The notes beneath the pieces were generated by a model. That model had not been told where the DNA came from and searched no databases. It saw only the letters and a list, made by a program, of their open reading frames with translations. DNA of 64,000 bases from NCBI RefSeq assembly GCF_002741055.1, contig NZ_CP016809.1, positions 5,310,501 to 5,374,500 of the forward strand, written 5' to 3'. A program made the translations under genes and the position numbers. Shown here piece after piece: positions 1 to 64,000 of the stretch. Position 1 is the first letter of the stretch. Every line of letters begins with the position of its first letter. Origin of the DNA: Paenibacillus ihbetae. Lineage in GTDB: Bacteria; Bacillota; Bacilli; Paenibacillales; Paenibacillaceae.

Positions 1-47
1 CCAAAGGCGGGTTTATTGTTTAGGGGATGAGGCCGCTAGGAGGATCA

Positions 48-494
48 GTGACAAACAACGGGAGTGTGGTGGTGGTCAGCGTATCCATCGTGCACGGAGA
101 CCGGGTGCTTCTCATTCAAGAGAATAAACCTTTGGTAAGGAATAAATGGAGCTTTCCGGGCGGCAGAATCGAGAAGGGAGAGTCGATTCAAGCGGCTGCC
201 GTCCGGGAAGTCAAGGAAGAGACAGGATATGATGTCCGGCTGACGGGAACCGTATATGAATTTATTAGCAGCTTGAACAGTCATGTCACCCTGTTTCACT
301 TTGTCGGGGAGATGGCAGGGGGTTCCCTTCGGCCTGCTCCGGATGAAATCAAGGATTGCTGTTGGGCGCTGGTGCAGGACCTGACAAGTGGAGACATCGA
401 TTATCGGGACGCGGGGGTTATGCGGCAGATTTCCGACAACCTGCTGTCTGGTAATATTTTGCCGTTAACGGTGTTTCATCCGTCGTTATGTTGA
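48..494 (+). CDS. Nudix hydrolase (MutT-like)
   Basis: This is a 148-residue single-domain Nudix protein, expected to hydrolyse a nucleoside diphosphate linked to another moiety; the substrate cannot be read from sequence. The Nudix box runs from about residue 39 (GRIEKGE) to REVKEETG near residue 60, with every metal-binding Glu present. I chose the GTG start because AGGAGG lies four bases before it; an in-frame ATG 21 bases upstream has only GGGG touching it. The gene is followed after a few bases by a second, unrelated Nudix gene, so the two are probably cotranscribed. The upstream context is outside the window. Confidence 0.85.
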   Translation: MTNNGSVVVVSVSIVHGDRVLLIQENKPLVRNKWSFPGGRIEKGESIQAAAVREVKEETGYDVRLTGTVYEFISSLNSHVTLFHFVGEMAGGSLRPAPDEIKDCCWALVQDLTSGDIDYRDAGVMRQISDNLLSGNILPLTVFHPSLC

Positions 495-552
495 GCGTGT
501 GAACCGAGGGTTAATTACAAACTTGCCAAGAGGAGCTGAACTGACAGTGGGA

Positions 553-1056
553 ATGTCGGATTATTACAGAGCATTGAGAGAGAAGATTGGGAACCAGCTG
601 ATTTTTATGCCAAGCGTGGCGGGCATTATCCGGAATGAACAAGGTCATATTTTGTTTGGGCGTAAGCATGGGGAGCCGCATTGGGGCTTAATCGCCGGCT
701 CGATCGAATTAGGGGAAATGCCGGCAGATGCCATGATCCGAGAGGTGAAGGAAGAGACAGGGCTTGACGTAATCCCTGAACGGATTCTCGGCGTTTATGG
801 CGGTGAGGAGCGCCGGTATACCTATGGCAATGGGCATCAAGTAGAGTATCTGACCATTGTGTTTGCGTGCAGGGTTATTTCGGGTGAGCTGGATACGGAG
901 AATGAGGAAATGGTGGAATTGGCGTATTTTCCAGAGAATCAGCTGCCGCCCACCGCGGTTAAGTATCCGAAGGAAATATTCGTAGAGGCTGGCGGGGAGC
1001 AGGCGCATTTCGAGATGAGTACGATGCCGCTAGTCAAAGATAGGAGACGACCGTAA
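553..1056 (+). CDS. Nudix hydrolase
   Basis: This is a Nudix-family pyrophosphohydrolase of 167 residues from the ATG chosen here. The Nudix box GSIELGE...REVKEETGL is complete. The N-terminus MSDYYRALREKIG followed by a PSVAGII strand looks like a subfamily of small Bacillales Nudix proteins. The frame stays open upstream to a GTG at 499, but AGGAG at 531-535 fits better with GTG 547 or ATG 553, so the exact start is uncertain by a few codons. It lies directly behind another Nudix gene. The substrate is unknown. Confidence 0.82.
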   Translation: MSDYYRALREKIGNQLIFMPSVAGIIRNEQGHILFGRKHGEPHWGLIAGSIELGEMPADAMIREVKEETGLDVIPERILGVYGGEERRYTYGNGHQVEYLTIVFACRVISGELDTENEEMVELAYFPENQLPPTAVKYPKEIFVEAGGEQAHFEMSTMPLVKDRRRP

Positions 1057-1192
1057 AATTCGATTCCAGACGGGAAATTCATTGGTGGCATTGCGATAGG
1101 GGTTCGGCTGGAAGCCGTTGAGAAGGTTGGATTGGCTCTGATTAGTGCGCGTGGCGGGGAACCTGCCGACATGTAATGGAGGTGAAGAGGTA

Positions 1193-1783
1193 ATGTCATC
1201 AGAATATCAAGTGAGAAGGAATCCGCATGCCCTCGTGCTCGGACTTATCACTATTTTCTACCTGATCGCCTATGGGATCGGGATCCGGCTCATTTACCGC
1301 CTTCAAGCCGAAATGACATTCGGCACGGTACTGTTTGCATCGTTGCCTATCATAACGCTATGGTCAGCGTTGTATATGATAATGCGGGTACCATGGATTA
1401 AACTGCATAAGCAGCATTTGTGGTTTACTGCAAGCATTGGTGTGGTTCTATTATTTTTGTCTTTATATGCTTTAAGTCAGACTCAGTCGAAACATCGATT
1501 TGACTATAACCGATGGGTCGGTTATCCGGAACAGCGCGCACTAATGGTCGATGCGATGTTGAAGGAGCATGATCTGATCGGATTAACGAATTCGGAGATC
1601 ATGAATGTTCTCGGGGCTAACGATAATGCCAAGTGGAGCGTGAATGAAACCGATCAGGCTGTATATAATCTGGGAGCCGGAAAAGAAGATGGCCGAAATG
1701 AGTGGTTGTACATCAACTTTGATGATCATGGGTTCGTGCAAAGCATTGAGATTCTCATGAAACCGCCAATACCAAGAACGTGA
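1193..1783 (+). CDS. Membrane protein of unknown function
   Basis: I do not recognise this 196-residue protein. After a short charged N-terminus it has three hydrophobic segments (about residues 12-35, 44-65 and 75-95), then a soluble C-terminal half of roughly 100 residues with a pattern of the kind seen in small extracytoplasmic domains. ATG 1193 is preceded by GGAGGTG at a good distance. The frame is open 48 bases further upstream, but without a ribosome site. It appears to be a single gene between the Nudix pair and an alpha/beta hydrolase. Confidence 0.7.
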   Translation: MSSEYQVRRNPHALVLGLITIFYLIAYGIGIRLIYRLQAEMTFGTVLFASLPIITLWSALYMIMRVPWIKLHKQHLWFTASIGVVLLFLSLYALSQTQSKHRFDYNRWVGYPEQRALMVDAMLKEHDLIGLTNSEIMNVLGANDNAKWSVNETDQAVYNLGAGKEDGRNEWLYINFDDHGFVQSIEILMKPPIPRT

Positions 1784-1925
1784 ACCGCTTGGATTTATTG
1801 TGATGATTACTTATTCCATAAACATCTAGACACTACATAACAGGTGAAGAAGGCATTAACTCGTAAAGACACGACATCGGGAGCAGAGAGTCTGTTGAAA
1901 ATCCAAGCTTATAGGGGGACGGGGA

Positions 1926-2801
1926 ATGAAGCGTTATAAAAGCGAGGAAGGCCGCAGGCTTATCCATGAATCCTACGACCGATTGCTAAATGGATGGAAT
2001 GTACCCTACAAGGAAGTAGATGTGTCTACCCAATACGGTATCACACATATCATAACGGCCGGTAATCCGGAGAATCCGCCGCTGCTCCTCTTTCACGGTA
2101 CAGGAGATCATTCAGCACTGATGTGGATCTATAACGCCAGGGAGCTGTCTGCCAGCTATTATGTGATCGCGGTCGATCATATCGGAGGTTCAGGGAAGAG
2201 CGAGCCTAACGCGAATTACGACCGGGCCTTTAATCAGGTGAAATGGTTGGATGAGATTTTTGAGGTGATGAAGCTGGAGTCTGTTTACATTGCCGGTGTA
2301 TCCTATGGTGCTTATCTTGCTTACCATTACGCGATTGCGAGGCCGGAAAAGGTTCGGAAAATCGTATGCATGGCAGGCAGAATTCCTGGCAGCCAACTCG
2401 AAGTGATGAGCAAAATGATGAGGGCATTTCTGCCGGAAGCCATGTTTCCATCGGAACAAAATGTCCGCAAATTGCTTCGAAAGCTGTGTGGTGCGAGCGC
2501 AGACGCTTTTGAGAAGAACCCCGACCTCTTGCAGCATTGGACCTATCTGCTTAAATACTTTAACAACCGTTCGATGATGAAGCATGCGATTACGATTTAT
2601 CCTCAAGATGCGATTCAGACGATTCGGGATAAATCCTTGTTTCTAATCGGGGACCAGGATATGTTGAGCTATTATCCGAAGTCCCTCGCGAGACTTAGAG
2701 AATATGGGATCAACCACCGAATTGTGAAGAACGCGGGTCATGCGATCAATCATGAGATGCCGGAGCTCATTCATGAAGAGATTGTTGGCTTTTGCAGGTA
2801 A
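1926..2801 (+). CDS. Alpha/beta hydrolase
   Basis: This 291-residue cytoplasmic protein has an alpha/beta hydrolase fold. The oxyanion-hole strand reads LLLFHGTGD, the nucleophile elbow is GVSYG (Ser in the middle), the acid is likely the Asp in LIGDQD, and the catalytic His is in NAGHAINHE near the C-terminus. The complete triad suggests an active esterase or related hydrolase; the substrate is not predictable. It has its own GGGGGA ribosome site. The next gene, a broken membrane protein, begins about 20 bases after the stop. Confidence 0.85.
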   Translation: MKRYKSEEGRRLIHESYDRLLNGWNVPYKEVDVSTQYGITHIITAGNPENPPLLLFHGTGDHSALMWIYNARELSASYYVIAVDHIGGSGKSEPNANYDRAFNQVKWLDEIFEVMKLESVYIAGVSYGAYLAYHYAIARPEKVRKIVCMAGRIPGSQLEVMSKMMRAFLPEAMFPSEQNVRKLLRKLCGASADAFEKNPDLLQHWTYLLKYFNNRSMMKHAITIYPQDAIQTIRDKSLFLIGDQDMLSYYPKSLARLREYGINHRIVKNAGHAINHEMPELIHEEIVGFCR

Positions 2802-2822
2802 GCTTGGGCGGAGGGATGACCA

Positions 2823-3337
2823 ATGAGGATGAAACGATATGCCGGTCTGCTCATCAATGCGCTAGCCTGCTTGATTCTGGTTATCGCTCGGAAATGCGAT
2901 GACACCTGGACCTGGCGTCAGTTCAGGTAACGGCAACCCGGCCATACTGCTGCTCATCCCGCTCAGCATACTTTTTCTGGTGTTGGTCAATCAATGGATT
3001 CAACTACTCAAAAAGGTGAAGATGGGCTTTAGTGTTCTCAAGCTTTCTGATCATAGCGCTTGCCGGCTATATCATTGCGGGATATGCCTATCAGCTGTAC
3101 AGGCTGGACATTTATAGGAAAATCCAAGCTGATGCATTCAAAGCGAGATATGGCGAAGTAGACTGGGCTCATATCGAATCCATTACGACCGGTATTTTAT
3201 CGATTCATATGAATAATCAGTTGTTTAATTGGAACACGTATTTCATGATGATTGCCTTCTCGCTAATGCTCTGCTTTGTGTACAAACTGATTCAGGGAAT
3301 TTTGTACAGAAGGCAAGGAGCTACCGCAAAGAAATAG
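2823..3337 (+). pseudogene. Frameshifted small membrane protein
   Basis: A good ribosome site (GGAGG, eight bases before ATG 2823) opens a reading frame encoding MRMKRYAGLLINALACLILVI. The coding then continues in a second frame from about 2885 (SLGNAMTPGPGV, then a hydrophobic helix ending LLKKVKMGF) and in a third frame from about 3030 (SSFLIIALAGYIIAG...) to the stop at 3337. Joined, the pieces give a plausible protein of about 170 residues with four transmembrane helices, so two single-base shifts are needed. It is either a decaying gene or a sequence with two indel errors. The family is not recognised. Confidence 0.65.
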
Positions 3338-3441
3338 ATCTGTAAGCGAGGATAGGAGAGGGCATTTGCCTGGGTCGGCATTATTCGCTTATTGAAACTG
3401 CATGTCTAGACACTGAGTTACATCATATTTCAGCGCACAAG

Positions 3442-3474
3442 CGCACATTCCTTGGTAGGAGTGTGCGTTTTTTT
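3442..3474 (+). terminator. Rho-independent terminator
   Basis: An imperfect ten-pair stem (CGCACATTCC with GGAGTGTGCG, one mismatch) is followed by seven T residues. It lies behind the broken membrane protein gene and immediately before the VOC gene. Confidence 0.75.
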
Positions 3475-3495
3475 GCGTGTGGAGGAGGACGATCT

Positions 3496-4007
3496 ATGAA
3501 ACCATTTCAGTCGGAAGGCCAATTGGCTTGGGTGGACTTAAAGACGCCGCGGATTGACACAACTAAAGCATTTTACGGAGATTTATTCGGTTGGAGATTT
3601 AAGGAGGAGCTTCTGCCGGGAAAGGTCATGACCAAGATGTATTCAAGCGAAAGCGAATGGGGCAGCCTGACATCCCTCAACTCTCCGGTTATTCCCAAGG
3701 GAGCTAAGCCTCATACCAGCTTGTATTTCAATGTTGAGCGAAATCACATTCAGCCCTTCTGTTTCGCCAAAAAGCTCCATATGAAAACGGCATAACTGTG
3801 ACTGCTTCTAAAAATGGAACGAAAATGTCCGAATGGAAAGTTTACTACGTCGTTCAGGACTGTGATCCAATGGTAATCAAAGCCCAATCCCTTGGTGCGC
3901 GAGCCGTCATCGAACCTCAGAATAAGCCCGGCGTAGGCCGTTTTACCAGCTTTACAGGGCCTGACGGCATGGATTGTTGTATCATCGCTCGCGATAAGCG
4001 ATGTTAA
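3496..4007 (+). pseudogene. VOC/glyoxalase-fold protein, frameshifted
   Basis: The first part (MKPFQSEGQLAWVDLKTPRIDTT... to about SLYFNVE) is a typical start of a VOC (glyoxalase/bleomycin resistance) protein, with a paired-strand Ala-Trp-Val-Asp-Leu opening. The second half lies in another frame: from about 3771 it reads APYENGITVTAS and continues through PGVGRFTSF and GPDGMDCCII to the stop. A single indel between about 3735 and 3770 separates the halves. ATG 3496 has GGAGGAGGA upstream. Without the shift this would be a normal-length protein of about 170 residues. Confidence 0.72.
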
Positions 4008-4069
4008 ATGAACCACGCAGCTCATGTGGCTAGGTTATCGGACGACCCGACCAGCGTCCAATACTACAG

Positions 4070-4105
4070 ATATAAACCGGCCGCACACACGCAGCCGGTT
4101 TATAT
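4070..4105. terminator. Perfect 12-bp hairpin between convergent genes
   Basis: ATATAAACCGGC pairs perfectly with GCCGGTTTATAT across a 12-base loop. It lies between the plus-strand VOC remnant and the minus-strand SRPBCC gene. There is no long T tract, so termination in either direction is inferred from position. Confidence 0.5.
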
Positions 4106-4187
4106 GTTCGGGCTAAGCAAAGGTTCAAACGATCGTCCCAAAACTTAGCCATGGGAAGAGCAAGGCAGGTTATTGTACTGAATGCGG

Positions 4188-4586
4188 TTATCCTTCCAGC
4201 ACCTGCTCAAACTTGCCGAACCATTCTTTCCAGCCATATCTGGCCCCTTCGAGTCCATGAACATGGGAGAAGCCCGTTTGTTCGAGATGAAGGTTAACTC
4301 TTCCGTCTCCTAAATCCTGCAGCGTCCAGGTAACGGTATGCCGTTCCTCACCGGCAGCCCACGAATAGGACAAGCGGGTGGGTTCCTCCACGATCAGCAC
4401 TTCGCCGTCAACGATTCCGTCCCAATATTCGTTCGGCTCATGGCGAAACTGAAAACGATGCCCCACGACAGGCTTAAAGTCATTGTCCATGATCCACTGT
4501 GCCAACCTGTTGGGATCGGTTAAGGCGGCCCAAGCCTTCTCGATCGATGTGGTGTACTGAAAATCCAGGGATAATACTAAACTCAA
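4188..4586 (-). CDS. SRPBCC (AHSA1-like) domain protein
   Basis: A 132-residue single-domain START/Bet v1-like protein of the AHSA1 type: FQYTTSIEKAWAALTDPNRLAQWI opens the fold, followed by the strand pattern and the C-terminal helix GWKEWFGKFEQVLEG. These domains bind hydrophobic ligands, and the true ligand is unknown. I place the start at TTG, which overlaps the ArsR stop codon (TTGA) and has AGGAG just upstream. ArsR-AHSA1 pairs are a common two-gene unit in Firmicutes, and translational coupling here fits that. The longer frame upstream lies wholly inside the ArsR gene. Confidence 0.82.
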   Translation of the reverse strand: MSLVLSLDFQYTTSIEKAWAALTDPNRLAQWIMDNDFKPVVGHRFQFRHEPNEYWDGIVDGEVLIVEEPTRLSYSWAAGEERHTVTWTLQDLGDGRVNLHLEQTGFSHVHGLEGARYGWKEWFGKFEQVLEG

Positions 4587-4921
4587 TGTTTCTCCTGTTT
4601 CTCCTCCTCTAAAAGCTGGCCCAACCGCAGCATATTGGTCGTCCAGTATTTGCTGTAGTAAGCTACCCAATCTTGAACTTCTCGAAGCGGAGCGGGGTTC
4701 AGCTTAAATCGTGTTTCTCTGCCTACTTTGCGGTCAAGCACCAGTCCGGCTTCTTTAAGAACGGTCAAGTGCTTGGACACCGCGGTCCGGCCCATTGAAA
4801 ACTGTGACGTTAGTTCATGAAGCGGTTTCTCGTCCGCCTGTGACAACAGATGAATCAGTTGGCGTCTAGTGGGATCTGCGATGGCGTCAAACACATCCCG
4901 GGATGGATGATTCTCTATCAC
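4583..4921 (-). CDS. ArsR-family transcriptional regulator
   Basis: A 112-residue winged-helix repressor of the ArsR/SdpR group: DVFDAIADPTRRQLIHLL is the classic opening, and GRTAVSKHLTVLKEAGLV is the recognition helix-turn-helix. There are no Cys pairs of the metal-sensing sort, so a metal is not the likely signal. The GTG start has AGGAGGG five bases upstream. It is followed by the overlapping SRPBCC gene, which suggests that the partner is part of the sensed response. Confidence 0.88.
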   Translation of the reverse strand: MIENHPSRDVFDAIADPTRRQLIHLLSQADEKPLHELTSQFSMGRTAVSKHLTVLKEAGLVLDRKVGRETRFKLNPAPLREVQDWVAYYSKYWTTNMLRLGQLLEEEKQEKH

Positions 4922-5039
4922 GACAACCCTCCTAAAAGTCTTATTTTCGCTGTTCGTAATCCAATGATGTTTGAGGGGACCGCCGTTTATATTTCACCAT
5001 CTTTGCATCATGGTTTCAAGTAAAGGTTTCAAAAGTTAA

Positions 5040-5756
5040 CTAATACCCAAAAAAGGCGTCCTTTTTAATATTCCGCTTGGATATATTTTGATTTTGTAAA
5101 TAGCTAGAAACAGAATCCACCAAAGACTTCGGTCCTGCTATAAAGTATTTACCATTATTGTTATGTAAGGCTTTAAACCTTTCAATTTCCTCATGCAAGT
5201 CATCCCATGAATCAAGATAAGCTACATTTAGTTGAATATGGTTAGCCAATTTATCAAGTTCATCTTTGTAAATATAAGCTTTATTGCCATCCAAATAGAG
5301 CAGTTTTTGCTGCTTCCCGTCTTTACTTCCTTCAGCTTCTAGCTGTTTAAGAATCGACAGGAACGGTGTGATTCCAATCCCGCCTGCGATCAGCAGCGAA
5401 GGACTGTTGTCCTGGAGATTGAAGGACCCTACAGGGCCGCTCATTTTGATTTTCATGCCGGGCTTTAATTCTAGCAGCGCTTTCTTAAAGTCACTGGGGC
5501 TTTCACCAATACGCGTTGTAATCTTAACAATATTCTCTGCGGGAGCAGCTGCGAGGCTGAATGGTTTTGTAGGATTTTTGATGGTCTTATGCGTGATGCT
5601 AAACAAACCGTATTGCCCTGCTTTCCAGGTTAAATCCTTGTCTTTCTCAAATAGAAAGGAATATACATCTTCTAATTCTTTGCGGCTTTCCATCAATGGC
5701 AGCTCTCTCTTTTTGAATACGGCGAACATGTCTTGAAAAAAGCTCAACTTCCCCAA
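5040..5756 (-). CDS. FNR-type FAD/NAD(P)-binding oxidoreductase
   Basis: A protein of up to 238 residues with the ferredoxin reductase fold: a flavin-binding barrel (KPFSLAAAP for the FAD site), then the NAD(P) domain starting at LLIAGGIGITPFLSIL and ending AGPKSLVDSVSSYL with a C-terminal aromatic GY. It has no [2Fe-2S] domain, so electrons must pass to a separate partner. The codon choice is visibly more AT-rich than in neighbouring genes, which may indicate transfer. The start is doubtful: TTG 5756 has GGGAG too close, and a TTG three codons on or the internal ATG (MFAVFKK) may be used. Twin palindromes lie upstream. Confidence 0.78.
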   Translation of the reverse strand: MGKLSFFQDMFAVFKKRELPLMESRKELEDVYSFLFEKDKDLTWKAGQYGLFSITHKTIKNPTKPFSLAAAPAENIVKITTRIGESPSDFKKALLELKPGMKIKMSGPVGSFNLQDNSPSLLIAGGIGITPFLSILKQLEAEGSKDGKQQKLLYLDGNKAYIYKDELDKLANHIQLNVAYLDSWDDLHEEIERFKALHNNNGKYFIAGPKSLVDSVSSYLQNQNISKRNIKKDAFFGY

Positions 5757-5866
5757 CTCCCTTACTTATTTTGGAACAGTTTGCTTTGCTATTGCGACCA
5801 TCTGTAAAGAATATGGTTTTTACCTATAAAACGGTCAAGGCATTGGTAGCATGGCTGCTAATTGGA

Positions 5867-5907
5867 CACCATTTGGTGATACTTTGATTTTAGGTCACCG
5901 TTTGGTG
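5867..5907. promoter_or_regulatory. Twin palindromic operator
   Basis: CACCATTTGGTG (5867-5878) and CACCGTTTGGTG (5896-5907) are near-identical 12-base palindromes 29 bases apart. They lie upstream of the reductase gene, just beyond a possible minus-strand promoter (TTGACC, 17 bases, CATATT, about 5840 down to 5812). This arrangement is typical of a dimeric repressor binding twice; the protein is unknown. Confidence 0.55.
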
Positions 5908-5954
5908 TCGTGTCAATAGCGTTTTTATAAATGACTCTGCGGTGTTTTTTGCCG

Positions 5955-5985
5955 TTGACTTCCACGTTAACGTCAATGTTATGAA
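5955..5985 (+). promoter_or_regulatory. MerR-type promoter with 19-bp spacer
   Basis: TTGACT (5955-5960) and TATGAA (5980-5985) are separated by exactly 19 bases, and the spacer contains an ACGTTAACGT palindrome. An overlong spacer with a central dyad is the hallmark of promoters activated by MerR proteins through DNA untwisting. The MerR gene 240 bases downstream is the obvious candidate regulator. Confidence 0.68.
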
Positions 5986-6021
5986 TAATTAGGATCGAAT
6001 CATGACGTTAGGAGGGACGAT

Positions 6022-6194
6022 ATGTGGGATACCATCCTGGGATTAGCCTTGCTGGATAGACTTAGCATTGCATCGATGTCGTGAGGATTTTTTTGTTGTT
6101 ATCAAACGCCTACCGTCCTGCTCGAATACTGGTGTATCTGTTGACCGTTCTCATCAGCGACGCTTCGGATGTTGTATTCTTTAATGGAGAATGA
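6022..6194 (+). pseudogene. Remnant of GAP/Sap-like membrane protein gene
   Basis: A perfect ribosome site (GGAGGG, five bases before ATG 6022) starts the peptide MWDTILGLALLDRLSIAS, which stops after 20 codons. In another frame, from about 6093, the sequence reads FLLLSNAYRPARILVYLLTV and runs to a stop at 6194. These two pieces match the order seen at the N-terminus of GAP-family six-helix membrane proteins (opening with MWDT and followed by a helix ending LLLS then a basic loop). The rest of the gene is absent. I infer a deletion that fused the start to the following regulator. Confidence 0.5.
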
Positions 6195-6222
6195 AAACTA
6201 GGGAAGATAAGGGAGCCTTGGC

Positions 6223-7032
6223 ATGATGTATTCGATTGGAGAAATGATTCATAAAGTCAATATCAGCCGCAGAACGCTGCATTATTATGATGAGATCGGA
6301 CTCTTGAAGCCGACGATTTCAAGGGAAAACGGCTACCGTTATTACGATGATCAGGCCATCATCAAACTCCAAACGATCCTGTCCTTGAAATCCATGGACT
6401 ATTCGCTGGAACAAATCAAAGCATTATTCGATGAACAAATATCGGCTGCGGAGCCGGATGCGGACCCGTGGGTTCCATTGCTGCAAGCCCAGATCGAGCA
6501 TGCCTCGAAGAAGATCGATGATCTGAAGCGAAAGCAGTTTATATTGAGAGGCGTACTTCAGACAATTGAAATGTCGGGGCAGCGAAATGATGAGCATGTT
6601 TTTAATATCATCGAAAGGATTGACAGTCCGCATTTTGTGAATAACGAGATTCCAGCCACGTTTCCAGCTGATGTATTTACTGAAGAGGAGATCGACGCGC
6701 TGAGGGAGCTTCCCTTAATCGGAAGCGAGGACCCGCGCCTATTAACGGCTTTGGAGCTTATCAAGAAGACTCGCAAGAGCATGTGCGCCGATGAAGACGC
6801 TCCTCTGGTGGAGGATTTAGCCGAACAATGGAAGGCGTGCATATCCAGTTGGTTTAACGGCGATGAGGAACTACAGTTCAAATATTTTCACTTCATCGAC
6901 GCAGCCAGTCAGGAATCGCCGCTGATCTACGGCATTGATGAAGAAGTGGTTCGTTATATCGATCGCATCATGAATCATTCCACGAACCGGGGAGGTGACA
7001 AGGAGCATGAGTCTGGAAAAGGAATTGGGTAA
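6223..7032 (+). CDS. MerR-family transcriptional regulator
   Basis: A 269-residue regulator with a clear MerR head: YSIGEMIHKVNISRRTLHYYDEIGLLKP is the winged helix, followed by YRYYDDQAIIKLQTILSLKSMDYSLEQI and a dimerisation coiled coil to about residue 115. The C-terminal 150 residues form a helical effector domain without the Cys residues of metal sensors, so a drug or other organic ligand is more likely. The gene lies downstream of a 19-base-spacer promoter it probably controls, and it overlaps the next gene by 26 bases. Confidence 0.88.
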   Translation: MMYSIGEMIHKVNISRRTLHYYDEIGLLKPTISRENGYRYYDDQAIIKLQTILSLKSMDYSLEQIKALFDEQISAAEPDADPWVPLLQAQIEHASKKIDDLKRKQFILRGVLQTIEMSGQRNDEHVFNIIERIDSPHFVNNEIPATFPADVFTEEEIDALRELPLIGSEDPRLLTALELIKKTRKSMCADEDAPLVEDLAEQWKACISSWFNGDEELQFKYFHFIDAASQESPLIYGIDEEVVRYIDRIMNHSTNRGGDKEHESGKGIG

Positions 7033-7267
7033 TCGTAAGGATTTCAAGCAGCATCTCGCCTTGTTCATCGTTGTTCACATCATCGTTAATTTCTGGCTGC
7101 GGATGGACACGCCGTTCCTATCCGGTCTGAAAGAGTCTATATTGGAGGGGAAGATCTGGTACTATCATGAGGAATCGGAGATCTTCGTTACGATGATCTG
7201 GTTGATCATTATCGTCGTCCAAGGCGTGTACGTATTCTTTCGTGGAAACGACGCCAACAAAGAATAG
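7007..7267 (+). CDS. Two-helix (2TM) membrane protein
   Basis: An 86-residue protein with two transmembrane segments (HLALFIVVHIIVNFWL and VTMIWLIIIVVQGVYVFF) and a charged loop, the layout of the small 2TM-domain family. Function is unknown; such domains often accompany regulators. ATG 7007 lies inside the end of the MerR gene, with GGAGG about 12 bases upstream; GTG 6995 is in frame but has its ribosome site too close. The overlap implies cotranslation with the MerR gene. Confidence 0.72.
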   Translation: MSLEKELGNRKDFKQHLALFIVVHIIVNFWLRMDTPFLSGLKESILEGKIWYYHEESEIFVTMIWLIIIVVQGVYVFFRGNDANKE

Positions 7268-7475
7268 GGCAGCGACTAACAGTATACCCTTACGTGTAAA
7301 CCAATTCAAAACCAATCCACGAATCCGCAATGATCGGTTGTTTTTCTATAATGTTTCTACACGTTCAGGGCAATCCCAGTATGGATACATGATCACCAAT
7401 GGCAGAGAGAGATACTTGGAGGTAAAGACATGAACAGCTTAGAGGAGTTGTATCCAATTAATGAAGAAAAGTAAT
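7268..7475 (+). other. Gene remnants between MerR operon and terminator
   Basis: No intact gene is visible. A frame ending at 7433 has a protein-like tail (YGYMITNGRERYLEVKT), and its stop overlaps an ATG at 7430 in ATGA fashion. That ATG has GGAGG six bases upstream and opens a 14-codon frame MNSLEELYPINEEK. This looks like the scar of a former two-gene unit. Confidence 0.3.
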
Positions 7476-7478
7476 AGG

Positions 7479-7535
7479 CATTATGGAGCCTTCAAAGCTC
7501 CATAATGTAAAGCACCCGATATTAACGGGTGCTTT
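7479..7535. terminator. Tandem hairpins, bidirectional terminator
   Basis: An 11-pair stem (CATTATGGAGC with GCTCCATAATG) is followed at once by a 10-pair stem (AAAGCACCCG with CGGGTGCTTT). They separate the plus-strand MerR region from the end of the minus-strand binding protein gene. T tracts are short, so strength is uncertain. Confidence 0.6.
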
Positions 7536-7601
7536 GCGGAGTGCCATCGCTTTCGCGTGGCGGTTTTTACCAAATCCAAAACAGTCAGCGCTGCGGCAGG
7601 A

Positions 7602-8891
7602 TTACTCCAGACTTTTGCTCAATTTGACAATCTGGTCCCAGCCCTCGTCGATGCTGATTTTACCGAACATGATTGACTGCGTGATGTTGTCGTATTCCTT
7701 CGTGAAGTTGGCCCAGCCGCCCTTATTCCCTGGTCCGGGGTCAAACGCGGCTCCGTCTTTGGACACCTCGTTGATCAGGCCGAGGGCGCTTTTATCGACG
7801 TCCGTAAATTTGGGCTGGAGCGCATCGGCTACGGTTTTGTTAACCGGAATTCCCCGCGAAGTGCCCAAAATTTCTCCGGCTTCCTCGCTATTGACAAACC
7901 AGTCGATGAACTTCTTCGCCTCCTCTTTATATTGGCTGTTGGGGCTGACGCTCCAGTACATGGAGGCTTTCAGCCAGCCGCCTGCCTGGGTTCCCCTCGG
8001 CTGGGTCGTTAACGCCAACACGCCGGGTTTTAAGGCATCCGTTCCGCCGAATTCCGCGGCATGCGCGCCCCGAAGCAGAATCTTCTCCTGAATGAGCAGG
8101 TCCATTTGTGCGTCCTGCGCTTTATCCGAGACGGTGACGTCAGGCGGTGTCACGAGATTATCCTTGCGCAGCTCCGCCCATTTGTTCATCCAATCCTTCC
8201 AGGTAGCCTCGTCATAATGGAATTTTCCGTCCTTGCTCATGGAAAAGCCTTTGCCCATGCTCAGCTGATACGACATGTAGAACGCGCTGTCCGCAGTCAG
8301 GTCACGCGTGAGGTATTGGTCCTTGGCCAGCTTCGGCTTCAGGTCGCGCGCCATGGCAAAAAACTCGTCCCATGTCTTCGGCGGCTGAACGCCGAGGCTA
8401 TCCATCATCGTCTTGTTGTACACCACGCCCCAAGCGTTATTGCCGAGCGGCATCGCGTACAGTTTGCCTTGGTAGGTGCCTGTCTCGAGCAGCACCTTAT
8501 CGATATGGTCCGTCGGTATGGAGGAGAGATCCTCCAGCCGTCCGCTGGACGCCCAATCGTTGAACCAGGCGGCATCCATTTGGAAAATATCCGGCGTGTT
8601 TTTCCCCGCGGACTGGGTCGACAGCTTGTCTTGGTACCCGTCGAATGACTGGTACTCCGGTTCGAATGTGATGTCTGGGTTCTTTTCGGAGTACACATCA
8701 AGCGCTTTCAGAGTTGCGTCATGCCTTGCCTGAGATCCCCACCACATGATTCGGAGCGTGATGGACTTGCCGTCTGCCGGCTCCGTGGATCCGGCTTCTT
8801 CTTTCTTGATTCCGCTGCAAGCGGAGAGAACCAGGGACAGTGACAACACGGCCGCAGCGCCAGCGGCGAGACGGTGCCATGATTTTCTCAT
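7602..8891 (-). CDS. Sugar ABC transporter substrate-binding lipoprotein (locus 1)
   Basis: A 429-residue family 1 extracellular solute-binding protein. The signal peptide ends in the lipobox LVLSAC, so Cys25 becomes the lipid anchor on the outer face of the membrane. The mature part opens with TLRIMWWGSQARHDATLKAL, and the motif WWG-x-Q-x-RHD is shared with the binding protein of locus 2, so the two bind related ligands, probably plant-derived oligosaccharides. It is the last gene of the permease-kinase-regulator operon but has a 160-base gap upstream with its own repeated motif, so a separate promoter is likely. Confidence 0.9.
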   Translation of the reverse strand: MRKSWHRLAAGAAAVLSLSLVLSACSGIKKEEAGSTEPADGKSITLRIMWWGSQARHDATLKALDVYSEKNPDITFEPEYQSFDGYQDKLSTQSAGKNTPDIFQMDAAWFNDWASSGRLEDLSSIPTDHIDKVLLETGTYQGKLYAMPLGNNAWGVVYNKTMMDSLGVQPPKTWDEFFAMARDLKPKLAKDQYLTRDLTADSAFYMSYQLSMGKGFSMSKDGKFHYDEATWKDWMNKWAELRKDNLVTPPDVTVSDKAQDAQMDLLIQEKILLRGAHAAEFGGTDALKPGVLALTTQPRGTQAGGWLKASMYWSVSPNSQYKEEAKKFIDWFVNSEEAGEILGTSRGIPVNKTVADALQPKFTDVDKSALGLINEVSKDGAAFDPGPGNKGGWANFTKEYDNITQSIMFGKISIDEGWDQIVKLSKSLE

Positions 8892-8954
8892 CGGATGAAC
8901 CTCCCTTAATTAACTGATCTGCTTCTTTAACGTACCAAGTCCAGGGCCTTTCTC

Positions 8955-8982
8955 GTAGGCGACAAAACAACGAATCATTTCA
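8955..8982 (-). promoter_or_regulatory. Locus 1 repeated upstream motif, copy 1
   Basis: Read on the minus strand this is TGAAA-N2-ATTYGT-N3-TTTRTCGCCTAC. The same 28-base element (21 identical positions) lies before the first permease gene of the locus. Here it is 63 bases upstream of the binding protein start. It is a candidate binding site for the locus 1 response regulator. Confidence 0.55.
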
Positions 8983-9051
8983 GTATTTTACGATGATCGA
9001 ATGAGGAGGCGAGATGCTCATGAGTCGGAAATTTCTGAACAGAACTGATCA

Positions 9052-10671
9052 TTAGGCTTTGTGAAACTCGGTGGGACTGCGCCCGGTATGCTTTTTGAAC
9101 AGGGTGGTAAAGTAAGGAACATTCCGATACCCGACCCGCTCGGCGATTTCTGCAATCAGCAGTTTCTTCTCGAGAACCATGCTCTTGGCTTTTTCCATGC
9201 GCACCCTGGTTAGATAATCGCCGAAGGTTTCACCTGTAAACTGGCGGAATATGGTACTGAGATAGTTTTTGGAGATATACACCTGGTTGGCCAGATCCTG
9301 AAGATGGATGTTCTCGGCGTAATGTTCATGAATGTATTGGATGATATATTCGACCGTTTCCTTATGCTTGAGGTTTTCATTGGGCGTGTAACGCGAACAG
9401 ATTCGGTTCACTTTGTCCGCTACCCATGCCTTCCACTGCTGGGCATCTTCCACTTGCCCCAATTCTTTGGTCAAGTCCGTGAGAGAGAGCTCATCGTCGA
9501 GCCGGATGCCGGACTCGTACAGAGTAAAGGAGAGGATGGCGAACAGCTGTGTTCCGATGGCGGTAAGTTCGTCGGACTGAAGCTGGGCCGCGCCGCTGTC
9601 CTTGCGGAAGAAGTCCTCCAGCGCCAGCAGGGCTCTGGGCTCGTCAAAGGTCCTTACTGCGTCGGCCATCTCCTGGAAAAACCGCACCGGCCGTATGTTC
9701 CGTGGTGCTGAACGCCGGATGCCGCCTTCGTTATATACGTAGACGCAGGGATGGGCGGAATCCGGTTCGCGCCGCTCGGCGAGTGCTTGGAAGGCTTCTT
9801 CGGTAGAATCGGAGATGGCAAGCCAGTTGTCCTTGCGGAGACCGACACCGATATGCAGCTTGACCCTGAGGAATCGATGCACGGACGAAATGATTCGCCC
9901 TGCCAGCGCGAGAACTTCCAAGCGGAACGCTTCGGACGGCCAGGAAAGGGGCTTATACAACAGCAGTGCCATATGGTGACTATGCAGCTCCAGGAAATAG
10001 CTTCGCAGACCGTCCTGACCGGCCAGCTCCTCTACCGTGTTGCCCACGGCGAACCGGAACAGGTGCCAGTCCCGAACGGAGATTCCTTCCATACGTCCTT
10101 GGCGTTTAATTTCTAAAGCTAGCATCATGAATTGGGCATTCTTCCAGCCCAGCCGGTCCAGCATGCGGGAGGGATCCGCTAGCGGGGAGGAGGACCCTCC
10201 GGTGAGTACGGATTTGACCCATTCCCTTTCCAGATACGGCTCATACTGCATGAGTCGGTTTTGTAGATCCCGCTCTCTGTTTTCCAACGCTCGGCGCTCC
10301 GTTAGCTCGCGGGTGACGCGCTGCAGCACTTCCCGGATCGTGGCCGGTGAGGCCGGCTTGGGCAAATAATCGTCGACCTGAAGCCGCAGTGCCTTGCGAG
10401 CATATTCAAAATCCGAATACCCGCTCAAAATGATGATTTTGCCGGTGTACTGCTGCTTACGGAGCTGTTCGATCATGTCGAGACCATTCATTACCGGCAT
10501 ATAGATATCCGTGATGACGATGTCAGGTTTGCTTGACTCGATCAGCCGGAGTCCTTCTTCGCCATCCATGGCCTCCCCGACAGGCCGTACGCCGAGCTGC
10601 TCCCAAGGGATTAACCGGGACATGCCGCCGAGCGCTTGCCGGTCGTCATCCACGATAGCAATGGTCCACAT
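9052..10671 (-). CDS. YesN-type response regulator, AraC output (locus 1)
   Basis: A 539-residue regulator. Its receiver domain has the acidic pocket VDDD (Asp8-10), phosphoacceptor Asp55 in VITDIYMP and Lys105 in YLPKPAS. A long linker of about 300 residues follows, then a C-terminal AraC double helix-turn-helix (HLQDLANQVYISKNYLSTIF and IAEIAERVGYRNVPYFTTLF). It should activate transport genes when the neighbouring kinase senses its sugar. The ATG lies 26 bases inside the end of the kinase gene, so the two are translationally coupled. The frame continues far upstream inside the kinase gene, but without a suitable start. Confidence 0.9.
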   Translation of the reverse strand: MWTIAIVDDDRQALGGMSRLIPWEQLGVRPVGEAMDGEEGLRLIESSKPDIVITDIYMPVMNGLDMIEQLRKQQYTGKIIILSGYSDFEYARKALRLQVDDYLPKPASPATIREVLQRVTRELTERRALENRERDLQNRLMQYEPYLEREWVKSVLTGGSSSPLADPSRMLDRLGWKNAQFMMLALEIKRQGRMEGISVRDWHLFRFAVGNTVEELAGQDGLRSYFLELHSHHMALLLYKPLSWPSEAFRLEVLALAGRIISSVHRFLRVKLHIGVGLRKDNWLAISDSTEEAFQALAERREPDSAHPCVYVYNEGGIRRSAPRNIRPVRFFQEMADAVRTFDEPRALLALEDFFRKDSGAAQLQSDELTAIGTQLFAILSFTLYESGIRLDDELSLTDLTKELGQVEDAQQWKAWVADKVNRICSRYTPNENLKHKETVEYIIQYIHEHYAENIHLQDLANQVYISKNYLSTIFRQFTGETFGDYLTRVRMEKAKSMVLEKKLLIAEIAERVGYRNVPYFTTLFKKHTGRSPTEFHKA

Positions 10672-12433
10672 GATTTCTTCCCCCTTCCTGATCCTGCTGT
10701 TGATCCAGCTTCGGCCAGTAGATCTCCGCTTCGGTGCCTGGCACATCGGCACGGTTGCGAAGCGAAACGCCAAAGGGCGGACCGAAATAAACCTGAATAC
10801 GTTCCGTTACGTTGCGGATGCCGTATCCGCCCGTCTGATGGCGTTTCCGCGTTTTCCAGTCTTCGTGCAGCCCGATGCCGTCGTCCCGAATCCAAATCCG
10901 GATGCCTCTGTCCTCTTCCTGACATGTCAAATGGATCCGGCCTTGGCGTCTGCCATGAAAACCGTGCATAACGGCGTTTTCCACAAAGGGCTGCAGGGTG
11001 AGTTTCGGAATCATCAGATGCTGTATATCCTTCGGGCAATCGATGTGCCATTCCAATCCTTCGCCCCACTTGAACTGTTGGATTTTCAGATAGCAATCCA
11101 CGTGCAAAAGCTCTTCCTGAATCGAAATCATGGATTCGCCGCCCGACAGACCAATACGGAACATTTGCCCCATCAGCTCGAGCACGCGGCTGATTTTCTC
11201 TTGACCGGCTTCAAGCGCCATCCAATTCAGCTGGTCCAAGGTGTTGTAGAGAAAATGGGGGTTAATCATTGCTTGAAGCGCCTTAATCTCTGCTTCGCGC
11301 TGTGCCTTATACTGCTGCTCCAGCGACTGATACAGCGTTTCGATCCGCTCGGTGAGCTTGCGGTAGCCGCTGAACAAGCTGCCGAATTCGTTGCGGTATT
11401 CGGTGGGCAGCGGCTGCCTGCGCTTCCCGGGATTGAACGCCTGCATCAGCTGAATCAGTTTCCGGATCGGCCGCGTGAAATTCCGGGAAAGGAACAATGT
11501 GAAGAACAGGGACAGCAAAATGGCGACGGCTCCCACAATAGCCATGGTCCACGCAAGGCGGACACTTCCGTTGGTAATTTCCTTCCAGGGAGTGAGTTCC
11601 ACCAGCATCCAGCTGCCAGGGGATGTCCGGGACCATACGGTAAGCATGTTCTTCTCCGGCAGCGAGCCGGCGGCGGCCAGAAGATGACGCGCATGGCCGG
11701 TGTCCCCGCTGACCTGCTCCAGGATCGTGTTGATTTCCTCGGGAGGCGGAGCAATCCGGGTGTGCATGATCATCCGGCCGCCGGAGTCGAGCAGGAGCCG
11801 GCTGGCCAAGGAATTATCTTCCGTCAGAATGTCCTGCAAGAATTTGACCCGGACATTGATAATCAGAATTCCGTGGTTCACACCGTCAAGCGAAGTGATT
11901 TTACGGACAAAGCTGATCACCTGCTGTTTCCCCTGCGGCGAACCGACCTCACGCTGGCCAATCCAGAGAAAGTCGGATTTGTCGATGGCCGGATACCAGT
12001 TCTCCCATCTGGCTGTGGCTAGCGGAAGGTACTGAATGTTGGCGTTGGGATCGACCTGAAGCGGATCGTTCATATAAATCTGAAAAGAAAACATCGAGCG
12101 CGAGCTGTTCAGCATTGGCGCCAAATAATCCCGATTCAGCTCGTCCCTGGCCTTCTTGCGTGCATAATAATCTCCTTTCATCGTTAAATAGTTGACCAGA
12201 GGCGAGTTGATGGACACGGCTAGTGAGGTTTGCTCCACAGCGCTCATCTGGTCGGTAAGCTGTTTGTTGAGCTGCTGCAGCACCGCCTGCTGGTACATGG
12301 AGGCGCTGTTCGCCTGCTCATCAGCCGAGAAGCGATAACTAACAATCATCATGATCGTGATGAGGACTGCGATAAAACCGGCAAAACTGAAGAAAAAAAC
12401 GTAATCGATGCGGAACGTGCGAAACGGATTCAT
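10646..12433 (-). CDS. YesM-type sensor histidine kinase (locus 1)
   Basis: A 595-residue membrane sensor. The first helix is at about residues 12-33, an extracytoplasmic sensing region of about 260 residues follows, the second helix is near residue 290, then a HAMP domain. The His_kinase domain has phospho-acceptor His393 in the motif INPHFLYN, and the ATPase part has N (QPFVENAVMHG) and G (RDDGIG) boxes. I chose ATG 12433 because GGGGAGGAG stands seven bases before it; another ATG nine codons upstream has no such site. It partners the YesN-type regulator that follows. Confidence 0.9.
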   Translation of the reverse strand: MNPFRTFRIDYVFFFSFAGFIAVLITIMMIVSYRFSADEQANSASMYQQAVLQQLNKQLTDQMSAVEQTSLAVSINSPLVNYLTMKGDYYARKKARDELNRDYLAPMLNSSRSMFSFQIYMNDPLQVDPNANIQYLPLATARWENWYPAIDKSDFLWIGQREVGSPQGKQQVISFVRKITSLDGVNHGILIINVRVKFLQDILTEDNSLASRLLLDSGGRMIMHTRIAPPPEEINTILEQVSGDTGHARHLLAAAGSLPEKNMLTVWSRTSPGSWMLVELTPWKEITNGSVRLAWTMAIVGAVAILLSLFFTLFLSRNFTRPIRKLIQLMQAFNPGKRRQPLPTEYRNEFGSLFSGYRKLTERIETLYQSLEQQYKAQREAEIKALQAMINPHFLYNTLDQLNWMALEAGQEKISRVLELMGQMFRIGLSGGESMISIQEELLHVDCYLKIQQFKWGEGLEWHIDCPKDIQHLMIPKLTLQPFVENAVMHGFHGRRQGRIHLTCQEEDRGIRIWIRDDGIGLHEDWKTRKRHQTGGYGIRNVTERIQVYFGPPFGVSLRNRADVPGTEAEIYWPKLDQQQDQEGGRNHVDHCYRG

Positions 12434-12590
12434 GCGTTTTCTCCTCCCCTTGGAAGCCATAAGGTCGCTGAACGTGCTGCTGCCTCATTGCCACGTTGGC
12501 GGAAGCCGGATGATCGAGATGTCCGGCTTGGCCGCGGCTTGAAGAAGAACCGGAAGAACACAGCACAGTATCCGTTTACCGCTATGAAAT

Positions 12591-13427
12591 CTAACCTTTC
12601 AGCCCGGATGTGGCAATCCCTTCCACGAAATGCTTTTGCGCCAGAAAGAAAATGACCACCGGCGGCAGAACGGAGAGCAGGGATACGGCAAGCAGCTGCC
12701 CCCATGGAACGGCTGACTGGGAGTCGATAAACATTCTGAGCGCGAGCGGGACCGTGTACTTATCCACGGTATTCAGATAAATCAGCGGCCCAAAGTATTC
12801 GTCCCAGCCCCAAATAAACGAGAATATTGTTACCGTAATGAGCGCAGGCAGGGTCAGCGGCATTACGATGCGCAGATAAATGCCGAACCAGGAGCAGCCG
12901 TCGATTTTCGCGGACTCATCGAGCTCTCGCGGAATGCCGCGGATGAACTGGACAATCAGGAATATAAAGAAGGCTCCGCCCATGGCTGATGGGACGATCA
13001 GGGGCAGATACGTGTTGATCCAGTCGAAGGAATGGAACATCGTATACTGCGGGATGAGCGTGACTTGTCCGGGAAGCATCAGGGTCATAAGCAGGATGGA
13101 GAACCATAAACCCTTTAGCGGAAAGGACAGTCTTGCGAAGCCGAAAGCCACCAGGCTGGCGGAAATGACGTGGATAATCGTTGTTGCCACGTTGAGCTTG
13201 AGGCTGTTCATAAAGAAGCGTGTAAATGTATACTTGGGCAGCGCCATCCAGCCTTCCGTATAATTTTGCCATAACCATACTTTGGGGAACAGAGTGGGTA
13301 GACTGATTTCCGGTGTCGATTTGAAGGAGGCGCCGATCCACCAAAGTACGGGATAAAACATCACAAAACAGAATGCAATCATCAGCACATGGACCAGCCA
13401 GTTTTGTTTATTATGAGCACCTGTCAT
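12591..13427 (-). CDS. Sugar ABC transporter permease, MalG/AraQ type (locus 1)
   Basis: A 278-residue inner-membrane permease with six predicted helices. The cytoplasmic EAA loop is ELDESAKIDGCSWFGIYLRI, the contact for the ATPase. The C-terminus KHFVEGIATSGLKG is typical of the AraQ/YtcP group. Its start overlaps the stop of the preceding permease by four bases (ATGA). No ATPase gene is nearby, so a shared MsmX-like ATPase elsewhere in the genome is presumed to power it. Confidence 0.92.
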   Translation of the reverse strand: MTGAHNKQNWLVHVLMIAFCFVMFYPVLWWIGASFKSTPEISLPTLFPKVWLWQNYTEGWMALPKYTFTRFFMNSLKLNVATTIIHVISASLVAFGFARLSFPLKGLWFSILLMTLMLPGQVTLIPQYTMFHSFDWINTYLPLIVPSAMGGAFFIFLIVQFIRGIPRELDESAKIDGCSWFGIYLRIVMPLTLPALITVTIFSFIWGWDEYFGPLIYLNTVDKYTVPLALRMFIDSQSAVPWGQLLAVSLLSVLPPVVIFFLAQKHFVEGIATSGLKG

Positions 13428-14392
13428 TTGCGACCCTCCGTTTCGGTTTCGTAGAAGACCCAGTATTTGGACGCGATAAAATTAAGCGCCGTGGCGATGC
13501 CAATGATAACGAGCAATATCCAGGCCAAGGCTGATGCGTAGCCCATCTGTAGGGATCCGAAGGCTTTATTGTACAGAAACAGGGCGAACATCTCGGTTGA
13601 ATTGACCGGTCCTCCATTCGTGACAACAAAAGCCGATGTGAACATCTGGAATGCGTTGATGATGCCCATGATCAGATTAAAGAGGATGACCGGGGATAAC
13701 ATCGGTAAGGTAATCCGGATAAACTTGCGAAGCGGCGAGGCCCCGTCCACGGATGCGGCTTCATATAACTCACTTGGGATTTGCTTAAGGCCGGCAAGGA
13801 AAATAATCATCGACGAGCCGAACTGCCATGCCGTTAGAAGTACCAGGGTGCCGAGGGCGGTGGACGGGGTGCCAATCCAGTTTTTGGGGGCGATTCCGAC
13901 CCATATCGCGAGCTGATTAATAAAGCCGTTCAGACCGAAAATATTGCGCCAGAGCACGGCGACCGCCAAGCTTCCGCCAATTAGTGAGGGCAGGTAAATG
14001 ATCGTCCGGTAGAAGGATATGCCCCGGATGTTCCGGTTGAGCAGCAGGGCTATAGCCAGCGCTACCAGCAGTTTCAGCGGGACGGAAGCGATCACATACA
14101 GAAATGTCACTTTCAACGAATTGAAGAAAAGCCGATCGTGAGCAATAACCTGGAAGTTCTTGATACCGATCCAGCGGGCCGGCTCCAACAGCGAATATTC
14201 CGTGAAGGATAGATAGAAGGACTGGATAATGGGCCACAGCTGTAAAATGAGAAAGCCCAGCAGCCAGGGGGCGATGAACAGGTAACCAGCTAACGGAGCG
14301 TTCCAGCGCCCTTTGAATGTTTTGGTGGCAACCGTTTTCATGCCTTTGTACAGTCCGGCCTTGTCCGGCGACTGTACCGTTTGTGCATTCAT
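13424..14392 (-). CDS. Sugar ABC transporter permease, MalF/LplB type (locus 1)
   Basis: A 322-residue permease with six helices plus a basic N-terminal tail of about 30 residues; EAA loop [20 protein letters not shown]. It is the first gene of the locus 1 operon and pairs with the MalG-type permease that follows. A 28-base motif lies 58 bases upstream and is repeated before the binding protein gene. The minus-strand element TACAAT (14430-14425) may be the -10; the -35 is poor, as expected for an activated promoter. Confidence 0.92.
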   Translation of the reverse strand: MNAQTVQSPDKAGLYKGMKTVATKTFKGRWNAPLAGYLFIAPWLLGFLILQLWPIIQSFYLSFTEYSLLEPARWIGIKNFQVIAHDRLFFNSLKVTFLYVIASVPLKLLVALAIALLLNRNIRGISFYRTIIYLPSLIGGSLAVAVLWRNIFGLNGFINQLAIWVGIAPKNWIGTPSTALGTLVLLTAWQFGSSMIIFLAGLKQIPSELYEAASVDGASPLRKFIRITLPMLSPVILFNLIMGIINAFQMFTSAFVVTNGGPVNSTEMFALFLYNKAFGSLQMGYASALAWILLVIIGIATALNFIASKYWVFYETETEGRK

Positions 14393-14450
14393 GATTAATC
14401 ACCTCTCGCCTATTGATAGCTCACATTGTATCTTGATGAAAATCAGGCCT

Positions 14451-14478
14451 GTAGGCGATAAATGTACAAATTCTTTCA
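14451..14478 (-). promoter_or_regulatory. Locus 1 repeated upstream motif, copy 2
   Basis: This is the second copy of the 28-base element found before the binding protein gene, in the same orientation relative to transcription and at nearly the same distance from the start codon (58 versus 63 bases). It is the probable target of the YesN-type regulator of this locus. Confidence 0.55.
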
Positions 14479-14694
14479 TTATTGAATGATTTAGGTACGA
14501 GATCATGAGATAGTGCAAGAACACTTACCGTATGCCAATTCCTGAATGTGCTGATTAGGATCGTTCGTAAATAATCCGCCGTGATAACAGGCTTTTCGAT
14601 TTCACTAAGCGAACACTTCCAAGACTTGTTTTCAAAGCTGGATCATAGCAGACACACGGCCGATATAATCCAAATTCTGGTGTGATATAATGAT

Positions 14695-14844
14695 CTAGTG
14701 AATGTCTTGAATAGCAAAGCCGACGTCCGGCAGTTGCCCCTGAATCAGCGCGAACTGTCCGGGATAGGCGTTATCGAAAAGGATCCGTTCTTGATGACCC
14801 CATAGGAATGTCGGTTGGATCGGTTTGATTCGCGCAAAACACAT
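14695..14844 (-). pseudogene. Short ORF, probably the 3' end of a lost gene
   Basis: A 49-codon frame (MCFARIKPIQPTFLWGHQ...VGFAIQDIH) has natural-looking composition but no convincing ribosome site. It lies alone in the 570-base gap between locus 1 and the YlmA-like gene. I take it as the C-terminal fragment of a deleted gene and do not recognise the family. Apart from the locus 1 promoter region and the YlmA promoter, I see nothing else in this gap. Confidence 0.3.
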
Positions 14845-14906
14845 AAATCAATTTTTAGCAATAGTCCATGTTGCTTTTTTGTAATTGAAGTTCCCTCTTT
14901 TCGCTA

Positions 14907-14934
14907 TTGAGGAATATGTAATTGCTGATATAAT
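14907..14934 (+). promoter_or_regulatory. Sigma-A promoter of the YlmA-like gene
   Basis: TTGAGG (14907-14912), 16 bases, then a perfect TATAAT (14929-14934). The start codon of the ATPase gene follows 51 bases later. Confidence 0.65.
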
Positions 14935-14985
14935 CCTTGAAAAGAGAAAAGCAGAGACAAAGCACAAGAAGGAGTGGGAGCAGCA

Positions 14986-15774
14986 ATGAGCTCGATAATT
15001 GATTTGAATGAAGTAACCTGGAGACGGGAGCAGAAGACCGTGCTGTCCGGCGTCAACTGGACCGTCAAACCTGGGGAGCATTGGGCCGTTCTGGGTTTGA
15101 ACGGATCAGGGAAGACAACGATCCTGAATATGATTAACGGTTATATCTGGCCGACCAGCGGCAGTGTCTCCGTACTCGGTCACCGTTTCGGAACGGTAGA
15201 TTTAAGAGAGCTCCGGAAATCAATCGGCTGGGTGAGCTCCTCGCTCCAGGAGCGGATCCGTCCGAACGAATCGACGATTGACGTTGTCATCAGCGGCAAG
15301 CACGCTTCCATTGGTTTGTATCAGAAGATAGATGAGGATGACCGGGCGCAGGCGGAACAGCTGATGAAGGATTTTAATTGTTATCACCTGCTTGGACGTA
15401 CATATGAAACCTGTTCACAAGGGGAGAAGCAAAAGCTGCTGATTGCCAGAGCTCTTATGGCATCCCCAAGGCTGCTGATTCTGGATGAAGCCTGCAACGG
15501 GCTGGATTTTCTGTCGCGGGAAGCGCTATTGGCAAGCATTACGGCGCTTGCCTCGAAGCCGGATGCTCCGACGCTGCTGTTCGTGACGCATCATATCGAA
15601 GAGATTTTGCCGATTTTTTCGCATTCCCTTTTAATCCGTCGCGGAAGCGTGTTTAACCAGGGAAGCTCGAAGGACATGCTGACCAGCGGCAATTTGACCG
15701 CCTTCTTCGAAACGCCGGTCGAGGTGAGCTGGCAGAACGAGCGGGCCTGGATGTCGATTCCCGATTTATCGTAG
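14986..15774 (+). CDS. ylmA: YlmA/ModF-like ABC ATPase
   Basis: A 262-residue ABC ATPase without a partner membrane gene. Walker A is GLNGSGKTT (37-45), the signature is CSQGEKQK in place of the usual LSGGQ, and Walker B is LLILDEACNGLD. The N-terminus LNEVTWRREQKTVLSGVNW and the GWVSSSLQE stretch match what I recall of Bacillus subtilis YlmA, whose role is unclear; soluble ATPases of this group may act in translation or repair rather than transport. ATG 14986 has GGAG five bases upstream. Confidence 0.82.
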   Translation: MSSIIDLNEVTWRREQKTVLSGVNWTVKPGEHWAVLGLNGSGKTTILNMINGYIWPTSGSVSVLGHRFGTVDLRELRKSIGWVSSSLQERIRPNESTIDVVISGKHASIGLYQKIDEDDRAQAEQLMKDFNCYHLLGRTYETCSQGEKQKLLIARALMASPRLLILDEACNGLDFLSREALLASITALASKPDAPTLLFVTHHIEEILPIFSHSLLIRRGSVFNQGSSKDMLTSGNLTAFFETPVEVSWQNERAWMSIPDLS

Positions 15775-15893
15775 GCAATCTTCATGAAATTCAGGTGACG
15801 CTACCAGCCCAGAAGTACGTTGCTCATCCGCTTGATGGGAGGCTGCATAATCGCACCAGCGTTTCTATTTGATGTCTAGGGAGTGTTGCGGAA

Positions 15894-16973
15894 TTGACAA
15901 ATCCAACGATGGCTGGCTTAAGGCTGTTGTCCCAGGGGATCGGAAGCATGAAGTTTAATACACCGGAACAAGTCGTAAAAGGATTAGGCGCAGTTCAAGC
16001 CCAGGATTTCGGCCAGGCGGTCTGGGGAGTTGGTTTGCGAACGGCTTCCGCTGGGCTGCCGGATGTAGAACTGGCAATTGCTAAGCGGAAAATTGTGCTT
16101 ACCTGGCCGATGCGGGGGACGATTTTTATGGTGCCGGCCGAGGATGTTCTATGGATGTTGAAGCTGACCGCCCCTCGATTACAAACCCATGACAAGCGGA
16201 GACAGGCGGAGCTCGGACTCGATGGAGAAATACTGAAGCGCTGCAGAAGCTTAATCGAAAGAGCGCTGCACGATGGAATTCCCGTACCACGCCCGGATTT
16301 GATGACGGTTCTGGAGGAAGACGGCATCTCAACGAAGAATGGCTTGGGGAACTATGTCCTTGGATATTTGAGCCGGGACGGCATGCTCTGCTTTGGACCG
16401 CGGGAAGGCAATCAACAAACCTTTGTTTTGCTGGAAGCATGGGTCGGGCAATTAAAGGAGCTGACAACCGAGGAAGCTTTGGCTGAGCTTGCCATGCGTT
16501 ATTTTACCGGACACGGTCCTGCTACGGTTCAGGATTTTGCATGGTGGACCGGGCTTTCGCTGTCTGAAGCAAAGCGCGGCGTGGAGTCTGTTTCAGATGT
16601 TCTGCAGAAGATCAAGATCGACAGCGCAGTGTATTGGATGTCGGCTTCCTTACTGGAGACTCAGCAGGAGCAGCCAGCTGTCCACCTTTTACCGGGATTC
16701 GATGAGTATTACTTGGGCTATAAGGCGCGGGATGCCGTGATTGAACCGGAACACGATCCGAAGATCGCCCCGTATCGCAACGGAGTGTTTCAGCCAATGA
16801 TCGTTGTGGACGGCCGAATTGCCGGCGTATGGAGGAGGGAGATCAAGCGTAACGGAGTCGAGGTCACTTTTGCCCCCTTCACGCCGCTCGAGGATCGGAA
16901 GGAGGATATTCTCGCGGCTGCCCGGGGATATGCCGAATTTCTGGGTCTCCCGCTGTTTGTAAGCGACATATAG
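15894..16973 (+). CDS. AlkZ-family winged-helix protein (possible DNA glycosylase)
   Basis: A 359-residue protein of the winged-helix family that includes the Streptomyces glycosylase AlkZ, which removes bulky or crosslinked bases from DNA. The Q-x-Q motif expected in the active site is present as GAVQAQDFGQAVWG. The family core also shows TWPMRGTIFMVPAEDVLWML and, near the end, LLPGFDEYYLGY. The start is TTG 15894 (GGGAG about ten bases upstream) or ATG 15909. Its role in alkylation or crosslink repair is inferred from the family. It is a single gene, with DinB following 50 bases on. Confidence 0.8.
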   Translation: MTNPTMAGLRLLSQGIGSMKFNTPEQVVKGLGAVQAQDFGQAVWGVGLRTASAGLPDVELAIAKRKIVLTWPMRGTIFMVPAEDVLWMLKLTAPRLQTHDKRRQAELGLDGEILKRCRSLIERALHDGIPVPRPDLMTVLEEDGISTKNGLGNYVLGYLSRDGMLCFGPREGNQQTFVLLEAWVGQLKELTTEEALAELAMRYFTGHGPATVQDFAWWTGLSLSEAKRGVESVSDVLQKIKIDSAVYWMSASLLETQQEQPAVHLLPGFDEYYLGYKARDAVIEPEHDPKIAPYRNGVFQPMIVVDGRIAGVWRREIKRNGVEVTFAPFTPLEDRKEDILAAARGYAEFLGLPLFVSDI

Positions 16974-17023
16974 CAAGAGAGAGAGAGAGGTTTATCATAT
17001 TTCAGCAAAAGGAGAGGACGCAC

Positions 17024-17467
17024 ATGCAAGCACTCGACCGATTGAAATCATTGATTACCGAAGTAACGGAGCTCGTTGAGGCCATGAATGAGGAGGCGTT
17101 TACTCGGAAGCCGTCCATCGCGAAGTGGTCGAAGCAGGAAATTCTCGGCCATCTATGCGATTCCGCGCTGAATAACCATCAGCGATTCGTACGGTTTCTG
17201 TTGTCCGATAAACCAATCCACATTCAGGGATACACACAGGATGACTGGGTTCGTCTTCAGGGTTATCAAGACCAGTATCAGCCGGGTGAGGTTCTTACAT
17301 TGTGGCGGGAGCTGAACCGGATGATCGTACGTGTCATGCAGCAGGCGGGGGAAGCTGATTTCCGCAAAAAAGGCATCCTTGACGATGGCACGGAGGTCAC
17401 GCTGGCGTGGCTGTTCGATGATTATATCGAGCACATGATTCATCATAAGAAGCAGCTCGAAGCATAA
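17024..17467 (+). CDS. DinB-like domain protein
   Basis: A 147-residue four-helix-bundle protein of the DinB/DUF664 group. The three metal-binding His residues expected for the fold can be assigned to ILGHLCDS near residue 43 and to DYIEHMIHHKKQL near the C-terminus. Members are thiol S-transferases (for example bacillithiol-dependent) or damage-induced proteins; substrate unknown. AGGAGAGG lies just before the ATG. Confidence 0.82.
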   Translation: MQALDRLKSLITEVTELVEAMNEEAFTRKPSIAKWSKQEILGHLCDSALNNHQRFVRFLLSDKPIHIQGYTQDDWVRLQGYQDQYQPGEVLTLWRELNRMIVRVMQQAGEADFRKKGILDDGTEVTLAWLFDDYIEHMIHHKKQLEA

Positions 17468-17488
17468 GGGGATCGCAGGATATTTACC

Positions 17489-17819
17489 GTGATCAACCTC
17501 GGCCTGCGGTTTGTGCTGGAGATCATTTTGCTGTTTTCGCTTGTATATTGGGGTTTCCATTGCCGGTCAAGGCGTTTGGCTGAGTATCATCCTTGGGCTC
17601 GGTCTGCCGCTGCTGACTGCGGTGATCTGGGGGATGATCATCTCGCCGAAGGCACCCATCAAGCTGCGGATCGGCGGGGTCCTTCTCACTGAGGCCGTGT
17701 TGTTTGCTGCCGGGGTGCTTGCCTTGATTGACTCCGGATTCCGGGTGACCGCCTATCTATTCGGTGTAGCTGCGCTTGTGAACCGGTACATCGTTATCCG
17801 GTGGAAAATGCAGCCGTAA
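17489..17819 (+). pseudogene. YrdB-like (DUF2568) membrane protein, frameshifted
   Basis: The frame from GTG 17489 encodes INLGLRFVLEIILLFSLVYWGF; the coding then moves to another frame near 17555 and continues IAGQGVWLSIILGLGLPLL...WGMIISPKAP to the stop at 17819. Together these are a standard four-helix YrdB protein of about 110 residues. The shift falls in TTGGGGTTTCC, a homopolymer context, so a sequencing indel is possible. It follows the DinB gene by 20 bases and probably belonged to the same transcript. Confidence 0.7.
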
Positions 17820-17850
17820 AAACAAAATATTCATGAATTGGGGGATTGTT

Positions 17851-18480
17851 TTGGCAACCATTGGTTTCGTCCGTCATGGGTTAACTGACTGGAATGCACT
17901 GGGCCGCGCCCAGGGACTTAGCGATATTCCGCTTAACGGTGAGGGAAGACAACAAGCCAAATTATTAGCTGAACGATTGAAGAACGGGCCGTGGGAGGCG
18001 ATCGTTACGAGTACGTTAATTCGGGCGAGGGAGACGGCTGAGATCATTGCACATGAGCTGGGTGTACGGAATGTTATCCAGGAGCACTGCATTCGCGAGA
18101 TCGATTGCGGTCTGATCGAAGGTACGACAGAAGAACAGCGGATTCAAACCTGGGGGCAGCAGTGGCGGGATCTTGATTTGAGGATGGAGCCCTATGAGGC
18201 TGTCGCGGCAAGAGGAAGCCGATTCGTGAATGACATATCGAACAAGCTTAATCACCAATACATCCTCGCAGTAAGCCATGGCGCGGTCATTGGCTTAACC
18301 TTGCAACAATTGATGCCCCATCGTTTTACAACCACCTACATGGATAATGCTTCTCTTACCGTCATCACACAAGTCGGCGACCATTGGGAATGTACGCTGT
18401 ATAACGATATAAGCCATCTGCAGAAGGATAGTATTGCATATACATATGAACCGACCAACCGAAACGAGGTGTCTCCATGA
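17851..18480 (+). CDS. Histidine phosphatase (phosphoglycerate mutase-like)
   Basis: A 209-residue member of the histidine phosphatase superfamily: ATIGFVRHGLTDWN carries the catalytic His9, and AVSHGAVIG carries the second His143; an acid residue lies in IREIDCGLIEG. The short insert suggests a broad-specificity phosphatase rather than a mutase. TTG 17851 was chosen since GGGGGA stands five bases before it and it gives the usual family start; ATG 17833 has no ribosome site. The stop overlaps the next start (ATGA). Confidence 0.85.
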   Translation: MATIGFVRHGLTDWNALGRAQGLSDIPLNGEGRQQAKLLAERLKNGPWEAIVTSTLIRARETAEIIAHELGVRNVIQEHCIREIDCGLIEGTTEEQRIQTWGQQWRDLDLRMEPYEAVAARGSRFVNDISNKLNHQYILAVSHGAVIGLTLQQLMPHRFTTTYMDNASLTVITQVGDHWECTLYNDISHLQKDSIAYTYEPTNRNEVSP

Positions 18481-18950
18481 GTTACCATATAAGAGTACGG
18501 CCCACGGCATTAGTGATTCAAGATGAGCGGATCCTGCTGGTCGAGTATTCGGATGCGAACGGGATTCATTACAATCTGCCCGGCGGCGGGGCAGAGCCTG
18601 GAGAGTCCATTACCGACGGCGTGCTGCGGGAGTTATATGAAGAGACATATGCCCCGCATCATCATTCCGGTAATCAAACGTCGAATATCCACACACTTTA
18701 CATTGTCTTGGAATGCTACCCATAAGCTGGTTCTGTGGCCAGGCTTCCTGATCCTCCCGATCCTGACCAATCCGCCGTACGGTGGATCCCCCTTTCACAA
18801 TTGGATGACATCGTGCTGTACCCCAACATCAAACAACATATTAAGAAATACGCAGCGGAACGTAAAAATATTGATTTGATTGAGGATCATCAGTTGGAGA
18901 GATATAACCAGGTGCCTTATGCAACGGAGGTAACGAGTGGAGATCTATAA
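18477..18950 (+). pseudogene. Nudix hydrolase with in-frame stop
   Basis: The first 82 codons hold a normal Nudix domain start (YHIRVRPTALVIQDERILLVEY) with the box GGGAEPGES...RELYEET. A TAA at 18723 interrupts the frame, yet the same frame continues as AGSVARLPDPPDPDQSAVRWIPL and on to 18950, the usual second half. About 15-20 residues normally found after the box also seem missing. It is coupled to the phosphatase upstream, and the SUKH gene starts inside its tail, so the unit was once a continuous operon. Confidence 0.72.
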
Positions 18951-19560
18951 TATTGTCGAATTGACCCTGGAAGGGCTTAAACGAAGGCTTGATCCGCAGA
19001 ACAACTTGCTTATTCAGGGACATCAAGGATATTGCGAACCGGCGACGTTCATGTTTGAACGCGGCACGGTTCAGAAGGAGATTCAAGCAAGCGGTGAGGA
19101 GCTCGGCATCGTGATTCCTTGGGATTACGAGCAATTTTTACTAAAACATAACGGGGCCAGGTTATTCATGCATCCCGAATATGGAGGCGGTATGGAGCTG
19201 TTCGGGCTGAAGCAGATTCATCAATATTACATAAACTATGATTATATAAGCATGATACCTGATGGTTGGTACCCGATCGGAACCGATAATGGAGACATGT
19301 TGTTTATTGATTCGAATCAATGCCAGGGCAGATCCTCCAGTTACCTCTATTGGACAGAAATGCTATTTGTGGACAGCGCCATAGAACTCGATTTGAATTT
19401 CGAGAGATGGTTTGAAAGGCTGATGATTTGTAATGGGGCGCACTTTTGGGAATGGAAACGGGAGACGCCGGACGGATATTATCAAAATGTGGGGAGCAGC
19501 ATCGAGAATTTGAAAGTATACGAAGGAAAGAATTTCACACTAAAAATCCCTTCGAAGTAA
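18937..19560 (+). CDS. SMI1/KNR4 (SUKH) family protein
   Basis: A 207-residue protein with the SUKH fold: LGIVIPWDYEQFLLKHNGARLF is the entry motif, then the acidic strand ending YPIGTDNGDMLFID typical of the family. In bacteria SUKH proteins often serve as immunity proteins against polymorphic toxins, but no toxin gene is adjacent. The GTG start has GGAGG six bases upstream and lies inside the 3' end of the Nudix remnant. A terminator follows. Confidence 0.8.
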   Translation: MEIYNIVELTLEGLKRRLDPQNNLLIQGHQGYCEPATFMFERGTVQKEIQASGEELGIVIPWDYEQFLLKHNGARLFMHPEYGGGMELFGLKQIHQYYINYDYISMIPDGWYPIGTDNGDMLFIDSNQCQGRSSSYLYWTEMLFVDSAIELDLNFERWFERLMICNGAHFWEWKRETPDGYYQNVGSSIENLKVYEGKNFTLKIPSK

Positions 19561-19594
19561 GACCTCTATCCGCGGTCCATCAGGATACCATAAC

Positions 19595-19632
19595 AAAACA
19601 GCTTTCACGATACCGTGTCAGCTGTTTTTTTA
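19595..19632 (+). terminator. Rho-independent terminator
   Basis: AAAACAGCT pairs with AGCTGTTTT around a loop of about 16 bases, and the T run continues beyond the stem. It ends the operon that closes with the SUKH gene. Confidence 0.78.
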
Positions 19633-19856
19633 TTCATGAATCTAGGCTGAGCGCGCACAATCTGCGTGGGAAATCATGGAAAACCGGTTGTTGGATGAAC
19701 GGAAGAAGTTTACAATGAAGGAGTGGAAAATATTGTGAGGTGGAATGTGCGGTATTCCTGCTATTAGAGGTGTATGAAGTGAAGTCCACTACCCTAATTA
19801 AACGGGGTTAAGGGATTCACATAGCAATCCTTAAAAAGCATGTGGGGAGGGATGTT

Positions 19857-20150
19857 ATGCATAATCGGACATTAGGTGCGGTATTCATCGGTATATCCGT
19901 GGTGCTCTTCGGAATTCGTAATTTGACCGCTGCCATCATAACGATAAATTCACAAGTATATATCCATTTTGATGAGGCTCTACAAGACGTAGGAAAGGCT
20001 CCTGTGATACTGAGCATAATCAGCTTGGCGATCGGATTATTTCATGTGTATGGTCCGATATTTGTTCAATGGTTTAAGAAGGATCTAGATCGGATCGAGA
20101 GCAACTGGAAAGAATTCGATGAACCCCACACTGAAGGACGGAATCCTTAG
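19857..20150 (+). CDS. Small membrane protein, unknown
   Basis: A 97-residue protein with two hydrophobic segments (GAVFIGISVVLFGIRNLTAAI and VILSIISLAIGLFHVYGPIF) and a charged C-terminal tail. I do not recognise the family. ATG 19857 has GGGAGGGA six bases upstream. It lies 33 bases before the RDD gene and is probably cotranscribed. Confidence 0.6.
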   Translation: MHNRTLGAVFIGISVVLFGIRNLTAAIITINSQVYIHFDEALQDVGKAPVILSIISLAIGLFHVYGPIFVQWFKKDLDRIESNWKEFDEPHTEGRNP

Positions 20151-20183
20151 CGGCAGACAACGGATCGATGAGGGGGATGCGTC

Positions 20184-20582
20184 ATGAATGAGGAAGCGGG
20201 CTTTTGGATACGGTTGGGGGCCTGGGTGTTGGATGCCTTGATCGTCTCTTTGCCAATAAGCATTCTATTTGGAATACTGACAGGCGATTTCGAAAATGAA
20301 CCGATCAGCAATTTCTTGTTAGCGTTGTACGGCATCCTGGTACCCGCGTACTGGAATGGGTACACGATCGGGAAGCGGATATGCGGCATTCGAATTCGCA
20401 AATACGATACGCTGGATCCGCCGGGCATTGGAACGATGCTGCTCCGAAACGTCGTTGCCGGACTCGTGTATATGTTAACGTTCGGGATTGCTTTCATCAT
20501 CAGCGTCTTGATGGTGGCTTGTCGGGAGGATAAGTGCGCCGTTCATGATTTCATTGCAGGCACGGAAGTTGTGAGGGGTTAG
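20184..20582 (+). CDS. RDD family membrane protein
   Basis: A 132-residue RDD protein: GFWIRLGAWVLDALIVSLPI carries the Arg and Asp that name the family, and the middle has YTIGKRICGIRI followed by LLRNV. There are three transmembrane segments. Members have been linked to ion or metabolite transport, but the role here is unknown. The stop is two bases before the start of a tiny lipoprotein gene. Confidence 0.85.
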   Translation: MNEEAGFWIRLGAWVLDALIVSLPISILFGILTGDFENEPISNFLLALYGILVPAYWNGYTIGKRICGIRIRKYDTLDPPGIGTMLLRNVVAGLVYMLTFGIAFIISVLMVACREDKCAVHDFIAGTEVVRG

Positions 20583-20584
20583 CC

Positions 20585-20689
20585 ATGCGGAAACCTGCCT
20601 ACATCAGTCTCATGATCGCATTGGTCACGCTCATGACCACTGGCTGCATTATGGACAATTCAAGCCGTGACGGGAGTGTGATACCATGA
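20585..20689 (+). CDS. Tiny lipoprotein (34 residues)
   Basis: A short frame with AGGGG six bases before its ATG. It encodes MRKPAYISLMIALVTLMTTGC followed by 13 polar residues, a signal peptide with a lipobox-like TTGC (a Leu at -3 would be more usual). The stop overlaps the ATG of the HAD gene as ATGA. Close packing on both sides supports expression. It may be an intact microprotein or the stump of a longer lipoprotein. Confidence 0.5.
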   Translation: MRKPAYISLMIALVTLMTTGCIMDNSSRDGSVIP

Positions 20690-21335
20690 ATAGCAACTGG
20701 AAAGGCATCGTATTCGACATGGACAACACGCTGCTGCGATCGAGCATTGACTTTAACGCCATGAAATGGGCGATATACTCTTTTCTTGTAGACCATCGGG
20801 TGCTCCCGCAGGACTTGTCTATGGACACCCATACGACCTCTACGGTTATCGCCGAGGCGATGGAGACCGGTCTTGTGACGGATGAACTGTCCCGGCGCAT
20901 GTGGGACATCGCCAAACAGCATGAGATTAAAGGGATGGCCGGCGCAAAGCTTGAAGACGGCGCGCTGGAGCTGATCCGCAATCTACACGGAAGGCTGTAT
21001 CTGTCCATTGTGACGAATAATGCGCGGGACGCAGCCTTGACGGCTTTGGAGGAGAACGGAATTGCATCGTATTTTGACCTGATCGTGGGCAGAGAACAGA
21101 TGGGATCCTTAAAGCCTGCGCCGGATGGCTACTTGCGGGTGCTGGAGTTTTTTGACCATACTACTCAAGCCAATGGCTCTCTGTAGGCGATGCATGGGTG
21201 GACGGCAAAGCGTCCGAGCGTGCCGGCATACCGTTCGTTGCCTACCGGGGAGATCCCTCCAAAATGAAGCGCATGGGCGTTCAGCCACTGGCGGAGATTC
21301 AGGATATTCGGGACGTCATGGCGTTTGTGCAGTAG
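20686..21335 (+). pseudogene. HAD-family hydrolase, frameshifted near 3' end
   Basis: Residues 1-160 form a normal HAD phosphatase: motif I GIVFDMDNTLL, motif II SIVTNNARD, then GSLKPAPDGY with the motif III Lys. The frame then stops at 21186, while the expected end, WLSVGDAWVDGKASERAGIPFVAY and onwards, continues in another frame to 21335. A single-base indel near 21160 accounts for this. As given, the product would lack motif IV (GDAWVD) and should be inactive. Confidence 0.75.
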
Positions 21336-21478
21336 CATATGGGTTATGATTCGGGAAGCTATGTTTCCATTGGATTTCATAAAAAAGCTGCAAATTCTTG
21401 CTCGCGTCTCCATCTACACCCTACGGTTAGGACAAGGCTTAGACATCATCTTTTTATACTAAAGGAGGCTTATCCGGA

Positions 21479-22357
21479 TTGAACCATCAAGCATTTATTA
21501 CAGACCTGGACGGAACGCTTCTGAGGTCGGATCAGACACTCTCACCTTATACGTTGGAAACGATTGACTCCGCACTGCAACAAGATGTTGTCGTTACATT
21601 CGCGACGGCGCGCGGATATGTCAGCGCTATGCAAGTCGTTGCGGACATTCCCTGGAAGTACCCTCTGATCCTGTATAACGGAGCTTTGATCTATGACGGC
21701 CTAGAGGGGACGGTCATTGACGGCTACTGGCTGGATTACAAAATTTCGAATGACATCATTCGGATCGGAAGGAAGCATGGGCTGACGCCTTTTTATTTTT
21801 CATTGGATACGGATCACCGGGAACGCGTGCTGCATGAAACGCTTTGCCGGGAGGGAGAGACCGCATTTTATCAAAGCCGCATGAATGATCCGAGATTTAT
21901 GGAGGTAGCAGCCTTGCAATGTCCGGAGAGTCACCGAACGTTGGCCCTGACGTATATTGGCCTGCTCGATGAGCTGGAGCCGATTCGCCGGGAGGTCAAC
22001 GATTGTTTCGGGGATGTGGTGCATGCCCATATGATGCCGGACTATTACATAAGGAATCATTACTTTCTGGAATTCAGCCACGTGAATGGCAACAAGGGGG
22101 ACGGGCTTCGCTTATGGGCGGCTCATATGGGGATCCCGCTTCGGAACACGGTCGTCTTCGGTGATCATCTCAATGATCTGGGGCTGTTTGAAGCGGGCGG
22201 CACCCGAATTGCCGTGCGGAACGCGCACGAGCGAATTCGGGAATTGGCGGATCAGATTGTCGATACGAACGATGCCGACGGGGTGGCGCACTACATCCGG
22301 AAGCAGCTGGAGCTTATAGGGACCGAGGATGAAGTACAATTGGATGCCGGTTTATAA
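21479..22357 (+). CDS. Cof-type HAD hydrolase
   Basis: A 292-residue HAD-IIB phosphatase: motif I AFITDLDGTLLRSDQTL, motif II VTFATARGY, a Cof-type cap domain in the middle, and motif IV VVFGDHLNDLGLFEAGG. Such enzymes dephosphorylate sugar phosphates or flavin-type phosphates; the substrate is unknown. It starts with TTG, AAAGGAGG lying about ten bases upstream. A GNAT gene follows after 26 bases. Confidence 0.88.
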   Translation: MNHQAFITDLDGTLLRSDQTLSPYTLETIDSALQQDVVVTFATARGYVSAMQVVADIPWKYPLILYNGALIYDGLEGTVIDGYWLDYKISNDIIRIGRKHGLTPFYFSLDTDHRERVLHETLCREGETAFYQSRMNDPRFMEVAALQCPESHRTLALTYIGLLDELEPIRREVNDCFGDVVHAHMMPDYYIRNHYFLEFSHVNGNKGDGLRLWAAHMGIPLRNTVVFGDHLNDLGLFEAGGTRIAVRNAHERIRELADQIVDTNDADGVAHYIRKQLELIGTEDEVQLDAGL

Positions 22358-22383
22358 CCTTGAATCAGGAAGGAACGGAACCT

Positions 22384-22953
22384 ATGAATAAAATTGAGGA
22401 TGCTTTCGAGCCTTTCCCGGAACTTGAGACGGATCGGACCCGTCTAAGACGCATCCGCTGGGACGATCTTGAGGACATGTACAATTACTGCTCTGTACCG
22501 GAAGTATCGAAGTACACGGTGTGGAACGTCCATGAATCCCGGGAGGATACGAGGCGTTTTATCGAATTTATCATGCAGCGTTACGATCAGCAAAAGATCG
22601 GCCCCTGGGGCATCGAGGACAAGCAATCATGCGCTTTGATCGGAACCTGCAGCTTTATCCAATGGGATAACCGGAGTCAGAAGGCCGAGCTTGGTTATGT
22701 TCTCTCGAACCGTTATTGGAATCGCGGCTATATGACCGAAGCGATCGGCCGCGTGATCGAATTCGGCTTTAATCGATTGGAGCTGGTACGAATTGAGGCC
22801 AAATGCCATCCGGACAATGCGGGCTCCTTCCGGGTCATGGAGAAGACCGGCATGAAGCAGGAGGGCAGGCTGCGCTCCTATTTGAAAGTAAAGGACCGGT
22901 TCGAGGATATTTTGGTCTATTCCATCATAAACCCGTCTCTCGTGCAAAATTAA
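22384..22953 (+). CDS. GNAT N-acetyltransferase (RimJ/RimL-like)
   Basis: A 189-residue acetyltransferase. LETDRTRLRRIRWDDLEDMY is the RimJ-type opening. The acetyl-CoA site motif A is ELGYVLSNRYWNRGYMTEA, and CHPDNAGSFRVMEKTGMKQEG is the family's closing motif. The target could be a ribosomal protein N-terminus or a small amine. AGGAAGGA lies before ATG 22384; TTG 22360 is in frame but less likely. The last 29 bases overlap the end of the convergent LysR gene. Confidence 0.85.
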   Translation: MNKIEDAFEPFPELETDRTRLRRIRWDDLEDMYNYCSVPEVSKYTVWNVHESREDTRRFIEFIMQRYDQQKIGPWGIEDKQSCALIGTCSFIQWDNRSQKAELGYVLSNRYWNRGYMTEAIGRVIEFGFNRLELVRIEAKCHPDNAGSFRVMEKTGMKQEGRLRSYLKVKDRFEDILVYSIINPSLVQN

Positions 22954-23794
22954 CCTTTACCAGCTCCACAAACGCCGAGAACGCTTTGCTGCCAAAGCGG
23001 TCATTGCGACGAACCAGGCTGGTTGCCGCATGGCGGAACGCCTCCGGCACCGGATAACTGTTCAGCTCCGCATATTCCTCCGAAAGCACCGAACTTGGAA
23101 GGAGCGTGGACGCCAGCCCGGATCTTACGATGCTTAACAGCGTATCCAGCGACGAAACTTCAATCATGTTCGTTAAAGGGATGTTTTCGCTCCGCAGCCA
23201 TGTCTCTAGCGCTTGCCGGAAAGGGCAGCCGATGGGGGAAACCACCCACTTGGTACCGGACAGATCGGGTAGGGAGGGACCGTTCCACGTTGTCAGCAGA
23301 CGAATCTCATCCTGCTCGCTGTACTCGGTGACCAGCTTCGCTGAAGGAATTTCCCCGGTTACAAACGCTCCGTCCAGCTGATAATTCAGCAGCTTGGAGA
23401 TGAGGTCCTGCGAGCTTCCGGTAATGAAGCTGAGGCTGACATTCGGATATTTCGCCTGGTATTCGGAGAGCGCCCGAATAAAACTGCCGCAGTGAACGGT
23501 ATCGACCACCCCGATCGATAAGCTTCCGCTTGGATGCGGGGCGTCCTCCATTGCATGCACCGCTTCCTCTGAAAGCCGAATAATGGGATATGCATATTCT
23601 CGGAATAGCGTCCCCTTCTCCGTAAGCGTCACTCCATGCGGCTGCCGGTTAAACAGTAAAACCCCCAGCTCGGCTTCCAGCTTTTTGATCCGTGCCGTTA
23701 CGTTGGATTGAACATATCCCAGTTCTTCAGCGGCACGCGATATGTTTCCTTCCTCTGCAATCTTCACAAAAATTTTCAGATCCGTTAATTCCAC
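22925..23794 (-). CDS. LysR-family transcriptional regulator
   Basis: A 289-residue LysR regulator: ELTDLKIFVKIAEEGNISRAAEELGYVQSNVTARIKKLE is the DNA-binding head, followed by the effector domain with two lobes (GSLSIGVVDTVHCGSF onward). The GTG start has GGAGG eight bases upstream; the open frame continues 15 codons further without a site. It is divergent from the SMR efflux pair across 150 bases, the usual layout for a LysR regulator and its target. Confidence 0.88.
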   Translation of the reverse strand: MELTDLKIFVKIAEEGNISRAAEELGYVQSNVTARIKKLEAELGVLLFNRQPHGVTLTEKGTLFREYAYPIIRLSEEAVHAMEDAPHPSGSLSIGVVDTVHCGSFIRALSEYQAKYPNVSLSFITGSSQDLISKLLNYQLDGAFVTGEIPSAKLVTEYSEQDEIRLLTTWNGPSLPDLSGTKWVVSPIGCPFRQALETWLRSENIPLTNMIEVSSLDTLLSIVRSGLASTLLPSSVLSEEYAELNSYPVPEAFRHAATSLVRRNDRFGSKAFSAFVELVKVNFARETGL

Positions 23795-23944
23795 GATCCT
23801 CGCCTCCGCAAGCGGTATCAAAAAATATGATGCTGCCATAATTATCTATCATTATACTTAATTCCTGATTTTGATTACAATCACTACATCACATAACACC
23901 GGCATCTATGATGCTCGAGCCATGTGACGGAGGGGAGTGTAAAG

Positions 23945-24292
23945 ATGAGAAAAGAATGGTGGCTTTTGTTCCTGGCGGGGGCTCTGGAGGTCGTATGGGT
24001 ATCGGGGCTCAAACATTCCGAGCTGTGGTGGCACTGGCTGATAACCGTCGCCTCCATCGTATTCAGTTTTAAGGTATTTCTTGAGTCGGCGGCCAAGCTG
24101 CCGATCGGGACCGTATATGTCATTTTTACAGGCCTTGGAACGGCAGGAACCGTTATTGCCGAGATCCTCAAATTCGGAGAACCGGCCCAGCCGCTGAAGC
24201 TCCTGTTTATCGCAGGTCTGGCTGCCGGCGTGCTAGGGCTTAAGCTGGTCACGAAAGAATCCGATGCAGGCGGGGAGGAGGCTGATGCGTAA
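23945..24292 (+). CDS. SMR efflux pump subunit, YkkC-like
   Basis: A 115-residue four-helix small multidrug resistance protein. The proton/substrate-coupling Glu15 is in AGALEVVWVSGLKH, and the GTVYVIFTGLGTAGTV helix matches YkkC-type subunits of paired SMR pumps. Paired pumps of this sort export guanidinium or cationic drugs. ATG 23945 has GGAG eight bases upstream. I saw no guanidine riboswitch in the 105-base leader, so control is probably by the divergent LysR protein. Confidence 0.85.
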   Translation: MRKEWWLLFLAGALEVVWVSGLKHSELWWHWLITVASIVFSFKVFLESAAKLPIGTVYVIFTGLGTAGTVIAEILKFGEPAQPLKLLFIAGLAAGVLGLKLVTKESDAGGEEADA

Positions 24293-24606
24293 TGGAATGG
24301 TTCGCCCTGGTAGGAGCTGGTCTGTGCGAGGTGCTTGGCGTTATCGCTTTGAGACGAGTAACCCTTAACCGCACGTTCGGTTCTTATCTCTTCCTGGCAA
24401 TCGCCTTGGGCTCCAGCTTTCTGCTGCTGACTTTGTCCATGACAAAGATCTCCATGGGTACCGCCTATGCCATATGGACGGGGATGGGAACGGCCGGAAG
24501 CACACTGCTCGGGATGTTCGCCTTTGGGGAGCCAAGGGAAGGACGCCGGCTGTTGTTCATCGGATTGATTCTGGTCTCGGCAATCGGTCTGAAGATGCTG
24601 TCTTAA
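24292..24606 (+). CDS. SMR efflux pump subunit, YkkD-like
   Basis: A 104-residue partner of the preceding subunit, with Glu13 in GAGLCEVLGVIAL and the conserved MGTAYAIWTGMGTAGSTLLG helix. The start overlaps the stop of the first subunit (TAATG), which favours stoichiometric heterodimer formation. It ends with GLKMLS, like other short SMR subunits. Confidence 0.85.
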   Translation: MEWFALVGAGLCEVLGVIALRRVTLNRTFGSYLFLAIALGSSFLLLTLSMTKISMGTAYAIWTGMGTAGSTLLGMFAFGEPREGRRLLFIGLILVSAIGLKMLS

Positions 24607-24763
24607 AGCGAAGGTCGCCCCCCGCATAATTTCAAAGATCGTCAGCAGGATAATGACCTCCCCGTATCGAATTTACAATCGTTTGGGTTCTATAACTTTA
24701 TCGTTTAGATGCCGAATGGATGAATCGTTGTATTTTTTATATGGAAAGGGCAGGTGCATTGTC

Positions 24764-26458
24764 ATGAAATTTAGCGAGTATCACTACGAGCGGCCTGACG
24801 TCAAAGCTTTCGAACAGAAATTCAAGGATCTGCTGGATGCCTTCACATCCGCCGGGTCATATGAAGAGCAGGATCAGGCAATGAAAGGAATCAACAAGCT
24901 TCGCAGCGAGTTCGATACGCTCCAGCAGATCGCAAGCGTTCGGCATTCGATCGATACCAACGACGAATTCTACAAAGCGGAGCAGGACTTCTTCGATGAG
25001 AACGGTCCGGTCGTTCAGGAATATATTACGGATTATTATCGGGCCCTGGTCGGCTCCAAGTTCCGCAGCGAGCTGGAGAAGAAGTGGGGCCGCCAGCTGT
25101 TCCAGCTGGCCGAGCTCTCCCTGAAGACGTTCAGTCCTGAAGTAATTGAGGACCTGCAGCAGGAGAACAAGTTGACGACGGAGTATGCGAAGCTGATCGC
25201 CTCCGCCAAAATCCAGTTCGAGGGCGAGGAGCGCACGCTGTCCCAGCTGATTCCGTTCCAGCAATCGACGGATCGCGATATGCGCAAACGCGCCATGGAA
25301 GCATCGAGCGGCTTTATGGCCGAGAACGAGGAGACCTTCGACCGCATTTATGATGATCTAGTCAAGGTGAGAACGAAAATCGCGAAGAAGCTGGGCTTCA
25401 ACAATTATGTCGAGCTCGGCTATGCGCGAATGGCCCGTACCGATTACAATGCCGAGATGGTAGCGAACTTCCGGAATCAAGTGCTGGAGCATATCGTTCC
25501 GGTAGCAACGAAGCTGAAGGAGCGGCAGAAGAACCGGATCGGCGTAGACCAGCTGCTGTATTATGATGAGAACTTTGCGTTCAAAACAGGTAATGCAACG
25601 CCGAAGGGGGATCCCGAGTGGATCGTTGAGAACGGTGCGAAGATGTATGCCGAGCTGTCCCCGGAGACGAAGGAGTTCTTCACCTTCATGCAGGAGAACG
25701 GCTTGATGGACCTCGTTGCGAAGAAAGGCAAGCAAAGCGGCGGGTATTGTACCTATATCAGCGAATATGGAGCGCCATTCATCTTCTCGAACTTCAACGG
25801 AACGTCCGGGGATATTGATGTGCTTACGCATGAAGCGGGGCATGCGTTCCAGGTTTACGAGAGCCGCAGCTTCGCCGTGCCGGAGTACAGCTTCCCGACC
25901 TATGAGGCTTGCGAAATTCATTCCATGAGCATGGAGTTCTTCACATGGCCGTGGATGGATCTGTTCTTCAAGGAGGAAGTCGACAAATACCGCTTCGAAC
26001 ATTTGGCAAGCGGCTTGATCTTTATCCCGTATGGCGTGACGGTGGATGAATTCCAGCATTTCGTCTACGAGAATCCGGATGCGACGCCGGCTGAGCGGAA
26101 GCAGGCATGGCGCGAAATCGAGCGCAAATATTTGCCTCACCGCAATTACGCGGATAACGCGTATTTGGAACAAGGGGGCTTCTGGCATAAACAGGGGCAT
26201 ATTTTCAACACCCCGTTCTATTATATCGATTACACGCTGGCCCAAATCTGCGCATTCCAATTCTGGAAGAAGATGCACGAGAACCGTGAGGAAGCGTGGA
26301 AGGATTACCTGCATCTGTGCCGTCAAGGTGGCAGCAAGTCCTTCACGGAGCTGGTGAAGGTAGCGGGACTGATCTCGCCGTTTGAGGACGGCTGTGTAAC
26401 CTCGGTCATCGGCAGCATTGAGGCTTGGCTCGATAGCGTGGACGATTCAACGCTCTAA
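24764..26458 (+). CDS. M3 family oligoendopeptidase F
   Basis: A 564-residue zinc peptidase of the M3 family, the usual length for the Firmicutes PepF-like group. The zinc motif HEAGH is at 356-360 (DVLTHEAGHAFQVYESR), and the third ligand is the Glu in EACEIHSMSMEF. It degrades short peptides in the cytoplasm. The N-terminus MKFSEYHYERPDVKAFEQKF and AGGTG eight bases before ATG 24764 fix the start; the frame is open for 37 further codons upstream without a site. A hairpin follows the stop. Confidence 0.92.
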   Translation: MKFSEYHYERPDVKAFEQKFKDLLDAFTSAGSYEEQDQAMKGINKLRSEFDTLQQIASVRHSIDTNDEFYKAEQDFFDENGPVVQEYITDYYRALVGSKFRSELEKKWGRQLFQLAELSLKTFSPEVIEDLQQENKLTTEYAKLIASAKIQFEGEERTLSQLIPFQQSTDRDMRKRAMEASSGFMAENEETFDRIYDDLVKVRTKIAKKLGFNNYVELGYARMARTDYNAEMVANFRNQVLEHIVPVATKLKERQKNRIGVDQLLYYDENFAFKTGNATPKGDPEWIVENGAKMYAELSPETKEFFTFMQENGLMDLVAKKGKQSGGYCTYISEYGAPFIFSNFNGTSGDIDVLTHEAGHAFQVYESRSFAVPEYSFPTYEACEIHSMSMEFFTWPWMDLFFKEEVDKYRFEHLASGLIFIPYGVTVDEFQHFVYENPDATPAERKQAWREIERKYLPHRNYADNAYLEQGGFWHKQGHIFNTPFYYIDYTLAQICAFQFWKKMHENREEAWKDYLHLCRQGGSKSFTELVKVAGLISPFEDGCVTSVIGSIEAWLDSVDDSTL

Positions 26459-26484
26459 TAGCAATTTTCTATTAAACCTTGTAC

Positions 26485-26538
26485 ACATGCAGGAGAACAG
26501 CGGTCGGCTTCCTGGGCCTCGTTGCTTTTCCTGCATGT
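26485..26538 (+). terminator. Hairpin after the oligoendopeptidase gene
   Basis: ACATGCAGGA pairs with TCCTGCATGT over 10 bases around a 34-base, partly complementary loop. The tail is TTCTTG, so termination is plausible but not strong. Confidence 0.5.
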
Positions 26539-26599
26539 TCTTGAATAGAGGACGATTACATCGCATTGCAGATGCTGCTTATGAAGGGGGATATTATGC

Positions 26600-27475
26600 A
26601 TGATTACATATAAACCGCTGAGCGAGCTTCCGGTGAAGGAAGTCTCCGAGATATGGAATCGCTCGTTCGAAGGCTATATGGTCCAGGCATCCATGCCGTT
26701 GGACCGCTTCATTGCCCGAGCAAGCCATTTAGGACTGTGTATGGAAAGATCGCTTGCCTGTTTTGTGGACGGACACCCGGCCGGCATCGTCATGAACAGC
26801 TTCCGGGAGGAGGACGGGAAGAAGCTGGCGTGGAACGGAGGAACGGCCATTGCTCCGGAGTACCGCGGGAAAGGCATTGGCATGTCCATGATGGAGCGGA
26901 ACTCGGAGCTTTATGAGGAGCTTGGGATTCACCGTGCCTATCTCGAGGCAATCAGCACGAATGCTGCAGCCATCAAGCTGTATGAACGGGTAGGCTATAC
27001 CGTCATCGACAGACTTTTGATTATGTCCGGCGAAGGAACGTTAACCAACAACGTTCAGGAATCTTCGGATACTTATACGGTCATCTGCGGGATGGCGGGA
27101 GAATTGAGAGCGGCTCCTTTTTACCGGTCCGGCGATGTGTGGCAGAATGATCTTCCTTGCATTCAGGACGGCGAATGCGTGCTGGTCTATGCAGGCAAGG
27201 AACTGGCTGGGTATGCTTTGTTCAAGCGAGCCTTCAACCCGAGCGGAAAGCCTGCATCGATTACGTTGTTCCGTTGTGAAGCAGCCCCTGGCCATGCCGA
27301 CGCCAAGGGGGTCATTGCCTCAGCGCTGTCGGAGGTGTATCAGCCCGAGCTTACAGTGAGGCGCTCCGCCTTCAATATCCGGGCATCCCAGGACGAGTTG
27401 GTGCAGGCGCTCGAGCAGCTGGGACTTGCCACTTCCATGGAACAGGTGCTGATGGTCCGCCATTACGGGAACTGA
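26600..27475 (+). CDS. Tandem GNAT-domain N-acetyltransferase
   Basis: A 291-residue protein. The N-terminal half is a clear GNAT domain (GGTAIAPEYRGKGIGMSMMERN for acetyl-CoA binding, AISTNAAAIKLYERVGY near its end). The C-terminal half (from about residue 160) looks like a degenerate second GNAT domain. Substrate unknown. GGGGGAT lies about eight bases before the ATG. The Nudix gene follows 70 bases on. Confidence 0.8.
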   Translation: MITYKPLSELPVKEVSEIWNRSFEGYMVQASMPLDRFIARASHLGLCMERSLACFVDGHPAGIVMNSFREEDGKKLAWNGGTAIAPEYRGKGIGMSMMERNSELYEELGIHRAYLEAISTNAAAIKLYERVGYTVIDRLLIMSGEGTLTNNVQESSDTYTVICGMAGELRAAPFYRSGDVWQNDLPCIQDGECVLVYAGKELAGYALFKRAFNPSGKPASITLFRCEAAPGHADAKGVIASALSEVYQPELTVRRSAFNIRASQDELVQALEQLGLATSMEQVLMVRHYGN

Positions 27476-27545
27476 CTTGGGCGTTGCGTTCGCCCCGCAT
27501 GGTTTTGAAAGGTAATCCCATAGATCGCAGGAGGTTGGATAGCAA

Positions 27546-28097
27546 ATGAAAAGGGACATCGATTGGGACCAGTACCCTGCACTATCGAACGACATTCATT
27601 GGGGCGTTGTAAAGGCGCGGTATGTGTGCGACGACGAGCTCGATGAAGGCTTGGTCAGCAATGTGACCATCCTCCCCTTTGCGGGGGATCGGTGCGTCAT
27701 CTTTCAGGTTGCGGACGGAAGCTGGGAGCTTCCTGGAGGGACGCTGGAGCCGGGAGAAGGATATATGGATGCCTTGCGCAGGGAAGTGAGGGAGGAGCTG
27801 GGCGCAGAGCTGGAATCCTTCCGGCTGATCGGACAGTTTCACTGCGAATCGAGCGCTCTCGGCCCGTTTCGGCCCCATATTCCGCACCCCCGTTTTGTTC
27901 GAGCGGTCGGTTATGGGGATGTGAGGCTCGCATTCGAGCCGCTTAACCCGGAGGGAGCCGAGCAGGTTATCGCTGTCGAGACCGTGGAGCTGGATGAAGC
28001 GGTCCGAAGGTTCGTTCAGAACGGAAGGGACGATATCGCCGACCTATACCGACTTGCTTATGCATGCAGGAAGCGGGACAGGGAAGAAGCTGACTGA
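27546..28097 (+). CDS. Nudix hydrolase
   Basis: A 183-residue Nudix protein with an N-terminal arm of about 40 residues (MKRDIDWDQYPALSNDIHWG) and a complete box GGTLEPGEGYMDALRREVREELGAE. The extended C-terminal helix is rich in charged residues. It precedes the broken phosphotransferase gene by 56 bases. The substrate is unknown. Confidence 0.82.
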   Translation: MKRDIDWDQYPALSNDIHWGVVKARYVCDDELDEGLVSNVTILPFAGDRCVIFQVADGSWELPGGTLEPGEGYMDALRREVREELGAELESFRLIGQFHCESSALGPFRPHIPHPRFVRAVGYGDVRLAFEPLNPEGAEQVIAVETVELDEAVRRFVQNGRDDIADLYRLAYACRKRDREEAD

Positions 28098-28153
28098 AGG
28101 ATATTTTATGATTAACCATACATTTAATTACGTCGTACCCTAGGAGAGTAGAT

Positions 28154-29087
28154 ATGAGAATGGAAGAGCAGCTGGTTCGTCTAATGACGGAATGTTTCGG
28201 CGGGATTCCTGTCTCTATAACGCCAATGTCGTTCGGTCATACCAATCAGGTGTTCTCCGTAGCCTTCGCTCACCGGGAGTTGATTGTCCGGACGAATACG
28301 GAGCCTGAGGTACTCGCGTATACGGGGAAAAACTTGAACATTCTCGCCGAGCTCGGCTTGCCGGTGCCGGCCGTTATTGCGGTTGATCTTACCAAGAAGC
28401 AGGTTCCGTGGGCTTACATGATCCTCGAGAAAATCCCTGGGAAGGATTTGCGCTATGAGCTTGCTGCTATGAGCAGAGAGCAGATGCGCGTGTTGGCAGG
28501 ACAAATCATCTCGTTTCAACACCAAGCAGCCAAGCTCCCCGAAGGGAAAGGTTACGGATGGGTGCCCATCGGCCGTCCGGGACCGTATGCCTCGTGGTAC
28601 GAAATCATTGAGCGGGACTACGACCGTCATCTTCCTCATATCCTGGATGACATCGATCAGGAGCTTATTGGCAGGCTGGCTTCCATCAAGGAGCATTATG
28701 AGCCTTACTTTAAGAGAGTCCGGCCGGTCTGTTTTCTGGATGATGTGACGATCAAGAATGTTATCGTGCGGGATGGGGAACTGCAGGGGGTCGTGGACTT
28801 CGATTTGGGTCTGTTACGGGGATCCGCTGTATTTGATCGGCCTTACCCAGACAGCCGTTGTTTCCGATATAGGTCCTGCCGGCATGCCTTATATCGAGGA
28901 GTTGTGCACCCAATGGGGCGCCGATGCGGACCAGCGGGCCGTCATCGATTTCTATTCGATGGTCCACGCGCTGCAATTTATCGGCTTTCACAAGAAGACC
29001 GGCAGCGATCCGGAGCGCAGCCGCCTTCGTTCCTTCCTGATCGATAAAATAGTCAGTATGCCAATAAAACCGCATGAGCCCAAATAG
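28154..29087 (+). pseudogene. APH-like phosphotransferase, frameshifted
   Basis: Residues 1-217 follow the aminoglycoside phosphotransferase/choline kinase fold: the nucleotide strand FGHTNQVFSVAF, the hinge YMILEKIPGKDL, a catalytic-loop equivalent CFLDDVTIKNVIV and the metal site GVVDFDLG. The following part, YGDPLYLIGLTQTAVVSDI and the C-terminal helices, lies in another frame up to 29087. One indel near 28806 is needed. The sequence around it (GTTACGGGGATCC) includes a G run, so an assembly error cannot be excluded. Confidence 0.72.
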
Positions 29088-29099
29088 GTTCATGCGGTT
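29068..29099 (+). terminator. Hairpin over the end of the APH-like gene
   Basis: AACCGCATGA pairs with TCATGCGGTT over 10 bases with a 12-base loop. The stem includes the last codons and the TAG of the gene. There is no T tract beyond CTCT. Confidence 0.45.
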
Positions 29100-29223
29100 C
29101 TCTGCGTTACCTCTCAGGTTAAGGCTCATGCAGTTTTTCTGCTATTCTTCTCCCGGGTTAAGGTGCACGGCTCCTGAAGGTCAACTGGACGAGAAGGCTT
29201 CCGCCGCACTGTCCGAGGAAAGA

Positions 29224-29436
29224 CTATGAGGCGGTAAATCCGACCGGGGCTTTGTCTCTTTCCTTCGTATCGACCGCTACGTATCGAATCGCGGACAACG
29301 GAATGTACAGCATTTCATACTCATCCTTGTATTTAATGAAGGTGTCCTCTATTTCCTCAAGCGTACCTCCGCTAACGCAGCCTCCGTCAATAAAATGGAC
29401 GGCCGCCTGTTGTTTCAGCAAATGCTTCAGCATCAT
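29224..29436 (-). CDS. Small Sm-like-fold protein
   Basis: A protein of about 70 residues beginning MMLKHLLKQQAAVHFIDGG. The pattern of a short helix, then strands with HFIDGGCVSGGTLEEI and a closing LYIPLSAIRYVAV resembles Sm/LSM-type small barrels, although no signature is decisive. AAAGGAG lies 11 bases upstream of the first of two ATGs; the frame extends 26 codons further up. It follows the ClpP gene by about 90 bases on the same strand and may share its transcript. Confidence 0.55.
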   Translation of the reverse strand: MMLKHLLKQQAAVHFIDGGCVSGGTLEEIEDTFIKYKDEYEMLYIPLSAIRYVAVDTKERDKAPVGFTAS

Positions 29437-29523
29437 CGTGAGCTTCACTCCTTTAATTAATGGTGTCATGGACTCATGAGCAATGGACCGGGGCATTTTG
29501 TTCACTGATCGCACCGTGTTTCA

Positions 29524-30105
29524 TTACAGCTTGGTTACGATCTCATCAATGATCCCGTATTCCAGCGCTTCCTCTGCGGTCATGAAATAATCGCGGTCCA
29601 TATCCCGTTCCACCCGTTCGGCTGGCTGCCCCGTGCGCTCGGCCGTAATTTGAACCAGCTTCTCGCGGGTCTTTAAAATCCGTTTCGCGGTAATGGCAAT
29701 ATCGCTGGCCTGACCTTGGACGCCCCCAAGCGGCTGATGGATCATAATCTCGCTGTTCGGAAGAGCCAGACGTTTGCCTTTCGCGCCGGCAAGCAGGAGA
29801 ATCGCTCCGTATGAAGCGGCAAAGCCCGTGCAGATGGTGCTGACTTGTGGTTTGATGATCTGCATGGTATCGTAAATTCCAAAGCCTGCGGATACGGAAC
29901 CTCCCGGACTGTTGATGTACATATGAATGTCTCGATCCGGATCCTCCGCCGCCAGGAACAGCAGCTGGGCAATAACACTGTTCGCCACGGCGTCGTCAAT
30001 CGCCGCTCCAACGAATATAATACGGTCCTTCAGCAGTCTGGAATAAATATCGTAAGACCGCTCGCCCCGACTTGTCTGTTCAACCACATATGGTATTACG
30101 CTCAT
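29524..30105 (-). CDS. clpP: ClpP-family serine protease
   Basis: A 193-residue ClpP subunit, full length. The catalytic triad is Ser98 (GFAASYGA), His123 (IMIHQPLGG) and Asp172 (DRDYF). The barrel partner is a Clp ATPase encoded elsewhere. The nucleophile context is FAASYG rather than the near-universal MAASMG of the housekeeping enzyme, so this is probably a second, paralogous ClpP. The ATG has GGAGGG seven bases upstream; the longer frame adds seven residues without a site. It is divergent from a sigma factor gene. Confidence 0.9.
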
Positions 30106-30145
30106 GTCTTTTCCCTCCGTATTCATTCAAGTTTCGTGATTCAGC

Positions 30146-30239
30146 AAGTAAACGATCCAGCCCGCGAAAAAGGTACGAAAGCAGCAGAAAAAAACTTTCG
30201 ATATCGGAGTAACGATATGCAGCTTTCGTTCGTTTACTT
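30146..30239. repeat. Inverted repeat between clpP and the sigma gene
   Basis: AAGTAAACGA (30146-30155) and its exact complement TCGTTTACTT (30230-30239) are 74 bases apart. Between them lies a smaller dyad, ATATCG and CGATAT, around 30201-30218. It may be a shared control element for the two divergent genes, since the arms lie in both 5' leaders. Confidence 0.45.
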
Positions 30240-30284
30240 ATAAGATAACCTGACGATAATCATATACAAAGGAGTTGGCCGCCG

Positions 30285-31022
30285 ATGACCATCTATCGAC
30301 CGGGTGGCATAGAATCAGATACGGGTTACAGCCTCCCGGAGCTGAATGCAACGTTGCACCGGTACTGTCTGTCGCTTACAAGATCTGATTGGGATTCGGA
30401 TGATCTCATGCAGGATACCTGGATTAAGGTGTTGGAAAATATGAAGGACCGAACCCATATGAACCCCGAGGCGCTGCTGCTGCGGATCGCAAAGAATACC
30501 TGGATTGACCGGGTGCGCAGGGAGGGTGTTTACCGCCGAATTTTGGAGGATAGACTCGATCAGATTCTTCCGAAAGTGTCCGATGCCCGGGATGAGAACG
30601 CGATCCATTTGGAAGTGACGTTCCATTTGTTGTTCAAGCATCTGTCGCCGCTGCAGCGGACGGTGCTGCTGCTTCGGGATGTGTATGAGTACAACAGCGC
30701 GGAAACGGCTGAAATACTGGGGACGACGGAAGGCGCCGTGAAGGCTGCCCTTCATCGGGCTCATAAGGTTCTCCGCGACTTGGATCCCGAAGAAGAGATG
30801 CTTCTGGACACGCCTGAGAATGAAGAGATGGCCGTAAACCTGCAAGCCTTGGCGATAGCCTACCAAACAGGCGATGTTGAGACAGCCGTCAGGCTCATCC
30901 AGTGGAACAGCAGCGAAGTCAGCGCCATCGGCGTTGCACCGCTGCAGGCTCAATCCTCATTTGCCAATACGCTGATGCCATACAGCATGAGCTATCAGCC
31001 GCAAGCGCTGATGGCGGCATAA
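30285..31022 (+). CDS. Sigma-70 family RNA polymerase sigma factor (ECF-like)
   Basis: A 245-residue sigma factor. Region 2 is at about 20-85 (DSDDLMQDTWIKVLENM, then IAKNTWIDRVRR), and region 4 at about 115-170 (LSPLQRTVLLLRDVYEYNSAETAEILGTTEGAVKAALHRA). There is no region 3, as in ECF factors. An unusual tail of about 70 residues follows and ends in a Gln/Ser/Tyr-rich stretch; such extensions can carry self-control in place of an anti-sigma gene, and none is seen nearby. AAAGGAG lies upstream. Confidence 0.85.
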   Translation: MTIYRPGGIESDTGYSLPELNATLHRYCLSLTRSDWDSDDLMQDTWIKVLENMKDRTHMNPEALLLRIAKNTWIDRVRREGVYRRILEDRLDQILPKVSDARDENAIHLEVTFHLLFKHLSPLQRTVLLLRDVYEYNSAETAEILGTTEGAVKAALHRAHKVLRDLDPEEEMLLDTPENEEMAVNLQALAIAYQTGDVETAVRLIQWNSSEVSAIGVAPLQAQSSFANTLMPYSMSYQPQALMAA

Positions 31023-31057
31023 GTTTAGACTGCATGCTGTCTCAGGCGCAGACGATG

Positions 31058-31086
31058 AAAACCAGAGCGGGGCTCTGGTTTTTTTG
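31058..31086 (+). terminator. Rho-independent terminator
   Basis: AAACCAGAGC pairs with GCTCTGGTTT, with a four-base spacing in the loop and a run of T. It closes the sigma factor gene. Confidence 0.85.
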
Positions 31087-31199
31087 CGTTCAATCCATTA
31101 TGAGAAAAATTTCATTAAATCAAACTTGTAATTTATTGGCGGAGACCCAGGCGTTATACTAGATGATATCGAATCATCTAAGAGAAAGGGAGGATGCCC

Positions 31200-31697
31200 G
31201 TGCATCAAGAAGTGAGTCTTTACACCATGTGCATGGTACAGGACGGTACCAAGGTGCTGCTATTAAACCGGCCGGATTCGAAGGGATTTCCCGGGTATAT
31301 CGCCCCTGGAGGCAAAGTTGATTTTCCGGAAAGCATCGTGAACGGGGCGATGCGCGAAGTGCGCGAAGAGACCGGCCTTATCGTGAAAGATATTGTATAT
31401 AAAGGGCTGGAGGAATCCTGCGAGCCGAACTCGGGGCATCGATACATGGTATTTAACTACTTGGCGACCTCCTTTGAAGGTGAACTGCTGGAGCAGCCCC
31501 CCGAAGGTGAACTCGTCTGGGTTGAGATCGAGGACGCGCTGAAGCTGCCGATGCAGGATTGGTTTAAGCGCAGATTCCCGCTGTTCTTTCAGGACGGAAC
31601 GTTCGAGTTGAGCGAGGTATGGGATGAGAAGAACGATAGAGTAGTAGAAGAGACGTCTCGCTATTATCCAGCTAGACTTCCACTAGAGGCTGGTTAG
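31200..31697 (+). CDS. Nudix hydrolase (8-oxo-dGTPase-like)
   Basis: A 165-residue Nudix protein resembling bacterial 8-oxo-dGTP diphosphatases: LYTMCMVQDGTKVLLLNRP, the box GGKVDFPESIVNGAMREVREETGL, and a WFKRRFPLFF segment near residue 130. It may cleanse oxidised nucleotides. GGGAGG stands six bases before GTG 31200, whereas the in-frame ATG 31194 touches the same site directly; GTG is preferred. Confidence 0.8.
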   Translation: MHQEVSLYTMCMVQDGTKVLLLNRPDSKGFPGYIAPGGKVDFPESIVNGAMREVREETGLIVKDIVYKGLEESCEPNSGHRYMVFNYLATSFEGELLEQPPEGELVWVEIEDALKLPMQDWFKRRFPLFFQDGTFELSEVWDEKNDRVVEETSRYYPARLPLEAG

Positions 31698-31813
31698 TCC
31701 GGATCATGACAAGGGGTTGGATCGATGAAAGCGAAGGCGGCTTCCGAAAATTGCATGCGCCTCTGGAAGTGTAGAGCATCCTTGACCATCATTAGCGGAC
31801 AGGAGGAATCGGG

Positions 31814-32236
31814 ATGAACATCAGTCCGATTAATCATTTGTGCTTTTCGGTTTCAGATCTCGAGCAATCGATCGATTTTTATCGGGAAGTGTTTGGAGCC
31901 AGGCTGTTGGTAAAGGGAAGGAAGCTCGCTTATTTTGATCTGAACGGTCTTTGGATCGCCCTGAACCAGGAAGAGACGGACCGAAGCCGAATTCACCGGA
32001 CATATACGCATATTGCCTTTACGATCGAGGATTGCGAATATGAACCGGCGCTGGCCAGGTTGGAAGCGCTGGGTGCTGAGATGGTCCCGGGACGCTCAAG
32101 AGATGAGCGGGACAAGAAGTCGATTTATTTTCTGGATCCCGATGGCCACATGTTCGAATTTCATACGGGTTCCTTGCAGGATCGAATAGAATATTACCGG
32201 TCCGACAAGTCCCATATGACCTTTTATGAAGAGTGA
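31814..32236 (+). CDS. fosB: FosB fosfomycin/bacillithiol transferase
   Basis: A 140-residue VOC-fold metallothiol transferase. The metal ligands are His8 (INHLCFSV), His66 (YTHIAFTI) and Glu115 (MFEFHTG); the block [20 protein letters not shown] is typical of FosB. It adds bacillithiol or cysteine to fosfomycin, opening the epoxide. The length is as expected for FosB. The gene stands alone, with the ribosome site AGGAGG shortly before the ATG. Confidence 0.92.
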
Positions 32237-32275
32237 AGGAGTTCAGGGGTACGATCAAGAAGGAGGCGAGAGAGG

Positions 32276-33151
32276 ATGATAATATTCGTTGCCGGAGCAA
32301 CAGGCGTCATTGGACGGCTGCTTCTGCCGCAGCTCCTGCGTGCAGGACATGAAGTAACCGGAATGACACAAAGCAGGGAGCGCAGCTTTATGATCGAACG
32401 GTTGGGTGCTCGGGCGGTGGTAGCCGACGCTTTGGACCGGGAGCACGTGATGGAAGCCGTGGCAAGCGTGAAGCCAGATGCCATCATTCACCAGCTTACA
32501 TCGCTGAGCCAATGGAATCTTGAGGACAATGCGAGAATCCGGAGGGAAGGCACGCGGCATTTGGTGGATGCTGCCTTGGCCGCAGGAGTGCCGCTTATGA
32601 TCGCCCAGAGCATATCCTGGGCTTATGAGCCAGGAGATTCCCCTGCATCGGAATCGGTACCTCTTGATCTTGGTGCCGAGGATCCGAGAGGCATGACGGT
32701 TGACGGCGTGAGCGCCTTGGAGCAGGCGGTTGCCGAGATGCCGCGGCACATCATCCTTCGCTACGGCATGCTGTATGGGCCTGGTACCTGGTACGATCGC
32801 GGCGGGATCATGGCAGAGCGGATCTTGCGTCAGGAAGTTTCCGCCACGGAAGCGGTGACGTCGTTCCTTCATGTGGAAGACGCAGCGAATGCCGCAGCTC
32901 TTGCCCTAGATTGGCCGACAGGCATCTATAACATTGTGGATGACGAGCCGGCCAAAGGTACGGACTGGCTGCCTGCCTATGCTGACGCGCTTGGAGCCCC
33001 GAGGCCGGAGCTTCGGGAAGGGAAAGCTCCTTGGGAGCGGGGGGCGTCCAATGCGAAGGCCCGCGGTCAGCTGGGCTGGGTTCCCCGTTACCCGACCTGG
33101 CGGGAGGGATTCATGCTGAGCTTAGGTAGATCAAACGATATCGATGGATGA
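32276..33151 (+). CDS. NAD-dependent epimerase/dehydratase family protein
   Basis: A 291-residue extended short-chain dehydrogenase: GATGVIGRLLLPQLL is the dinucleotide-binding loop, DALDREHV the first acidic turn, and FLHVEDAANAAALAL the family's substrate-domain motif. The canonical Tyr-x-x-x-Lys is not clear, so it may be an atypical member binding NAD(P) without classical epimerase chemistry. It lies 40 bases after FosB with an independent ribosome site. Confidence 0.8.
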   Translation: MIIFVAGATGVIGRLLLPQLLRAGHEVTGMTQSRERSFMIERLGARAVVADALDREHVMEAVASVKPDAIIHQLTSLSQWNLEDNARIRREGTRHLVDAALAAGVPLMIAQSISWAYEPGDSPASESVPLDLGAEDPRGMTVDGVSALEQAVAEMPRHIILRYGMLYGPGTWYDRGGIMAERILRQEVSATEAVTSFLHVEDAANAAALALDWPTGIYNIVDDEPAKGTDWLPAYADALGAPRPELREGKAPWERGASNAKARGQLGWVPRYPTWREGFMLSLGRSNDIDG

Positions 33152-33283
33152 ATAGGCAGAAACCATATCCTACTTTATGCCCAATTTATCCTCCGAAGGT
33201 AACGATAGACGCCCGGGCTGTCGATATAACAGATAGACCGGAAAAAAAGCCTTGCCCAGGCTAGGTACAAAGGAGAGAAATAA

Positions 33284-35431
33284 ATGAGCTTACACAGAAA
33301 GACAACGAAGCTTGCTTTGGTCGTTGTGATGATGTTGGCGATGGTTTTTCCAACCAGCGTATTCGCCGCCTCCGGGGATGTAACATCCATTGAATTTGAT
33401 ACGAAAGAAAGCACCATCCACCTGATCGTAAACGAGACTACGGAGCAGCTCCGGGTGCTGGCTAACATTGAAGGAACGACTTCCAAGCGCGACGTAACCA
33501 ATGAAGCGACATGGACCTCCTCCAATACGCGGATCGTCCGGGTAGACGGTGGACTTCTGACACCGCTGGAAAAGGGCTCGGCCCGAATCACGGCCAAATA
33601 TAAAGGGGCCATCAAGACGATCGAAGTCAATGTTCAATACGCCATTGACGAGCTGAAGCTGGATCAGCCCGACAAAGCCGAGTACAAGCTCGGAACCGAA
33701 GGCTTGACGGTCAAAGCGTTGGCCGACGGGACAAACGATGTAACGACAGAAGCCAAATGGACCTCCTCCGACGAGAGCGTCGTGAAGGTGAATAAAGGCG
33801 AGCTGACGCTCGAAGGCCTTGGCACGGCGACCATTACGGCGGAGTACAAGGGACTCAAGGCTTCATACAGCGTGAAGGTCATCGCGCCTTACCAGAAGCT
33901 TTCGATCGTACCAGGTGAAGATCAAGAGCTGTTGGTCGGGGATGCGCCGATTGAACTGAAGGTGTACGCGAAGCAATCCGAAACGGAGAGCGGACTCGGC
34001 ACGGATGTCACCGATAAGGTCAAGCTGAAATCCTCCAACCCGGCCGTTGCGGACGTGGAGGACGGCAAGCTGAAGCCGGTGGCCTTGGGGAAAGCGACCA
34101 TTAGCGTCAGCTATCTGGGCACTATCGCCAAGCTTGACGTGTATGTACGCAATCCATATGAAGCATTGATTCTGGATCAGACTGATTTCGTGAAAAATCC
34201 GGTAATGTTCATGAACGAATCGGTAACAATCAAGACACTCGTTCGTAATGCGGCTACCTCTTCGATCGAAGTGAACGGAGAATGGAACTCCTCCAATCCG
34301 CTTGCCGTTACGGTAGACCAAGGCGTGCTTACTGCCCGCGCTGCGGGTACTTCCACCATTAAGGTCAGCTATCTTGGCATCAGCAAGGAATTCACCGTCA
34401 AGGTACATCCGACCGTGACGAAGTTCGAAGTGGAAGATAGCGATATCGAGCTGCTGAAGGATGAGTCCAAATCTTATCCTAAAGTTACGGGGCTTCTCCT
34501 GGATAACGAGAAGAAGGATTTCAGCGGAGAGGTTGTCTGGACTTCCAGTGACGAGAACGTGGTAACGGCAGAGAGCAGCAAGTTCAAGGCAGTCGATGCA
34601 GGAACCGCTACTTTGACCGGAAAGATCGGTTCGAAAGAGGTAGCCACGGTTCACGTTACGGTGAACGAGCGCGTCCTGGTTCTATTGCCTGAAATTGAAG
34701 AGTACCAGCTGGTCATCGGCAAAACCGAGACGCTGCCGAAAGTGAACGCCGTATTTGAAGACGGCGTGGAGAAGGATGTAACCTCCTTGGTCGAATGGTC
34801 GCTTACAGGTTCCTCTGCGGCTGCGGTCATCAAGGACGGTACGATTAAAGGCTTGACCAAGGGTTCAACCACGCTGAAAGGAACCTATCTTAACAAGGAT
34901 GTCAAGATTCCGGTTGCCGTTGAGCAGGAAGTGGTCAAGATCGTTGTAGAGCCGGAAACGATTGACCTTAACATTAAGAAGTCCAAATCGCTCAAGGCAA
35001 CAGGCTATTTCAGCAACGGGAAGACCATCTCGCTCTCCTCCAAAATGAACTGGACCTCTTCCGATACATCCATCGTGACGGTGTCCAGAACATCGGTGAA
35101 AGCGGTGGCCGAAGGAACGGCAACCATTACGGGGTCTTATCAAGGTAAAGAAGTTAAGGTGAAAGTCAATGTTGTGCCGAAGCTGAAGAAATTGACCGCC
35201 AGCGACAAGCGGCTGGACCTGAAGCCGGGAGATATCAAGACGGTTACGGTAACCGCAGAGTATGACACGGGTGCAACGGCCAATGCTGCGGATCAGGTCG
35301 TATGGACGACAAGCAATGCCAGCGTTGCCAAAGTGACAAACGGACGAATCGAGGCGATTGCCAAAGGAACTGCCCGAATTAAAGGCAAATTCGACTCGAA
35401 GACCGTCAGCATTACCGTTTATGTAAAATAA
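33284..35431 (+). CDS. Secreted protein with eight Big_2 Ig-like repeats
   Basis: A 715-residue exported protein. The signal peptide ends near residue 28 (FPTSVFA-A). The rest is a chain of bacterial Ig-like group 2 domains; I count eight repeats by the recurring W-T/N-S-S-N/D strand followed by V-x-G-x-x-x-x-x-x-x-G-x-A-x-I/L-x. No SLH domain, LPXTG motif or enzyme domain is visible, so it may be held by partners or be free. A strong terminator follows. Confidence 0.85.
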   Translation: MSLHRKTTKLALVVVMMLAMVFPTSVFAASGDVTSIEFDTKESTIHLIVNETTEQLRVLANIEGTTSKRDVTNEATWTSSNTRIVRVDGGLLTPLEKGSARITAKYKGAIKTIEVNVQYAIDELKLDQPDKAEYKLGTEGLTVKALADGTNDVTTEAKWTSSDESVVKVNKGELTLEGLGTATITAEYKGLKASYSVKVIAPYQKLSIVPGEDQELLVGDAPIELKVYAKQSETESGLGTDVTDKVKLKSSNPAVADVEDGKLKPVALGKATISVSYLGTIAKLDVYVRNPYEALILDQTDFVKNPVMFMNESVTIKTLVRNAATSSIEVNGEWNSSNPLAVTVDQGVLTARAAGTSTIKVSYLGISKEFTVKVHPTVTKFEVEDSDIELLKDESKSYPKVTGLLLDNEKKDFSGEVVWTSSDENVVTAESSKFKAVDAGTATLTGKIGSKEVATVHVTVNERVLVLLPEIEEYQLVIGKTETLPKVNAVFEDGVEKDVTSLVEWSLTGSSAAAVIKDGTIKGLTKGSTTLKGTYLNKDVKIPVAVEQEVVKIVVEPETIDLNIKKSKSLKATGYFSNGKTISLSSKMNWTSSDTSIVTVSRTSVKAVAEGTATITGSYQGKEVKVKVNVVPKLKKLTASDKRLDLKPGDIKTVTVTAEYDTGATANAADQVVWTTSNASVAKVTNGRIEAIAKGTARIKGKFDSKTVSITVYVK

Positions 35432-35436
35432 GAGAA

Positions 35437-35477
35437 AAGCAGCAGCCCGCCTCAAACCATGAGGCGGGCTGCTGCTT
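35437..35477 (+). terminator. Very strong hairpin terminator
   Basis: AAGCAGCAGCCCGCCTC and GAGGCGGGCTGCTGCTT form a perfect 17-pair stem around a short loop, five bases after the stop of the Ig-like protein gene. The tail is TGTTCT. Confidence 0.8.
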
Positions 35478-35669
35478 GTTCTGGCCTGATGCGCAGCGGC
35501 GGCCGGCGGCAATCGTCCAGGGCCGTGCCATTACACTGACCTGGACTAGCAGAAGTACGATTAAAACCGATTTAGTCCTGGAATTATGATAGGTGGAATG
35601 ATAGAATCTTCTCAAATTGGAACGAAGTGATTTCTTCGACCGTATTGAGAGAAAGTGAGGGAGGGAGCG

Positions 35670-36566
35670 ATGAACATGGTGACCGTGTTTCAGTATGATG
35701 CGTTTTCGATCGTGCCCGGCAAGGGGAATCCTGCCGGAGTCGTGCTTGATGCGGATCATTTGACGGAGGAAGACATGCTGGAAATTGCCAAACAGGTCGG
35801 TTTTAATGAAACAACGTTTGTCATGCGATCGGATCAGGCGGATGTTCGGCTGCGTTATTTTACGCCTGGTCATGAAATGAATCTATGCGGCCATGCGACG
35901 ATGGCATCCATGTATGCGCTCAAGACGCGAGGGCTGTTGTCTTCGAAGGAAACATATTCGATCGAGACGAAGGCGGGCGTACTGCCGGTCACATTCGGAG
36001 ATACCGACATGCAGCCCAGCATCACGATGAAGCAGGATTCTCCACAGTTTGTCGAATTCGAAGGCGATGTGGACATGCTGGCTTCAGCGATTGGACTGCA
36101 TCGAGACGAGCTTGATCTGACGAAGCCGATTGTGTACGGCAGTACCGGGATCTGGACGCTGTTAATACCCGTGAAGAAGCTTGATAGCTTCAGCCGGATG
36201 ATTCCGGACAATCGCAAATTTCCGGAGATTCTGACGCAGAATCCGAAAGCCTCCCTGCATCCTTTCTGCATGGAAACGATAGATCCATCCGCGCTGATGC
36301 ATGCGAGGCACTTCTCGTCCCCTTATTCCGGCACGATCGAAGATCCTGTTACCGGAACCGCATCGGGTGTTATGGGCGCATACTATCTGACCTATGTACA
36401 GCCTGAATGGCCAACCATTCAGATGATGGTTGAGCAGGGACAGGAGATCGGCAAAGATGGACGGGTCCAGGTTACGGTTAACCGCGGTTTCGGGGAAATG
36501 GACGTATACATAACGGGAACGGCGGTTTTCGTACGGGATATCGAAGTGGATCCGGAGAAGGATTAA
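35670..36566 (+). CDS. PhzF family isomerase
   Basis: A 298-residue PhzF/DAP-epimerase-fold protein: FQYDAFSIVPGKGNPAGVV opening, catalytic Glu47 in VGFNETTFV, LRYFTPGHEMNLCGHATMA in domain 1, and EDPVTGTASGVMGAYYL in domain 2. The reaction in phenazine synthesis is an isomerisation; most homologs outside phenazine loci have unknown substrates, and no phenazine genes are present here. ATG 35670 has GGGAGG five bases upstream. Confidence 0.9.
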   Translation: MNMVTVFQYDAFSIVPGKGNPAGVVLDADHLTEEDMLEIAKQVGFNETTFVMRSDQADVRLRYFTPGHEMNLCGHATMASMYALKTRGLLSSKETYSIETKAGVLPVTFGDTDMQPSITMKQDSPQFVEFEGDVDMLASAIGLHRDELDLTKPIVYGSTGIWTLLIPVKKLDSFSRMIPDNRKFPEILTQNPKASLHPFCMETIDPSALMHARHFSSPYSGTIEDPVTGTASGVMGAYYLTYVQPEWPTIQMMVEQGQEIGKDGRVQVTVNRGFGEMDVYITGTAVFVRDIEVDPEKD

Positions 36567-36604
36567 ACCATGCCTGATTTAAAGCTGCAAGGAGTGCAAA
36601 ACAG

Positions 36605-37165
36605 ATGCATAGACAAGAAGAAATCCATATCAAACCCAAATTAACTAAAATTTTATTAGGTTCCCTCCTCTTCGTCGCGCTCGGAATCTTTATGCTATAT
36701 GCTGGTTTAGAGGATCGGTTGATTGTTCTGGTGATCGCTGGATTCATCTGTACGGCATTTTTCGGAGCGATGCTGGTCTTTTCGATGAGTAAGATCCTGC
36801 AGCGTAAACCGGCGCTGGTCATTAATGATGAGGGAATTATCGATCGTTCCTCCTATGTAAGCGTTGGGGCGATTCCATGGAATGAGATTAAAAGCATCGA
36901 TATTTACCAAGTCATGAATGAGCGGTTTATTGGAATCGAGGTGCATCATCCGGATGAGATTCTGGCTAGGTTGCCTGAGTGGAAGCAGAAGCTGATGAGA
37001 ATGAATAAAATGATGACGAATGCAACCGTCCATCTATCGGCCTCGGGGCTTTCCTGCAATTTGAACGAGCTGTTTCTAACGCTGTACCGGAGGTGGAAGA
37101 TCTCCAAAAATGACGATATCACCGAAATGACGGAGGTTGTGAACCATGAAGAGCTTCAAGCCTGA
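36605..37165 (+). CDS. STM3941-like membrane protein
   Basis: A 186-residue protein with two N-terminal helices (LLGSLLFVALGIFMLYAGL and VLVIAGFICTAFFGAMLVF). A soluble part opens PALVINDEGIIDRSSYVSVGAIPWNEI, the pattern of the STM3941 family (PH-like domain following two helices). Function unknown. It overlaps the next gene by 20 bases. Confidence 0.72.
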   Translation: MHRQEEIHIKPKLTKILLGSLLFVALGIFMLYAGLEDRLIVLVIAGFICTAFFGAMLVFSMSKILQRKPALVINDEGIIDRSSYVSVGAIPWNEIKSIDIYQVMNERFIGIEVHHPDEILARLPEWKQKLMRMNKMMTNATVHLSASGLSCNLNELFLTLYRRWKISKNDDITEMTEVVNHEELQA

Positions 37166-38078
37166 GATGGATACGGATGCAGCCATAAGCCATCTCCGGG
37201 CAATTGAGGGTGAGCATATAACGAACGTTAGTCCCATCGAGATGGGAGAGCTCAGCAGGGTATTCCGTTATGAAAAAGACGGCAAAGCGTATGTCATTCA
37301 TTTCAAGGATAATCGCGACAGTCTGGAGAAAGAACGATGGATCCATGATCGGTATGGGGCAGTATATGGCTTGCCCGTCCCGAAGGTATACAAGATCGGA
37401 AACGCAGGCACCATCCATTATTCGATCTCGGATCAAATGCCGGGGGTGCCTATCAGCACGCTTCAGCCGACTTCCATCCGTCAAGTCATTCCCGACCTGA
37501 TCGGGCAGTATCTTCGCCTTCACCGGATTACGGCAGGCAATAACAGCGAAGGTTACGGCTGGATCACGCCTGAGGGCAAGGCAGCGCATGGCACGTGGAC
37601 CGATTACCTTAAGGCTACCTTCGACAAGGACCAGGGAGGATTTTACGAGGGCTGGACCGAGCTGTTTGACAGCAGCTTTTTGGAGAAGGACGTCTTCTAC
37701 AGCTTGTATGACAAAATGGTAGAGCTTGCTGCATATGCGCCGCAAGAGCGTTATCTCGTGCACGGGGATTTTCATTTAGGCAATATGCTGGCGGCGGAGG
37801 ATCAGGTATCCGGAATCGTGGACTGGGAAATGGCCATGTACGGCGATTTCATGTTCGATGTTGCGGTCATGGATTTATGGGCGCCTCAGCTTGAGTTTCC
37901 CAAACGTTTGAAGATGGCAGTCGAGCAACAAGGTGACGACATTCCGCATTTCCGTGAGCGGCTGCTCTGTTATCAAATATTCAAGGGAATCGACGGGCTT
38001 CGGTTCTATGCCAAGAAGGATCATGAACCCAGCTATCGGTTTATGAAAGAACGTATCATGTCGCTGCTCTCGGAATAG
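37146..38078 (+). CDS. APH-fold phosphotransferase
   Basis: A 310-residue kinase-like protein of the aminoglycoside phosphotransferase group: catalytic loop LVHGDFHLGNML (His206 to His210, Asp208 as base) and metal-binding GIVDWEMA (Asp226). The N-lobe has the nucleotide strand MGELSRVFRYEKDGKAYVIHF. It could phosphorylate an aminoglycoside, hygromycin-like drug or small metabolite. Unlike the APH-like gene at 28 kb, this copy is intact. Confidence 0.85.
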   Translation: MKSFKPEMDTDAAISHLRAIEGEHITNVSPIEMGELSRVFRYEKDGKAYVIHFKDNRDSLEKERWIHDRYGAVYGLPVPKVYKIGNAGTIHYSISDQMPGVPISTLQPTSIRQVIPDLIGQYLRLHRITAGNNSEGYGWITPEGKAAHGTWTDYLKATFDKDQGGFYEGWTELFDSSFLEKDVFYSLYDKMVELAAYAPQERYLVHGDFHLGNMLAAEDQVSGIVDWEMAMYGDFMFDVAVMDLWAPQLEFPKRLKMAVEQQGDDIPHFRERLLCYQIFKGIDGLRFYAKKDHEPSYRFMKERIMSLLSE

Positions 38079-38198
38079 TGAGTATCCCAGAATCTGATCG
38101 GCAAATATCTCCTCATCTTGTACCGAACTCTCGGTTATGTCCAAGCAGGCGTTATCCCGGACTTTGCCATTTCGTCGGCAAGCTGGATGAAACGGTGC

Positions 38199-38269
38199 TA
38201 TACTCTAAGCGTCTATAGGAGGAAGCTCCGATAGAACTAAAAGACCTGCCGACTACGGCAGGTTTTTTT
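38199..38269 (+). terminator. Tandem hairpins with T tract, possible short RNA
   Basis: ACCTGCC and GGCAGGT pair over a short loop (38244-38262) and are followed by seven T residues: a clear terminator. Just before it a second hairpin (CTAT-GGAG with CTCC-ATAG, 38213-38234) follows a TATACT box at 38199. It either ends the phosphotransferase transcript or is a short independent RNA of about 60 bases. Confidence 0.6.
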
Positions 38270-38356
38270 AGTTTCGTTTTCTTTTGTTTTCTAGCGGGTA
38301 CCAGCTTAATCAATTGAACTTAGCCCTATGAAATTAGCCCAATTAAGCTCAATCGA

Positions 38357-38635
38357 TTATCGCTCGCAGGCGATTTTATCCTTGTCACGATCCCTGGCTG
38401 TGTTGGCGTCATACAGCGCTTTGGACACAAAAGGCTTGTATTTCGTCTTGCCGCCTTTGTTCTTGACGGATGCGGACCGGGCAACGCCTCCAGGGTAATC
38501 TTTATTCATCTCTTTGCAGTTTTTGTATTTTTTCACTTCGGTGGATTTGGCATCTGCAATACCAGTGCTGGTATGACCCAGTGCAAGAGTAGTGAGCAGA
38601 GCAGCCGAGAGCAGAATGGTTATCTTTTTCTTCAT
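38357..38635 (-). CDS. Excalibur-domain calcium-binding secreted protein
   Basis: A 92-residue exported protein: signal peptide of about 29 residues (KKKITILLSAALLTTLALG core), then an excalibur domain, KKYKNCKEMNKDYPGGV followed by a tail with DRDKDKIACE, the conserved DxDxDxxxCE calcium loop. The two Cys (near residues 40 and 90) would form a disulphide outside the cell. Such domains are often the C-terminal part of nucleases; here it stands alone. Confidence 0.85.
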   Translation of the reverse strand: MKKKITILLSAALLTTLALGHTSTGIADAKSTEVKKYKNCKEMNKDYPGGVARSASVKNKGGKTKYKPFVSKALYDANTARDRDKDKIACER

Positions 38636-38757
38636 GACAATCGAACTCCTTTATGTATCAATCCATTAATGATTATTTCATCCTTATCATAGTAGGTGTT
38701 TCCAAATATATCAATATGCAGGTGCAAGTACCGGTGTAGTACTCTGAGAAGAGCAAA

Positions 38758-38786
38758 TTCTGACCTTGTTCCGAACGTGGTATACT
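38758..38786 (+). promoter_or_regulatory. Probable promoter of the SNF2 gene
   Basis: TTCTGA, 17 bases, then TATACT (38781-38786). It is 36 bases before the SNF2 start codon. The -35 match is weak. Confidence 0.4.
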
Positions 38787-38822
38787 GTTGTGTAACAAGC
38801 GAGAAAGAAAGGGATTGGACGG

Positions 38823-41800
38823 ATGAGCAACCGGTTGACGGAACGAATCATTAAACAGTGGTGCGGAAAAGCCTCCTATGAGAAGGGGCATCAGCTATAC
38901 CGGGGCGGCAGGGTTCACATGCTGAAGCGGGACCCCGATAACCGGATATATGATGCGGAGGTTGCGGATCGAACATCCAGGATCGTCCGGATCCGGATCG
39001 ATGAAGAAGGAGATATCATTGCGGAATGCAGCTGCGGACTCCATCATTCAACGTCGCATCGATGCAATCACATGGCAGCCGTGCTGCTGACAATCCAGGA
39101 GCTGGAGCAACCAAGTGACGGTGACGAACGGAAGTACCCGTCCCTGCTGCATGGTACGAAGCCTGGAGAAGAAGAGAACGGGCTGCTAACCCCGCGTGCT
39201 AAGGGCAATTCGTTCATGGCAGCGGACGATTGGGAGATGGATCCCCAGATCGGCCATCGGCTGCTCGGTCTGTTCGCCGATCCGGGGTATCGGCATTCCA
39301 GTGCCGCCTCACGTTTTGACACAAGGGAGACCTTGCAGGCGGAATTTATCTTAAAGCTGATTCCATTTAGCAGCGGAAAGAATCGGTTGGGCATGGAAAT
39401 GAGAGTCGGCCAGAAGCGGCTGTACGCGGTGCACCGGATTCGCGATTTTCTGGAATGTGTTAGAAGACTGGAGCCGTGCACGTTTACAAAGAACTTCGCC
39501 TATGATCCGGAGCGGCATGGATTTAAGAAGGAGGATGACGACCTGCTCCAGGAGCTGATCCGTATTTACGACCATGAGCGTATGGTTCAGCAGACGTTCG
39601 GCTTTTACGGTCCCCCCGGCAAAAAGGCCGGGAGTGAGCGGATGCTCTTCATCCCGCCCTCGTTCTGGCCAAAGATCAAAGCGCTGGCGGCTGCGTCCGG
39701 AAGCTGTCTGCTGTCGGTCGACGGGATCCTGACGGACAAGCTGCAGGCTTACGAGGAGCCGCTCCCGATCCGGTTTGAAGTGGAGTCGTCCGCAGATACG
39801 CAATACGTGATGCATGTTCAAGGACTGGACCGGCTGTTGATTCTGGAGGAATACGGAGCCGCCGTCGTTGACGGGAAGCTTGCCGAGCTGACGCCCGAAG
39901 ATGGGGCCAGACTATCCGAGATGAAAGAGCTGCTCGAGCGTACGTATCCGCCTGCTGTCCCGATCTCGGGGGCCGTCATGGAATCCATGATGGAGAAGGT
40001 AATCCCCGGGCTTATGAAGCTTGGCAGCGTCCATATCGCGAAGTCCGTATCCGACAAAATGATTCGCTCTCCGCTCAAAGCCAAGCTGTACCTTGATCGG
40101 GTAAGAGGGCGCTTGCTGGCCGGGCTGGATTTTCAATACGGCGATATTGTAATCAATCCGCTCGACGGAAACCGTGCAGCGCACGATGGCGGTGCCATTC
40201 TCGTCCGGGACGGAGAACGGGAACAGCAGATCCTGCGCCTCATGGAGGAGGCCGATTTCGCCAAAACGGACGGCGGATACTATATGAACGACGAGGATGC
40301 GGAATTTGATTTTCTGCACCATATCGTTCCCGAGCTGGAGAAGCTGCTTACGGTATATGCCACGTCAGCCGTGAAGGAGCGAATATTCCGGGAGCATGCT
40401 GCGCCGAAATTGAAAGTGGACATCGATGAGCGGACCGATTGGCTGGAGCTGAAGTTTGAGCTTGACGGCATACCGGAATCCGAGATTCGAAGCTTGATCC
40501 GCTCGCTCGAGGAGAAGCGGAAATATCACCGTCTTCCAAGCGGTGCGCTGATGCCCTTGGAGGGCGAGGCATTGCAGGCGATCATAGCGGCCATGAACCG
40601 GTTAGGGGCATGGAAGGGCTATAAGGAGAACGGTACAGCCAGATTGCCGGCCGTTCAAGGACTGCAGCTGCTGGGCTGGGAGAGCGCGTCGTCATCAGTC
40701 CAGCTCGGCAAATCGCTCAGACGAATGCTTCAGCATGTCAAACATCCCGACGATCTGGACTTCCCGGTACCGCCAAGCCTCGAGCCGGTCTTGAGAGATT
40801 ACCAGAAGTATGGATACCAGTGGATGCGCACCTTGGCCCACTACCGGTTCGGCGGAATATTGGCTGATGATATGGGTCTTGGAAAAACGGTCCAGAGCAT
40901 CGCGTTCATGCTGTCCCTTCTTCCGGAAATTCGAAAGGCTGGAGAACCCGTCCTGATCGTGGCCCCGGCTTCTCTGCTATATAATTGGCAGAGCGAGCTT
41001 GCCCGGTTCGCGCCGGAGATTCGAGCGGCCGTCATGGACGGCTCCCGGCTTGAACGGAAGAAGCTGATTCGCAGTGAAGGGGAGGCGGATGTATGGATCA
41101 CCTCGTATCAGCTGCTTCGCATGGACATGGCCGATTATGCCAAACGGATGTTCCACGCCGCGATATTTGACGAAGCCCAAGCCTTTAAGAATGATGCGAC
41201 GCAGACTGCACAGGCGGTGAAGACGATCAGCAGCCGGTACCGGTTTGCCTTGACCGGCACTCCGATGGAAAATCGGATGGAAGAGCTCTGGTCCATCTAT
41301 GATGCGGTATTCCCTGCCTTGTTCGGTGGACGAAAAGCTTTTCAGGATTTGCCGAGGGAGACGGTCGCAACACGGATCCGACCTTTCTTGCTGCGGAGGC
41401 TGAAGTCGGATGTGCTGAAAGAGCTGCCGGATAAAATCGAGACACTGCAGTCTTCAGCACTCCTGCTGGAGCAGAAAAAGCTGTATACGGCTTATTTGGC
41501 CAAGCTAAGACAAGAGACGCTGAAGCATCTCGCCAAGGACGGCTTCCAGAAGAGCCGAATCCGGATATTGGCCGGCTTGACCCGCCTGCGGCAAATATGC
41601 TGTCACCCTGCATTGTTCGTGGAAGGCTATGAGGGCAACTCCGCGAAGTTCGAGCAGCTGCTGGAGACGCTCGCCGAATGCCTCCATGGGGGAAGACGCG
41701 TCCTCGTCTTCTCGCAGTTCACCACCATGCTGAAGCTGATCAGCCAGGAGCTGGGACGGCGCGGGGTGCCGTTCTTCTACCTCGATGGACAGACCCCACC

Positions 41801-42158
41801 GGCCGAGCGGGCCTCGCTGTGCAGCCGCTTCAACGAAGGCGAGCGCGAGATCTTTCTGATCTCCTTGAAGGCCGGGGGAACAGGGCTTAATCTGACCGGA
41901 GCGGATACGGTCATCCTCTATGATCTGTGGTGGAATCCGGCGGTTGAGGAACAGGCGGCCGACCGGGCGCACCGGATCGGACAGAAGAAAATCGTACAGG
42001 TGATCCGGATGGTAGCCAGGGATACCATTGAGGATAAGATGATAACCTTGCAGCAGAAGAAAAAGGATCTGATCGACGAGGTCATCCAATCGGGTGAGGA
42101 TTGGCTCCCGAGCTGGACCGAGGAGGATATCCGGGAGCTGTTGATGCTCCAGCCATAA
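38823..42158 (+). CDS. SNF2 family DEAD/DEAH helicase with SWIM domain
   Basis: A 1111-residue Swi2/Snf2 ATPase. An N-terminal SWIM zinc finger uses Cys69, Cys71, Cys81 and His83 (ECSCGLHH then RCNHMAA). A central region of about 500 residues follows. The motor includes motif I DDMGLGKTVQS (Lys688), motif II DEAQ (783-786), ALTGTPMENRMEELWSIYD, and the helicase C-lobe with FSQFTTML and the QAADRAHRIGQ motif VI. It is a double-stranded DNA translocase; the cellular role in Firmicutes is poorly known. It begins a new transcript. Confidence 0.92.
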   Translation: MSNRLTERIIKQWCGKASYEKGHQLYRGGRVHMLKRDPDNRIYDAEVADRTSRIVRIRIDEEGDIIAECSCGLHHSTSHRCNHMAAVLLTIQELEQPSDGDERKYPSLLHGTKPGEEENGLLTPRAKGNSFMAADDWEMDPQIGHRLLGLFADPGYRHSSAASRFDTRETLQAEFILKLIPFSSGKNRLGMEMRVGQKRLYAVHRIRDFLECVRRLEPCTFTKNFAYDPERHGFKKEDDDLLQELIRIYDHERMVQQTFGFYGPPGKKAGSERMLFIPPSFWPKIKALAAASGSCLLSVDGILTDKLQAYEEPLPIRFEVESSADTQYVMHVQGLDRLLILEEYGAAVVDGKLAELTPEDGARLSEMKELLERTYPPAVPISGAVMESMMEKVIPGLMKLGSVHIAKSVSDKMIRSPLKAKLYLDRVRGRLLAGLDFQYGDIVINPLDGNRAAHDGGAILVRDGEREQQILRLMEEADFAKTDGGYYMNDEDAEFDFLHHIVPELEKLLTVYATSAVKERIFREHAAPKLKVDIDERTDWLELKFELDGIPESEIRSLIRSLEEKRKYHRLPSGALMPLEGEALQAIIAAMNRLGAWKGYKENGTARLPAVQGLQLLGWESASSSVQLGKSLRRMLQHVKHPDDLDFPVPPSLEPVLRDYQKYGYQWMRTLAHYRFGGILADDMGLGKTVQSIAFMLSLLPEIRKAGEPVLIVAPASLLYNWQSELARFAPEIRAAVMDGSRLERKKLIRSEGEADVWITSYQLLRMDMADYAKRMFHAAIFDEAQAFKNDATQTAQAVKTISSRYRFALTGTPMENRMEELWSIYDAVFPALFGGRKAFQDLPRETVATRIRPFLLRRLKSDVLKELPDKIETLQSSALLLEQKKLYTAYLAKLRQETLKHLAKDGFQKSRIRILAGLTRLRQICCHPALFVEGYEGNSAKFEQLLETLAECLHGGRRVLVFSQFTTMLKLISQELGRRGVPFFYLDGQTPPAERASLCSRFNEGEREIFLISLKAGGTGLNLTGADTVILYDLWWNPAVEEQAADRAHRIGQKKIVQVIRMVARDTIEDKMITLQQKKKDLIDEVIQSGEDWLPSWTEEDIRELLMLQP

Positions 42159-42251
42159 GACATGGGAAATGGGCCGAGCGCTTCGCTGCTGTCCGATGCT
42201 GCGATTTCAGACTAGATTCCTATAGGGAAACGATAAGGCGGTTAACCGAAC

Positions 42252-42587
42252 ATGATTTCATTTGTGCTAACATTAAAACGGCTGCTCAAAGGGCTGGTTC
42301 ATGCGTTCAAGCAACGCAATTTCGTTGCGTTGTTTGTCCTGATCGTCATCATGCTGATCTCGGGGACGATGTTCTATACAAAGCAGGAGGGCTTGTCCGT
42401 GCTGGACGCACTGTATTTCTGCGTTGCTACGCTGAGCACGGTCGGCCACCCCGACTTTGCTCCGCAAACTTCACTCGGAAAGGTGTTTACGATGATCTAC
42501 ATCGTCGTCGGAACCGGCTTGTTCCTCGGGATGGTCGGCCATCTTGCCTATGCTTTGATCAAGAGCACGCAAAAAGAAGAGAATTAA
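42252..42587 (+). CDS. Two-helix cation channel, NaK-like, filter TVGHPD
   Basis: A 111-residue tetrameric channel subunit with an interfacial helix (MISFVLTLKRLLKGLVHAF), outer helix (VALFVLIVIMLISGTMFY), pore helix and filter, and inner helix (VFTMIYIVVGTGLFLGMVG). The architecture and length closely follow the Bacillus NaK channel, whose filter reads TVGDGN at 63-68. Here the same six positions are Thr-Val-Gly-His-Pro-Asp, which replaces the Gly that normally forms the outer ion site. It should conduct cations, but with unknown selectivity. Confidence 0.85.
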   Translation: MISFVLTLKRLLKGLVHAFKQRNFVALFVLIVIMLISGTMFYTKQEGLSVLDALYFCVATLSTVGHPDFAPQTSLGKVFTMIYIVVGTGLFLGMVGHLAYALIKSTQKEEN

Positions 42588-42622
42588 CCGTCAGACGGCC
42601 TCGAACGAGGGATCTGAACCGG

Positions 42623-42676
42623 GCTCCGCCTAAGGGTTGCAACGACCCGAGCATGGCGGAGCTTTTCTCATTTTTT
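42623..42676 (+). terminator. Rho-independent terminator
   Basis: GCTCCGCC and GGCGGAGC pair, enclosing an inner GGGT/ACCC stem; TTTTCTCATTTTTT follows. It ends the channel gene. Confidence 0.82.
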
Positions 42677-42816
42677 AGGGCTCTTGCTCTATAGTTCATC
42701 ATATATTTCCGAGAAAATATGGTATAATTGGATGGTTATGAGCTTCCATTATGTCCCAAATTTGCTTGAGTGCGGTTCTTGGGATAAAAGTTGATTAAAA
42801 AAGGAATGAGACAAGC

Positions 42817-43431
42817 ATGCTGAAATGGTTGGAGTGGGCAAAGGAAATACAAGCGATCAGCCAGGCGGGCCTCGCCTATACCAAGGATGTTTACGACAAA
42901 GAACGGTTCGAGCAGCTGAGAGCGCTCAGCATATCGATTATGCAGGAATATACAGAAGCGGGCGAGGATAAGATCCGCACCTTATTTGCCAGTGAAACGG
43001 GATACCAAACGCCAAAGGTGGATGTGCGCGCGGTTATCTTCCAGGACGGGAAGCTGCTGCTCGTTCGGGAGAAAGCCGACGGAGCCTGGGCATTGCCGGG
43101 CGGATGGGCGGACATCGGTCTGTCGCCGTCGGAGGTGGCCGTTAAGGAAGTTCAGGAGGAGGCGGGCTATGATGTGCGCGCGGTGCGGCTGCTGGCTGTG
43201 CTGGATAAAAAATTCCACCGGCATCCGCCGTCGCCTTTTCATGTATATAAAATGTTTATCCAATGCGAAATCACAGGGGGGGCTGCGGGCATCGGCACAG
43301 AAACGTCGGCGGTCGGCTTCTTTGAACGTGATGCGCTGCCCCCATTGTCTGAAGAACGAAATACGGCCGAGCAGCTGGACCGTTTGTTTCGCTATAACAA
43401 TCATCCCGATCTTCCGGTCTGGATGGATTAA
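42817..43431 (+). CDS. Nudix hydrolase, YjhB-like
   Basis: A 204-residue protein with an N-terminal helical domain (WLEWAKEIQAISQAGLAYTKDVYD) typical of the Bacillus YjhB group. The Nudix domain follows: TPKVDVRAVIFQDGKLLLVRE, then GGWADIGLSPSEVAVKEVQEEAG. Homologs have been reported to act on CDP-choline and related compounds; here this is inference. The PBP gene follows 27 bases on, so the two may be cotranscribed. Confidence 0.85.
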   Translation: MLKWLEWAKEIQAISQAGLAYTKDVYDKERFEQLRALSISIMQEYTEAGEDKIRTLFASETGYQTPKVDVRAVIFQDGKLLLVREKADGAWALPGGWADIGLSPSEVAVKEVQEEAGYDVRAVRLLAVLDKKFHRHPPSPFHVYKMFIQCEITGGAAGIGTETSAVGFFERDALPPLSEERNTAEQLDRLFRYNNHPDLPVWMD

Positions 43432-43458
43432 CCTTGTCCTGGAAAGGAGAGCAGGAGC

Positions 43459-45531
43459 ATGATCAAGGGATTTCCTCCTTACATGAGCGATCCCGATGAA
43501 GGGGACGTAAGGCGCCAATTCAACCGGCGGGTCAATCTGTTCTTTTTCGGCGCTTTCCTCATCTTTTGTGTCCTTATCATTCGCATGGCCGTTCTGCAGT
43601 TCGTGGAGGGCCCGGAGCTTGCTGAAAAGGAGTCCGGGGGAGAGCTGAAAAAATTCACGCTTCAGCCGATCCGGGGAAGCATTATCGATGCCTCCGGCGA
43701 GAAGCTGGCTTATTCGACGGGGACTCATACCTTATATATCACGCTGATGAAGGATTATAACAAGAACACGGAGCGCGGGCAGAAGAACCGGCCGGAAATC
43801 GAAGCGATGGCGAAGGAAATCGCAAAGGTCTTCGCCCAATACGGGGATTCGAAAGCCAAACCGATGACAACCGAAGAGGTGATTGACGAGCTGGATCTTG
43901 AATATACGAAACAGCACGGCTATGCGCCGAGACGGATCAAATCGGATTTGACGAAGCAGGAGATCGCTCATTTCATGGAGAACCGCTCGCGGTACCCGGG
44001 CATTCAGATCGTGGAGGAGAATGTGAGGCATTACGATCCGGACACGGTTGCGGTCCAGACGATCGGGTATCTGAAGAAATTCAAGGGCTCAAAAGATTTC
44101 AAGGAATATGCCGAAATCGATGAGGCGAATAAGGGGCAGGACGATCCGGGATTGATCTACATCGAAGAGGAATGGGTCGGCTATGACGGGTTAGAGCGGA
44201 TGTTCCAGAAAGAACTGCGCGGCAAAAGCGGTTATATCAGCATCCCGATTAATCCGCAGAACATGGTGGACGGCGTCCCGTCCATGGCAGCCCCGGAGAA
44301 AGGGCTTAATGTCCACACGACAATTCATAAGGATATTCAGCTTGCGGCTGAGGAAGCCATTACTGAGCGTCTGCAGTATCTTCGTACCCATCTGATCTCC
44401 GGGAAGTACCACAGGGATGCGTTGACCGGCTATGCCGTCGCTATGGAGGTCGACACCGGCAATGTCGTGGCGATGGCCAGCATCCCGGACTATGACCCTA
44501 ACATTTGGGGGAGCGGAGATAAAATCACTCAGGAGGTCGTCAACTCTTCCGGTAACGGGACGATAACGATCTTCGCCTCGGGCCGGTCGGGCAACGGATT
44601 TGAATCGATGATCTATCTCGGATCGGTCATCAAGCCGTTGACGGTGCTGATCGGGCTCAATGAAGGCCTGTTCACGCCATACGATACGTACCCGGACCAG
44701 GGCTATGCCTTGATCGGCAAACAGGGCAGTGAAACGAAGATCAGAAACTCCGGCGGTCATGTAATCGGTCCGATCCGGCCGGACCAAGCGATTCAGACCT
44801 CGTCCAATGCCTTTATGATCGATCAGGTCGGGGAGAAGCTGTATGACAAATACGGCGGCGACAAAGCCGTTAAAGTGTGGGATGAGTATATGAAGCAGTT
44901 TGGCCTCGGTGTTCTCACCGGCAGCGGATTGCCCCTTGAGAATGAAGGAAGGGCGGAATACCTCGATGCGAAGGCTTCTGGAAGTAACCTGGCCGCGCTA
45001 GCGTTAGCTTCTTTCGGACAAAAGGGCAAGTATACGCCGCTGCAGCTGGCCCAATACACGGTGATGCTGGCTAATGAAGGAAAACGGATCAAGCCGCAGC
45101 TTGCGAGTAAGATCACTGACCAGAAAGGAAACGTCGTGAAGCAGTTTGGCCGTGAAGTCATCGCTGAGGTGAAGATGCCCAAGGAATACTGGCAAGTCAT
45201 CAAGCGGGGCATGAATACGCAGGGGATCGCCGGGTTTGAAGGCTTCCCGTATGACTTTGCCCGCAAAACCGGTACCTCGGAGCAGGACTCTCCTGCCGGG
45301 AGAAAGGATAATGGCGTGTTCATCGCGTTTGCTCCCCGAGAGAAGCCAAAGCTGGCGGTCGTGGTGGTCATACCTGAAGGCGGCTTCGGCTCGCAGAGCG
45401 CCGCACCGGTCGCTCGCAAAATCTTCGATGCCTATGACGAGGTGTACGGCCTTGACGGAACGCCGCATCCGAAGCAGAAGACGGAAGGCAAGGCTGAGCA
45501 GGGTGAGCAGGAGGAGAATCAAGGCGAGTAA
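43459..45531 (+). CDS. Class B penicillin-binding protein (transpeptidase)
   Basis: A 690-residue peptidoglycan transpeptidase: a short cytoplasmic tail, one membrane anchor (NLFFFGAFLIFCVLIIRMAVL), a dimerisation domain from about residue 60 with PIRGSIIDASGEKLAYS, and the catalytic domain. The active-site triad is complete: Ser389-x-x-Lys392 (GSVIKPL), Ser448-Ser449-Asn450 and Lys603-Thr-Gly. The charged C-terminal tail (EGKAEQGEQEENQGE) is unusual. It acts on the outer face of the membrane during wall growth or sporulation. Confidence 0.9.
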   Translation: MIKGFPPYMSDPDEGDVRRQFNRRVNLFFFGAFLIFCVLIIRMAVLQFVEGPELAEKESGGELKKFTLQPIRGSIIDASGEKLAYSTGTHTLYITLMKDYNKNTERGQKNRPEIEAMAKEIAKVFAQYGDSKAKPMTTEEVIDELDLEYTKQHGYAPRRIKSDLTKQEIAHFMENRSRYPGIQIVEENVRHYDPDTVAVQTIGYLKKFKGSKDFKEYAEIDEANKGQDDPGLIYIEEEWVGYDGLERMFQKELRGKSGYISIPINPQNMVDGVPSMAAPEKGLNVHTTIHKDIQLAAEEAITERLQYLRTHLISGKYHRDALTGYAVAMEVDTGNVVAMASIPDYDPNIWGSGDKITQEVVNSSGNGTITIFASGRSGNGFESMIYLGSVIKPLTVLIGLNEGLFTPYDTYPDQGYALIGKQGSETKIRNSGGHVIGPIRPDQAIQTSSNAFMIDQVGEKLYDKYGGDKAVKVWDEYMKQFGLGVLTGSGLPLENEGRAEYLDAKASGSNLAALALASFGQKGKYTPLQLAQYTVMLANEGKRIKPQLASKITDQKGNVVKQFGREVIAEVKMPKEYWQVIKRGMNTQGIAGFEGFPYDFARKTGTSEQDSPAGRKDNGVFIAFAPREKPKLAVVVVIPEGGFGSQSAAPVARKIFDAYDEVYGLDGTPHPKQKTEGKAEQGEQEENQGE

Positions 45532-45587
45532 CAACACGAGTAACAATCACGAGTAACAAGACTAGTAAGACGAGTAAGACGAGTAAC
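45525..45587 (+). repeat. Degenerate CGAGTAA direct repeats
   Basis: The sequence CGAGTAA (with one CTAGTAA variant) occurs six times, with spacings of 12, 13, 12, 9 and 9 bases, starting in the last codons of the PBP gene and running beyond its stop. Each unit holds an in-frame or out-of-frame TAA, which gives a cluster of stop codons. Confidence 0.6.
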
Positions 45588-45648
45588 TAGATGCGGGTTC
45601 AGTGGTATAGCTATTATTATTTCGAATAATTTTGGAGTTAAAAGAAAC

Positions 45649-45697
45649 AGGCTGCCTTCAGGAGAACATTAATCGTTCCCTGTACGGCAGCCTTTCT
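45649..45697. terminator. Bidirectional terminator between PBP and GH105 genes
   Basis: AGGCTGCC and GGCAGCCT form the outer stem, AGG and CCT the inner part. On the plus strand the tail is TTTCTTG; on the minus strand GTTTCTTTT. It fits a shared terminator for the two convergent genes. Confidence 0.7.
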
Positions 45698-45705
45698 TGT
45701 ATCCT

Positions 45706-46737
45706 CTAATAAGGATTATTCTTGACCTTCAGCACTTCGGCCAGAAATGCCAGCGTCAATCCTTGTCCCCAGCCCTGAATTCGCTTATCGGGCACGCCTA
45801 TATAGCCAGCAGCATTCTTCATGACGGCCGTTCCGGCCGATACGCCGGTAACGGTCCCGTCCTCGGTAATTTTGGCCAGGATGCCGTCGATCGATTTCTG
45901 GGTGTATTTATTGTAGATGCGCCCCTTGGTCAGCAATGCGGCGGCGATCCCCGCCGATCCCGACGTTTCCAGCGGCGACTGCGGATCCGTCGTAATGGTG
46001 TGCCACAGCCCGGATTCATGCTGCAGCCGTACGAGCGAGCTCAGCTGATCCCGAAGCGAGCCTTCAATGATCATGAAGGAAGGGTGCGTAACCGGTACGA
46101 GCTCCAATGCGCGCGCCATCGTAAGCGCGGCCCAGGCATTGCCGCGGCACCAAAATACCCCTGACATATGATTGCCGGCAATATTGTCCCAGCCATGATA
46201 GTACAGATTCGTCACCGGATCCTGCAGATAATTCTCATGGCCGTGGTACTGCCGCAGCCCGTCCTCGAAATAATCTTCGCGGCCGAGCAGTGATCCGATG
46301 CGCAGCAGGAAGTAACCGGCCATGAACATTGTGTCCACCCATGCCTGCTCAGGGAAGTTATAGGTTTCGGAGTTGACGGTGTGCTGAAAGATCCCTTCTC
46401 CGAATCGAACGGCATCGTGAGCGAGGTATTCGGCCATTTCCTTGGCTGTTTCGATATAACGCTCATCGCCGTAGACGTTATACAGCGTTAAGAGGGAATG
46501 TCCGATCGAGACGCCGTTCACAGACAGCTTTGGCAGACCATCCTCCATATTTTCGTCGACCCATGCCTTCAGCTGCTCGAGATATTCCATTTTGCCCGTC
46601 GCTTCATACGCCCCGCAAACGCCATAAAACGCAACCCCGCCGGGCCAGTCCCAGCTGAAGTCCATGCGGAATGTCCGCTCCACCACCTTATCCATGACAT
46701 GCCCAATCTGCTGTTCATCAAATACGAGTGCCGGCAT
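45706..46737 (-). CDS. GH105 unsaturated glycuronyl hydrolase (YteR-like)
   Basis: A 343-residue cytoplasmic enzyme of the GH105 (formerly GH88-like) alpha/alpha barrel. The expected general acid is Asp135 in QAWVDTMFMAGYFL. Other conserved parts are MDFSWDWPGGVAFYGV, NIAGNHMSGVFWCRGNAW and the closing KRIQGWGQGLTLAFLAEV. It removes the unsaturated sugar left at the non-reducing end of rhamnogalacturonan or pectin oligosaccharides after lyase cutting. AAAGGAG lies eight bases upstream of ATG 46737. It is the last gene of the locus 2 operon. Confidence 0.9.
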   Translation of the reverse strand: MPALVFDEQQIGHVMDKVVERTFRMDFSWDWPGGVAFYGVCGAYEATGKMEYLEQLKAWVDENMEDGLPKLSVNGVSIGHSLLTLYNVYGDERYIETAKEMAEYLAHDAVRFGEGIFQHTVNSETYNFPEQAWVDTMFMAGYFLLRIGSLLGREDYFEDGLRQYHGHENYLQDPVTNLYYHGWDNIAGNHMSGVFWCRGNAWAALTMARALELVPVTHPSFMIIEGSLRDQLSSLVRLQHESGLWHTITTDPQSPLETSGSAGIAAALLTKGRIYNKYTQKSIDGILAKITEDGTVTGVSAGTAVMKNAAGYIGVPDKRIQGWGQGLTLAFLAEVLKVKNNPY

Positions 46738-46795
46738 AACTGCAGCTCCTTTCATATTAAGCCTCCTTAAGAGGGAGAAATTTGAAATTTGGGGA

Positions 46796-47629
46796 TTAAC
46801 CTTTCAAGCCTGTTGTGCTGATCCCTTCGACGATATATTTTTGGAAGATGAAAAATACGATCACGACCGGCAGCAGCGACAGGGTGGCCATGGCAAACAT
46901 TCCGCCCCAGTTGTTGAGCGATTCCCCGTCGAGGAACAGCTTGAGCGCCAACGACACCGGGTATTTCTCCGGCTGGTTCAGGTAGATCAGCGGGTTGATG
47001 AAATCATCCCATCTCCAGTAAAAGGAGAAGATCGAACACGTGATCAAGGCCGGAACGATCAAGGGCACAACGACGCGGATAAAAATGCCGTACTTGCTGC
47101 AGCCGTCGATCCTTGCGGCTTCATCGAGCTCCCGCGGGATCGTGCGGATAAACTGCATAATCAGAAAAATGAAGAACGGAACCCCGAAGAAATGGGGAAC
47201 GATCAGCGGCTTGAACGTCGAGATCCAGCCGAAATTGGCGAACATGACGTACTGCGGGACGATGACGACGTCATGCGGCAGCATCATGGTGATCATCATG
47301 CAGGCGAACCAAAATTTTTGACCGAAAAACCTTGTCCTAGCCAGACCAAAAGCCACTAATGCGGAAGATACGACGGCTCCTATCGTTGAGATGATGACGA
47401 TGATGAAGGAATTTTTGAAGAAGGTCCCGAAGGTCGTTCCGGCAAATCCCTTCCAGCCTGTTGCATAGTTCGAGAATTCGAGCTTGCTGGGAATGAGACT
47501 GTAGGCGGTCGTAAAGATTTCGTGATTGGGCTTCAGCGAGCTGGCGGCGAGCCACAGGATTGGATAGGTCATGCACAGGGCGAACAGCCCGACCAGCGTA
47601 TGATACAGAATGCGTCCGGATTTGGTCAT
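46796..47629 (-). CDS. Sugar ABC transporter permease, MalG/YtcP type (locus 2)
   Basis: A 277-residue permease with six helices and the EAA loop [20 protein letters not shown]. The C-terminus [15 protein letters not shown] closely resembles the locus 1 counterpart. It is five bases downstream of the LplB-type permease and forms a heterodimer with it. The needed ATPase is not encoded here. Confidence 0.93.
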
Positions 47630-47634
47630 AGCCG

Positions 47635-48537
47635 TCAGTCTCCTTTCGATTCGTAATGAACCCAGCGGGTGGAAGATCTGAAGATGAGCAGGGTAAGGAT
47701 GCCGACAATGACGAGCATAACCCAGGCAAGCGCCGATGCGTAGCCCATTTCAAAATGCGAAAAGGCTTTGCGGTACAGGTAAAGCGAGTACAGCAGCGTC
47801 TGATCCAGCGGACCGCCTTCACCGCGAGAGATGATATAAGCGGGGGTGAAGGTGAGGAAGGCCGAGATGGTCTGCAGCGTCAGATTGAACAAAATGATCG
47901 GGCTCAGCAGCGGGAGCGTAATCTTGAAGAATCGGTGCACGGCATTTGCGCCGTCGACGCTGGCCGCTTCGTAATAATCCTTCGGAATGTTCTTGAGGCC
48001 GGCAAGGAAAATAATCATCGATGAGCCGAACTGCCAGACCGACAAGGCGATCAGCGTCCATAGCGCCGTGCTCGGATTGCCGATCCAGGATGTGCTGGAT
48101 TCGATGCCGAAGAGCGAGAGGGCGGAGTTGACGAGTCCCTGGTCGCCGAAGATTTGCTGCCACATAATCGCGACCGCGACGCTGCCGCCGATCAGGGACG
48201 GCAGGTAAAAGGCCGAACGGTACAGCCCCACAGCCTTGGTCGCCGTATTCAGGATCATTGCCACGAAGAGAGCAAAGATAAGCCGAAGCGGGACACTGGC
48301 AAAAACGTATGTAAAGGTCACCTGAAACGATTTTCCGATTTTATCGTCCTCCGTGAACATCCGCTCATAATTGCCGAGGCCGAGCCAGCTTGGCGCCTCC
48401 ATCAGGTTATAGTTGGTGAACGAATAGTAGAGGGACGACAGGATCGGATACAGCGTAAAGATCAGAAAGCCAAGAACGAACGGAGCGGAGAATACGTATC
48501 CGGTGATATGCTCGTTCTCGCGAAGTCTATTCATCAT
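47635..48537 (-). CDS. Sugar ABC transporter permease, MalF/LplB type (locus 2)
   Basis: A 300-residue permease with six helices and the EAA loop [26 protein letters not shown] stands six bases before ATG 48537 (a second ATG follows); the frame extends seven codons up. It follows the binding protein gene after 227 bases. That gap carries a copy of the locus 2 motif, so the permeases and GH105 gene probably form a separately activated transcript. Confidence 0.93.
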
Positions 48538-48640
48538 TTTCAACCCCTCGTCTTTCAAATTTGACAGCGCCTGTTCGGCGGGTGAATTCGTTGGCGGTTA
48601 GTTCCATTATAGAAAGTCTGACCGAGAGGGCGTTATGAAG

Positions 48641-48669
48641 AAAACCGTCCATTTTGTTTAAAAACCAGA
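48641..48669 (-). promoter_or_regulatory. Locus 2 regulator motif, permease copy
   Basis: Read on the minus strand this contains the core TTTRAACAAARTRVMCGG (48662-48645). It lies 107 bases before the permease start, with a near-copy in front of the binding protein (25 of 29 positions identical). Confidence 0.6.
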
Positions 48670-48764
48670 GGTCCGCCCGGTCCCGGTCATAATAAAGGCA
48701 CCCCCTGCCCCGTACCTGACGTACGTTCGAAAGGAGATGCCTCAAGCTTTAGGTGCATCCGGGT

Positions 48765-50102
48765 CTACTGCTGGGATCTGGCCAGGATCGCATTCGCTTC
48801 CTTCCGGAATTCGGCAGCCGCATCCTCAACCGATATTTTCTTGTACAGGATGCGCTCGCTGAGATCGCGAAGCAGCTTCTCGATTTCCACGGCACCGATC
48901 GGATTCGGCGGATCGCCAGGGCTGCTGTTCGCTTCGGCCCAGGTGACGTAATCGAATATTTTCGCCTCATTCTCGGAGAGCAGCGGCTTCAGCGCTTCCT
49001 TGACTTTAGCGGATACCGGCACGCCACGCTCGCCCTTGATCAGCTTATTTGCCTCGATGTCGTTGATGAAGAAGCTGATGAATTTCGCCGCTTCTTCCTT
49101 ATGCTTCGACGTCTCCGTGACGGAGAAATACATGGACGGCTTCAGGAAGAGCCCTTCCTTCGTGCCCGGTCCCGGCATCGGATTCAGCTCCAGCGGACGA
49201 TCGGGAACGAGATTGGCAACGGCGAGGAACTGGTTGGACCAGCCCGTGCCGGAAATGGCGTTGCCAAGCACGATTTCATCCTCCTCCGCGACGCCTTTCT
49301 TCTGGGCTTCCTTATCCAACGACAGGATGTACCCATTGTCATACCACTTCTGGTAGCGGGTGAAATAATCGATAAAGGCCTGATCATCGGCATAGCCGAT
49401 CGTTTTGCCGTCCGCGCTGTACATTTTTTGGCCGATCGTTCTTAGATAATACGGGAAGAAAACGTCATGCCGGTAGGCGAAGCCACCGATGAGGAATCCT
49501 TTTTCCTTCGCTTGGGCGCCCATTTTGTCCATGTCGTCCCAGGTCCAGTCCTTGCCGGGAATATCGATGCCGTTCTTCTTCATCGTCTCTACGTCGAATG
49601 TCGTCTGGAGTGCGTTGACGCCAAGGTTCATCGCTACCAGCTTGCCGTTTACCTCGCCTCCGCTCAGCGCATTCTCGCTGACATCCGACACGTCCAGGAC
49701 TCCGCTGTCGGTGAACGGCTTCAGATCGGCAAGCTGATTGCGGCCGGCATATTGGTTCAGATAGGAGATGTCCATCTGAATAATGTCCGGAAGACCGCCG
49801 GCTACCGCCTGCGGAGCAAGCTTCTTCCAGTAATCGTCGAACGGGGCATATTCAGGCTCGATGGTGACGTGCGGGTTCTGCTCCTGATACATTTCAATGA
49901 CCTTCAACGTGTAATCGTGCCGGGACTGTCCGCCCCACCAGGCGATGCGCAGCTTGACCGGCTCCTTCTTGTCGCCGGCCGCTGCGGACGGCGCTGTGTC
50001 GGTTCCGGCGCTGGCAGGCTGATCGGCCGAATTGCCGCCGGAGCATCCGATCAGGCTTCCGAGCAAGGAGCACATGAGCACTGCGGTTAACACTTTTCTC
50101 AT
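48765..50102 (-). CDS. Sugar ABC transporter substrate-binding lipoprotein (locus 2)
   Basis: A 445-residue family 1 binding protein. The lipobox GSLIGC makes Cys20 the lipid anchor; a Ser/Ala/Asp-rich linker follows. The mature start KLRIAWWGGQSRHDYTLKVI shares the WWG-x-Q-x-RHD motif with the locus 1 protein. Given the GH105 and acetylesterase neighbours, the ligand is probably an unsaturated or acetylated rhamnogalacturonan oligosaccharide. The gene is preceded by a locus 2 motif and followed by the permeases. Confidence 0.92.
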   Translation of the reverse strand: MRKVLTAVLMCSLLGSLIGCSGGNSADQPASAGTDTAPSAAAGDKKEPVKLRIAWWGGQSRHDYTLKVIEMYQEQNPHVTIEPEYAPFDDYWKKLAPQAVAGGLPDIIQMDISYLNQYAGRNQLADLKPFTDSGVLDVSDVSENALSGGEVNGKLVAMNLGVNALQTTFDVETMKKNGIDIPGKDWTWDDMDKMGAQAKEKGFLIGGFAYRHDVFFPYYLRTIGQKMYSADGKTIGYADDQAFIDYFTRYQKWYDNGYILSLDKEAQKKGVAEEDEIVLGNAISGTGWSNQFLAVANLVPDRPLELNPMPGPGTKEGLFLKPSMYFSVTETSKHKEEAAKFISFFINDIEANKLIKGERGVPVSAKVKEALKPLLSENEAKIFDYVTWAEANSSPGDPPNPIGAVEIEKLLRDLSERILYKKISVEDAAAEFRKEANAILARSQQ

Positions 50103-50199
50103 TCCATTTCCTCCCCTTGGTTGATGAACCCATCTGTGATTCGTTTGATAGTGCTTACATTCCCAATTATTATGTGTAACAAGGGAAAGAGTAAGGAAA

Positions 50200-50228
50200 A
50201 AAACCGTGCACTTTGTTCAAAAAGCAGA
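50200..50228 (-). promoter_or_regulatory. Locus 2 regulator motif, binding-protein copy
   Basis: The core TTTGAACAAAGTGCACGG is read on the minus strand (50221-50204), 101 bases before the binding protein start. The surrounding 29 bases match the permease copy at 25 positions. Confidence 0.6.
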
Positions 50229-50243
50229 TATGTACGTACAAGC

Positions 50244-51788
50244 CTAGCCCTCTTTTCTCATGTATTCCGAAGGCGTGCAGCCCATTTGCTTCTTAAACAC
50301 CTGGCTGAAGTACTGGGGATTATCGCCGAAGCCGAGCTGCTCGGCCATTTCGAAAATTTTGATGTCCGGGTCCTTCGCCATTAGCTCGGTCGCGCGCTTG
50401 ATGCGCAGCTTCATGACGTAATTCGAGAATTTCTCGCCGGTCTCTTTTTTGAACAGCTTTCCGAGATAGTCGGCATTCATGTACAGCATGCTGCATGCAA
50501 CCAGATTCAGGGTCAGCTCCGAATTGCCAAGCTGTTCCTCGATAATCTCGATCATTCTCCGGACGATCGCATTATATTTCATGGTGTTCCGTTCATAATT
50601 CCGCTGGGTAATTTCGATGACCGTTTCTTCCAGAAATGCCTGGATCGACTGAAGGGTCGTCATCTCCGCGATGACCGGTATCCGCTCGTATCTTTCCGCC
50701 ATCTCCTCGGGATCCGTCAGCCGAATAAGGGATACATACTGCGATATGGCGTGGGACTTGGTCATCTCAATGCTTAGCTGTGCCCGCTTCAGTTCATGGA
50801 TGAATTCATTCAGCGCCTGCCGGGCCTCTTGGTGATGACCGGACCGCACCGGCATGCACAGGCGCTGCTCGTCGAAGGAGAATGCACCTTCCTCGTCTTC
50901 GGATTGCAGCGTGTCGTTCGTCGTAATAATGCCGCTCTCGTCCAGGTAGAAGCGGTAATTCAGGCACTGCAGCGTGTCGCTGTACAGCTTGCGCGCCAGC
51001 GTTACGGGCCCCGGATCGCTGACGGCAACCGTCACGTCCAGCTTGTAATACCGCTTGAACGTACAGCGGATGTCCTGGATCCGGTCGTGGAGTTGAAGCC
51101 CGGGCCGCTCCTCTATTAGAACCAGCACATGCGGGCCGATGGTGGTGCTAAGGAGGGTGGTGTCCAGCAGATCCTCGGCAATATTCTTCACGGCGAACAG
51201 ATGCTCGAAATCCGCCTCGCCTTCCAGCTGGAACAGCAGCAGCTGCACCGGCCGGTCGAAGTCGTATCGGAACAGGCTGCGATATTCCTCCAGATCGTTA
51301 AGACCGTAAGTCTTGTTCGTCACGAATTCTTTTAGCACCTGTTCCTTCACATGGGGAAGCACCTTCTCGAAACGGTGCTTCATATCCTGAATGAAAGCTT
51401 CCTTGCGGCGGTGAACCGCCAGGTCGAAGGTAACCTCCTGCAGCGCTTCCCCGATCTTCGACTCATCGGTCGGCTTCAGCAGATAATGCTTAACCCCGTA
51501 CTGCATGGCGCGGTTGGCGTATTCGAATTCGCCGAAGCCGGACAGCAGCACGAACTTGATGTGGGGGTGGCTTGCATAGGTTTTGGCCACGAGCTCGAGG
51601 CCGTCAAGGCCGGGCATGCGGATGTCGCACACGACGATATCGGGCGAATCGCTAACGATTTTTTCGTAGGCTTGGATGCCGTTCTGGGCCGTCCCCGCGA
51701 GCTCGGTTTGATAGGCGGACCAGTCCACCATGCGGGAAATGCCCTCCAGAATGATGCGTTCATCGTCTACAAGCAGAACTTTGTACAT
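50244..51788 (-). CDS. YesN-type response regulator, AraC output (locus 2)
   Basis: A 514-residue regulator. The receiver domain has acidic VDDE (8-10), phosphoacceptor Asp55 in VVCDIRMPG and Lys105 in YLLKPTD. A long central region links it to a C-terminal AraC pair of helix-turn-helix units (LNLVACSMLYMNADYLGKLF and IFEMAEQLGFGDNPQYFSQVF). ATG 51788 has GGAGGG six bases upstream and lies 13 bases after the kinase stop. It is expected to bind the repeated core motif of this locus. Confidence 0.92.
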   Translation of the reverse strand: MYKVLLVDDERIILEGISRMVDWSAYQTELAGTAQNGIQAYEKIVSDSPDIVVCDIRMPGLDGLELVAKTYASHPHIKFVLLSGFGEFEYANRAMQYGVKHYLLKPTDESKIGEALQEVTFDLAVHRRKEAFIQDMKHRFEKVLPHVKEQVLKEFVTNKTYGLNDLEEYRSLFRYDFDRPVQLLLFQLEGEADFEHLFAVKNIAEDLLDTTLLSTTIGPHVLVLIEERPGLQLHDRIQDIRCTFKRYYKLDVTVAVSDPGPVTLARKLYSDTLQCLNYRFYLDESGIITTNDTLQSEDEEGAFSFDEQRLCMPVRSGHHQEARQALNEFIHELKRAQLSIEMTKSHAISQYVSLIRLTDPEEMAERYERIPVIAEMTTLQSIQAFLEETVIEITQRNYERNTMKYNAIVRRMIEIIEEQLGNSELTLNLVACSMLYMNADYLGKLFKKETGEKFSNYVMKLRIKRATELMAKDPDIKIFEMAEQLGFGDNPQYFSQVFKKQMGCTPSEYMRKEG

Positions 51789-51801
51789 GGGAATCCCTCC
51801 A

Positions 51802-53535
51802 TTATAGTGGCAGTGATAGAATGATGCGGGCGCCGAGCCCGGGTGCGCTTTCGATGGATAGACCGTAATTGTCGCCGAAGGCGAGCTTGATGCGTTCGTC
51901 GATGTTGAGCATACCGATGCCGTTGCCAGTGGTCTGCAGGCTTCCGCTTCGGAGACGGTCGATGGTGTCCGGGGCCATGCCCGGTCCGTCATCCTCCACG
52001 ATGACGCAGAAGGCGTGCCGGTCCCGGCGTGTGTAAAGGGTGATCCTGCAAGGCTCGACTGATGGCTCGAGCGCGTAGTGGATTGCATTTTCAAGCAGCG
52101 GCTGCAGGGACAGCTTCGGAAGTTTGCGCTCCAGGTCCTCATCCGGAACGTTCATGCTAAATTCGAGCCTCTCCTCAAAACGAAACTTCTGGATGGTGAT
52201 ATAGTTCTTAACGATTTCGAGCTCGTCTCGGAGAGAAAGAATCGGCTCCTTCAGGCTGACGGAGTTGCGGAGGAGGAAAGCCAGCGCCTGCACCATGTCG
52301 GAGATTTGCGTCTGCTTGTTGATTTTTGCAAGCCAGTTCACGGACTCGAGCGTGTTGTAAAGAAAATGCGGATTGATTTGTGCCTGAAGCGCCTTGAATT
52401 CGGTCTCCTTGACGAGCAGGCGGTTCGCGTAATTTTCGGTGATCAGGACATTGATTCTCTCCACCATCAAACGAAAGGTCCGGTGCAGCAGACCGAGCTC
52501 ATCCATCGCAACAGGGGCCGCGTCTTGAGGGAGCACATTGGCTTCAGCGAAATTCCCTTTCTCGGCCAGCTTCATCCGGGCGATCAAGCTTTCGATCGGC
52601 TTTGTCAGGCCCCTGCTGAATCGAATGCCGAGCAGAATGGCGACTGCGAATATGATGCCGAATACGATGATGACAAGCTCTTTGATAAAAATGATTTGCC
52701 TAAAGGCCTGATTAAATGGGGTGGCATTAATATAAGTCCAGCCCGTATTGGCTGAGCGGTTATAGGCAATGAAATACGTGTGTCCTTCAATCTCCCGGGT
52801 AAAATATCCGCTGCCGGATGATACGTCAGCTTGGATGGAAGCCGGGCTAAAGTTCGGCCGGGTCGGGTAGATGACATCCGTTCCCGAGGTCATGATCAGC
52901 TCCCCTTCTTCAGCTACAGATGTACGTACAAGCTTGTCGATATTGACCCGAATTACGATTGTGCCCAGATAATGAAGGTCGAACAGGGTTCCCGAATAGG
53001 AACGGATCTCCCTGGACAGCAGCAGGGCCGGGTCCTGTTCATCGGGATAGAACCAGCGCTCTTCCCCGTTGGCATCGCCCGCGAGCTGCATAATATGCTG
53101 CATTTTGGCAGGAGCGATCGGAATGACGCTGCCGACATCATGCTGTTTGTTGTTGGAATCGATGAGGTGGATGGAGTAGAGCATCGGCTCGGACCCCACG
53201 TAGTTGAGGAGTCGATCGACAAGCTGCTGCTTCAAGGTGAGCCGGTCATAATCGGAGTCGCTGGCGGCAATCTTCCGTAAGATATGCTGGATCTCCGTGT
53301 CGGTAATCATGTTGAAGGATAATTGCTCGATGCGCTCAAGCTCGGATTCGATGGCCGAAGAGGACAAGTGAAGGACCTTGGAAGATTTGAGATACAGCTG
53401 TCCATCATAGATGGAGAAGGCATACTGCTGAACGATGACCGCGAAGGTGAATGCCATGGCCACGATCAATGTGATCAGGAGCGACAGCTTGTTTTTGATT
53501 TTCATATTTTTGTAGGCTGAGGTCCATTTCCGCAC
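51802..53535 (-). CDS. YesM-type sensor histidine kinase (locus 2)
   Basis: A 577-residue membrane kinase. Helix 1 is near the N-terminus (LSLLITLIVAMAFTFAVIV), then an extracytoplasmic region of about 250 residues, helix 2 (LVIIVFGIIFAVAILLGI), a HAMP domain, phospho-acceptor His390 in INPHFLYN, and an ATPase domain with QPLLENAIHYA and EDDGPGM. The GTG start has AAGGAG nine bases upstream; the frame is open 29 codons further. It probably senses a pectin fragment or bound lipoprotein and signals to the adjacent regulator. Confidence 0.92.
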   Translation of the reverse strand: MRKWTSAYKNMKIKNKLSLLITLIVAMAFTFAVIVQQYAFSIYDGQLYLKSSKVLHLSSSAIESELERIEQLSFNMITDTEIQHILRKIAASDSDYDRLTLKQQLVDRLLNYVGSEPMLYSIHLIDSNNKQHDVGSVIPIAPAKMQHIMQLAGDANGEERWFYPDEQDPALLLSREIRSYSGTLFDLHYLGTIVIRVNIDKLVRTSVAEEGELIMTSGTDVIYPTRPNFSPASIQADVSSGSGYFTREIEGHTYFIAYNRSANTGWTYINATPFNQAFRQIIFIKELVIIVFGIIFAVAILLGIRFSRGLTKPIESLIARMKLAEKGNFAEANVLPQDAAPVAMDELGLLHRTFRLMVERINVLITENYANRLLVKETEFKALQAQINPHFLYNTLESVNWLAKINKQTQISDMVQALAFLLRNSVSLKEPILSLRDELEIVKNYITIQKFRFEERLEFSMNVPDEDLERKLPKLSLQPLLENAIHYALEPSVEPCRITLYTRRDRHAFCVIVEDDGPGMAPDTIDRLRSGSLQTTGNGIGMLNIDERIKLAFGDNYGLSIESAPGLGARIILSLPL

Positions 53536-53577
53536 GGCATCCGTCTCCTTACCTTGGAGTTGAAATGTTGTGTACAC

Positions 53578-53606
53578 ATTATGTACCGGGTTGTAAACGC
53601 TGTCAA
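53578..53606 (-). promoter_or_regulatory. Sigma-A promoter with overlapping cre site
   Basis: On the minus strand TTGACA (53606-53601), 17 bases and CATAAT (53583-53578) form a near-consensus promoter for the kinase operon. TGTAAACGCTGTCA (53592-53605, plus strand) is a perfect match to the cre consensus TGWAANCGNTNWCA and covers the -35. CcpA bound here should block transcription during growth on preferred sugars. Confidence 0.78.
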
Positions 53607-53664
53607 TAAGATTGTCCATCATGGGAACCCGGCCTGCGAGTGACGTTCAGCCCTTTGGAAGTTG

Positions 53665-53693
53665 ACCGGATATTTAAACAAAATAACCGGATA
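53665..53693 (+). promoter_or_regulatory. Locus 2 regulator motif, acetylesterase copy
   Basis: The core TTTAAACAAAATAACCGG (53673-53690) faces the acetylesterase gene, 68 bases before its start. It sits between two ACCGGATA direct repeats (53665 and 53686) whose starts are 21 bases apart, the two-turn spacing often used by AraC-type dimers. Confidence 0.6.
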
Positions 53694-53758
53694 AATGGAT
53701 GGTATTGCGCATATGAGGTCGTGCATAATGGGGGGAGAGCGATTAACGGGAGGGTGTA

Positions 53759-54880
53759 ATGATGCAGAGCGAGGACCGCTATGCTTTTGACTTTGGAACC
53801 GGTGAGCCTGTATTGGGTTACGCGAAAATCATGTCCGATACGCTGTACGAGCCGGCGCGGGGGTACGGTTTCCTGTCCGCTGCAGGACTAACGGGAATAC
53901 GAAGGGAGGGGGAGACGGGACTGGGCGCAGACTTTGTCATCCCGCTTGAAGCCGCCTTTCGGGTGGACGTGCCGAAGGATGGATTATATACGCTCCGTCT
54001 GACGATCGGCGACCCATGGTTTGCAGCGGAAACAACGATTAAGGGACCGGACGGCCAGATGCTGCTGCATCAGCTGCGGACGCCGCCCGGTTATATAGAG
54101 CGTTTCAGCGTAACGCTGCCGGCGGCCGAGGGGCGGATTCTGCTTTATTTTTCCGGCAGAGCGCCGCGATTGAACGGATTGGAATTGGTGCCGGCGCCGG
54201 ACGCTTGCACGGTGTTTATCGCGGGTGATTCGACGGTGGCGAATCAGCCTGCCGATGGCTATCCCTATGCCGGTTGGGGCCAGATGCTGCCGGCCTGGAT
54301 CAAGCCGGATGCAGCCGTAATCAATGCCGCCGCTTCCGGTAGAAGCTCGAAGAGCTTTGTGGACGAAGGCAGGCTGGACCGGATCTGGGCGCGCATGCGG
54401 CCGGGAGATTATTTGTTAATCCAATTCGGCCACAATGACCAGAAGTCTGACCCGAGCCGATATACGGAGCCTTTTTCCACATACAAGGAGCATTTGAGGA
54501 TGTACATCGATGGCTGCAGGGAGAGGCAGGCCGTGCCGATTCTGGTCACTTCGGTTCACCGGCGTTATTTTGATGATAACGGCCGGCTGAAGGATACGCA
54601 CGGAGACTATGTTATCGCAGTCCGTGAGCTCGCGCAGGAAGAGCAGGTGCCGCTTGTCGATCTGGCTGCAATCAGCATGGGGCTGTTCAACGAGCTCGGC
54701 CCGGAAGGTACCCGTTCGATCTTCATGTGGGGTGCGCCTGGAGAATGGGTGAACTTTCCGCTCGGGGTTTCGGACAATACGCATTTTCAGGAGAGGGGAG
54801 CCCTCCGTTTGGCAGAACTGGTGGCCGAAGGTTTGAAGTCGTTGGGGCTTCAGCCGCTATCTCTGTATTTGCGGACGTAG
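53759..54880 (+). CDS. Rhamnogalacturonan acetylesterase (SGNH fold)
   Basis: A 373-residue esterase. An N-terminal beta-rich domain of about 145 residues (DRYAFDFGTGEPVLGYAKI) resembles galactose-binding modules. Then comes an SGNH/GDSL domain with Ser158 in AGDSTVANQ, Asn226 in FGHNDQK, and Asp339 with His342 in DNTHFQE. It removes acetyl groups from rhamnogalacturonan, as YesT-like enzymes do. No signal peptide is visible, so it acts on imported oligosaccharides. The start is ATG 53759 or 53762, with GGAGG upstream. It diverges from the kinase. Confidence 0.9.
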   Translation: MMQSEDRYAFDFGTGEPVLGYAKIMSDTLYEPARGYGFLSAAGLTGIRREGETGLGADFVIPLEAAFRVDVPKDGLYTLRLTIGDPWFAAETTIKGPDGQMLLHQLRTPPGYIERFSVTLPAAEGRILLYFSGRAPRLNGLELVPAPDACTVFIAGDSTVANQPADGYPYAGWGQMLPAWIKPDAAVINAAASGRSSKSFVDEGRLDRIWARMRPGDYLLIQFGHNDQKSDPSRYTEPFSTYKEHLRMYIDGCRERQAVPILVTSVHRRYFDDNGRLKDTHGDYVIAVRELAQEEQVPLVDLAAISMGLFNELGPEGTRSIFMWGAPGEWVNFPLGVSDNTHFQERGALRLAELVAEGLKSLGLQPLSLYLRT

Positions 54881-54958
54881 CTCGGATGAGAGTCATGTGA
54901 TGATCTTTCAAATTTATGTCGTGCTGGGAGCATGGGATGATCGCTCGTACTGGAAATC

Positions 54959-55028
54959 GTAAGCTCATCGTAAGCGCATCATGTTGTAAGCGCATCATGT
55001 CGTAAGCGCATCATGTCGTAAGCCCATC
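54959..55028. repeat. 16-bp tandem repeat array
   Basis: A 16-base unit, GTAAGCGCATCATGTC, occurs three times in tandem (54970-55017, one T variant), flanked by partial copies (GTAAGCTCATC before, GTAAGCCCATC after). More degraded copies continue to about 55110. The array fills much of the 380-base gap between the acetylesterase and the ASRT gene; I see no ORF or promoter in the rest. Confidence 0.75.
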
Positions 55029-55260
55029 TATTATGGAAATCGCATTGCGAATGTGCGGGCAATCGTAAGCCCAATCATGTGGCTACCGTAAAGCAATCGC
55101 AAGCCACAATCATATAGACATCGGATGGCAATTCGTGCGGTAGATGCAGCCCCCCCTGTTTTCGTCAATTTCTAGAAGGACGGAACAGGAACCAATGCCC
55201 TGTGCGACGAATGATTAAGTATCAAGCGAGAGCAATTTTGCGTCAGGAGGTGTTGTTCGG

Positions 55261-55641
55261 ATGTCAAAAGGCGAAACCTTGTGGATCATTCCCGATGGCT
55301 ATATTCCGCCGCAGAGCAGCGGCGAATTAACGAGTCATGAGTCGGTATGCGTGCTGAATACATCGGAGAAAGACGTGACGGTGACGATTCATGCCTATTT
55401 CGAGGATCGCGAACCGCTGATGGGCATGGAAACGATCGTGCCGGGGAGACGGACCCGCCACATTCGTACGAGCTCGCTGAGCGCCGATGGACGGACGATT
55501 CCGGCAGGTGTGCCGTATGCGATGGAGGTCGTCTGCAGCGGGCCCGTTTATGTGCAGTACAGCCGTCTCGATGCTACCCAGGCGGAAAATGCCCTTATGA
55601 GCGTAATGGCATACCCCGTCAAAGGGAGCGGGAGCGTATGA
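55261..55641 (+). CDS. ASRT-fold protein (sensory rhodopsin transducer family)
   Basis: A 126-residue protein closely following the Anabaena sensory rhodopsin transducer family: LWIIPDGYIPPQSSGE, SHESVCVLNTSEKDVTVTI, FEDREPLMG, and the end LDATQAENALMSVMAYPV. The fold is a beta sandwich that forms a tetramer. No rhodopsin gene is nearby. Here it follows pectin genes, in line with the idea that the family binds carbohydrate or regulates sugar enzymes rather than light sensing. AGGAGGTG lies before the ATG. It overlaps the GNAT gene by four bases. Confidence 0.82.
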   Translation: MSKGETLWIIPDGYIPPQSSGELTSHESVCVLNTSEKDVTVTIHAYFEDREPLMGMETIVPGRRTRHIRTSSLSADGRTIPAGVPYAMEVVCSGPVYVQYSRLDATQAENALMSVMAYPVKGSGSV

Positions 55642-56054
55642 GGCAGGTCGAGCCCGCGATCACCTATACGTCGGAGCTGCCTGAGGACTTTACGGAACTG
55701 TTCGAATTATACAACGCTTTAGGCTGGAATTCCCTGAACTTGAACGTTCGGGAGCTCCAAGCCATGTGCGAAGGGAGCTGGTACAGCGTCTATGCGTATG
55801 AAGGGAACCGCTTCGTCGGTATGGGTCGGGTCATTTCGGACGGCGTGCTTACCGGGCTCTTATGCGGCGTTTGTGTGCATCCGGATGTTCAGGCCAGAGG
55901 GATCGGCACCGGCATCGTTCAAAGGCTTGTCATGCATTGCGAGAAGTTTGGAGTCATTCCCCAGCTGTTATGCGAACAAGGATTGGAAGCCTATTACGAA
56001 AGGCTGGGTTTCACGACATTTACGATTGGCATGAAAAAGAACATCAAGCGCTAA
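55638..56054 (+). CDS. GNAT N-acetyltransferase
   Basis: A 138-residue acetyltransferase: ELPEDFTELFELYNALGWN opening, acetyl-CoA motif VCVHPDVQARGIGTGIVQRL, and closing YYERLGFTTFTIGMKKNI. The ATG overlaps the TGA of the ASRT gene (ATGA), so the two are translationally coupled. A longer frame upstream is out of register with the ASRT gene and is not used. The substrate is unknown. Confidence 0.82.
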   Translation: MRQVEPAITYTSELPEDFTELFELYNALGWNSLNLNVRELQAMCEGSWYSVYAYEGNRFVGMGRVISDGVLTGLLCGVCVHPDVQARGIGTGIVQRLVMHCEKFGVIPQLLCEQGLEAYYERLGFTTFTIGMKKNIKR

Positions 56055-56085
56055 TCAAAAGGATGGAGCCCGTCAATGTAGGCAG

Positions 56086-56270
56086 CTAAAAAGAAGTTTG
56101 AGCGGCGATCTGTTCCCGGTAATCTACTGAGGATAGATCGCCCAATTTATGTTGTAAGCATCTTTCGTTGCAGTAAACCCTGTATTCTGTCCCCATTTGC
56201 TCTTTCGTCCACCACATCCCATCTCGCTCATGATTCCCAGCGTCTCCAAGAGCATGGAATAACTCCAGTT
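56086..56270 (-). mobile_element. IS3-family transposase fragment
   Basis: On the minus strand an uninterrupted frame ending at TAG (56088-56086) reads KEQMGTEYRVYCNERCLQHK and then LGDLSSVDYREQIAA. This is the pattern of the OrfB C-terminus in IS3-type elements (YNERRxQHKL...SPVxYRE). No start, catalytic DDE region or ends remain. It is a degraded fragment. Confidence 0.6.
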
Positions 56271-56354
56271 CTCCATCAGTTGTAGGCTAACCGCCTTTTT
56301 CTTTGTCTCTTTGCTATATTGAGTTCACGCCTGTTTTTTTTCGAGGGCATGAAA

Positions 56355-56450
56355 AAATCCCCTCTGATCAACAGTGAAATTCATTGTAACATGAACTTTT
56401 TTTCCACTGTCTACCATAAGGGGATTTAACCAAACCAAACCAAACCAAAC
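56355..56450. repeat. Two-tier inverted repeat and CCAAA microsatellite
   Basis: AAATCCCCT (56355-56363) and AGGGGATTT (56419-56427) form an outer stem; ACAGTG and CACTGT form an inner one. Next comes a run of about four CCAAA units (to 56446). It may be an IS end or the sstT terminator; T-rich tracts lie beside it. Apart from this and the IS3 fragment, nothing is visible in 56055-56511. Confidence 0.5.
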
Positions 56451-56511
56451 TTAACTTCCTAATTAAACACAACTAACCATGGAGGGGCGGTTTACAGGCA
56501 GCCTGCTTTCT

Positions 56512-57744
56512 TTAGGCATGCGTAATCGTAGCGTTCCCTTCTTCTTTACGCTTCTTCGCATATTCCGCCGTGGCTGTAAACAGCACGTCAGAGGATGAGT
56601 TCAGCGCTGTTTCACAAGAGTCCTGCAAAACACCGATAATAAAGCCTACGCCAACAACCTGCATGGCAATGTCATTCGAAATACCGAACAAGCTGCACGC
56701 CAGCGGAATGAGCAGCAGCGACCCGCCGGCCACGCCGGAAGCGCCTGCTGCCGCGATCGCTGATACTAGGCTGAGAATAAGCGCCGTGCCAAAATCCACC
56801 TGAATCTCGAGTGTATGGACCGCTGCCAGCGTTAAGACCGAGATCGTTACCGCTGCCCCCGCCATATTGATCGTGGCGCCTAGCGGGATGGATACCGAAT
56901 ACGTATCCGAATTGAGCTTTAATTTCTCGCATAATCGCATATTGATTGGAATGTTGGCTGCAGAGCTGCGGGTGAAGAACGCGGTAATGCCGCTTTCCCG
57001 GAGGCAGGTCAGCACCAACGGATACGGATTTTTGCGCAGCTTTGCATAGACAATGAGCGGGTTGACGACAAGTGCGATCAACAGCATGCATCCGACAAGC
57101 AGGAGCAGCAGCTTCCCGTAATCGAGCAGGGAGGCCAGCCCGTTAGCGGTAATGGAATCGAACACAAGTCCCATAATCCCGAACGGCGCAAACTGAATCA
57201 CCCATTTGACGATTTGGGATACCGCATCCGAGATATTGGTCAGCAGGTTTTTCGTCCCCTCTTTGGCGTTTCGCAGAGCCAGCCCCAGCAGGATCGCCCA
57301 TGCCAGGATTCCGATATAATTGGCTTTCAACAGTGCGTTGACCGGGTTATCGACAACCTGCAATAGCAGTGTCTTCAGCACCTCGACAATGCCCTCGGGC
57401 GGAGTCAGGTCCGTGGATCCCGTTACCAGCGACAAGCCTACGGGAAAAATAAAACTGGCGATGACCGCCACCAGCCCCGCCAGAAATGTACTTATACCGT
57501 ACAAGACAAGGATCGACTTCATGTTCGTCTGGCGGCCTTTCGTATGGTTCGAGATGGCGGACAAGACAAGGAACAGCACCAATACGGGAGCAACCGCTTT
57601 TAAAGCGGATACAAATAAAGTACCGAACAGACCGATTCCTGTCGCACCGGGAACAATCAGGGCAAGGATAATCCCTGCAATGATACCCGCCAAAATTCGT
57701 TTTACAAGACTTACGCGGTTCCACTTGAGAATTATTGCTTTCAT
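56512..57744 (-). CDS. sstT: Serine/threonine:sodium symporter SstT
   Basis: A 410-residue dicarboxylate/amino acid:cation symporter. It has eight helices with the two re-entrant hairpins: [14 protein letters not shown] carries the serine-rich first hairpin of SstT, and [15 protein letters not shown] the second; the [15 protein letters not shown] end is also typical. It imports serine and threonine with Na+. ATG 57744 has GGAGG six bases upstream; the frame is open 15 codons further. The downstream element at 56355-56427 may act as its terminator. Confidence 0.9.
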
Positions 57745-58150
57745 CTTTTTCCTCCAAAAATATGCATGTTCAACAGTATTAATATGCACCGCCTCGACGC
57801 TGCAATGTGATATAGCGATAGTTTATCATGTAAAGCGATGGTTGTATATAACTGGTAATATATATGATAATTTCCGCAATTTGGGACTCGAAACTTTTGC
57901 AGTCGGGGTCGGCATGAGCAAAGCTATCATACGCTAATATACTGGAGCTGTTACCAAAGTATGTATAGACATGGGGCAGTTCCGAATATTCCGGCTATCC
58001 ATCCATTGGTCAAATCAGTAGATACGTAAGTCGATTGAGGCGCTTTCTTGTGATGAGGGCGCGGACTCAGCCGGGTTCGGGCGGAGTCAGGTAAATGGAG
58101 GCGGATCGTCGGCCCTCAAGTCCTTTTTAAGAACTTGCAGAGGCCAGAAA

Positions 58151-58191
58151 AGCCGCTCAACAAGTCCCTTTTCGGGACTTGTTGAGCGGCT
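58151..58191 (-). terminator. Perfect 18-bp hairpin, terminator of lipoprotein gene
   Basis: AGCCGCTCAACAAGTCCC and GGGACTTGTTGAGCGGCT pair without mismatch around a five-base loop. On the minus strand the stem is followed by TTTTC, as expected for a terminator of the gene ending at 58291. The rest of the 57745-58290 gap holds the sstT leader and no recognisable gene. Confidence 0.65.
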
Positions 58192-58290
58192 GAGGCGTGC
58201 TAAGCCAGGGCAGCAGCTAACGGCGTTCCCCTTACAACAGGAAGAGGTGTGTGTCAGTGTCAACCGGCGCATCATAACAGTTACGAGTCT

Positions 58291-58689
58291 TTAAGGGGCG
58301 TCATCTTGTTTAAGCTCATACACATCAATCGAATCCTCTCGAATTTCCAAGGCGATCTTTGTATCGGCCTTACGGAAAAAATGCACATGACCCAGACGCT
58401 CCTCCTCGATCTCGATCCAACCGGAAGCTTGGATCTGTTCAAGATAGGATACTGGGGGATATAGCCCCTGCTCGCCTCCGATATTTTCCAATTCGTACGT
58501 TACGCCCTTCGCAATATTCGGATTCTCGAATATCGCCTCGCGTTCAACCGCTTGCTCCGGGACCGGGAAATCATCATGGACTGCAGACATCTTGTAGTCG
58601 TTGATAACAACAGGCTTGGGGGATGAAGCGCAGCCGATCGCAAAGGCGAACATGACGGGCACCAGGAACGTTATTTGCATTTTTCGCAT
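58291..58689 (-). CDS. Lipoprotein of unknown function
   Basis: A 132-residue lipoprotein: MRKMQITFLVPVMFAFAIGC, lipobox FAIGC with Cys20. The mature domain has a mixed strand pattern (GVTYELENIGGEQGLYPPVSYLEQIQASGW, discussed in parts) and an acidic end. I do not recognise a named family. GGAGGG lies before the ATG. It stands alone with its own terminator. Confidence 0.78.
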   Translation of the reverse strand: MRKMQITFLVPVMFAFAIGCASSPKPVVINDYKMSAVHDDFPVPEQAVEREAIFENPNIAKGVTYELENIGGEQGLYPPVSYLEQIQASGWIEIEEERLGHVHFFRKADTKIALEIREDSIDVYELKQDDAP

Positions 58690-59061
58690 GGGAACCCTCC
58701 TTGGGATGTTTCTATTAATTCAGAGTGACGCGATCATTAGAATACAACAAAGGTTTGAAGCTTTCGTCATCCAACCGGTCACTTCGCTCCCATTCAAGTG
58801 GTCGATTGGACAGTAATGCTATATGCTCTTGTAACGATTTCGATCTGGAAAAAGTTGCAGATGATTTCTTGCTGGAATCCAAAACAGATTTTAATACGAG
58901 CAGGCACATCGAAGGTAAATAATGTTAAAATGGAAGCGAGTTAAAAGGCCTGGCATGTACATCCTTAGCATTGCCCAACAGCTCAGGTCATAGGATGAAC
59001 GCAGACTTACATCATAATGATCGGCAGCGGTTCTTTTAAAGCCCGTGAGGAGCGGTACGAA

Positions 59062-59250
59062 AGCCCCTTTGGTGATACGCCATGCCGCTAGGCCGGAGCA
59101 CAGCACAGGAGGGGTCCAGTCGGCCGTTTTAGCCTGGATAGGACAAAGCGGGAGGAACTACTACATCCCGCCGAAAGCTGCTGGGCGGCCACGAGGTTAC
59201 CCGACGGGACTTTTGGGAGGATACGGGAAGTGATACGGATGAAAGGCGTT
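59062..59250 (+). ncRNA. Candidate structured RNA, possibly raiA-motif-like
   Basis: The 624-base gap before the Gfo/Idh gene holds no convincing ORF but has an organised GC-rich block. AGCCCCTTT (59062-59070) pairs with AAAGGCGTT (59242-59250), one mismatch and one wobble. Inside, GCGGGA (59148-59153) pairs with TCCCGC (59166-59171), and GGCCG (59091-59095) with CGGCC (59121-59125). Segments such as GGATAGGACAAAGCGGGAGG remind me of the raiA-motif RNA of Firmicutes, a memory I cannot verify here. The remaining 58690-59060 appears empty. Confidence 0.45.
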
Positions 59251-59313
59251 AGGGATTGAAGTGGTAACAGTCGCTGCACTTTGCGGCCATAACATACGGA
59301 AAGGAGCGTATAC

Positions 59314-60420
59314 ATGAACAAAATCAATATCGGCATCATCGGCACCGGCTTTGGCGCCGAGGTTCACGCCCCCATCTTCCGGCTGTATCCGGGCTTTCAT
59401 TTGAAATCGATCGCCAGCGTATACCGGGGCCGTCATGGAGCGACGAAACATTCGCTACGGGACATTGCGTTTTATAGCAATTGGCGGGAAATGCTGGAAT
59501 CGGAGGAGCTGGATCTGGTATCGATAGCCTCTACGCCCGCGCAGCATTACGACATGGCGCTGCAAGCGCTCCGAACCGGGCATCACGTGCTGATAGAGAA
59601 GCCGCTGGCCATGAATGCCGGACAAACCCTGGAGCTTGTCGAAGAGGCGAGTCGGCTGGAGCGACACGCATTCGTAAATTTCTTATGGCGGCTTACGCCG
59701 CTTCGGCAGCGGATTAAATCCATGCTGGACCAAAGGATGCTCGGCCGGATTCAGCATATTCGGTATTGCGGCAGCTTTTCGGGCTATTCCGCTCTGGCGG
59801 AAGGGCAGCGCGGCTGGGAGGGCCGAAGGGAGGAGGGAGGCGGCTTTCTGTTCGCCGTCGGGTCCCATATGATCGATTCGCTGATGTGGTGGATGGGAGA
59901 AGAAATTGCCGAGGTTCAGGGGGATCTCAGGACGCATATTCCGGGTTATGAAGGCAGCGACGGCCGCGAGGTGCGCAATGCCGATGATGCATTTTCCTTC
60001 ACGGGCCGGTTCCGCGGCGGTGCGAGCTTGGCAGTGGACGTGTTCCTGCCCGGCAGAACCGGTACGGGATGGAGACTGGAGATATACGGAGATGAGGGAA
60101 CGCTCGTTATGCGCGATGACCGTATTTTGGAATTCAGCAGAGGGGGAGCCTTAGAGCCTGTTCAGATTGAGAGCACAAAACCTCCGGAGGGATTGACGGT
60201 TCCGGCCGTACATTACTACAACGGCTTCTATCCGATGCTCGACAGCATCTATAGGAGCCTGACGGATAAGCCGTCGATGCTCGAAATCCCGAACGTTGCG
60301 GACGGGCATAGAACCCAGGTTGTCATGGATGCTGTCCTTCGTTCGTCCGATACGGGCTCGCGGGTACGGATCGATCTGTCTCCATGGAATCAGGTCATTG
60401 TCACGAAAGGAGAACATTAG
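59314..60420 (+). CDS. Gfo/Idh/MocA family oxidoreductase
   Basis: A 368-residue NAD(P)-dependent sugar or polyol dehydrogenase: Rossmann motif GIIGTGFGAEVHA, the family EKP motif at 95-97 (LIEKPLAM), and the likely catalytic His in FAVGSHMIDSLMWW (GGGFLFAVGSH region). The substrate is probably a sugar or inositol derivative. AAAGGAG stands before the ATG. The TIM-barrel gene follows one base after the stop, so the two act together. Confidence 0.88.
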   Translation: MNKINIGIIGTGFGAEVHAPIFRLYPGFHLKSIASVYRGRHGATKHSLRDIAFYSNWREMLESEELDLVSIASTPAQHYDMALQALRTGHHVLIEKPLAMNAGQTLELVEEASRLERHAFVNFLWRLTPLRQRIKSMLDQRMLGRIQHIRYCGSFSGYSALAEGQRGWEGRREEGGGFLFAVGSHMIDSLMWWMGEEIAEVQGDLRTHIPGYEGSDGREVRNADDAFSFTGRFRGGASLAVDVFLPGRTGTGWRLEIYGDEGTLVMRDDRILEFSRGGALEPVQIESTKPPEGLTVPAVHYYNGFYPMLDSIYRSLTDKPSMLEIPNVADGHRTQVVMDAVLRSSDTGSRVRIDLSPWNQVIVTKGEH

Positions 60421-60421
60421 C

Positions 60422-61345
60422 ATGAGGCGATTGCAGATCGGCATGTGGGAGCAATTCAGCCCCGAAAGGTGGGAGCAGCTGGCCATGCCGCTGATCAACG
60501 GAATGGAGGTATGCTGTCTGCCGGACCGCACCGCTCTGTCTCAGGTTCGGGATTTCTGCCGTCAGCACGGGCTCGGATACGGAATCCATGGACCGGTGCT
60601 TGCGGAAGACGGATACCGCCTGCCTGTGCTAAATGCCCCCGATCCCCGGCAATTTCAGGAAGAGCTGCAGTACATAGCCTCCGAGGTTGAGCTTGCCTCC
60701 GCCTACGGCGCGGACTACATCCTGTTCCATTATCCGTTCTATCCGGTGTTTCAAGAGCCCTTTACGCCCTATCCGCGGCTTCCCGACATTGGGCACCGAT
60801 ACAGCTACGAGCAGCTGGCCAGGGAGCGGTTCAGGGATATTTCCTTGACCTTATTTGAACATCTCGCCGAGCTGCAGATGCGCTTTAAGCAGCGGATCGT
60901 ATTGGAGCATGACTTTTTCGGGGATTACGGTGACATCCTGATCGATACGTTCCTGGCCTATCCGGAGATTCGGTTCGTGCTGGATACGGCGAGGCTCGAT
61001 ATCGCCCACAGGGCTTTTGCCGGCTTCGACCCGTATTCTTTTCTGGAGGCGCTTGCGCCGCAAATTGATCTGGTCCACTACAGCAATGTCCGTTACGACG
61101 GCGGTACGTTCAAGCATCATCTGCCGGTGCTGCCCGAGCATGACGATGATGAACGGTTCGGCGGCGCTTATGCCTATTTAGAATATGTGGCGGCGAGGAA
61201 TCAACAATTTCATATTACGTTTGAGCACGATGCCCGTCTTGTGAACGGGCAGCAGCTGGATGCGATTTATCGACGTACCGCTGCACTTCTTGAAGTGAAA
61301 GTACACTTGTCTCATTCCAGCCGACCAAGGCCGCTTTCCGGCTGA
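60422..61345 (+). CDS. Sugar phosphate isomerase/epimerase-like TIM barrel
   Basis: A 307-residue xylose isomerase-like TIM barrel protein: GYGIHGPVL early, ILFHYPFYPVF, the metal-site Glu in IVLEHDFFGDYG, the Asp in RFVLDTARLDIAH, and ITFEHDARL. It probably works on the product of the adjacent dehydrogenase. GGAG lies nine bases before the ATG, one base after the previous stop. The last ten residues are encoded within a 21-base tandem repeat, so the C-terminus may be recently altered. Confidence 0.82.
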   Translation: MRRLQIGMWEQFSPERWEQLAMPLINGMEVCCLPDRTALSQVRDFCRQHGLGYGIHGPVLAEDGYRLPVLNAPDPRQFQEELQYIASEVELASAYGADYILFHYPFYPVFQEPFTPYPRLPDIGHRYSYEQLARERFRDISLTLFEHLAELQMRFKQRIVLEHDFFGDYGDILIDTFLAYPEIRFVLDTARLDIAHRAFAGFDPYSFLEALAPQIDLVHYSNVRYDGGTFKHHLPVLPEHDDDERFGGAYAYLEYVAARNQQFHITFEHDARLVNGQQLDAIYRRTAALLEVKVHLSHSSRPRPLSG

Positions 61346-61376
61346 CCAAGGTGACATTCCAGCTGACCATGGCCTC
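61314..61376. repeat. Three 21-bp tandem repeats
   Basis: Three consecutive units of exactly 21 bases (61314, 61335, 61356) share the core TTCCRGCYGACCAWGG. The first unit and part of the second form the last codons of the TIM-barrel gene; the rest lies beyond its stop. Confidence 0.75.
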
Positions 61377-61461
61377 ATGCCATGTAGGCTTGCTAAAGGA
61401 CGTACCTGATTCACCTGGACGGTTTCCGTTCAATTGAAATATGAAGGATGGAGGGAAACAA

Positions 61462-62169
61462 ATGACCCATGCCGGATACGATGATGCGGAGCTGATGCGG
61501 ATCCAGTCGGAGACGCTGTACCTGCTTGACGGCAGAAGGCGGATCATCGGCATCAATGAGCCATCGCAAACCGCCGATACGGCAGTGTTTGTCGGCACCA
61601 CGCGGTTGGGACGGGAGTTACTGGTTGCGGCAGATATGCCGGATCCCATTGAGGAGGAGCTGCGGATGCAATGCGAACGGGAGACAGACATCATGCAGAT
61701 GATCAAGACGATCGAGCAATATCTGCCGGTGAAGCAGATATGGATCGGACCGGCCTATGTCTTCCCGTCCGAACCGGGAGAGCCTTCAGCCGATCCGGGC
61801 ATCGTGCTCATCGATCAATCCAACGCATACTTGCTGGAGACCTACTTTCCAGAGATCAAGTCGGAGATTGAGGAACGCCTGCCGGTTATAGGCTGTGTGA
61901 TCGGCGATACGGCCGTATCCGTCTGCTGCTCGGCCCGGACTTCCGCCAAGGCGGCGGAGGCAAGTCTCAGCACGGCCTCCGAGTTCAGGGGGCGGGGACT
62001 CGCTGCTAAAGCGGCAGCACGATGGGGCTGGGAGATTCGGCGGTTGGGGCGTATTCCGCTATACAGCACGGCCTGGGACAATCTGAGCTCACAGTGGCTT
62101 GCCCGCAAATTGGACCTTTATCAGTACGGGACGGATTTTCATATCACCATTCAGAGGAATTGCTTATGA
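61462..62169 (+). CDS. GNAT-like acetyltransferase
   Basis: A 235-residue protein. The C-terminal part shows a GNAT acetyl-CoA site, STASEFRGRGLAAKAAARWG, followed by PLYSTAWDNLSSQWLARKL, the usual closing helix. The N-terminal half is a divergent first lobe. Substrate unknown. ATG 61462 has GGAGGG six bases upstream. The stop overlaps the amj start (ATGA). Confidence 0.78.
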   Translation: MTHAGYDDAELMRIQSETLYLLDGRRRIIGINEPSQTADTAVFVGTTRLGRELLVAADMPDPIEEELRMQCERETDIMQMIKTIEQYLPVKQIWIGPAYVFPSEPGEPSADPGIVLIDQSNAYLLETYFPEIKSEIEERLPVIGCVIGDTAVSVCCSARTSAKAAEASLSTASEFRGRGLAAKAAARWGWEIRRLGRIPLYSTAWDNLSSQWLARKLDLYQYGTDFHITIQRNCL

Positions 62170-62957
62170 TCCAAACGCTGATTGTCGTCTTTGTCCTAAC
62201 GATGGTCATTCATACGGCGGAAACGTTGTCCTACTCGATCCGTTATGCAGGCGTTAAGCTGAATAAAATAGCGGTAGCGCTGTCGCTGACGGGCATCGTC
62301 CTGCTAGTGTCGCGGACCTCGAATTTAATCCAGGCCCCGCTCACCGGCAAATTTGTGGATTATGCCAAAGAACACACGTCATTTGACGTGCTCTCCTATT
62401 TTCGGATCATATTGCTTGCCGCTTCGATCGGCACTATCGCAGCCATTGCGCTGTTCCCAACCTTCGTCAACCTGTTCGGCCGAATCATCAACAAGCTTGA
62501 AGTAGCCGGCTCCATCCCGAAGCTGATCTCGAGCGTGACGGTCGGTCAGCTCAAAAATACAAGGCATTACATAAAGAAGCCCAATCTCAGCTTGAGCCAG
62601 TTTCGATATTTGGGCGTGCCCAACCGCTTTATTTTACTTCATGTCGTCGTGACGGCTTTTTATACCGTCGGGGTGCTTTCGTCGTTGTATGCGGCTCATC
62701 TCGTGCCCGCGCACAGCACCATGGCCTCCCAAGCCTCGGGGCTAATCAACGGCATGGCTACTATTATCCTGACGATTTTTATCGACCCGCAGCTAGGTCT
62801 GATCACCGATAAAGCTACGCGGGATGAAGAAGCGAAGAATCAGCTGGGCAAGGTGTACACCATGCTCATGGTCTCCCGATTCTTCGGAACGATGCTGGCA
62901 CAGCTCGTTATCGTTCCCGCCGCATATCTGATCAGCGTTATTGTCGGCTGGCTTTAG
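62166..62957 (+). CDS. amj: Lipid II flippase Amj
   Basis: A 263-residue polytopic membrane protein of the Amj (DUF2837) family: the N-terminus FVLTMVIHTAETLSYSIRYAGV and SRTSNLIQAPLTGKFVDYA match my memory of the B. subtilis enzyme, which moves lipid II across the membrane as an alternate to MurJ. About six helices. The start overlaps the upstream GNAT gene, which is an unusual partner. Length is as expected. Confidence 0.85.
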   Translation: MIQTLIVVFVLTMVIHTAETLSYSIRYAGVKLNKIAVALSLTGIVLLVSRTSNLIQAPLTGKFVDYAKEHTSFDVLSYFRIILLAASIGTIAAIALFPTFVNLFGRIINKLEVAGSIPKLISSVTVGQLKNTRHYIKKPNLSLSQFRYLGVPNRFILLHVVVTAFYTVGVLSSLYAAHLVPAHSTMASQASGLINGMATIILTIFIDPQLGLITDKATRDEEAKNQLGKVYTMLMVSRFFGTMLAQLVIVPAAYLISVIVGWL

Positions 62958-63016
62958 GGGAAGGAAAGACAGCTATCCGGTATTAAATGATGCAATGATG
63001 GAGGGTGAGGAATGCA

Positions 63017-63301
63017 ATGATTTCTTGGAGAAGGATTGTCCTAGAATCCGTATTGTTCGCCGCAGTCGTATGCGGCGGTTATCTATTGTTCGGGATCATC
63101 CAGGGGATGATAATAACTCAAGCTTATGTGCCCGACATTCTAAGCCAGTATGAACATGTTGAACATCTGCCGTCCCAGGTATCCTTCGGCGCTGTACTGC
63201 GCGGTGGAAAACTGATTACGGTACAGGGCGCGGCCCTATTCCTGGTGCTGTGCGGCTTGTATGGAAGCATAAGATATGCGTTTGCCAAGCGGAAGCGCTG
63301 A
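63017..63301 (+). CDS. Small membrane protein, unknown
   Basis: A 94-residue protein with two transmembrane segments (VLFAAVVCGGYLLFGIIQGMII and AALFLVLCGLYGSIRYAF) joined by an extracytoplasmic loop of about 35 residues. No family recognised. The start ATG 63017 has GAGG upstream; a GTG four codons earlier is too close to its site. It follows amj by 59 bases. Confidence 0.62.
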   Translation: MISWRRIVLESVLFAAVVCGGYLLFGIIQGMIITQAYVPDILSQYEHVEHLPSQVSFGAVLRGGKLITVQGAALFLVLCGLYGSIRYAFAKRKR

Positions 63302-63428
63302 CTCGCAGCATTTTTCTCGCACGGTTTAGCGGCTCTCGGGAGCGGCACAAGACAAGCCGCCACGTGCAGGTGGCCATTCCCTGCGACAGGAATAGGAGCC
63401 CGTTCGAACAATAAATCGTTAGTATATC

Positions 63429-63467
63429 ACACCTATGAAGCCCCCCGCCTAAGAAGCGGGGGGTGTG
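63429..63467 (+). terminator. Hairpin terminator
   Basis: CCCCCCGC (63441-63448) and GCGGGGGG (63456-63463) pair, with an outer CACA/TGTG pair. The T tract after it is short (CTTTG). It ends the GNAT-amj unit. The rest of the gap up to the GntR gene holds only its control region. Confidence 0.62.
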
Positions 63468-63565
63468 CTTTGCCGTAATTGGATGCGCACTATAGAAGGA
63501 GCTGCCATTCTTCGAAGCTGACAAATCCATGACAGATCAGGGGTTATAGCCGCAAACAGCAGAAA

Positions 63566-63709
63566 ATTGGATCACCCAATTACTCTTCGATTACGTCGGA
63601 TACTCAGGAAAATCGAGTTTATTTTAGATGTAAGCGCTATAATTTTGCTTGACAGCCCAAATGTGATCCGTTTATGCTAGATCTGCGGTCCATTGGATGA
63701 CCCAATTAC
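63566..63709. promoter_or_regulatory. Twin GntR operators flanking the promoter
   Basis: The 18-base element ATTGGATSACCCAATTAC occurs at 63566-63583 and 63692-63709. Each copy is itself an imperfect palindrome (ATTGG...CCAAT). The starts are 126 bases apart, twelve helical turns at 10.5 bases, so both face the same side. They are probable autoregulatory sites of the GntR protein encoded next. Confidence 0.65.
63629..63678 (+). promoter_or_regulatory. GntR gene promoter with cre-like site
   Basis: TTGACA (63649-63654), 18 bases, TATGCT (63673-63678). TGTAAGCGCTATAA (63629-63642) matches the cre consensus except for one position and lies directly upstream of the -35. Confidence 0.6.
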
Positions 63710-63741
63710 CGATTTTGATGAAGGATAGAGAGGGAAATCAT

Positions 63742-64000
63742 ATGACCATTAAGAAGATTAAATATCATCGGGTATATGAGGACGTCATTGAACAGATCAA
63801 AAATTTGATTTTAGAAGGAAATCTAAGCCCCGGTGATGTTCTGCCGACCGAGCGCGAGCTGGCGCAATCGTTCGGAATCAGCCGCGGAACGCTGCGGGAA
63901 GCCTTCCGCATTCTCGAGAGGGAAGGGCTGATCGAAGCAAGGCCCGGAGGGGGGCGTTTTCTCAGCAAGGCGCTCGATGTTGCGGAGGACCGAAGCCGGA
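63742..64000 (+). CDS. GntR-family regulator (truncated by window end)
   Basis: The first 86 codons of a GntR protein of the FadR-type group: VYEDVIEQIKNLILEGNLSPGDVLPTERELA is the winged-helix head and GISRGTLREAFRILEREGLIEARPGGG the recognition helix and wing. The effector domain lies beyond the window. The ATG has GAGGG about eight bases upstream. It probably regulates itself through twin operators and, by family, a sugar-acid or organic acid pathway further on. Confidence 0.85.
   Translation, partial: MTIKKIKYHRVYEDVIEQIKNLILEGNLSPGDVLPTERELAQSFGISRGTLREAFRILEREGLIEARPGGGRFLSKALDVAEDRSR

Follow-up and report, generated by a model that had tools for sequence, protein, structure and literature searches.

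The window considered here, 64,000 nucleotides of the Paenibacillus ihbetae contig NZ_CP016809.1, carries a rhamnogalacturonan locus in which the genes for a YesM-type sensor kinase and a YesN-type AraC response regulator adjoin a YesO-type transporter gene, as assigned from Pfam families and from YesO being the nearest solved relative (Table 1). Two permeases and a GH88/GH105-type protein are encoded on the same strand, and the divergent GDSL esterase has YxiM and a fungal rhamnogalacturonan acetylesterase as its solved relatives. The kinase most likely starts at GTG 53535, because its promoter is positioned downstream of the ATG at 53622. An Rfam search of positions 45000-56000 returned no family at gathering score.

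Table 1. Genes and predicted regulatory features of the locus, in window coordinates.
Feature	Position	Strand	Remarks
GH88/GH105 unsaturated glycuronyl hydrolase-type protein	45706..46755	-	Pfam Glyco_hydro_88; solved GH105 relatives
Second permease (perm2)	46796..47629	-	Pfam BPD_transp_1
First permease (perm1)	47635..48537	-	Pfam BPD_transp_1; start ATG 48537 read from sequence
perm1 -10 TATAAT	48606..48611	-	33 bases after CGG
perm1 tandem element	48634..48670	-	half-site A 48670-48655, half-site B 48649-48634; 36.9 bits
YesO-type substrate-binding protein (SBP)	48765..50102	-	nearest solved chain YesO, 5z6b, E 4.7e-130
cre-like TGTAAGCACTATCA	50146..50159	-	directly after SBP -10; 1 mismatch to cre consensus
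SBP -10 AATAAT	50166..50171	-	32 bases after CGG; aligned position in relatives
SBP (yesO-type) tandem element	50193..50229	-	half-site A 50229-50214, half-site B 50208-50193; 43.3 bits
YesN-type AraC response regulator	50244..51788	-	Pfam Response_reg, HTH_18, HTH_AraC
YesM-type sensor kinase	51802..53535	-	Pfam His_kinase, HATPase_c
Kinase promoter TTGACA-17-CATAAT	53578..53606	-	11/12 matches; conserved in relatives
cre-like TTGACAGCGTTTACA	53592..53606	-	overlaps kinase -35
Esterase tandem element, weak	53665..53701	+	half-site A 53665-53680, half-site B 53686-53701; 17.9 bits
Esterase -10 CATAAT	53724..53729	+	33 bases after CGG
GDSL esterase, probable rhamnogalacturonan acetylesterase	53759..54880	+	Pfam Lipase_GDSL_2, AGA-YXIM_GBD

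The initial annotation had described an 18-base core upstream of the SBP, first permease and esterase genes, and exact copies are indeed found at 53673-53690 (+), 50221-50204 (-) and 48662-48645 (-), lying 68, 101 and 107 bases before the starts at 53759, 50102 and ATG 48537, respectively, with the two minus-strand copies agreeing at 25 of 29 positions; in a scan of the whole genome (6,593,819 bases) they are the sole exact matches. As a motif, the 18-mer is in the wrong register, being the tail of one half-site joined to the head of the next. The full element consists of two 16-base half-sites, each approximating CWCKGnTTTTTnAACA, in direct repeat at a pitch of 21 bases, and it is this corrected register that determines the proper design of footprints and mutants. 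At up to three mismatches the core gives seven matches in the window (100 shuffles: mean 0.87, largest 4), and at up to two mismatches it gives 16 in the whole genome versus nine for the reversed pattern, so the inexact genome-wide matches are mostly noise and the 18-mer was rejected as a genome-wide probe. Nine of the other 13 are intragenic, one is ambiguous and three are apparently non-coding, as read from mechanical ORFs. A two-mismatch match at 47884 (+) encodes the permease peptide PIILFN on the opposite strand and was taken as coding chance; this core-like sequence recurs in several relatives.

Since the 18-mer was written from the same three sites, a fair test has to draw on other species. 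We therefore trained a matrix on their binding-protein promoters, excluding both L058, the nearest relative of the window, and the window itself; the three best matches of this matrix in the window were the three sites, with a next-best window score of 6.6 bits and a best of 3.8 bits in 142,956 bases of other loci from the same genome. The esterase site is a weak member, its 17.9 bits lying far under the training minimum of 35.4, and the tandem pattern at three mismatches does not pick it up. Its half-sites, in which ACCGGATA is repeated at pitch 21, share 10 of 16 positions, with no more than five identities at the other pitches from 15 to 28. Two further candidates were set aside: the fourth-ranked match, at 50440 (+), lies opposite the HTH-coding part of the regulator gene itself and has similar sequences in other regulators, and the PL11 lyase of the same genome (6249120) falls outside the regulon by the matrix test, with a best score of -10.2 (L240).

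Among the 55 loci examined, the tandem element occurs upstream of the yesO-type gene in 48 (no anchored tandem site was found in L076, L084, L093 and L095-L098), the extended-element set having left out 25 of 79 loci (L099-L110, L112, L114-L125). Half-site identities average 9.33 of 16 at pitch 21 and reach at most 6.42 at the other pitches from 16 to 29; column permutation attained 9.76 at least once in 2000 trials, so part of the pitch signal stems from the T-runs. The -10 box lies 32 bases after the CGG in 40 of 48 promoters; for the SBP promoter of the window the automated choice was CATAAT at 29, and AATAAT at 32 was read by eye. A direct repeat of about two helical turns, a proximal half-site touching the -35 region and a fixed spacing to the -10 are features of AraC-family activator sites, and all are seen here. 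AraC itself, at araBAD, binds direct repeats with half-sites spaced by about 21 bases, the half nearer the promoter touching -35; it differs in being a one-component, sugar-bound regulator with another half-site sequence.

The view that the locus comprises several activated units, as initially suggested, is plausible because the first permease and the esterase each have their own site and -10 box, and the position of the permease element is matched in several relatives. However, a scan for intrinsic terminators found none between the regulator and SBP genes or between the SBP and first permease genes, and several relatives, among the matches listed, lack the permease site, so read-through may occur. 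These same two observations lend some weight to a single operon read from the yesO promoter, in which the sites would be real, the permease site would add little and the division into units would be mistaken. We regard this as a serious but distinctly less likely alternative, given the TATAAT at the expected spacing in the permease promoter, the retention of the second (permease) site in several relatives, and a hairpin predicted in the gap (48743-48695), one that 22 of 200 shuffles fold as well or better (z -1.40).

The three sites, on our preferred reading, would answer to one regulator. As a DNA pattern, the element is present in 64 of 197 family genomes (reversed control, 0), and 65 of the 72 matches flank a YesO homologue, the other seven adjoining genes for a lyase, an esterase, a permease or a kinase, or part of such a gene. 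Of the 64 genomes with the motif, 63 also have a YesN orthologue, an association for which the Fisher value ignores kinship; a common element upstream of rhamnogalacturonan genes thus co-occurs with the regulator. In relatives, the element also precedes unlinked rhamnogalacturonan lyases. Where a YesO gene has no local YesMN (11 loci), YesN was found elsewhere in all six genomes tested, and in these the distant YesN has beside it a site scoring 40 bits or more. The pattern is absent from 18 of 81 YesN-bearing genomes; six of the 18 were scanned with the matrix, of which five gave weaker sites, scoring 20.9 to 35.6, and the sixth gave none. No site was found at the YesO gene adjoining YesN in one genome (G149; L032, matrix -0.6) nor at the second YesO copies of two genomes (L222, L206). 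Two class-level pattern matches (L190, L199), showing no connection to rhamnogalacturonan genes, were discarded.

This distribution, together with an AraC-style tandem repeat adjoining -35, argues well for the earlier proposal that the YesN-type regulator recognises the motif, and the three motifs are very probably the sites through which the YesMN-type two-component system encoded in the locus activates transcription. They might instead be real activator sites of another AraC-type protein, for instance a large AraC resembling RhgR of B. subtilis or a paralogous response regulator; related regulators are numerous in the genome (104 stretches match at E up to 1e-10), and RhgR has been described as a controller of rhamnogalacturonan genes in Bacillales (PMC3870299). 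This appears improbable, however, because the element tracks a YesN orthologue even where YesN is remote from the YesO gene, and the remaining full-length matches to YesN in the genome are at most 31% identical. Harder still to credit is a reading with no specific regulator, in which the motif would be only a conserved, A/T-rich upstream element of promoters or the trace of a promoter duplication: T-runs form much of the element, but conservation extends to its CWCKG and CGG letters, other species have the pattern in front of unlinked lyases, and it is found almost exclusively where YesN is present.

From the observed sequences, geometry, conservation and co-occurrence with YesN, we infer how inducer, phosphorylation, binding, activation and CcpA action may fit together in the YesMN system. 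The kinase would sense a rhamnogalacturonan product and phosphorylate the AraC-type regulator, a dimer of which would bind the two direct-repeat 16-base half-sites, 21 bases (i.e. two helical turns) apart; with the second half-site touching a poor -35, the regulator would aid RNA polymerase in starting from the -10 box 32-33 bases downstream. CcpA may bind two cre-like sequences, one within the kinase promoter and one immediately after the yesO -10, such that the locus would be shut under better sugars. Matches to the cre consensus lie at a fixed position in both promoters. At 43-45 bases after the CGG, 27 of 48 yesO promoters have a cre-like sequence with at most one mismatch and 37 of 48 one with at most two, versus means of 0.05 and 0.52 in other offset windows; in the kinase promoter, 12 of 13 relatives have one with at most one mismatch. 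Neither the cre-like sequences nor the kinase's own promoter had appeared in the initial annotation.

In Bacillus subtilis, RhgKL and CcpA directly control rhiLFGN-rhgR-yesTUV, according to the title of Hirooka 2022 (cited in PMC12632257), and RhgKL is probably YesMN, as inferred from the match of this gene order to yesOPQR-yesS-yesTUV. Compared by title only, the present locus is a further example of a control circuit similar to one already reported, with, as predicted here, a two-component system and CcpA acting on an equivalent operon; it differs in having separate sites for the permeases and for a divergent esterase, in its genus, and in a cluster without rhgR or yesUV. AraC-type two-component systems of Caldicellulosiruptor bescii are described as having tandem-repeat sites ahead of the promoter elements and are regarded as activators, and are to that extent alike, whereas the rhamnogalacturonide transporter locus of that organism is described as having no regulator of its own (PMC8579813). 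Pneumococcal YesN and RR07 are response regulators of the same kind with other targets; for YesN the study identified no clear repeat motif, its authors suspecting a direct repeat that contains AATTC and conserved runs of T, and for RR07 they propose CTWWWWWWAG (PMC11034029). Our literature search returned no paper joining YesN with rhamnogalacturonan, a weak negative given that most subscription papers were beyond its reach.

AraC-type response regulators are very common in Paenibacillus and, to our knowledge, their binding sites are rarely defined. The element offers an exact, testable candidate operator for one of them, through which rhamnogalacturonan genes, among them the unlinked lyases of relatives, can be predicted from DNA sequence alone. 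We lean, by a modest degree, towards a rigid module (the half-sites, the pitch of 21, the 32-33 bases to the -10 and, at yesO, the cre-like sequence at 43-45) that marks a rhamnogalacturonan regulon of Bacilli and that, being gained and lost gene by gene, may split one ancestral operon into separately activated units and, in other species, bring unlinked PL11 lyases under the same sensor.

The 18-base core that the initial annotation had reported upstream of three transcription units is the tail of half-site A joined to the head of half-site B of a longer tandem element, since the two half-sites, CWCKGnTTTTTnAACA (A) and nWCKGnTTTTTnnATT (B), repeat at a pitch of 21. The extended element, examined in 54 of 79 related loci and in the window, lies within 300 bases 5' of the binding-protein gene in 48 of these 55 loci; the 48 sites correspond to about 16 after similarity weighting. 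Because TTTTTnAACA served as the search anchor, information comes only from the remaining columns: CWCTG before the anchor, CGG, a second T-run and ATT after it, and a -10 hexamer farther on. Mean identity between the halves of the 48 sites was 9.33 of 16 at pitch 21, and no other pitch between 16 and 29 exceeded 6.42; permutation of the second-half columns (2000 trials) averaged 5.11 (sd 1.12) and peaked at 9.76, and the T-runs thus carry part of the signal. CTCTG, GTCTG or CACTG opens both halves in three loci (L080, L090 and L091). Within the window, ACCGGATA recurs at pitch 21 in the esterase site, whose halves share 10 of 16 positions (no more than 5 at other pitches from 15 to 28), the permease site is likewise best at 21 (8 of 16), and at the binding-protein site 21 ties with 20 and 22 (7 of 16). 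The yesO promoter of L034 (genome G009) apparently has its half-sites at pitch 22 rather than 21. The locus contains two copies of a 14-mer, ATGTACGTACAAGC, which is probably a coincidence.

Coordinates of the tandem sites and associated features
Feature	Position	Strand
Tandem site, binding protein	50193-50229	-
Tandem site, first permease	48634-48670	-
Tandem site, esterase	53665-53701	+
Longest kinase ORF, ATG	53622	-
Most likely kinase start, GTG	53535	-
Predicted hairpin	48743-48695	-
14-mer, first copy	50230-50243	
14-mer, second copy	52920-52933	
PL11 lyase gene (L240-L241)	C1:6249120-6251090	

Exact copies of the core do stand 68, 101 and 107 bases before the esterase, binding-protein and permease start codons, the two minus-strand copies agree at 25 of 29 positions as described, and the genome (6,593,819 bases) holds these three exact copies only. 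As a genome-wide probe the core is specific when exact; matches at one or two mismatches are mostly noise (16 in all versus 9 for a control), with 9 of the 13 inexact matches beyond the three sites, at up to two mismatches, inside genes. A matrix built from binding-protein sites of other species, with the window and its nearest relative L058 left out, scored the three window sites at 43.3, 36.9 and 17.9 bits, against 6.6 bits for the next-best window match and 3.8 bits for the best among other loci of the same genome (142,956 bases). The esterase site is weak, because its 17.9 bits fall below the lowest training score of 35.4; a genome scan with the tandem pattern at three mismatches found only the binding-protein and permease sites and did not recover it. 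Among 10 relatives inspected, 6 have a recognisable site on the esterase side. The binding proteins of the window and L058 are 100% identical, placing the window's genome near Paenibacillus lactis.

Scans with the tandem pattern, allowing up to two mismatches, recovered it from 64 of the 197 genomes of the family and 30 of the 398 of the class; its reversed counterpart gave no match in either set. Sixty of the 72 family matches sit 75-245 bases upstream of the matching segment of a YesO homologue, a recovery that is not independent because the same family had supplied the sites behind the pattern. Five sit 99-327 bases downstream of that segment, 5' of the first permease in both cases checked (L127 and L136). 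The remaining seven lie outside the YesO flanks: upstream of PL11 lyases (L156, L232 and L235), of a GDSL esterase with the architecture of the window esterase (L234) and, as named by eye, of a permease (L233), a kinase at 327 bases (L138/L238) and a short esterase-like fragment (L128/L239). Outside the family, 8 of 10 class matches are beside YesO, permease or PL11 genes, and two (L190 and L199) lack such neighbours. Upstream of the PL11 rhamnogalacturonan lyase gene of the window's own genome the tandem element is missing, whereas PL11 genes of five other genomes carry it.

The YesN-type regulator had been proposed to recognise the core, and the element and YesN orthologues (E up to 1e-90; 81 of 197 family genomes) occur together in 63 genomes, YesN only in 18, the motif only in 1 and neither in 115 (Fisher p 1e-33, uncorrected for kinship). 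Matrix scans of 6 of the 18 YesN-only genomes found weaker sites (20.9 to 35.6) in five and none in one. Running against the rule, the YesO gene of G149 (L032) adjoins YesN yet has no site, and the second YesO copies L222 (G025) and L206 (G154) have no element. YesN-like proteins, 45% identical, are encoded within about 10 kb of these second copies, which perhaps belong to a paralogous system with another site. Loci L059-L068 and L083 belong to one clade: their YesO-type gene, which adjoins a LacI-type regulator gene, has no YesMN nearby, and the second half of its site has diverged. Where YesMN is absent beside YesO, YesN was found elsewhere in all six genomes tested (52-54% identical), and in each the distant YesN has beside it a site scoring 40 bits or more; of two other genomes tested, one has a site beside YesN (51.1) and the other does not (6.9).

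Among solved structures, YesO is the binding protein's nearest relative. Published work gives the yesOPQRSTUVWXYZ gene order and cites induction by rhamnogalacturonan (PMC5730181), assigns control of rhamnogalacturonan genes in Bacillales to RhgR (PMC3870299) and describes tandem-repeat sites upstream of promoters for AraC-type two-component systems (PMC8579813); the portions available of PMC3572039 and PMC10766802 contain no comparable site. A 2022 study by Hirooka, cited in PMC12632257, reportedly places the rhiLFGN-rhgR-yesTUV operon of Bacillus subtilis under the direct control of RhgKL and CcpA; RhgKL would correspond to YesMN. Given the YesO likeness and these published precedents, the finding appears to fall within a known kind of system, to which it adds a well-defined candidate operator.

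In 40 of the 48 sites the -10 hexamer lies 32 bases past CGG; the distance is 33 in four and 31 in two. For the binding-protein promoter of the window and L058 the script picked CATAAT at 29, and AATAAT stands at 32; the window permease and esterase promoters, as read, have it at 33. Assuming a 17-base spacer, the -35 would start in the last bases of half-site B, with a poor match of the kind expected of an activated promoter. A cre-like sequence, scored against the cre consensus, lies 43-45 bases after CGG in 27 of 48 yesO promoters at up to one mismatch and in 37 at up to two, compared with means of 0.05 and 0.52 in other offset windows.

The kinase has a strong promoter of its own, TTGACA-17-CATAAT, overlapped by a cre-like sequence with at most one mismatch in 12 of 13 relatives; that of L077 matches at two mismatches only. 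The longest kinase ORF begins upstream of this promoter, and the true start is therefore most likely the GTG codon with an AAGGAG ribosome site. Judged by sequence, there would be four units with their own promoters, comprising kinase-regulator, binding protein, permeases-GH88/105 and the divergent esterase. A scan of the regulator-binding protein and binding protein-permease gaps found no intrinsic terminator. The predicted hairpin in the latter gap (12 pairs, weak U-tract) folds slightly better than shuffles (z -1.40), which is not unusual for its composition, and the permease site is absent from several relatives; for these three reasons sub-operonic promoters with read-through are possible. 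The hairpin itself may act in transcript protection or attenuation.
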